From IMG/VR virus record IMGVR_UViG_3300008120_001620, positions 1-24,800 of that record: DNA of 24,800 bases. One strand, given 5' to 3'. This DNA comes from a virus. Every line of letters begins with the position of its first letter. Within the stretch, counting starts at the first letter, position 1. The notes beneath the pieces are model-generated. The model searched no databases, was not told the origin of the DNA, and worked only from the letters and a program-made list of their open reading frames with translations. The position numbers and the translations under genes were made by a program. Positions 1-24,800 of this stretch are shown here, piece after piece.

Positions 1-19
1 AGAAGCTAAAGGATAAATA

Positions 20-271
20 ATGGAAACTAAATACGAGGCACGACCAGGCACTTTCTCACTGTTCAAGAATCAGGAGAAGAAAACAGATAAGCATCCCGAT
101 TACAAAGGTGACGGTAAAGACTTAGACGGTAACGAAATATGGGTTAGTGCTTGGCTAAAAGATAGTAAAGTCGGTAAGTTTATGAGTTGCTCGTTTAAAT
201 TGAAGGACGAGAAGCCTAAAGCAAAGCCTGAAAAGTTTTATGATGACGATTTATCTGACGCACCATTTTAA
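20..271 (+). CDS. DUF736-like small protein with acidic C-terminal tail
   Basis: An 83-residue protein read from ATG, with an AAAGGA ribosome binding site about 7 bases upstream. The core has the pattern KKTDKHPDYKGDG, then a Trp-containing strand (EIWVSAWLKDSKVGKFMS) and a final strand. This resembles the small beta-rich DUF736-type proteins of phages and mobile elements (seen in sequence, family assignment from memory). The last nine residues, DDDLSDAPF, are acidic and end in a Pro-Phe, like the tips of single-stranded DNA binding proteins that recruit replication partners. A DNA-replication accessory role is therefore possible but is inference only. It is the first of four plus-strand genes, opposite to the late genes, which fits an early or middle gene. 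Confidence 0.75.
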   Translation: METKYEARPGTFSLFKNQEKKTDKHPDYKGDGKDLDGNEIWVSAWLKDSKVGKFMSCSFKLKDEKPKAKPEKFYDDDLSDAPF

Positions 272-308
272 TGTTTAGTCCAGCTAGAGGTGACTTATAA
301 CGCTAGCA

Positions 309-359
309 GCAGGGGCTACTCGTCTCCTTCGGAACACTCTCGGTAGTGACCCTGCACCA
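309..359 (+). other. Candidate structured RNA element with tRNA-like end
   Basis: The gap between the first two genes can fold on the plus strand. GCAGGG (309-314) pairs with CCCTGC (350-355), CTAC (316-319) pairs with GTAG (343-346), and an inner small hairpin TCC-TTC-GGA (325-333) can extend by two more pairs. The outer stem is followed directly by ACCA (356-359), which looks like a tRNA acceptor end. The element is only 51 nt and has no recognisable D or T arm, so it is not a normal tRNA. There is no U-run after it, so it is not a classical terminator. It ends a few bases before the ribosome binding site of the next gene, so an effect on translation or mRNA processing is possible. The function is unknown. 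Confidence 0.35.
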
Positions 360-373
360 ACAAAAGGAAAACA

Positions 374-565
374 ATGAAACTGTTAGATTATTTACAAAAG
401 ACTTATGACGTTAAGAATGATCGTCAACTTGCAATTAAACTAGGATTTAGCACACCTACGTTATCTAAGATTCGTACAGGAAAGTATCCAGTTAGCGCAG
501 ATATGATTATCGCTATACACGAGACGTTTGGAATGACAATTAAGGATATAAAGAAATTACTATGA
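374..565 (+). CDS. Small helix-turn-helix DNA-binding protein
   Basis: A 63-residue protein from ATG with an AAAGGA site 5-6 bases upstream. Residues 16-45 form a Cro/CI (XRE)-type helix-turn-helix: NDRQLAIKLGFS is the first helix and turn, and TPTLSKIRTGKYP looks like the recognition helix and its exit. Almost the whole protein is this domain, so it probably acts as a small phage regulator such as a Cro-like repressor. Its stop overlaps the next start (ATGA at 562-565), so the two are translationally coupled. It follows the folded RNA segment. Its operator cannot be identified from this window, because no matching inverted repeat stands out nearby. Confidence 0.8.
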   Translation: MKLLDYLQKTYDVKNDRQLAIKLGFSTPTLSKIRTGKYPVSADMIIAIHETFGMTIKDIKKLL

Positions 566-765
566 GAATTCTATTTCTACTAGGAGTTAGCCTAATGTTG
601 CTAGGTATTACATTAGCTATACAGGACAAGCTAGAGCGTGAGTACGAACGTGGCTATCAAGACGCTATACGCTCGTTAAGTACAAGACAAGTTGATAACC
701 TATGTATTAAATGGTGGTTTCAGTCTGATCTGGAAGCAGCTAGAAAGAGGGCTTGTGGAAAATGA
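562..765 (+). CDS. Small membrane-anchored protein, function unknown
   Basis: A 67-residue protein whose ATG overlaps the stop of the helix-turn-helix gene. Residues 1-19 are one hydrophobic segment (RILFLLGVSLMLLGITLAI) preceded by a single Arg, so the protein is probably an inner-membrane signal anchor with its remainder in the periplasm. The rest is charged and helical (KLEREYERGYQDAIRSL) and includes two Cys residues. I do not recognise a family. Its place among early plus-strand genes argues against a lysis role and for host takeover or superinfection exclusion, but that is inference. Its stop overlaps the next start as ATGA. Confidence 0.6.
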   Translation: MRILFLLGVSLMLLGITLAIQDKLEREYERGYQDAIRSLSTRQVDNLCIKWWFQSDLEAARKRACGK

Positions 766-944
766 CTTGGGTTAAATCTTACTGTGGTGGCAAACCTAAC
801 TATACAATTGGAGGAGACATGGAAACTATTGAAGAAGCGTATAAGAAAAAACGTGAAGAAGTTAAGGACTTAAACGAGATTATCTACCATCTACGTATGG
901 AGATTAAACGCCTACAAGAGATAATCACAGAGTCTAAACACTAA
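762..944 (+). CDS. Small coiled-coil protein, function unknown
   Basis: A 60-residue protein if read from the ATG at 762, which overlaps the preceding stop (ATGA) and has AAAGAGGG about 10 bases upstream. An internal ATG at 819 also has a strong GGAGG just upstream, though only about 4 bases away. It would give a 41-residue form starting METIEEAYKKK, and both could be used. From residue 20 on the sequence is a heptad-like charged helix (EEAYKKKREEVKDLNEIIYHL), typical of a short coiled coil. No family is recognised. Its last 11 bases overlap, tail to tail, the end of the minus-strand phosphoesterase gene, marking the convergence of the early and late blocks. Confidence 0.6.
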   Translation: MTWVKSYCGGKPNYTIGGDMETIEEAYKKKREEVKDLNEIIYHLRMEIKRLQEIITESKH

Positions 945-1896
945 TCACTTGACCTCTAAAGTAAACAAGACCAGCTTCCTCATCAATAACTTCGCAGAGT
1001 TCTGGAGGCATTAATTTGCCTTTGTAATAAGTAAGGATTGCGAATCCTGAACGATGGTTGCGAGTCCCATCTTCTGTATATAAAAACTGTTGCCCCCATA
1101 CATTAGCTAACGAGCCGCAATCGATCCCGTATCTCGTGCCTGTCAGGTCTGTCCAGGGGGTAATTTTGAGACTATGAAGATGCCCATTACAGGTTGAGAC
1201 CCCTGACTTTAAGGTTGCGTTATATGCTGCGTGAATTCCGTTGTAGTTTCGATGCTTGATTTGAGTGTTATTGTTGACCATAATTGACGTTGAGAATTTC
1301 CAACGTGGGAAATGATCTTGTAAATTAAATCCCATCACGTCCTTGTAAGTATCACCAACTTGATTAGAAATTCTAGCTGAGAATCTTATATCGTGATTTC
1401 CCCACGTCCATAGCAGTTTCGCGTTACCAGCTACCGCTTCAATCTCTGCTAGTCTATCCTGACAGGCATCAAGCTCTTGCTTTACATTAGGACGAACCTC
1501 GTAGCCATTAGACGGGTGTCTGCTGATACTAGCACCGTCAAAGACATCACCAGCCATAATCACAATATTAGGTTTTAGGGTATCAACTACATGGACAAAT
1601 GCTCTGTGAGCTGTAGCTATATCGTCAGGCCAGTAATGACAGTCGCTACCAACAATAATGCAGCCATCAGGCATATCAACTAAAGTTCTAACACCGTTTG
1701 ATGGTAGCGTTATTTTAAAATCTGGACTGCGTTTATCGGTAGCTTTTAATATTACTCCAAGCCTATTTTCTATACTTCTTCTTCTTAAATTAACTGATCT
1801 TATGTGGCAACCTAAAATCTTTGCCACTTCTGCTACTGATGGATTTTGGTTCCATATCGATATAAACTCGTCATCACTACATAATTTAGCTGGCAT
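934..1896 (-). CDS. Calcineurin-like metallophosphoesterase with N-terminal helix-turn-helix
   Basis: A 320-residue protein starting at the ATG at 1896, which overlaps the preceding stop as TAATG and has GGAGAG 9 bases upstream. The frame is open further to a GTG at 1929, but that lies inside the upstream gene and lacks support. All metallophosphoesterase motifs are visible: D85-x-H87 (SDCHYW), GDVFD with D117, GNHD with N167/H168, H221, and GHLH with H238/H240. These ligands bind two metal ions, so it should be an active phosphodiesterase or nuclease. Residues 8-47 look like a helix-turn-helix (SVAEVAKILGCHIRSVNLRR), which suggests DNA binding. It is the last gene of the late block. Its role in infection is unknown; DNA processing or nucleotide signal degradation are candidates. 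Confidence 0.85.
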   Translation of the reverse strand: MPAKLCSDDEFISIWNQNPSVAEVAKILGCHIRSVNLRRRSIENRLGVILKATDKRSPDFKITLPSNGVRTLVDMPDGCIIVGSDCHYWPDDIATAHRAFVHVVDTLKPNIVIMAGDVFDGASISRHPSNGYEVRPNVKQELDACQDRLAEIEAVAGNAKLLWTWGNHDIRFSARISNQVGDTYKDVMGFNLQDHFPRWKFSTSIMVNNNTQIKHRNYNGIHAAYNATLKSGVSTCNGHLHSLKITPWTDLTGTRYGIDCGSLANVWGQQFLYTEDGTRNHRSGFAILTYYKGKLMPPELCEVIDEEAGLVYFRGQVISV

Positions 1897-2111
1897 TAGT
1901 TTACTCTCCGTATATATTCTCCGCACCACTCATCAGAAGCGGTTAGTGCAAAGGAAAAGGAAACGCCACCATTATCTTCAGGTAGCACAGTAGGAGGGAA
2001 TCGGTGACATTCGCCTAAACTTGCTTCTTTATCTGGCTTAAAGAAGGCACAAGTTCGGCACATCGGCATACAATCAGCAGGAATATTAGAGGCACTTCCT
2101 TTTTTCGACAT
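1896..2111 (-). CDS. Cys-rich small protein, probable zinc binder
   Basis: A 71-residue protein from ATG with AAAAGG about 10 bases upstream. It shows CMPMCRTCAFF near residues 14-24, GECHRFPP near 32-39 and a late WCGEY at 62-66. This spacing (two to three Cys, then Cys-His-x-x-Pro-Pro, then Trp-Cys-Gly-Glu) recurs in small hypothetical proteins of phages and proteobacteria and probably makes a metal-binding knuckle (family pattern from memory; metal binding inferred). Its start lies inside the end of the preceding spanin-like gene (26-base overlap) and its stop overlaps the phosphoesterase start, so all three should be translated from one message. Function unknown. Confidence 0.75.
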   Translation of the reverse strand: MSKKGSASNIPADCMPMCRTCAFFKPDKEASLGECHRFPPTVLPEDNGGVSFSFALTASDEWCGEYIRRVN

Positions 2112-2292
2112 CTTGTAAAGCCTTTTCTAGTTCTTCAATACGATATTGCTGGTACTGAATTACTCTGTTTAGTTCGTTATAAAGCGCACGAGTATTATTT
2201 ACTTCTTCTCTTGATAACAACAGATTGCCATTATCATCTAAAGTTGCTGCGGTTGCAACACTAGCAAGTAATAAAATAGCAATCCATCGCAT
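2086..2292 (-). CDS. Secreted coiled-coil protein, candidate spanin-like
   Basis: A 68-residue protein from ATG with AGGAG 7 bases upstream. Residues 1-16 look like a signal peptide or signal anchor (MRWIAILLLASVATAA), with a possible cleavage after Ala. Residues 28-64 form a charged heptad helix (YNELNRVIQYQQYRIEELE). It lies directly after the endolysin gene, where the Rz-type inner-membrane spanin with a periplasmic coiled coil is normally found. It is short for an inner-membrane spanin and no partner outer-membrane lipoprotein with a lipobox is visible, so the spanin role is an inference from position and shape. Confidence 0.6.
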   Translation of the reverse strand: MRWIAILLLASVATAATLDDNGNLLLSREEVNNTRALYNELNRVIQYQQYRIEELEKALQDVEKRKCL

Positions 2293-2301
2293 AATAAACT
2301 C

Positions 2302-2766
2302 CTAAGCTATCAATCCATTGGAATAAACAGTCTTACCGTTTTTAGATGTTGCAGTTAAATTTTGCTTCTTTAGATTATTAGCATCGTAAGATACGTGAAC
2401 CCAGCCAGAATCAGGAACGCCAGGCGTATAGAACTCTAAGATTAGCTGCGTGTAAGTTAAGTTATCCGAAATCCACTGCGCTAGATCAGCGTTAGCAATA
2501 GCAGGTATCTCTATATCGGCAGCCTGACCTTTGCAATGATCAGAGGACTTCGATCCACCAACCTTAGCGTTAACCTCTGGATGACGATAGCCAGAATTAA
2601 CCTTAACGCCAGTTTTAAAGTTATCACGAATAGGCTGTAGCACCTTCTCGCATAACGTCTTTAGATTCTGTATATCTGCCTCAGTAGGATCATTCTTCAT
2701 ACCAAACCGTAAAGCAGTCTCGCTCTTGGTTAATTCCTGTAGGCTAAAGTTTTCTGATAGCTTCAT
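2302..2766 (-). CDS. Peptidase M15 family endolysin (D-Ala-D-Ala carboxypeptidase type)
   Basis: A 154-residue protein starting at an ATG that overlaps the stop of the holin-like gene (ATGA). The M15A zinc peptidase core is clear: NSGYRHPEVN at 57-66, SDHCKGQAADIE with H77 and D84 as zinc ligands, and WVHVSY with H124 as the third ligand. This family cuts peptide crosslinks of peptidoglycan, and in phages it serves as endolysin. There is no signal peptide, so release should depend on the holin encoded just before it. The length is normal for single-domain M15 endolysins, with no separate cell-wall binding domain. Confidence 0.92.
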   Translation of the reverse strand: MKLSENFSLQELTKSETALRFGMKNDPTEADIQNLKTLCEKVLQPIRDNFKTGVKVNSGYRHPEVNAKVGGSKSSDHCKGQAADIEIPAIANADLAQWISDNLTYTQLILEFYTPGVPDSGWVHVSYDANNLKKQNLTATSKNGKTVYSNGLIA

Positions 2767-3167
2767 TTCTTCATATCCATGATTTTCTCAAGTGTGCGAC
2801 CACCGAAATAGAACGACATCACGAGCATTCCCCATTGACCTAGTAGCTCAACAAATGAGTCAGCTATATCAACTAAAGCAGCATCAAGGATAGCTAGTAT
2901 CAAATAAGCAACAAGAATGTAGATTAGCGTTAATGGACGAATATTCTTAGACAACCAAGAGTCACTAGCCATGTCAGCCTGCATACGCTCTGTCAGATTA
3001 GTCTGCTCAACCTCGTACATCTTGGAGTCATTAGCCATCTTAGCTAACTCACCGTCTTGAGCTAATTTCGTTAGTTCTAACTGTGCCTTAGCTTTAGCTT
3101 CAGGATCAGGAATTAACTTATCAATTAACTTTCCACCAATGTTTAGAATTGCGTCTAGTCCAATCAT
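2763..3167 (-). CDS. Holin-like membrane protein (GTA 3TM holin family type)
   Basis: A 134-residue protein when started at the ATG at 3167, which overlaps the upstream stop (TGATG) with GGAGG 5 bases ahead. The frame extends to an ATG at 3221, but those residues lie inside the upstream gene. The order is an N-terminal segment (MIGLDAILNIGGKLIDKLIPD), a charged helix rich in Lys/Ala/Glu, then SWLSKNIRPLTL, followed by hydrophobic segments near residues 77-98 and 107-120. PDPEAKAKAQLEL followed by a W..K..RP motif is typical of the 'holin of 3TMs' family first described in gene transfer agents (family from memory). Translational coupling to the endolysin supports a lysis role. Confidence 0.82.
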   Translation of the reverse strand: MIGLDAILNIGGKLIDKLIPDPEAKAKAQLELTKLAQDGELAKMANDSKMYEVEQTNLTERMQADMASDSWLSKNIRPLTLIYILVAYLILAILDAALVDIADSFVELLGQWGMLVMSFYFGGRTLEKIMDMKK

Positions 3168-3688
3168 CATTCCCTCCAGTGAAACATACTCCAAATAAAA
3201 TACAAGATAGCCGTAGCGCAAGCAGTACCAACGATAGCAGCAATAATGTTCTGAATTAACTGCATCCTCTCTGCTCGCCTTCTAGCTATCTCTCTGAGCC
3301 TCATACGCTCTAATCTAGCTTCTTCTTCAGCTTGTTCTTTAGCAGCAGCTACGATAGCGTCCCTACGAGCGCACATCTCCTCGTAAAGTCCTGTCTCACC
3401 TGAGTTATTGTAGATAAGCATTTCACGTAATTCGACCTCTAGTCGATATAGCTTACGTGATGCAAAGGTAGCGTCTAGTGCTTGTTTAGTTGCTTGCGAT
3501 AACGAAATATTAGGATTCTTCTTGGCTACCGTATCAACAACTGCAACAGACTTAATTTCGGCTTGCTTTTCAAAGAACGTAGAGATGTCGTGATAACACT
3601 CTTGTATATCTTTCCCTAATGCGATGGCTCTCTTGACTCCAGCAACAGCAGCCTCCGCAGCAGCAAAGGCTACCGCTACTTCGATCAT
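3167..3688 (-). CDS. Coiled-coil protein with C-terminal membrane segment
   Basis: A 173-residue protein whose ATG overlaps the preceding stop (ATGA). The N-terminus (residues 1-25) is Ala/Val-rich and amphipathic or weakly hydrophobic. Residues 110-140 are a strongly charged helix (EQAEEEARLERMRLREIARR), and residues 146-166 form a hydrophobic segment (IIAAIVGTACATAILYFIW) close to the C-terminus. This predicts a tail-anchored membrane protein with a cytoplasmic coiled coil. It lies between another one-span protein and the holin-like gene, so it probably belongs to the lysis cassette. I do not recognise the family and assign no activity. Confidence 0.7.
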   Translation of the reverse strand: MIEVAVAFAAAEAAVAGVKRAIALGKDIQECYHDISTFFEKQAEIKSVAVVDTVAKKNPNISLSQATKQALDATFASRKLYRLEVELREMLIYNNSGETGLYEEMCARRDAIVAAAKEQAEEEARLERMRLREIARRRAERMQLIQNIIAAIVGTACATAILYFIWSMFHWRE

Positions 3689-3870
3689 TTTGGTAATTGT
3701 CCGTTAGAGCCTAACCACATTAATAAGAATAAAGCACCTGCACCAACTATCCAGAATATCTTCTTAACGACAGACTTACCAACTTCCTCGTAAATCTTCT
3801 TAAATGCTACCTCAGCAGCACGTTCAGCTATCTTTTCTATTTGAGCGTCAGATAAGTTGATGTCAGACAT
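3685..3870 (-). CDS. Small one-span membrane protein, lysis-cassette neighbour
   Basis: A 61-residue protein from ATG. It overlaps the end of the preceding gene by 8 bases and its own stop overlaps the next start (ATGA). Residues 1-35 are a charged amphipathic helix (SDAQIEKIAERAAEVAFKK), and residues 38-54 are one membrane span (IFWIVGAGALFLLMWLG). Small proteins of this shape are common near holins in phages and could act as holin, antiholin or pinholin. Nothing in the sequence decides between these roles. Confidence 0.7.
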   Translation of the reverse strand: MSDINLSDAQIEKIAERAAEVAFKKIYEEVGKSVVKKIFWIVGAGALFLLMWLGSNGQLPK

Positions 3871-4144
3871 TATTCTCTACCCATAAACAAGTTTCTTCAT
3901 CTAACGCATAATCTCCTTCTGGCTTAGGAGGAATAAAAGCGTCTCGTTCTCTATCGTAAGTGTAACCAATACCTGCATAATTCTTACGTAATGGTCTGCC
4001 TTCTGGATGCTGACCACCACGAGTATTGTAGCTTGTCTGAATCCACTCACCAGGAGATGAATCTACAAACGTGTCAAAAAACTCTGGTTCAGCAATAATA
4101 ACCTGAGTAACAATTCCGTTAGTAACTTTAGCAAAGTGTCCCAT
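3863..4144 (-). CDS. Conserved aquatic-phage protein near tail fibres, function unknown
   Basis: A 93-residue protein from ATG, two bases after the stop of the glycine-rich fibre gene. It begins MGHFAKVTNGIVTQVIIAE and carries the blocks GEWIQTSYNTRGGQHPEG, LRKNYAGIGYTYDRERDAF and IPPKP. I recognise this pattern from small conserved proteins of cyanophages and other aquatic phages (from memory). Their exact function is not established to my knowledge; a structural or fibre-associated role is usual. Its position between the adhesin gene and the lysis cassette fits that. Confidence 0.75.
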   Translation of the reverse strand: MGHFAKVTNGIVTQVIIAEPEFFDTFVDSSPGEWIQTSYNTRGGQHPEGRPLRKNYAGIGYTYDRERDAFIPPKPEGDYALDEETCLWVENNV

Positions 4145-4146
4145 AG

Positions 4147-5112
4147 TTAAGCCGTATATGATCCAGATTGAGTAAATGTAATAATTGTATTTGCACCAGA
4201 TGTGGTTACAGTTGGACTACCTGTTACAGTTGTACTATAACTAGCTGTAGGAACTGAAAGTATTACCACGCCAGAGCCACCGTTGCCACCATTAAGGGTA
4301 TATCCACCACCACCACCACCACCTGTGTTCGCTGTTCCGTTAGCACCATTACCAGTTCCAGCTACTCCATTCCCGCCACCACCTGAACCAGCAGTACCGC
4401 CAGTACCGCCAGTATTTCGGCAGCTACCTCCACCCCCACCCGCATAAAAAACAGCACTACCTGTAATGCTAGATGATATTCCAACTCCACCGTTGCCACC
4501 GTTATTCGTAGCAGCAGCACCAACTGCACCACCGCCACCGCCACCGCCTCCGGCTCCAGTGGATGAGCTTGATGTCGATGTGCTAACACCACCAGCGAAT
4601 CCTTGTCCTGATGTGCCTGAGCCTCCTGCTTGGCTAGTTCCACCACCGCCACCGCCTGACCCACCATTCGCACCAACATATCTACCAGCTACGTTTGTGC
4701 CGCCATAGCCGCCACCTATTGCTGTAAGACCTAATCCAGTTGAGTCAGTACCATTAACAGCTTGCGCTCCAGATGTTTGACCTGCACCGCCACCACCAAC
4801 GACAAAAGAATACGTTGTGCCTACATTTAATGTAGATGTGCCAGTAATGTAGCCTCCGGCTCCCCCTCCCCCTCCGAACGCAGCAGAAGCAGCAGGGCCG
4901 CCTCCTCCACCTCCACCCCCTGCAACAATTAAATAAGTTGCAGCATAGGCTTTAGACTGATTGAATTGATACCAAGCATTACCGTCATACCACTCTGTAT
5001 ATCCAAGAGTAGTGTTATAACCCATCGTGCCAGCAGATATACCAGTAGGTCTGCCCGCAGTAGTCCACGATGAGTTAGTGATTCCTTTTGTACCGTCAAT
5101 AATCGCTGGCAT
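4147..5112 (-). CDS. Glycine-rich tail fibre / adhesin
   Basis: A 321-residue protein whose ATG overlaps the preceding stop (TAATG). Residues 20-50 carry the fibre motif GRPTGxxxGTxGYNT...EWYDGNAWYQF. From about residue 60 to 285 the chain is dominated by runs of Gly (AGGGGGGGG, GGGGGAGGY, GGNGGSG) separated by short Thr/Ser/Val strands, the pattern of polyglycine-sandwich phage adhesins. The C-terminus is a Thr-rich beta region ending FTQSGSYTA. It is probably the distal receptor-binding part of a tail fibre. The Gly-rich DNA (GGN codons) differs in composition from its neighbours and produces long meaningless Pro-rich frames on the other strand. Such genes vary fast between relatives. Confidence 0.83.
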   Translation of the reverse strand: MPAIIDGTKGITNSSWTTAGRPTGISAGTMGYNTTLGYTEWYDGNAWYQFNQSKAYAATYLIVAGGGGGGGGPAASAAFGGGGGAGGYITGTSTLNVGTTYSFVVGGGGAGQTSGAQAVNGTDSTGLGLTAIGGGYGGTNVAGRYVGANGGSGGGGGGTSQAGGSGTSGQGFAGGVSTSTSSSSTGAGGGGGGGGAVGAAATNNGGNGGVGISSSITGSAVFYAGGGGGSCRNTGGTGGTAGSGGGGNGVAGTGNGANGTANTGGGGGGGYTLNGGNGGSGVVILSVPTASYSTTVTGSPTVTTSGANTIITFTQSGSYTA

Positions 5113-5330
5113 TATCCACCTACGCCATCTTTGTAGCCAAATTTATTGAGTAAATCATCTATCCATTCATCTGATACGTAGTCACCACCTTCTTCTGCTG
5201 GTTCTGGTTTTTCTCCAGACCATAACCATCCAGCAAATTCTTGTGCATCTACGTTAAATGGATCAAGAGGAATACAAGCACCATCTTCTAGACGGATAAC
5301 TGAATTTTTATCTGAGCATAATTTGTACAT
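5112..5330 (-). CDS. Small tail fibre-associated protein (assembly chaperone-like)
   Basis: A 72-residue protein from the ATG at 5330, which lies one base after the stop of the large fibre gene and has CGGAG 7 bases upstream. An earlier in-frame start would place a Leu-rich stretch inside the fibre gene and is rejected. The sequence begins MYKLCSDKNSVIRLEDGACI and continues with PLDPFNVDAQEFAGWLWSGE and a Pro-Glu rich segment. The 'IRL.DGA.IP.D..N.D...F..WL..G..PEPA' pattern is that of small tail proteins found beside phage fibres (from memory), often annotated as fibre assembly proteins. Activity is not proven. Confidence 0.7.
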   Translation of the reverse strand: MYKLCSDKNSVIRLEDGACIPLDPFNVDAQEFAGWLWSGEKPEPAEEGGDYVSDEWIDDLLNKFGYKDGVGG

Positions 5331-5331
5331 T

Positions 5332-6450
5332 TTATAACTCCGCAGAAGCGTCAATAAAGTTAGCAGCAGAAGTGCTATCAATAACTAACATTGCTGATTG
5401 TCCAGCAGTACCTGCTGAAGTTGAATTAATGTCAAAAGAAATTATATTTTTATTTGATTGTGTTCCAGCAAATGCAGAAAACTGAAGATTTGTTAGCCCA
5501 GATGTATAAAATTGAATAGTACCGCCAGAACCCATAGTTGGCTGCGATCTAAAATCAACTGGATTTGACCAAGATAATCTTCTTGCTGCAGGAGCAGTAC
5601 CTCCAGTTAAAAGAGCAGTTGCTAAACCAATAAAAGGAGAATTTGCTCCACTCCATTTATTGTAGTAACGTTGACAAAGCGACAATTCTGTAGTGTACGG
5701 TCTGTAATCAAAGCTAGTAGCTGTACTGCCCTTCTCTAGTTGTACGCCAGTAATGTAGAACGTAGCTCCGTTAGTGCCTACTACGTTTGTTGAGCCGGTA
5801 GCAGAATAGTAAGACCCAGATGCCCAAGAGCCAGCAGTACCTAAATAAGTTGCTCCCATCCCCATAGATAGATTAACTGTTATACCTATACCGTTTGTTG
5901 TTAACCAAGTCCCAGAGGTATCGCCAGCAATTATTATACTTTTTTGTTCCCAAGTGTTTGCTGAAGAAATTGTGTAAGTAAATGGATATGATCTAGAACC
6001 GCCACTATTATTTATTGCCCCGCCAAATGTACCAGTAAGACTTGAGCGAACCCAGAATGATAAAGTTACAGGTGCGGCATTAGCAGTACCCCATGCTAAA
6101 TCAGCAATATTTAAGCCTTCAATACTTTGTTGTAATGTAAAAAAATCAGTTGATACAACAGAATAAGCAGAAAGAGAAGTTGCACCTAAATAATTAGTAA
6201 ATCCTACTGGTGGAGTTACTGAGGCAGCATTTCTTTGTATTGAAAATTTACTTGATTGTGCAAATGCTGTAAGCCATCTATCTACAGTATAAGTTGCTCC
6301 AGTTAAAGGAGTAACACTCGCACCAGCATTACGCTGATCTATTTTCATGTCACCATTCAAAATCCTGTTACGGAATACTGAAGAACTAGGAGCAAGTACG
6401 CCACCGCTAGAGTCTGTTATTGAGTCTGTTGCAATCAAGCCGTAGGGCAT
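5332..6450 (-). CDS. Tail fibre protein with jelly-roll-like carbohydrate-binding region
   Basis: A 372-residue protein from ATG. Its ribosome binding site AGGAG (6458-6462) lies within the end of the upstream HNH gene. The N-terminus has the block FRNRILNGDMKIDQRNAGAS followed by YTVDRW near 54-59, a signature of many phage fibres. The middle, about 95-235, is beta-rich (SFWVRSSLTGTFGG, FYITGVQLEKG) as in carbohydrate-binding jelly rolls. FDYRPYTTELSLCQRYYNKW follows near 247-266, and a variable tip closes the protein. It probably binds surface sugars of the host. It lies among the other fibre genes and precedes the small assembly-like protein. Confidence 0.82.
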   Translation of the reverse strand: MPYGLIATDSITDSSGGVLAPSSSVFRNRILNGDMKIDQRNAGASVTPLTGATYTVDRWLTAFAQSSKFSIQRNAASVTPPVGFTNYLGATSLSAYSVVSTDFFTLQQSIEGLNIADLAWGTANAAPVTLSFWVRSSLTGTFGGAINNSGGSRSYPFTYTISSANTWEQKSIIIAGDTSGTWLTTNGIGITVNLSMGMGATYLGTAGSWASGSYYSATGSTNVVGTNGATFYITGVQLEKGSTATSFDYRPYTTELSLCQRYYNKWSGANSPFIGLATALLTGGTAPAARRLSWSNPVDFRSQPTMGSGGTIQFYTSGLTNLQFSAFAGTQSNKNIISFDINSTSAGTAGQSAMLVIDSTSAANFIDASAEL

Positions 6451-6452
6451 GG

Positions 6453-7115
6453 TTATACTCCTATATTATGGTTGGCATATTTGCCATGATATTTATTTCT
6501 TGCTTCAGTTGCTACTAGTTCGGCAAACTCAAAATCCTCAAAAACTCCAAGATATTTACGCTTACCGTCATAACTAATAGTTACTTGCCATTTGTTTATT
6601 TTAGCTTTCCATGACACATTTTTGGAGCCTGATTTATTACATTTATATGCAGGTTTATTGTACATATTCTGCATTCTTGTAACTTCACGCAAATTCTCAA
6701 TCCTGTTGTCAATCTTGTTGCCGTTAATGTGGTCTATTTCTTTTGGAATATAGCCATGATTCATTAAGTAAATAATCTGATGCTCTCTAAACTTTTTACC
6801 GTAAATACTTATTTGATAATATCCTACCTCATTAATAAATCCAGCTTTTGATCCTTTTATTGCTTTACCATGAGTAGGATTCTTCCAGTACAAACTTCCA
6901 TCAATATAATCAAATAAGAACAAAGCATCTTCTTTAGTTAAAACTTTTGCTCTAGCAGAATATTCTTTATGCTTTTTCTGCTGCATCTCAAAGAACTGGT
7001 CTTTTAAACAAGCCTTGCATTTTGCTTGTCTTCCATATTTACCTTCTTTTCTACGACCGAACATATCCAAAGTTTTTTCTACGTTACAAGTAGTGCATAC
7101 TCTGGATAAATTCAC
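6453..7115 (-). CDS. HNH homing endonuclease with zinc knuckle and AP2 domain
   Basis: A 220-residue protein starting at GTG, supported by AAGGAG about 6 bases upstream. It has three parts: a zinc knuckle with C7/C10 and C33/C36; an HNH_3-type nuclease with H112 (EHQIIYLMNHG) and EIDHINGNKIDNRIENL carrying D128, H129, N137 and N141; and an AP2-like DNA-binding domain at about 160-216 (WKAKINKWQVTISYDGKRK, YLGVFEDFEFAE). Such proteins cut DNA and copy themselves into the cut site. It sits between two tail genes without an evident intron. Its last codons supply the ribosome binding site of the next fibre gene, so it is a free-standing homing endonuclease. Confidence 0.93.
   Translation of the reverse strand: MNLSRVCTTCNVEKTLDMFGRRKEGKYGRQAKCKACLKDQFFEMQQKKHKEYSARAKVLTKEDALFLFDYIDGSLYWKNPTHGKAIKGSKAGFINEVGYYQISIYGKKFREHQIIYLMNHGYIPKEIDHINGNKIDNRIENLREVTRMQNMYNKPAYKCNKSGSKNVSWKAKINKWQVTISYDGKRKYLGVFEDFEFAELVATEARNKYHGKYANHNIGV
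6458..6462 (-). promoter_or_regulatory. Ribosome binding site of fibre gene inside HNH gene 3' end
   Basis: AGGAG on the minus strand, formed by the last sense codons of the HNH gene, lies 7 bases before the ATG at 6450. Translation of the downstream fibre gene therefore uses sequence belonging to the endonuclease insert. Confidence 0.7.
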
Positions 7116-7116
7116 C

Positions 7117-7275
7117 TTATGCTCCTTGAGTTTGTTCTGCTAACTTAGCTTCTTCTGCTAATCTAGCTGCTTCATCATTTACTATCTTGGCAGCATCGTA
7201 AGCCGCTTGTTCTTCAGCCGTATATTCGACTTGAGTAACTTCACCAGTTTGTACGTTAACTATTGTTCTGTGCAT
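7117..7275 (-). CDS. Small tail-associated protein (52 aa), function unknown
   Basis: A 52-residue reading frame from the ATG at 7275 to TAA at 7117-7119, filling the gap between a fibre gene and the HNH gene. It begins MHRTIVNVQTGEVTQVEYT and then becomes an Ala/Glu-rich helix with the repeated phrase LAEEAKLAEQ. The opening 'RTIVN..TGE.TQVE.T.EE' is a pattern I know from small proteins encoded beside phage fibres (from memory). The codons fit the neighbours and its end contains the AAGGAG that serves the HNH start, so it is likely real despite its size. The function is unknown. Confidence 0.72.
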   Translation of the reverse strand: MHRTIVNVQTGEVTQVEYTAEEQAAYDAAKIVNDEAARLAEEAKLAEQTQGA

Positions 7276-7283
7276 GATTTACT

Positions 7284-7985
7284 CTATTCGTAAAAAATAT
7301 TTATTGAGCCAGCATCAAATGTGTCTGTGCCGTTTACTGTGGTAATGCGTACTCTGTCTAATGTTGCAGATACTTGTTTTCTACCAATACCGATACTTTG
7401 AGCATTATCATTTAAAGAATTACACATACCAGTAAAAACCCATGTATTTGCAGTATCTAGTAAAACAATTGTATATACTCCATCCCAAACCCTAGCTGGT
7501 GCTGCATTTGCGCCATGTATGATAAAACCAGTAGTAGAATTTGCGTTTGTTGTGTTTGCTGTCCACCCACCACTAGCATACGATGTTGTTTCTATGCCGC
7601 CAGAATCACCTATTTGAACTTGTATTAAAGAAGTTCCGTTAGTAGAAACACCACTAAACATTACAGTGATACGCTTTACGCCACTAGGTATAGACGTAAA
7701 ATCAATGCTAGTGCCTGACGTAGAAGCCTGAGCAGTTGCTCTTGTAAGTGAACCTGTAACACCACCTGATGCCGACAAAGTACCTGTAACCGTTAAATTA
7801 CCGCCTACAGTTTGATTACCTGTAACAGTTTGAGCAGCAGACATTGTTACGTTCTGGCTAGAATCAATCGAGATAGCCGCAGTACCACCGCCAGAGCCAG
7901 TTAGGATATTTAGCGCACCAGTGTTATCACTAGTTACTGCTAAACCGTTATTTGTACCGTTTCCGGCAACAATAGTATTCGCCAT
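7284..7985 (-). CDS. Tail fibre / structural protein with beta-repeat N-terminus
   Basis: A 233-residue protein from ATG, 13 bases after the stop of the large internal virion gene. The N-terminal third is a low-complexity Thr/Gly/Ser stretch (NQTVGGNLTVTGTLSASGG) typical of fibre stalks, with the 'GNLTVTGTLSA' phrase common in aquatic phages. From about residue 85 to the end there is a compact beta domain (FTSIPSGVKRITVMFSGVS and SATLDRVRITT), probably a distal binding head. No enzyme motif is visible. The role is inferred from sequence style and neighbours. Confidence 0.75.
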   Translation of the reverse strand: MANTIVAGNGTNNGLAVTSDNTGALNILTGSGGGTAAISIDSSQNVTMSAAQTVTGNQTVGGNLTVTGTLSASGGVTGSLTRATAQASTSGTSIDFTSIPSGVKRITVMFSGVSTNGTSLIQVQIGDSGGIETTSYASGGWTANTTNANSTTGFIIHGANAAPARVWDGVYTIVLLDTANTWVFTGMCNSLNDNAQSIGIGRKQVSATLDRVRITTVNGTDTFDAGSINIFYE

Positions 7986-7998
7986 GTCTTGTCCTTAT

Positions 7999-10353
7999 CT
8001 AAACAACAACCCACCTTGAACCGCTAGGTACTGTTACCGTTACACCAGAAGCCACCGTTATCGGGCCAGCACTCATTCCGTTCTTATTCGTAGTAATCGT
8101 GTAGTTAGCTGATACCGTATTCGCGTTCTCAAAGATAGCTCCACCGCCACCGTTAGCACCGCCTACTGGAGTCCAGTTAGAACCGTCATACGTCTCAAGT
8201 ATTGCTAAAGTTGAATTATATCGTAACTGACCTGTGGCTGACGATGGTCTTTGTGCAGTCGTTCCTACAGGCAATCTAACAGCTCCAGTGCTGTTTATTG
8301 CAAAGGTAGTAGGTACGTCTATAGTAGCTGCGTTAATCGTCACAGAGGACGTTGTAGTGCTTCCTATGACCGTTGCACCTGATGCTGTGAAAGTACCAGC
8401 TACCGTAAATGGATCGCCTGAAGTACCTACCTGCTGATCCTTTAACTGCGCCATTAATTCACGAATTGCGTTATTGACAAGGCTAGGAGCCATGCCTTCA
8501 GCTAAGTTAATACCGTCAATATCAGTATTTGAGCTTGCTGTTGCGCTAAATTCGCTGATCTTTGTTTTTGCCATTAATATTCTTGCTTGCTCAATAGGAT
8601 CAGTAGCAAATAGTCGCTTTTGTAACTCAGCAGAAGTCTCACCGCTAATGCCTTTAGTTCTAGCCATACCTTGACGTAGTAGCTCCATTGCGCCACCAGT
8701 TAAGCCACCAGTACCAAAACTTTGCGCTATAGCAGCAGTGCTACCTAAACCTTCGCTAGTAGCTAAGCGTTCACCAGTTTGTGAGCCACCCATGATCGCC
8801 TTGCCTGTCTTAGTTTGCTCACCAAGAGCATCAACGTAACGGACAAAGTCATTGTATTGCTTAGGATCAGTAAATGCATAACGTAAGAGAGACTTTTGTT
8901 TGTCGCTCTTAAATATCTGACGAGAAAAGTCACCACCTTTAAAGTTCTCAAGACGAGAATTAACGTCTGACATCATACCTAGACGGAAAGCCTCTTTTTC
9001 TGAATCATTCATCTTTTTCAGATCATCTAGGACTTCTTTGTCTTCCATCTTTTGATACTTTTGACCACTCTCAAATGAAGAACGAATACGCTCGTTATCA
9101 GCAAACTCTTTATTTGCTTTAGCATAAATAGGATTCTTTTCTTTGATTAAGTCGTTAAATTCACGCTTTACGTTAGAAACATCTCTGCCGTAACTAGTCA
9201 TCTTGCCAGTTACAGGATCAATTTCTTTCTCTACTACTCGATCTAAACCAATCTTGATCTGGTGCAGCACGTTAGTAGGAACAAACTGAGCGTTACGAAC
9301 TTGCTCCAAGTCTGGCAACGTATCACCATAAACACCAGCTCGTCTTTGTGCTTCTTTATAAGCATCTTGGAATACTGGACGATCTACGTACTTGCGGAAA
9401 TCACGAGCATCTACAGCCTTCTCATAAGCTAACGGATACTTAGCAGACGCAGCAGACTGTTGATTCTTAGCTAAGAAATCTAGGTACTCGTAGCCATTGA
9501 CATTTTTACCTAATCCTGCACGTTTTACTAAACCGCTAACGATATCGCTAGGCTGGTCTATCATGCGTGACTCTAAGAATCTAGCAGTTGCAGACTTTTG
9601 ACTCGATGGCACTACATAAGCAGCATAAGACAAGTCTTGTAAGCTCTTTGTTAAGTCAGCCAATACAGGACGAGGAACATTTAATCTCTGTAACTCAGCT
9701 AAAGCTGCTTGAGCCTCATCAGGAGTTAGATTGTCTTTGTTTAATGTGTTAGCTAGTATTTTGTTTGCAGCAGTAGTTTGATCGCCAATGCCAGCAGCGT
9801 TAAGCGCACCACGAATCATGCTACCTGCGCCTTTGATAGCTACAGGTAAAGTACCGCCAAATGCTCCGCCAACAACTCCACCTATAGCAGCACCTTCTAA
9901 AGGATTCTTCTCTGCTGTACCTGCGCCAGTTAATGCGCCAGTACCAGCACCTACGGTTGTACCACGAGCAATCTGACCGCCTATAGTTTCACCAGTAACA
10001 GCAGCCTGTGTAGTCCCACTAGCACCCTTTAATTTGGTAAGCGCACCGAATGGAATAGCCATGCCACCCGCTAACTCTAATGGAGTAGCAAAGCCAGGAT
10101 TATCTATGTTGTACTGTGTTTGCTGCGCTCTTAATCTATCTCTGATTGACTCGTATTCTTTACCACTAATAGCACCAGAACGTAATGCAGCTTCTAACTC
10201 ATCAGCAAATCCAAATGTAACACCTTGAGCTACTGTTCTAGCTGTCTCTGCTGCGCCAGAATAAGGAACACCCTTCTGAAAAACTGATGTAGAAGGAACA
10301 TTCGCTTCTCCGGCTACAGGCAATGTTCTGTAATCAATGTTTTGAGTTGCCAT
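7999..10353 (-). CDS. Large internal virion-like protein fused to fibre-like C-terminus
   Basis: A 784-residue protein whose ATG overlaps the preceding stop (TAATG). Residues 75-190 include Gly/Ala-rich, membrane-like segments (LELAGGMAIPFGALTKL; GAAIGGVVGGAFGGTLPVA), as in ejected proteins that cross the host envelope. Residues 190-600 are charged and helical. From about residue 640 the style changes to fibre-like: TVAGTFTASGATVIGSTTT, then AQRPSSATGQLRYNSTLAIL with YDGSNW, and a terminal block from M760 (MSAGPIT, TVPSGS, WVV). The C-terminal block closely matches the end of the protein at 16367-16867. I infer an ejection-type internal protein that has gained a fibre-tip module. No lytic domain is seen. 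Confidence 0.72.
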   Translation of the reverse strand: MATQNIDYRTLPVAGEANVPSTSVFQKGVPYSGAAETARTVAQGVTFGFADELEAALRSGAISGKEYESIRDRLRAQQTQYNIDNPGFATPLELAGGMAIPFGALTKLKGASGTTQAAVTGETIGGQIARGTTVGAGTGALTGAGTAEKNPLEGAAIGGVVGGAFGGTLPVAIKGAGSMIRGALNAAGIGDQTTAANKILANTLNKDNLTPDEAQAALAELQRLNVPRPVLADLTKSLQDLSYAAYVVPSSQKSATARFLESRMIDQPSDIVSGLVKRAGLGKNVNGYEYLDFLAKNQQSAASAKYPLAYEKAVDARDFRKYVDRPVFQDAYKEAQRRAGVYGDTLPDLEQVRNAQFVPTNVLHQIKIGLDRVVEKEIDPVTGKMTSYGRDVSNVKREFNDLIKEKNPIYAKANKEFADNERIRSSFESGQKYQKMEDKEVLDDLKKMNDSEKEAFRLGMMSDVNSRLENFKGGDFSRQIFKSDKQKSLLRYAFTDPKQYNDFVRYVDALGEQTKTGKAIMGGSQTGERLATSEGLGSTAAIAQSFGTGGLTGGAMELLRQGMARTKGISGETSAELQKRLFATDPIEQARILMAKTKISEFSATASSNTDIDGINLAEGMAPSLVNNAIRELMAQLKDQQVGTSGDPFTVAGTFTASGATVIGSTTTSSVTINAATIDVPTTFAINSTGAVRLPVGTTAQRPSSATGQLRYNSTLAILETYDGSNWTPVGGANGGGGAIFENANTVSANYTITTNKNGMSAGPITVASGVTVTVPSGSRWVVV

Positions 10354-11753
10354 TATGGTTTTACCCTTCTAACGCCATCTGGATCAACAAATATCGTACC
10401 TTTAGGATACTTAGGGTCTTTTAATAGATTATTAACATCTTGCTGAGTAAATGTGTGTGGTTCAAATTTAGGTATTTCTAACAAAACTTCTGGATCGCCT
10501 AGTTTTGAATTTTTACGTCTGCGGATAATTGAATTTTGAGCATCATTAGCATCACGCAAATTAATTTCCATTAATGTATTAATAGCTTTGGCAGCACTTT
10601 GGGGAGAATCAGCAGCTTGCAATTCATCTATTGCTCGTTTTGCGTCTGTATCTGTTTGAGTTCCTTTGTTTAATCTTAATCTTTCATTAATTAAACGTAC
10701 TTTAAAAGCCTCAAAATCTTTTTTGGCAATAATATCTGGATCATCTTGACCCAAACCACCTCTAACAGCCATTGAAAATCTTTGTGCAGGGCCAAACTTA
10801 ATAGCTCCTGATCTAATTGCATTAATATATTTATTAGAATCAGCAGCTATATTGATAGCTGTTTGACCTCTATCGTAATCTTCATCTTCTTGCTTTTGTA
10901 TTGCAGCAGGTAACTGAACTTGTTTTACAGGAGCTTTGTAATCTCCAACTGGCTTACCTGTTTGTGCGTCAACTATTGGTAATCCAGGTCTTGATGGAAG
11001 AAAAACCAATCTACCACTAGCGTCAACAGTAGGCTGAGATGCGTACATAGATTTAGCAGCACCTTCACCTACTGGCTTACGAGCAAGAATAAACCATTTT
11101 TGGCCATCCCATTGTCTAGTAGTTCCATCAGCAAATTCACGTACTTCAGGAGCTTTTGCACCAGTGCCTTCAACAGGCATAATCTTACCGTCAGCAGTTT
11201 TTTGATATATAACTCCAGCAGGCAATCCTAATGCAGCAGCTTCTTCTTTTGTTAATACTCCACCTTGTCTGCCAGCACCCATAGGAGCCTCAAATACAAC
11301 TCTACCAGTAGGATCAACTAATACTTCACCAGGCTTTGCTGACGTTAATTTAGGCTGACGCTTTTCTTGCTCAAGATCAGCAATAATACGCATAGCACCA
11401 GGCAAGTTAGTGTCAATAATCTGCGCTAACTCTGGATACTTCAACTTTAATTGTTCTGCACCTTGTAAAGTTCTTTGCTGCTGTAGCATTTGCTGAGCAT
11501 CCATTCTTTGCTTGATGCCACCTTGATACGCACCACCAGCACTCTCGAATCCACCTGCTACTGCACCTAAAATGTTTTGCAATGCTGAACGTGGAGGGCC
11601 ATATGCACTCATTCCTCTAGCCAATGCAATACCAGCACCTAATAATCCCTGTATCTGCGCTCTTTTTTGTAACGCAGCAGTTTCGTCAACACCTAATAAG
11701 CCTTGATATGCTTTAGGTAAAGTACCGAACGGTGTTAAATCTTCTAATGCCAT
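10353..11753 (-). CDS. Probable internal virion / structural protein, function unknown
   Basis: A 466-residue protein from ATG, with AGGG 6 bases upstream in the end of the preceding gene. Residues 30-80 are Gly/Ala-rich (GLLGAGIALARGMSAYG, LGAVAGGFESAGG). Residues 80-130 form a Gln-rich helix (MDAQQMLQQQRTLQGAEQL). The centre has Gly/Pro-rich short repeats of the type PxGxVVF and DGxxxxWDGQKW. The C-terminal half is charged and ends FVDPDGVRRVKP. Together with its two Ala/Gly-rich neighbours it forms the cluster where podoviruses encode the internal proteins ejected with the DNA. I do not recognise a named family. Confidence 0.65.
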   Translation of the reverse strand: MALEDLTPFGTLPKAYQGLLGVDETAALQKRAQIQGLLGAGIALARGMSAYGPPRSALQNILGAVAGGFESAGGAYQGGIKQRMDAQQMLQQQRTLQGAEQLKLKYPELAQIIDTNLPGAMRIIADLEQEKRQPKLTSAKPGEVLVDPTGRVVFEAPMGAGRQGGVLTKEEAAALGLPAGVIYQKTADGKIMPVEGTGAKAPEVREFADGTTRQWDGQKWFILARKPVGEGAAKSMYASQPTVDASGRLVFLPSRPGLPIVDAQTGKPVGDYKAPVKQVQLPAAIQKQEDEDYDRGQTAINIAADSNKYINAIRSGAIKFGPAQRFSMAVRGGLGQDDPDIIAKKDFEAFKVRLINERLRLNKGTQTDTDAKRAIDELQAADSPQSAAKAINTLMEINLRDANDAQNSIIRRRKNSKLGDPEVLLEIPKFEPHTFTQQDVNNLLKDPKYPKGTIFVDPDGVRRVKP

Positions 11754-11756
11754 ATA

Positions 11757-12380
11757 TCACCCTAATAGTGAAATCGGTTGATTGCTAATTACAGTCTGTT
11801 GGTAAGGATTCAGTGCTGCCATTGGATCATAATTAGCTAATTTATTTCTAGCTGTAACTGGAACCACTGGAGCAGTTGCCATTTGCTGATCTGGCTCTAA
11901 TAAACTATTCGCATAACCAAATGTTTGACCTGTTGCTACTGGATTTTCGTAAGCAGACTTAGCATACATACCAGCTTTATCCAACAATGAAGGAGCTGTA
12001 TTAACAGCACTTGTAGTATTAAGCATAGCAGGATCAATCGGTGATCTACCTGCAAAGCTCATTCCAGCAGCATTCATTGATGCTAAATTAGCAGCATTAG
12101 CAGTATTAGCAGCATTAGCGGCATTTAATATATTTCCACCAGCATAAGACATTGCAGGTTGAGCTGTTTGAGCAGCAATCATTGAATTTGTTATCCCACT
12201 GGTAGGAACCGCAGCAGCTCCAGTAGCACCAGCAGCTCCAGTAGCACCAGTTATACCTAATGCTTGACCGCCTGTATAGCCAGCAGCAGCACCTAGCAAA
12301 GCACCTTGCAATGGATTACTAGGCTTCATTAAAGCACCAGCAGCAGCACCGATAGCTGGAATTAAAAATGGCGCACCCAT
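11757..12380 (-). CDS. Ala/Gly-rich internal virion protein, candidate DNA-ejection factor
   Basis: A 207-residue protein whose ATG overlaps the preceding stop (TAATG) with a strong GGAGG upstream. It has a hydrophobic Gly/Ala N-terminus (IPAIGAAAGALM; LLGAAAGYTGG, a glycine-zipper look), collagen-like GATGAAGATGAA at about 44-56, and a short repeat NAANAANTANAANLA near 82-98. Small Ala/Gly-rich proteins of this kind are usual in the internal virion gene group of podoviruses, where they may insert into the host membrane. The assignment rests on composition and place, because no motif is diagnostic. Confidence 0.65.
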   Translation of the reverse strand: MGAPFLIPAIGAAAGALMKPSNPLQGALLGAAAGYTGGQALGITGATGAAGATGAAAVPTSGITNSMIAAQTAQPAMSYAGGNILNAANAANTANAANLASMNAAGMSFAGRSPIDPAMLNTTSAVNTAPSLLDKAGMYAKSAYENPVATGQTFGYANSLLEPDQQMATAPVVPVTARNKLANYDPMAALNPYQQTVISNQPISLLG

Positions 12381-13102
12381 TATTTGCCTCCTGATTGAGT
12401 AGTCGTACTAGTACCACCAGAAGGTACACTAGTGAATAGATTCGTGAATTGTTGTAGCTTGCGCTCTGGAGCAGTTTGCTCAAAGTTGTAACGGTTAATA
12501 GCGTCTTGCAATGCTTTTAGATCGTAAGACTCACCTGCCTGACCTGCTTTTAGTAATTTATCAATATCACCATAATCAGCCTGAGCCATTGCAGGAGCAT
12601 TTCTAATAGCTTCCATTTGCCTACCAGCTTCAGCCTCAGATGATTGATAAGCTAACTGACCTGCGCTTTCCGCTAGGTTACGACCGAATATGTCTTGAGC
12701 TTGACCTACCTGCTGACCCATTGCATTAGAGCCATAACGACCCATTGATGAAGCCTTAGACTGCAAACCCTGTACGCCACGAGTATAAGCCTCAGTAGCC
12801 TGACGAGTAGTACCTGCTAATGCACCCTCTAGGAATGGATTAACGCCTCGACCTTCAATTATTCCTAATGTTTCTGATTGAGCAGCTCTAGTTAACGGAG
12901 AGCCAGCCTTAGCACGTTCAGTAGCTAATCTGATAGCCTCTGATGTTGCAGCAGATGGGCCGACATAAGTTTTACCAGGATAGAATTGCGCTCCAGGTGA
13001 TTGATACTGACGTTTAGCTTCCTCAAGACCATACGTTACATATGGCTTAATGCTCTCGTCTATCCCGCTGGTTGTACTGCTTCCTCCGCCACCACCGCCC
13101 AT
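12380..13102 (-). CDS. Probable internal virion protein with poly-Gly start
   Basis: A 240-residue protein from ATG starting with six Gly residues (MGGGGGGSSTTSG). The rest is mainly helical and Ala/Gln-rich (YVTYGLEEAKRQYQSPGAQF, QATEAYTRGVQGLQSKASS), and it ends with PERKLQQFTNLFTSVPSGG. The opening 'G..G......DE.I.PYV..GLEEAKR.Y' and the final 'L.QF..LFTS.PSG' recur in phage virion proteins located after the tail hub in P22-like gene orders (from memory). It is followed with TAATG coupling by the Ala/Gly-rich protein, suggesting a common assembly. The exact role is unknown. Confidence 0.68.
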   Translation of the reverse strand: MGGGGGGSSTTSGIDESIKPYVTYGLEEAKRQYQSPGAQFYPGKTYVGPSAATSEAIRLATERAKAGSPLTRAAQSETLGIIEGRGVNPFLEGALAGTTRQATEAYTRGVQGLQSKASSMGRYGSNAMGQQVGQAQDIFGRNLAESAGQLAYQSSEAEAGRQMEAIRNAPAMAQADYGDIDKLLKAGQAGESYDLKALQDAINRYNFEQTAPERKLQQFTNLFTSVPSGGTSTTTQSGGK

Positions 13103-13112
13103 ATCGTACCCC

Positions 13113-13439
13113 TCAAATCTCGCAAATCCACTGTTTAGGACGGAAACCTAATTGTTTCGCCCTACGTTGCCAACCTTGTCGATGGCTAGAGAAAGTTACA
13201 TATTTTGCATTAGCTTGACTTGCCAAGCCTTTTATGTATTTTAGCCCATCTTCAACCATTTGATAATCATTTTCTAACGTCCAAGCTGCCCAAACGTGTA
13301 GATGTAGTCCAGATGGCTGCAATATGAAGAAGCCACCGAACCTCTGCTCCTTCAAAACTACCCATAGAAGTGATCTATTAGAGATTAAATCTGCATAGAC
13401 ATCTTCTACTATCCAATCCTCTGGGCTATACCCTTTAAT
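13113..13439 (-). CDS. GNAT-like fold protein with apparent ATT start
   Basis: The frame is open from a TGA just upstream of 13439 and encodes 108 residues if initiated at the ATT at 13437-13439, giving (M)KGYSPEDWIVEDVYADL then SLLWVVLKE, GGFFILQ, LHVWAAW and GLKYIKGLAS, and finally HRQGWQRRAKQLGF. This is the layout of small GNAT-acetyltransferase-like proteins in phage structural clusters, and the N-terminal part belongs to the fold. The only standard start is a TTG at 13355, which would remove 28 conserved-looking residues. The ATT overlaps the previous stop as ATTAA, the same geometry as the coupled starts elsewhere here. A +1 frameshift from the upstream gene or a sequence error remain alternatives. 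Acetyl-CoA binding is not evident. Confidence 0.6.
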   Translation of the reverse strand: MKGYSPEDWIVEDVYADLISNRSLLWVVLKEQRFGGFFILQPSGLHLHVWAAWTLENDYQMVEDGLKYIKGLASQANAKYVTFSSHRQGWQRRAKQLGFRPKQWICEI

Positions 13440-14229
13440 TCACTATGTAGCCGTAAGTTTTATCTGCTGTATTGTTAGACCAATGTGTCAAAGTTGCACT
13501 CCCTTGAGTTTGTGAGGAAACGTAAACGTTACTTGTCGCTGATGGAGCTATGTATTGCATCGTAGCTATCGCACTAGGAATAGACGGTCTTGTAGGACTC
13601 GTGCTAGTACCGTAATGCTCGATGGATACTCCAATATCAGAAACACGCCACATTATCTCAACATAATCATTGGCTTGCAATTCCAAAAAGAAATTAAGTG
13701 CTGCTATTAAATGACTAGGATCGCCTGAGCTTTTTCTAGCTGGCATACTAAACCTGCTATTTGAGCCGTCAACATTCGTTCCGTTCTTCATAAACCAAAT
13801 ATCTACGTCTTGTGAATCGTTAGTAGTATTTTTATATTGAATAGAAAATTGAATGTTATACACGCCATAATTTCTGACGTTCATTCTTGAACTATTCGAT
13901 AGATATACTCCGTTAGAGTAATCAGTAGTATTTAACGTTATAGCGTAAGCAGTTGTCGTATTAGCAGCAGACTGATCTGTAGTGTCCTGAAACGCACCAT
14001 AGGGCGCAGAATCAGCTTCCGCAGCATTACTTATAGGAACCAAGAATATCAAGCTCTCGTTACCTATACGGCTGTCGTATATAGTCGTTGTGGTCGCATT
14101 ACCTGTGGCTAAAGTGACCTTGCCAGTGTTATTCGTCTTGCCGTCCATAATCCCACGAACGACTTCAGCAACCTGTCGCTGATCTCCGCCAAAAGGAGGT
14201 AACGTCTGAAACTGGACTGTTCTCGTCAT
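13435..14229 (-). CDS. Tail structural protein with C-terminal beta (jelly-roll-like) domain
   Basis: A 264-residue protein whose start overlaps the end of the propeller protein gene by 4 bases. The N-terminal section contains VAEVVRGIMDGKTNNTG and then 'KVTLATGNATTTTIYDSRIG...LIFLVPISNAAEAD', a block repeatedly found in phage tail proteins. From about residue 80 the sequence is beta-rich (VYLSNSSRMNVRNYGVYNIQF, VDIWFMKNGT, YVEIMWRVSD), like the jelly-roll domains of fibres and spikes. It may be a fibre or neck appendage attached to the tail stabilisation protein. No enzymatic motif is visible. Confidence 0.72.
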   Translation of the reverse strand: MTRTVQFQTLPPFGGDQRQVAEVVRGIMDGKTNNTGKVTLATGNATTTTIYDSRIGNESLIFLVPISNAAEADSAPYGAFQDTTDQSAANTTTAYAITLNTTDYSNGVYLSNSSRMNVRNYGVYNIQFSIQYKNTTNDSQDVDIWFMKNGTNVDGSNSRFSMPARKSSGDPSHLIAALNFFLELQANDYVEIMWRVSDIGVSIEHYGTSTSPTRPSIPSAIATMQYIAPSATSNVYVSSQTQGSATLTHWSNNTADKTYGYIVN

Positions 14230-15647
14230 CGAGTACCCTGACCTGCTATGTCTATCTCAACCGCTACAGCAGTTTTCCAGTTACCACTAGGACTAGTTTT
14301 AACCCTGTGATACCTACCTGCCGAACGCAGCCCACAGCGACCCTCAGAATCGGCTACAGAGGCATCTCCGAACGTAATGGCATCAGACAATAGCTCACGA
14401 CTTGCGACCGCTACAGAGCCGCTACCTTGATCCACAATCGGTCTGCCTAAAGTAATGACAGAATGACCTACATCTATATCGCCTGACGTTAAAGCAGCCT
14501 GTTTATACTGACCGCTAAAGGTAACGATATTAGGGCCTCTCGTAGCAGACAATAGCAATAGACCACCAACCCACTGACGATCATCCAAAGAGATGCCTAG
14601 TGAGTCTATGCTTGCGCTAAATACGTCCAAACCTTCTAGCGTTACAGATGGCGTTAAAGCAAACGATACGCTGTCAGCAGTAGTCTCTGCATACGACCAT
14701 TTATTTAGCGAGATGTTATAAATCAGCAGTAAATTGTCACCATTCTGTGCAGGGAACAGCCAAGTAATCAGGCGTTTCTCTGTATCTATGGCAGATGACA
14801 TTCCTAACTTAATTGCCGTTAGATTAGCGTTATCAAAGAACCAGCGATCTATTTTTTCTGTACCGATTCCTTTAGTTGTCTGACCATCACACACGTAAAA
14901 ACCATCGTCTGCTAGGAAATATGTTAATCCTGCAAAGTTAATGATTGATCCGGCAGAAATACAGCCTAAAGTGCGGTTAATAGCGTCAAACTGGAAGAAA
15001 TACGGACTACCTGCATACGTCATACGGTAGATAGCACGCTCTAAGAACACTAATCCGTACTCACCACCAGCTAAACCAGTAATATCGCCACCGTCAGGTA
15101 TGACTTGAGAGTCAGATTGACTAGCAAGACCAGGAGTCCAGTCTGTTTCATCATTAATATCAGACCAGTAAACCTTATTTTCTTCGCCAACTACGTTAGC
15201 AGCGACTACAAAGTCCTTAACTACCGTCACATACTTAGCTTCAGGAGCAGCAGCAGCCAAATCTGTAGCGTAAGTAGATACATTTAGCGTGTATTGCTGT
15301 AATTTGCTGTCACCGTTAGCCATAATCATCTTATCGCCATACTGAACAGCATCCCAATACTCAATAGTTCCGTAACCAGTGGTGGTTAATGGAGCCATCG
15401 CACGAGTACCAGGAGTAAACTTGTACAGATTACTAGCAGAAGCACCAAATAATGATACCGTTCCTGCTGTTTTACCTGCAAAACAAGTCAATAAATCAGC
15501 GTTAGCATCGTCAGAATACTCAACCTCATCAAGAATTGGAGCGTATCCATTAGTAACTGGATAACAGTTGACCGCATCCGTTAAAGCACCTGTAACTCCA
15601 GGCTGATCTGGTAGCCATTCACCAAATATTATTCGTTGTTTAGCCAT
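14226..15647 (-). CDS. Packaged DNA stabilisation / tail hub protein (P22 gp10-like propeller)
   Basis: A 473-residue protein from the ATG at 15647, which overlaps the preceding stop (TAATG) and has AAGG 6 bases upstream. An in-frame TTG at 15662 is less likely. It opens with IIFGEWLPDQPG...AVNCYPVTNGYAPI, and blade-like repeats follow: LFGASASNLYKF, GDKMIMANGDSKLQQY, DFVVAANVVGEENKVYWSDI, GLVFLERAIYRMTY, TYFLADDGFYVCDG. This is the pattern of the P22 gp10-type tail accessory protein that closes the portal channel after packaging. The last 100 residues (GRPIVDQGSGSVAVASREL) form a separate beta domain. Its neighbours, an adaptor and tail proteins, agree with this role. Confidence 0.82.
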   Translation of the reverse strand: MAKQRIIFGEWLPDQPGVTGALTDAVNCYPVTNGYAPILDEVEYSDDANADLLTCFAGKTAGTVSLFGASASNLYKFTPGTRAMAPLTTTGYGTIEYWDAVQYGDKMIMANGDSKLQQYTLNVSTYATDLAAAAPEAKYVTVVKDFVVAANVVGEENKVYWSDINDETDWTPGLASQSDSQVIPDGGDITGLAGGEYGLVFLERAIYRMTYAGSPYFFQFDAINRTLGCISAGSIINFAGLTYFLADDGFYVCDGQTTKGIGTEKIDRWFFDNANLTAIKLGMSSAIDTEKRLITWLFPAQNGDNLLLIYNISLNKWSYAETTADSVSFALTPSVTLEGLDVFSASIDSLGISLDDRQWVGGLLLLSATRGPNIVTFSGQYKQAALTSGDIDVGHSVITLGRPIVDQGSGSVAVASRELLSDAITFGDASVADSEGRCGLRSAGRYHRVKTSPSGNWKTAVAVEIDIAGQGTR

Positions 15648-16366
15648 TATTGCCTTGTCCAAGTATCAGATTGCGATGAAACTACTGTCCATGTGTTATC
15701 ACCAGAAGGAACAATAGTCCAAGTATTCGATTGTTCTGTGACGTTATCCCACTCGTCACCAATTACATTACCTTCTACACTTATCTCTGCATTTCCTTCT
15801 ATACCTGCTATTGCGTTCCATACAGCTATTGCTAAACATGAAACCTCTGCCAAAGCATCTACTGAAGCATGACCATCATACTCAACACCACCGTTTGCAG
15901 TTACAGTAGCAGTTCCATCAATAGCAGCAGTTCCTACCTGAACTCGTATGCCGTCAGCAGTAACCGTAGCAGTACCATTAATAGCACCAGTAAAGAATAA
16001 GACTCTAGTAGCTTCTGCCGTAACTGTTGCTGTTCCATCTACAGAAGCCGTAGCATTGATTAACAAGCCACCATTAGCAGTAACCGTAGCAGTACCAATT
16101 ATTGAGCCAGTAGCACTATAAATAATGCCACCAGCCGCAGTTACTACCGCAGTTGCATCTATAGAGCCTGTAGCAGTTTGAATCCTTATACCAATAGCAG
16201 AAACAGTAGCAGAGCCGTTAATACTTCCTGCACCGTCATAAATAGCAAAAGCGTTTGCTGTTACTGTGGCAAAAGCATCTACCGCAGCAGTGGCTAATAC
16301 GACATTCCCTGCATCACCCGCTAATGACGAATACGGTGCTTGTGAGTATGCCGATAAACCAAACAT
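15647..16366 (-). CDS. Tandem-repeat tail protein (nine 20-residue repeats)
   Basis: A 239-residue protein from ATG, one base after the stop of the preceding gene. Residues 1-26 start MFGLSAYSQAPYSSLAG, a lead I know from aquatic phage tail genes. Residues 27-206 are nine tandem units of exactly 20 residues with consensus G/A-S-I/V-D/N-G-T-A-T-V-T-A-x-G plus seven variable residues, most consistent with a beta-solenoid or stacked strands. The end (207-239) has three further short repeats centred on NTWTIV, NTWTVV and DTWTRQ. It is probably a fibre or neck appendage whose length is set by repeat number. No catalytic motif is visible. It lies directly before the tail hub gene. Confidence 0.78.
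   Translation of the reverse strand: MFGLSAYSQAPYSSLAGDAGNVVLATAAVDAFATVTANAFAIYDGAGSINGSATVSAIGIRIQTATGSIDATAVVTAAGGIIYSATGSIIGTATVTANGGLLINATASVDGTATVTAEATRVLFFTGAINGTATVTADGIRVQVGTAAIDGTATVTANGGVEYDGHASVDALAEVSCLAIAVWNAIAGIEGNAEISVEGNVIGDEWDNVTEQSNTWTIVPSGDNTWTVVSSQSDTWTRQ
15749..16288 (-). repeat. Nine tandem 60-bp coding repeats
   Basis: Nine in-phase 60-base units code for the 20-residue repeat of the tail protein. They are degenerate at DNA level, the best kept part being the segment coding GTATVTA. They lie wholly inside the gene and are not a CRISPR or an origin. Confidence 0.85.
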
Positions 16367-16867
16367 TTAGAATACCACCCACTTAGACCCACTAGGAACA
16401 GTTACGCTTACACCATTATTAATCGTAATAGGGCCTGCACTCATAGCTGAATATCCGCTAGGAATCGAGAATGTTGTAGCTACAGTTAGGTTATTTAATA
16501 CGATACCGTTAGATGCGGCAAATTGATCTGAGTAAGCAGTATTGGTAGCATCCTCATGAACTGACTTAGTAGCCGGATACGTAACAAATACATCCTTGCT
16601 ATTGCTTGCAAAAGATATAGGAGAAGTAGTTCCTGAGCTATTAGCTAGTACCGTATCACGAGATAACGTAGTACCTGAAGATGTGTACGTGCCGATACCT
16701 ACTTCCCATGTTCCAGCAGTGCTATCAACAATAGAATAGTAGGTAGTATTGCCGTTACCAATAGCAGCAAACGACCTAAACCCAGCACTAGCACCAGCAA
16801 GCGTTAGCGTACCAGTGCCAGCAGTGGTAGATGTTTCCTTGACACGATCTGCGACAACTAGTGGCAT
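16367..16867 (-). CDS. Conserved phage tail protein, MPLVVxDRVKET family
   Basis: A 166-residue protein from ATG. It opens with PLVVADRVKETSTTAGTGT, continues TLAGASAGFRSFAAIGNGNT and contains TWEVGIGTYTSSGTTLSRDT and VFVTYPATKSV. This is a well-known small virion protein pattern from phages of many hosts, usually annotated as tail or fibre protein (from memory). Residues 142-166 (MSAGPIT, TVPSGS, WVV) are a terminal module shared with the large internal protein at 7999-10353. The central part looks like beta strands. The exact place in the virion is unknown. Confidence 0.78.
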   Translation of the reverse strand: MPLVVADRVKETSTTAGTGTLTLAGASAGFRSFAAIGNGNTTYYSIVDSTAGTWEVGIGTYTSSGTTLSRDTVLANSSGTTSPISFASNSKDVFVTYPATKSVHEDATNTAYSDQFAASNGIVLNNLTVATTFSIPSGYSAMSAGPITINNGVSVTVPSGSKWVVF

Positions 16868-16877
16868 TATTTACCCC

Positions 16878-17264
16878 TTACGCCAGAGTTACGCTAAGAC
16901 CGCCAATAGCTATCTTAAAGATATCTCCAGATGATATAGTTTTAGATGTGTCCAATGCTGTGTGATACAGCAAGTTACCGCTAGAAGTAGCGTCAAGAAT
17001 GCCGATCCAACCAACTGTTCCCCATGAACCAGAAGCCTGTGGAAACTCTACCGCAGCAGTATTCGTAGATACACCGTTACTAGGCGCACCCATCGTTACC
17101 GCAGTACGTGTATAAGAACCACCAGATACTTCAGTGCCAGTATTGGCATCAGTAGGATCAGATGTATAAAGACCTACATAAACAGCAGCAGGACTTGTGT
17201 AGCTCGTATTACGCAAGGTAGCGTTAATTAGAGCGTTTTCTAAAAAATTTGACATTTCAGCCAT
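16878..17264 (-). CDS. Conserved phage virion protein (neck/tail), function unknown
   Basis: A 128-residue protein from ATG with AAGGAG 6 bases upstream, inside the end of the HNH gene. A second ATG three codons later lacks its own site. The sequence is beta-rich: VYVGLYTSDPTD, EVSGGSYTRTAVTMG, VEFPQASGSWGTVGWIGILD, SGNLLYHTALD and SGDIFKIAIGGLSVTL. I recognise this as a small conserved structural family of phages ('YVGL.T.DP...G.EVSG..Y.R'), but its place in the virion is not firmly established. Neighbours are adaptor and tail genes. Confidence 0.76.
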   Translation of the reverse strand: MAEMSNFLENALINATLRNTSYTSPAAVYVGLYTSDPTDANTGTEVSGGSYTRTAVTMGAPSNGVSTNTAAVEFPQASGSWGTVGWIGILDATSSGNLLYHTALDTSKTISSGDIFKIAIGGLSVTLA

Positions 17265-17267
17265 TTG

Positions 17268-17816
17268 TTACTCCTTAAATATATTTCTTTTGCTGCGATT
17301 TTCAAATTGAGTTATAACTCTTAAATTCCAAGGAACGTGCAAACCACATACTTCATTATTTACTAGAGGAATTATGTGGTCTACTTCATACTTAATTCCA
17401 GAGTCTCTAGTTTTTAATCTAGCTTCAATATAAAAATCTTGTATCTGTTTCTTTATTTCTTCATCAATCCATTTTGGCACTGCTTTTCTTCTTGCCGCCC
17501 TAGCTAATGCTTGGTATGCAAATAAACTTAGTTTATTTTTTTCGTAACTTCTTTTAGATTTTGCAGCATATTTTTCTTTGTTATTTCTTTGCCATTCTAT
17601 TACTCTTTTTTTAATTCGTTCTTTATTTTTATCGTAATTTTCAACGTGACGTTCTTTTGCTTTTTCTCTCTCTGATTCTGCGTTACTTTGATACCAATTA
17701 TCTTTATGTTCTTTCTTGCAACTTCTACACCATCTACTAAAGCCGTCCTTTGTGGACTTTTCCTTAGTAAACATCTCGTAAGGCTTTTCAGTATTGCACT
17801 TGGTGCAGCACTTCAT
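17268..17816 (-). CDS. HNH homing endonuclease with N-terminal zinc knuckle
   Basis: A 182-residue protein from ATG two bases after the adaptor stop. Its ribosome binding site GAGG is part of the adaptor's last codons. It has a zinc knuckle with C4/C7 and C30/C33 (CCTKCNTEKP, WCRSCKKEH), a Lys/Glu-rich helix at about 46-95, then a compact HNH nuclease: YEVDHIIPLVNNEVCGLH with D146 and H147, then VPWNLRVITQFENRSKR with N164. It lacks the AP2 domain of the other HNH protein in the window. A stand-alone homing endonuclease between structural genes is the most probable reading. Confidence 0.92.
   Translation of the reverse strand: MKCCTKCNTEKPYEMFTKEKSTKDGFSRWCRSCKKEHKDNWYQSNAESEREKAKERHVENYDKNKERIKKRVIEWQRNNKEKYAAKSKRSYEKNKLSLFAYQALARAARRKAVPKWIDEEIKKQIQDFYIEARLKTRDSGIKYEVDHIIPLVNNEVCGLHVPWNLRVITQFENRSKRNIFKE
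17271..17276 (-). promoter_or_regulatory. Ribosome binding site of virion gene inside HNH gene 3' end
   Basis: AAGGAG, formed by the last two sense codons (Lys-Glu) of the HNH gene, sits 6 bases upstream of the ATG at 17264. As at the other HNH gene, the insert supplies the initiation signal for the structural gene that follows. Confidence 0.75.
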
Positions 17817-17818
17817 TA

Positions 17819-18439
17819 TTACCTCACGTTATAATTCATTGACATTGGCTGACCACTGTACTCACTACTCTGGTCTGCAATCGTTATTGATGATATTGCT
17901 CTATCGTACAAACTAGCCCAAGTCTGTAATCTTGCATCATTCATTAGATACGGTTCTGCCTCACCTAAAGAAGCGTAAAGCAACGCATCAGGGAAGTTAG
18001 TTAAGAATACATTACCTTGATTCGAGTCGCTCAAGAAGTACGGCTGTGCGTAGTAGAGCATTTGTAACTGATAAGTGCTGTCAGGAATAGGAGACAATTG
18101 AAGCTCAGTCGCTAACACAGTATAGTCAGTAGGCTTACCTGATTCTGTAGCCCTGTAAGAGTTATAGAACGAGTTAGGCGCACTATAAGCTAGTGTCGTA
18201 ATAGGATTAGTATTGACGTGAATATCACGCATCTCTAGGAAGTCAGTAGGTAATCCTACGGTAGAGTCTCCACCTGTCGTATTTGCTGTAGCTACAACCA
18301 GCATTTGACGAGTTCTTAGTTCTCTACGCAGACGTAATTCAGCCAACTGGATGAACGTAGGAATCATAGCCGTTAAATCACTACGAGCTAAGTAACTAGC
18401 TATCGTAGTCTTTAAGTCACTGTATGTACTAAAAGCCAT
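17819..18439 (-). CDS. Head-tail adaptor / connector protein
   Basis: A 206-residue protein from ATG with AGAGGA upstream. It starts with FSTYSDLKTTIASYLARSDL, then IQLAELRLRRELRTRQM, VGLPTDFLEMRDI, and ends with a helical segment LYASLGEAEPYLMNDARL. The helical start, the Arg-rich helix and the 'LP.DFLE.R' strand are features of phage adaptor proteins that bind below the portal (gp4/gp6-type connectors, from memory). Its place between the capsid gene and the tail hub supports this. An HNH gene follows immediately downstream. Confidence 0.72.
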   Translation of the reverse strand: MAFSTYSDLKTTIASYLARSDLTAMIPTFIQLAELRLRRELRTRQMLVVATANTTGGDSTVGLPTDFLEMRDIHVNTNPITTLAYSAPNSFYNSYRATESGKPTDYTVLATELQLSPIPDSTYQLQMLYYAQPYFLSDSNQGNVFLTNFPDALLYASLGEAEPYLMNDARLQTWASLYDRAISSITIADQSSEYSGQPMSMNYNVR

Positions 18440-18440
18440 A

Positions 18441-19094
18441 TTATTCCTCTAGTTGCTCAAAATCATCCCAGCCATACTCATACGTACCTATGTGTTTTAT
18501 GTGCATAGACAGCTCGTGATCCACCCAAGTATCAAAGCCATTGTCACCAGCCTTAACGCAGAAGTGAACATCCTCACCGACTACACCAGTAGGCCCCCAT
18601 CCTGCATCAAACCACGGCTGAGGAACCTTCTCAAACACTTCCCTACGAATCATTACCGCCCCAAAACCAACAGCAGTAATCTTCTCAATACCTTCCTTAC
18701 CACGAGAATCGACATTAGACCAATGATGGCGAATCCCTTTCTCATCCTCTGACTTAACTAGTAGTTTAGCCGTTGGCATACATGGCTTACGTCTAGTAAC
18801 AGCATTGACACCTACGATTCCAACCTCACGAGATAACATTATCGTTATCAGATCAGGAGGAAAACGCATATCGCTATCAATGTACAGAACAGCGTCACAG
18901 CCCTCTTTTAATGCTACCTGAGCTAACTTCTCACGCTGATCGAATATAAGCGTTCCAGGCATCGTATAGAGGCTTAGACCACCCTTACCGTCCTTGCATC
19001 GAACAGACGCATCATGTGCAGCCATCCTAGCAAAATCAAACGCAAAACCTGTATGTACTTCGTCCCTACATGGAATACAAACGCCAACTCTCAC
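18441..19094 (-). CDS. Family 2-like (GT-A fold) glycosyltransferase
   Basis: A 217-residue protein starting at GTG, overlapping the previous stop as GTGA and preceded by GGGGA. The Rossmann-like nucleotide-sugar start is RVGVCIPCRDEV, and the DxD metal/nucleotide motif is D73-S-D75 in AVLYIDSDMRFP. Acceptor-side blocks follow: VGFGAVMIRREVFEKVP near 143-159, GEDVHFCVKAGDNGFDTWVD and HIKHIGTYEYGW. These are hallmarks of a GT-A glycosyltransferase, cytoplasmic and without membrane spans. It sits between capsid and adaptor genes, so it may glycosylate a virion protein. Modification of host surface sugar or of DNA are other possibilities. The donor sugar cannot be predicted. Confidence 0.85.
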   Translation of the reverse strand: MRVGVCIPCRDEVHTGFAFDFARMAAHDASVRCKDGKGGLSLYTMPGTLIFDQREKLAQVALKEGCDAVLYIDSDMRFPPDLITIMLSREVGIVGVNAVTRRKPCMPTAKLLVKSEDEKGIRHHWSNVDSRGKEGIEKITAVGFGAVMIRREVFEKVPQPWFDAGWGPTGVVGEDVHFCVKAGDNGFDTWVDHELSMHIKHIGTYEYGWDDFEQLEE

Positions 19095-19390
19095 ACTGTT
19101 CCCCGATATATCTTTAATACTGCTTGGTCAGGATGATTAAACCACTTTTTAAAAGCGACTTCATCAACAATAACAAATCCACGCATGATCCCCATTTCAT
19201 TTAGCTTATCAATAGCCGTAAAAGGTATTGAGCCTATTAAATGTAAATCTTCGGTTGCTCCTGTCCTAGCTTTATCAATGTCTCTAAGAACTTGATTACG
19301 TTCTAAGATGTCAGTTATATCTTGATTAGTTTCGATGATAATGCCGCCATCACCGTCCGCATGAACTGTTTGAGTGCGATAGTTTTCCAT
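19091..19390 (-). CDS. Conserved small protein after capsid gene, function unknown
   Basis: A 99-residue protein from ATG with AGAGGG 4-5 bases upstream, directly after the terminator T-run. It contains ITDILERNQVLRDIDKA, LHLIGSIPFTAIDKLNEMG and a C-terminal DEVAFKKWFNHPDQAVLKI. The pattern 'I...N..LR', 'IP...I..L...GI' and 'WLN.PD....K' is that of small conserved proteins lying between capsid and connector genes in podovirus-like genomes (from memory), with no established function. Its stop overlaps the glycosyltransferase start (GTGA). Confidence 0.72.
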   Translation of the reverse strand: MENYRTQTVHADGDGGIIIETNQDITDILERNQVLRDIDKARTGATEDLHLIGSIPFTAIDKLNEMGIMRGFVIVDEVAFKKWFNHPDQAVLKIYRGTV

Positions 19391-19400
19391 TAATCCCTCT

Positions 19401-19430
19401 AAAAAGCCCCCACCATCAGGCAGGGGCTAG
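19401..19430 (-). terminator. Rho-independent terminator after major capsid gene
   Basis: On the minus strand a hairpin AGCCCC - loop TGCCTGATGGTG - GGGGCT is followed by TTTTT. It lies 6-35 bases after the capsid stop. Genes continue on the same strand immediately after it, so it is likely a partial terminator that lowers expression downstream of the highly needed capsid gene. Confidence 0.82.
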
Positions 19431-19435
19431 TCAAA

Positions 19436-20380
19436 TTACAGCGAGAAGTCTAAGTCAGCAACGATACCATGTGCTGCTTCGTTCTTCACTTCCAAAGTTA
19501 CTTCAGCAAGAATCTGAGTTTTCTCAGAGTCACCAGACTTAGCCAATTCATTAGTCATGAATGGACGTAAGTAAGCCATAGCTGCATACTCAGGATCCAA
19601 GATCAACATATCACGACTACGCATGAATCTGTCAGGCACTATACTCAGAGTCCCAAAATCGCTAGCGTAGAGATCAGCCGCCCCCACGATAACACCAGGT
19701 TCTGCTTTCGTTAATTGATAACGATTAACAGCGATACCAGCAAAGGTAGATACCTTCTGCTTACCTGCTGAACCAACGAATACAGCCTTTGGTGAACCAC
19801 CTTGATCAAAGATCGAAGCGATAACAGTTTTCATCAATGCTTCAGTTGCAGTACGCTGTGTACCATCGGTACGGGTAGATGTACCCGAAGTTGCTGGAGC
19901 CGAACCACCACTGCCTTGTGAGCTGTTGGTCTTGATCCATGACAACAATGAACCCATAGTACGAGCTACAGTTGATGTACCTGCTGACTTACCTTGATTA
20001 GCAGTGATGATAGTCTCTAAGTCACGCTTGATTTCAGCAGAAGCCTTAGCTAACTGGTAAGCCTTTTCTGACTTACGACCTGCTTTGTTTACTTTGTCCA
20101 AAGTACCAGAAACTTGAATAGTTTTCTGTACGATCTGTGTGTAGTTACCTACACGAGTCGTTGGAGAAGCAGTGATAGATGTAGCGTCTGCACCCTCAAC
20201 CGCAGCGTTAGCGGTAGTAGCAGCAGAAAGCGAGTCAGTCTGCCATTCATGATAAACCGCAGTCGCAGACGTTTTACCTATGCTAGACATGATAGGAGTG
20301 TCAACAGGACTGATATTATAGATAACATCAGATAAATCTTCACGCATACCGATAGCGGTAAATGTTTGATATGTAGGCAT
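19436..20380 (-). CDS. Major capsid protein (SU10-type, DUF5309-like)
   Basis: A 314-residue protein from ATG with AAGGA upstream. The N-terminus PTYQTFTAIGMREDLSDVIY followed by ISPVDTPIMSSIG and VYHEWQTDSL is the signature of the SU10-like HK97-fold capsid family. VGNYTQIVQKTIQVSGT and VNKAGRKSEKAYQLAKAS follow, then the alpha-helix with DLETIITANQG. The C-terminus has FGTLSIVPDRFM, LDPEYAAMAYLRPF and an ending with EVTLEVKNEAAHGIVADL. It is placed after the scaffold and ends before a terminator, as expected of an abundantly made shell protein. The length is normal for the family. Confidence 0.9.
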   Translation of the reverse strand: MPTYQTFTAIGMREDLSDVIYNISPVDTPIMSSIGKTSATAVYHEWQTDSLSAATTANAAVEGADATSITASPTTRVGNYTQIVQKTIQVSGTLDKVNKAGRKSEKAYQLAKASAEIKRDLETIITANQGKSAGTSTVARTMGSLLSWIKTNSSQGSGGSAPATSGTSTRTDGTQRTATEALMKTVIASIFDQGGSPKAVFVGSAGKQKVSTFAGIAVNRYQLTKAEPGVIVGAADLYASDFGTLSIVPDRFMRSRDMLILDPEYAAMAYLRPFMTNELAKSGDSEKTQILAEVTLEVKNEAAHGIVADLDFSL

Positions 20381-20389
20381 TATATTTCC

Positions 20390-21364
20390 TTATAAGAATC
20401 GTTCAAAAGCGGCTGCGGCATCGCCAATCTTTCCAGACTGTCTAACCCTAGCCTTCAGTTTTTTAATATCTTCAGCATTGCTATCTCTTGGGTTTGATAC
20501 TCCAGGCTTCATAGCCTTCGGAGCGTCATTCACCTTCTTAGCAATAGCTGGTTGCGATGCTTTCAATTTATCGTACTGCATAGCTTTATATAGCGTTAAT
20601 ACAGCACGAGAATCAAATACATTCGCTAGTTCATCATCCGAGAATCCAGCCTGTTTACCGTAGCTGCGTATCTCTTTACGGATCACTTCACCCTTAACAG
20701 GATCAGCGTATTCAGGTAACGCACCAACTAACTTCTCAGCTTCCTGTGCGACCTTTGCACGTAACTGATTCTGTCTGTCATATTCCTGCTGTTGAGCTAT
20801 ATGCTCTCTTTCAGCACGAACCTGCGCTAACTGCTTTTCCCTCTGAGACATCTCTGCAACCTTAACAGCGTATCCAATAGGATCAGTCTCTTTCAGGTAT
20901 TCCAGATTCTCTGTTTCTTGAGGCTGCATCAAGGCTTGCTCGATATACTGCAACCTCTCCGCATAAGTATCACGGAGTTGCTTCGCTTCTTGAACTGCTT
21001 GGCGTTCGGCCTCAACCGCCTTACGTTCTTCCGCTACAGCTTGCGATTTCTTTGTATAATCAGTGCCAAGTTGATACGACTTAATGAGTTCATCTAGGGT
21101 TACCTCACGTTCTTCTCCCGCAGCTTTCACTCGGAATTTTTGGGGTTCCTCTGACTCATCAGCTTCTTCTTGTTCTACCTCAGATTCGTCCGATTCCTCG
21201 TATTCCTCTGATTCGGCATCGCTATCGTTGGATTCTGTGCGCTGTTCTGGTTGTTCCTGTTCGGAGCCGTCATCAGTACCCATTAATCCCAAAATAGCGT
21301 TAGCTGCACCATTTACATCTAACTGCGCACTTCCCTCTGGAGTGGTGCTTTCAGTATCGCTCAT
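20390..21364 (-). CDS. Capsid scaffolding protein
   Basis: A 324-residue protein from ATG with only a weak GGAA site. Residues 28-80 are extremely acidic (DSDAESEEYEESDESEVEQE), residues 110-240 are a long Gln/Glu/Arg coiled coil (AEERKAVEAERQAVQEAKQL), and the C-terminus is basic and helical (KKLKARVRQSGKIGDAAAAF), fitting a scaffold that binds the capsid through a basic C-terminal helix. It stands between portal and capsid genes, the normal scaffold position. No protease motif is visible. Confidence comes from composition and context. Confidence 0.85.
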   Translation of the reverse strand: MSDTESTTPEGSAQLDVNGAANAILGLMGTDDGSEQEQPEQRTESNDSDAESEEYEESDESEVEQEEADESEEPQKFRVKAAGEEREVTLDELIKSYQLGTDYTKKSQAVAEERKAVEAERQAVQEAKQLRDTYAERLQYIEQALMQPQETENLEYLKETDPIGYAVKVAEMSQREKQLAQVRAEREHIAQQQEYDRQNQLRAKVAQEAEKLVGALPEYADPVKGEVIRKEIRSYGKQAGFSDDELANVFDSRAVLTLYKAMQYDKLKASQPAIAKKVNDAPKAMKPGVSNPRDSNAEDIKKLKARVRQSGKIGDAAAAFERFL

Positions 21365-21383
21365 GTTTTCATTTCCATAATTA

Positions 21384-21402
21384 TATAGGGAACCGCCCTA
21401 TA
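21384..21402 (-). other. Perfect hairpin between portal and scaffold genes
   Basis: TATAGGG - CGGTT - CCCTATA is a 7-bp perfect inverted repeat with a 5-base loop, 20 bases ahead of the scaffold start. It lacks a U-run, so it is not a terminator by itself. It could be an RNA-processing or translation-control hairpin. TATAAT overlaps its downstream arm, but no good -35 box stands 16-18 bases away. Confidence 0.4.
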
Positions 21403-21493
21403 CGGACTACAAAATCTTCCATCTTTTTGCGTCAATGAGCTTCTGGTTAGTAAGCCCTTTCTTGAAGTATGCGAGCTGCCCAATCTGCTTTAC

Positions 21494-23587
21494 TCATTGG
21501 ACTAAACCACCTAATTCTTTAATCGCTTTTAGAACAATCTCAGCTTGCTTCTGACGCATCTGCTCGTCTGCCATATCCATCGTTAAGATTGCCTGTAACT
21601 GCTGAACAGCTAACTGAGCTTCTTTAATCTTAATGTCAGCCTGTTGCTGTTGGTTCTTCATAGCCATCTCTAAGCCCTTTTGGGTATATTGGGCTTCGAG
21701 TTCCTGCTGCTTTAACTTTAGCTTCTCCGAGTCAATCTGCGACTTCGCAGCGATCTTCTCTCGTTCAACGTTCGCAAGCATTTGAGCAACCTCTGCCTGT
21801 GCATCGGGAGATGGAGGTTGAGGCTGTGCAAGAGCAGCATCTTGTTCAGGAGTAATCTCGTTAAGAAATGCGTTTGCATCTTTAAATCCTGCTGACTCGA
21901 TAAACTTTGCTAACGTGGTGCGATACTGCCCTACCGATACTAGCGGATTAGATGGGCCGAACTGCTGCAATATCTGTTCTTGTTTAGCCAGAATCATTTG
22001 CAACATTGCCAGCTTCTGATCTCTGTCACCAGAACCAAGACCTACGTTAATGCTAATGTCGTATTCATTCGCCCAAGTTCTAGGATCGTATTGAACATAC
22101 TTGCCACGCATACGGACTAGCTTTGCCTTGTCCTGATACTTGCCCAATAGATGCAAGATACCTCTGAACAGAGACTTAACGCCAGTATCAGCGAACACAC
22201 GAGCGATCAACTCTAACTTACCGCTATTAGACTTCATCATAGCCGCTACAGCAGTAGCAGTTACGTTATTGAGTACGTCTGGATCAAGACCTGCGTTAGC
22301 GTCTGATACGCCTGTACGCTTTGCTGCTACACCATCCAGATACTCAAACATTGGGAACGCCTGACCAGTTACGCTAGGCACTTGCATTGGGATCAGAGCA
22401 TTAGGGTTCTTTACTCGGATAATGCCACCAGGAGTAGCGTTAAGCATATCGTCAAGGTTTACCTGACCATCAACCACGCCAACACGAGCATTGTTCGTTA
22501 GATACAAGTTATCCAAAGTCTGACGCATTAACGTTGACTTGATTAACTGAATGTCCATCGTGCGATCAGCTAATGACTGACCAAAGAACTTATGTGGAAT
22601 TGGTATCGGACAGATTGAATGGAACGGGATAACGTCAGTTTCCTCGTCATCCAGAATCTCAGAGCCACAGTAAACAATCCTGCGTAACTCAGCGATACCG
22701 TCCTCGTCCTCGTCAATACGTATATAGCACTCGTATACCTCAACAGTCTGCATCGAGAAGTCTAAGCTAGGAGCTGAATCAGGCTGCTCGTCTTGGTTAA
22801 ATCGTGCGATACGCTCAGGACTGTAGGTTAGATCGTCATACGTTGGCAGACTGTCAACTACGTCTTTATCGTAACCCATAGCGATAAGATCACTACGAGG
22901 CATCAAACGTCTGTGAGCTACGAACGGAGAATCATCAATAGTCTTAGCAGCCTTAGAGATCAAGAACTCCTCTGGCGGTACATTCTCAATCTTTACCTGA
23001 CCTGACTTCTTAACCTTTTTTACCGTTACAGAATAAGACGGAGCCATAATCGGCATACCCATCTCGTCAACTCCTGCCTCTACCATCTCTACCTTTTGGC
23101 GCACTACTTCCATCGTCTCGTCAGATAGCAATAAGGCGAGTTCTTCTTCTGTTAGGTTCTTGTACTTTTCTTTGACTACATCTTCTTGAGAATCCCAGTA
23201 AGACTTAACCACGCCTGTCTTTTGCAGGAGCGCATCCTTAAACCAGTTATGCAGAATCAGCAGACCATCATTCTCACGATAGAACACCCAGTTACAGTAT
23301 TCAGTAGCTTGCTTGGCTGATTCCTCGTCATTCGGACTCTTAGGTTCAAAGTAAACAATGTCCTCTGTTGTCGTAAAGACACGCAGAAGCTGTGGCAATG
23401 CGCCATCAATAGCTTCAGCTACTTCGCCTGTAACGATCTGTGAGCGACCTTCAACCTCGTTACCGTAAGGTTCACGTAAGTAATACTGTAATGCTCTAGT
23501 GCGTTCGTCAGTAGTTTCAGAGTCGATAAAGCCGATTGCGTTCTCAATCTCGTTCTCTAAAATACCTTTTACTTGTCCTGAATCCAT
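21494..23587 (-). CDS. Portal protein (P22-like)
   Basis: A 697-residue protein from ATG with AGGG 7 bases upstream. The N-terminal part has RTRALQYYLREPYGNEVEGR and SQIVTGEVAEAIDGALPQL, then YFEPKSPNDEESAKQATEY and the wing region with LMPRSDLIAMGYDKDVVD. The centre has FFGQSLADRTMDIQLIKSTL, VDGQVNLDDMLNATPGGI and VSDANAGLDPDVLNNVTATA, all hallmarks of P22-type portals. Residues 590-697 are a Gln/Lys/Glu coiled coil that could form the C-terminal barrel. The length is close to the 725 residues of P22 portal. It forms the dodecameric DNA channel to which the terminase docks. It follows the broken terminase gene by 29 bases. Confidence 0.93.
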   Translation of the reverse strand: MDSGQVKGILENEIENAIGFIDSETTDERTRALQYYLREPYGNEVEGRSQIVTGEVAEAIDGALPQLLRVFTTTEDIVYFEPKSPNDEESAKQATEYCNWVFYRENDGLLILHNWFKDALLQKTGVVKSYWDSQEDVVKEKYKNLTEEELALLLSDETMEVVRQKVEMVEAGVDEMGMPIMAPSYSVTVKKVKKSGQVKIENVPPEEFLISKAAKTIDDSPFVAHRRLMPRSDLIAMGYDKDVVDSLPTYDDLTYSPERIARFNQDEQPDSAPSLDFSMQTVEVYECYIRIDEDEDGIAELRRIVYCGSEILDDEETDVIPFHSICPIPIPHKFFGQSLADRTMDIQLIKSTLMRQTLDNLYLTNNARVGVVDGQVNLDDMLNATPGGIIRVKNPNALIPMQVPSVTGQAFPMFEYLDGVAAKRTGVSDANAGLDPDVLNNVTATAVAAMMKSNSGKLELIARVFADTGVKSLFRGILHLLGKYQDKAKLVRMRGKYVQYDPRTWANEYDISINVGLGSGDRDQKLAMLQMILAKQEQILQQFGPSNPLVSVGQYRTTLAKFIESAGFKDANAFLNEITPEQDAALAQPQPPSPDAQAEVAQMLANVEREKIAAKSQIDSEKLKLKQQELEAQYTQKGLEMAMKNQQQQADIKIKEAQLAVQQLQAILTMDMADEQMRQKQAEIVLKAIKELGGLVQ

Positions 23588-23616
23588 AGCTAAACCCTAT
23601 GCGGATATTTTGCTTA

Positions 23617-24135
23617 TTATACAACCCATTTAGTATTTATTGGGATATTTGATGACCATGAATCGTCTGATTCGTCAAGTGTTATCGCTAAATACCTGAA
23701 ACTATCTGATGCGTGAGATGCCCAGTCATGAAGCGGTTTCTCGTAATAGACGTTCTGCTTCTCGTTATATTCCCTACGATAGTTACGTAAAGCATTAACG
23801 CCCTGCTTAGTCTTATCCTTGTCAAACCAACAACGTGGTAGCAACCTACGCACTGCCTGTATGCCGTCAGCCACAGATAATCTAGGAGCTACGGTAATCT
23901 CTAGTCCTGCTTCTTGGAGGACTTCCTTGCGACTCTTTCCTGTCCCCATCTCACGGACTTCAACGTCATGTGGAAGGTATTGGTCGAAACGCTCATATCT
24001 ATTTTCTTTGAGCCAATTGACATACCAATCAAGCCCGACCCCGTGGTTTTCCACGAAATCAATGAGCCTGACTTCCTTGCCAACCAATTGAGCCACCCAC
24101 ATACTTATCCTCGCCCATCTCAGCACGAGCATCAT
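23617..24135 (-). CDS. Large terminase, C-terminal nuclease fragment
   Basis: This frame codes for 172 residues, but only the part from about 24099 down (WVAQLVGKEVRLIDFVENHG) matches terminase nuclease. The first 12 residues are an out-of-frame read of the ATPase half. LPHDVEVREMGTGKSRKEVL carries one catalytic Asp (PHD), and the final block HDWASHASDSFRYLAI carries the late Asp of the RNase H-like site (DSFRYL). The segment with the first catalytic Asp (usually a WDLG-type motif) is absent, so the nuclease site is incomplete. The stop is a TAA-TAA pair. The ATG at 24102 could start translation, but no ribosome site supports it. The frame is best seen as the broken-off end of the terminase. 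Confidence 0.8.
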   Translation of the reverse strand: MMLVLRWARISMWVAQLVGKEVRLIDFVENHGVGLDWYVNWLKENRYERFDQYLPHDVEVREMGTGKSRKEVLQEAGLEITVAPRLSVADGIQAVRRLLPRCWFDKDKTKQGVNALRNYRREYNEKQNVYYEKPLHDWASHASDSFRYLAITLDESDDSWSSNIPINTKWVV

Positions 24136-24712
24136 TCAATTCTTTCTCGCTAAGTACGCCTGTCTGGCTTGCTTTGAACTCTAGTAAAGCCCAACCTTCT
24201 GTTTCTTCAGCTCGATCTCTGAAGTCTGCAAAGTGGTTTCTTCCCTTAGGTGTGCCAATAAACAAGCACCAACCTAGTCTATCCGCTAAAGCTGGACGTA
24301 TTACTTCGTTCCAGATTTTTGGGTTTTGATCCCCAACCTCGTCAAGCACCACCCCATCGTAATACTGACCACGTAAAGAATCGGGATTGTCAGAACCGAA
24401 AAGGCTAATGCGCCTACCCCAAAAATCCACCCTAAGCTCCGAAATATTAGCAGTAGCACCCAATGGACGAGTAAATTCAAGTAGATAGTCCCACGCAACA
24501 CGCTTTGACTGAGCGTAAGTAGGAGCAATATAAGCAAATCTCGGATTAGGTTTATCACATTGAATCGCAGCCTTTATAAGATGGTTGATGGCGGCTACAG
24601 ACTTCCCCATGCGTCTATGGGCAACTACGACTGTAAAGCGATGGTTGTCAATGGCATCGTGAATCTTGATCTGCTGATCACGAGGCTTGTACGGAATGAC
24701 TATTTCTGCCAT
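24059..24712 (-). CDS. Large terminase, N-terminal ATPase fragment (frame broken)
   Basis: The gene starts at ATG 24712, overlapping the end of the small terminase gene. The ATPase of the DNA-packaging motor is well kept: VVAHRRMGKS (Walker A, residues 29-38), an Arg-rich PTYAQSKRVAWDYLL region, Walker B GVVLDE at 120-125 with E125 catalytic, and coupling motif GTPKGRN at 153-159. After residue 204 (GEDKY) the frame runs into 13 unrelated residues and a stop. The nuclease domain continues in another frame from 24099. Residues 1-204 plus about 160 from the other fragment leave a gap of roughly 50-70 residues relative to related terminases. An internal deletion or an assembly fault is likely. 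Confidence 0.85.
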   Translation of the reverse strand: MAEIVIPYKPRDQQIKIHDAIDNHRFTVVVAHRRMGKSVAAINHLIKAAIQCDKPNPRFAYIAPTYAQSKRVAWDYLLEFTRPLGATANISELRVDFWGRRISLFGSDNPDSLRGQYYDGVVLDEVGDQNPKIWNEVIRPALADRLGWCLFIGTPKGRNHFADFRDRAEETEGWALLEFKASQTGVLSEKELNDARAEMGEDKYVGGSIGWQGSQAH

Positions 24713-24800
24713 GTGACTTGATGTATCTGCGCTCCACCGTCTGCGCCTGTTATCTCTTGCTTCTGCGTTTCAGCCCACCGCATCTGCGCTTTAGTCCACC
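24700..24800 (-). CDS. Small terminase subunit, C-terminal end (partial)
   Basis: The last 32 codons of a gene that runs off the window edge, ending in TAG, overlap the start of the large terminase by 13 bases. The visible end reads MRWAETQKQEITGADGGAQI and then HQVTWQK. A Glu-Ile-Thr-Gly-x-Asp-Gly-Gly block followed by a short strand is the usual C-terminus of phage small terminase subunits (pattern from memory), and the position directly before the ATPase is standard. The DNA-recognition part lies outside the window. Confidence 0.72.
   Translation of the reverse strand, partial: WTKAQMRWAETQKQEITGADGGAQIHQVTWQK

Follow-up and report, generated by a model that had tools for sequence, protein, structure and literature searches.

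The virus record IMGVR_UViG_3300008120_001620, of which we analysed positions 1 to 24,800 (this whole stretch of 24,800 bp is called the window here), presents a large terminase gene that is read in two different frames. The question is whether this phage packages its DNA with an unusually built motor, whether it is a defective variant, or whether the record itself is faulty. The features at the locus are the following:

24059..24712, minus strand: ORF of the terminase ATPase half (phrog_2, terminase large subunit), 217 aa, made up of the real residues 1-204 and 13 out-of-frame residues past the false join
23617..24099, minus strand: terminase nuclease half, in a frame different from that of the ATPase half and without its first ~55 residues
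24101..24102, no strand: junction 1, 164 bp absent within the terminase gene; 0 bp homology; both flanks are 100% identical in contig L088, which has the segment

On the minus strand, the ATPase ORF extends from 24712 to 24059 and the nuclease half ends at 23617, both frames being open across 24059-24135. The ATPase half of the window matches phrog_2 with E 4.5e-25, and its ATPase motifs are legible (Walker-like AHRRMGKS, and LDEVGD); GTPKG could also be read directly.

Relatives were fetched using the terminase nuclease half as query. Among them was L088 (IMGVR_UViG_3300008450_005268), a public IMG/VR contig of 4,072 bp, which matches the window over 699, 2,642 and 107 bp (3,448 bp in total) at 100% identity and with 0 mismatches. 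Between these identical blocks it holds segments of 164 and 140 bp, and its terminase is intact, comprising 419 aa with a WDLG motif. L088 being identical to the window, its intact terminase shows that a normal gene occurs in this very strain. At junction 1, the left match to L088 ends at 24102 and the right match starts at 24101. The 164 bp absent here equal 2 modulo 3, which explains the change of frame at 24102/24101, and the overlap of the two ORFs across 24059-24135 is only apparent, being a consequence of this join.

The lost part amounts to ~55 residues and includes the stretch KSYVAWDLGMGDSTC with the conserved WDLG motif. This motif likely carries the first metal-binding Asp of the nuclease, an assignment made by motif position rather than from a structure. 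In the G20c terminase nuclease, three metal-binding Asp residues (D294, D347 and D429) are indispensable for cutting (PMC5389553). As recorded, the window copy lacks an uninterrupted frame that includes the first nuclease Asp, as 164 bp are absent and the frame is shifted. The original prediction, which had described a terminase without its ATPase-nuclease link, split across two frames and short of 50-70 residues including the first catalytic Asp, is thus borne out as a description of the record, the Asp by motif. Its suggestion that the short words TATG and GTGG mediated a deletion had to be discarded: these words do not flank the lost segment, and at the true boundaries, as seen in L088, 0 bp of sequence are shared.

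An intact gene is the rule in this phage group. A full-length terminase frame was present in 134 of 152 relative loci, corresponding to 95 distinct DNA sequences, and all of these (95/95) contain WDLG; the remaining loci are cut by contig ends, with the exception of L014 and L096 (see below). In close relatives the terminase is one gene of 419 aa. The intact 419-aa protein of relative L002, for example, spans the ATPase half and the RNase H-like half and matches the PDB terminase 4zni (E 4e-12). Matches of the large terminase to Pfam Terminase_6N and Terminase_6C are weak, that of L002 to Terminase_6C (E 0.011) lying under the cut-off. The intact terminase of the strain studied here has an ATPase domain with Walker motifs. 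It is the same in kind as the phage large terminases (TerL, phrog_2) of the relatives, whereas the window copy differs from them by an artefactual loss of 164 bp. In the real phage, the large terminase is an ordinary single chain of 419 aa with an ATPase and a probable RNase H-like nuclease.

The late block had been thought intact apart from the terminase. This did not hold: alignment of the whole window to longer relatives revealed four clean losses, of 164, 140, 79 and 96 bp, the three further ones at 21460/21459, 13441/13440 and 8575/8574. Same-strain contigs near junctions 3 and 4 were found with window-specific 24-mers. The additional joins and the gene models they affect are:

21459..21460, no strand: junction 2, 140 bp absent within a small gene that follows the portal gene; 0 bp homology; both flanks are 100% identical in L088, which has the segment
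21447..21497, minus strand: remnant of the small gene cut by junction 2, 16 codons plus stop in the window versus at least 76 codons in L088
13440..13441, no strand: junction 3, 79 bp absent; 0 bp homology; L172 is identical on both sides and has the segment
8574..8575, no strand: junction 4, 96 bp including a stop codon absent, fusing two genes; 1 bp homology; both flanks are 100% identical in L173, which has the segment
7999..10353, minus strand: false fusion ORF, 784 aa; the Met of the second gene is residue 594, and the PHROG matches break at 584/600

At junction 3, the end of one gene is altered and the start of the next is lost (remnant 13113-13355). The shortened, start-less and fused genes that the window shows at junctions 2-4 are wrong gene models. 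Homology at joins 1 to 4 is 0, 0, 0 and 1 bp. L172 (dataset 3300008266) agrees with the window over ~5.1 kb with 0 mismatches and one 22-bp gap, L173 (dataset 3300008450) over ~12.4 kb with 0 mismatches, and together they hold the 79-bp and 96-bp segments. Every lost segment (4/4) is thus present in same-strain contigs (L088, L172 and L173), between flanks identical to the window, with 0 mismatches over ~21 kb in total.

The joins coincide with places where assemblies break. L173, 17,269 bp long, has one of its ends precisely on window base 13440, immediately past junction 3, and contigs of other assemblies start or stop within ~170 bp of all four joins: L110, L109 and L154 end 20-108 bp past junction 1; L155, L014, L088, L169 and L157 end, and L156 starts, 40-166 bp past junction 2; L172 ends 109 bp past junction 3 and L167 130 bp past junction 4. 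All four joins are at the margin of conserved blocks common to several strains, and such blocks are where assembly graphs branch. The 100 bp on the contig-end side of joins 1-4 are 98.2, 99.6, 98.2 and 98.2% conserved among relatives, compared with 89.4% on average; four positions drawn at random attain this flank conservation with P ~5e-5, a figure to be read with the reservations that the test was chosen post hoc and that coverage is thin near junction 4. We also considered that the lost segments themselves might be unusually conserved, and rejected this: their own conservation is moderate (54th-86th percentile), and it is the one-sided flank that is extreme.

An assembly error is strongly supported because identical contigs hold the missing segment, because the record has three other blunt losses, and because the joins lie at break points. 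We are accordingly almost certain that the split terminase is an assembly artefact that arose when contigs were joined with the short stretch separating them left out. The losses, the blunt joins, the intact same-strain copies and the clustering of contig ends at the joins were observed directly. As to the process, while the 24.8-kb record was being made, neighbouring contigs would have been abutted at four points in DNA that is nearly identical in several related strains, with the loss of the 79-164 bp lying between their ends. We infer that scaffold gaps were most likely closed without their Ns, or that a gap-closing step was faulty. The phage itself, a tailed one encoding terminase, portal, scaffolding and major head proteins, is ordinary; it is the record that is defective.

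A variant of this explanation places the artefact at an earlier step: chimeric library molecules, produced by template switching during amplification, could have made the joins, which the assembler then followed. Joins of low homology and private losses would be expected in this case as well, but four such events in a single contig, each at a break point shared by strains and one exactly at the contig end of another assembly, fit contig joining better, and we regard chimeric molecules as rather improbable.

The original prediction had named an assembly error or a minority deletion as the most likely causes; the former has gained in strength from the intact L088, the four blunt losses and the break points. 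A real 164-bp deletion would define a minority or defective lineage unable to cut its DNA and dependent on helper phages. The two terminase halves are otherwise clean, and De Bruijn contigs normally need reads that span the join, so that a few deletion-bearing molecules could exist. Against this stand the three other blunt losses of this record, the lack of substitutions over ~21 kb relative to intact same-strain contigs, and the position of the joins at contig break points. Moreover, a search for the junction 1 sequence pattern across IMG/VR found it in no other contig; an identical split in a related phage, which would have spoken against an assembly error, was thus not encountered there. 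A real deletion is therefore very unlikely. Slighter still is the chance that part of the phage population in the sample of the window really has all four short deletions and lives on as a terminase-defective parasite of the intact sister strain.

The idea of an unusual motor, with ATPase and nuclease as two proteins or joined by frameshifting and devoid of the usual catalytic Asp, could draw on the two open frames across 24059-24135 and on packaging ATPases with a vestigial nuclease such as that of phi29 (PMC7672431), but it is refuted for this strain by the intact 419-aa gene in L088 and further opposed by the 95 distinct full-length genes of relatives, all of them intact, and by the missing segment giving no match elsewhere in the window record (a search run without a positive control), leaving it a negligible probability. 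A programmed frameshift or split genes were rejected on account of the intact gene in the same strain, and introns and inteins, the leads offered by the literature on naturally split terminases, were set aside for the same reason. A naturally split terminase is further opposed by the lack of the junction in any other IMG/VR contig and by the 95/95 intact distinct full-length genes. No unusual phage feature is present in these data, and the split terminase is not a real one.

Comparable faults were seen in other contigs of the group. L014 (1-5193) and L096 (1-6045) come from two datasets and represent phages that are nearly identical to each other, and each has private losses of its own in the terminase gene or beside it: L014 lacks ~278 bp in the terminase, extending into the portal gene, plus 99 bp, and L096 lacks 113 bp in the terminase plus 329 bp. 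L014 is intact where L096 is broken, and vice versa. As these losses are not shared, short private losses recur as a fault in contigs of this phage group. Near window position 15615, by a gene start, 22 bp of the window are absent from the otherwise identical L172, which is another small private loss, in L172. Contig IMGVR_UViG_3300028025_001340 (37.5 kb; L154 and L155) has a copy of the portal gene at each end; the two copies differ slightly, being 98 and 99% identical to the window at the amino-acid level, as if two strains had been joined around a circular or permuted genome.

The comparison removes a false lead, namely a packaging motor without nuclease. Similar multi-strain viral contigs probably also carry short blunt losses, which leave genes broken, truncated or fused and are not marked by any N, and comparison with same-strain contigs is a cheap way to detect them. 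False contig structures are known to arise when phage populations made up of several strains are assembled (PMC11727651, PMC5253355); the passages of these papers that describe chimeric or misassembled contigs in viromes with co-occurring strains do not include the short blunt-loss pattern of the window.

Among named phages, Methylophilales phage Venkman EXVC282S (MT375522) and the Manatee Spring Caudoviricetes MW202481 are distant from the window phage, their terminase and portal genes aligning at 67-69% DNA identity, and both are annotated with an ordinary terminase. The relatives are mosaic: several (e.g. L160 and L167) are 68-70% identical to the window in the ATPase half (24101-24800) and ~95% identical in the nuclease half and portal (21460-24101). 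Judged from these mosaic relatives, the terminase gene seems to have a natural recombination boundary in its conserved middle part.
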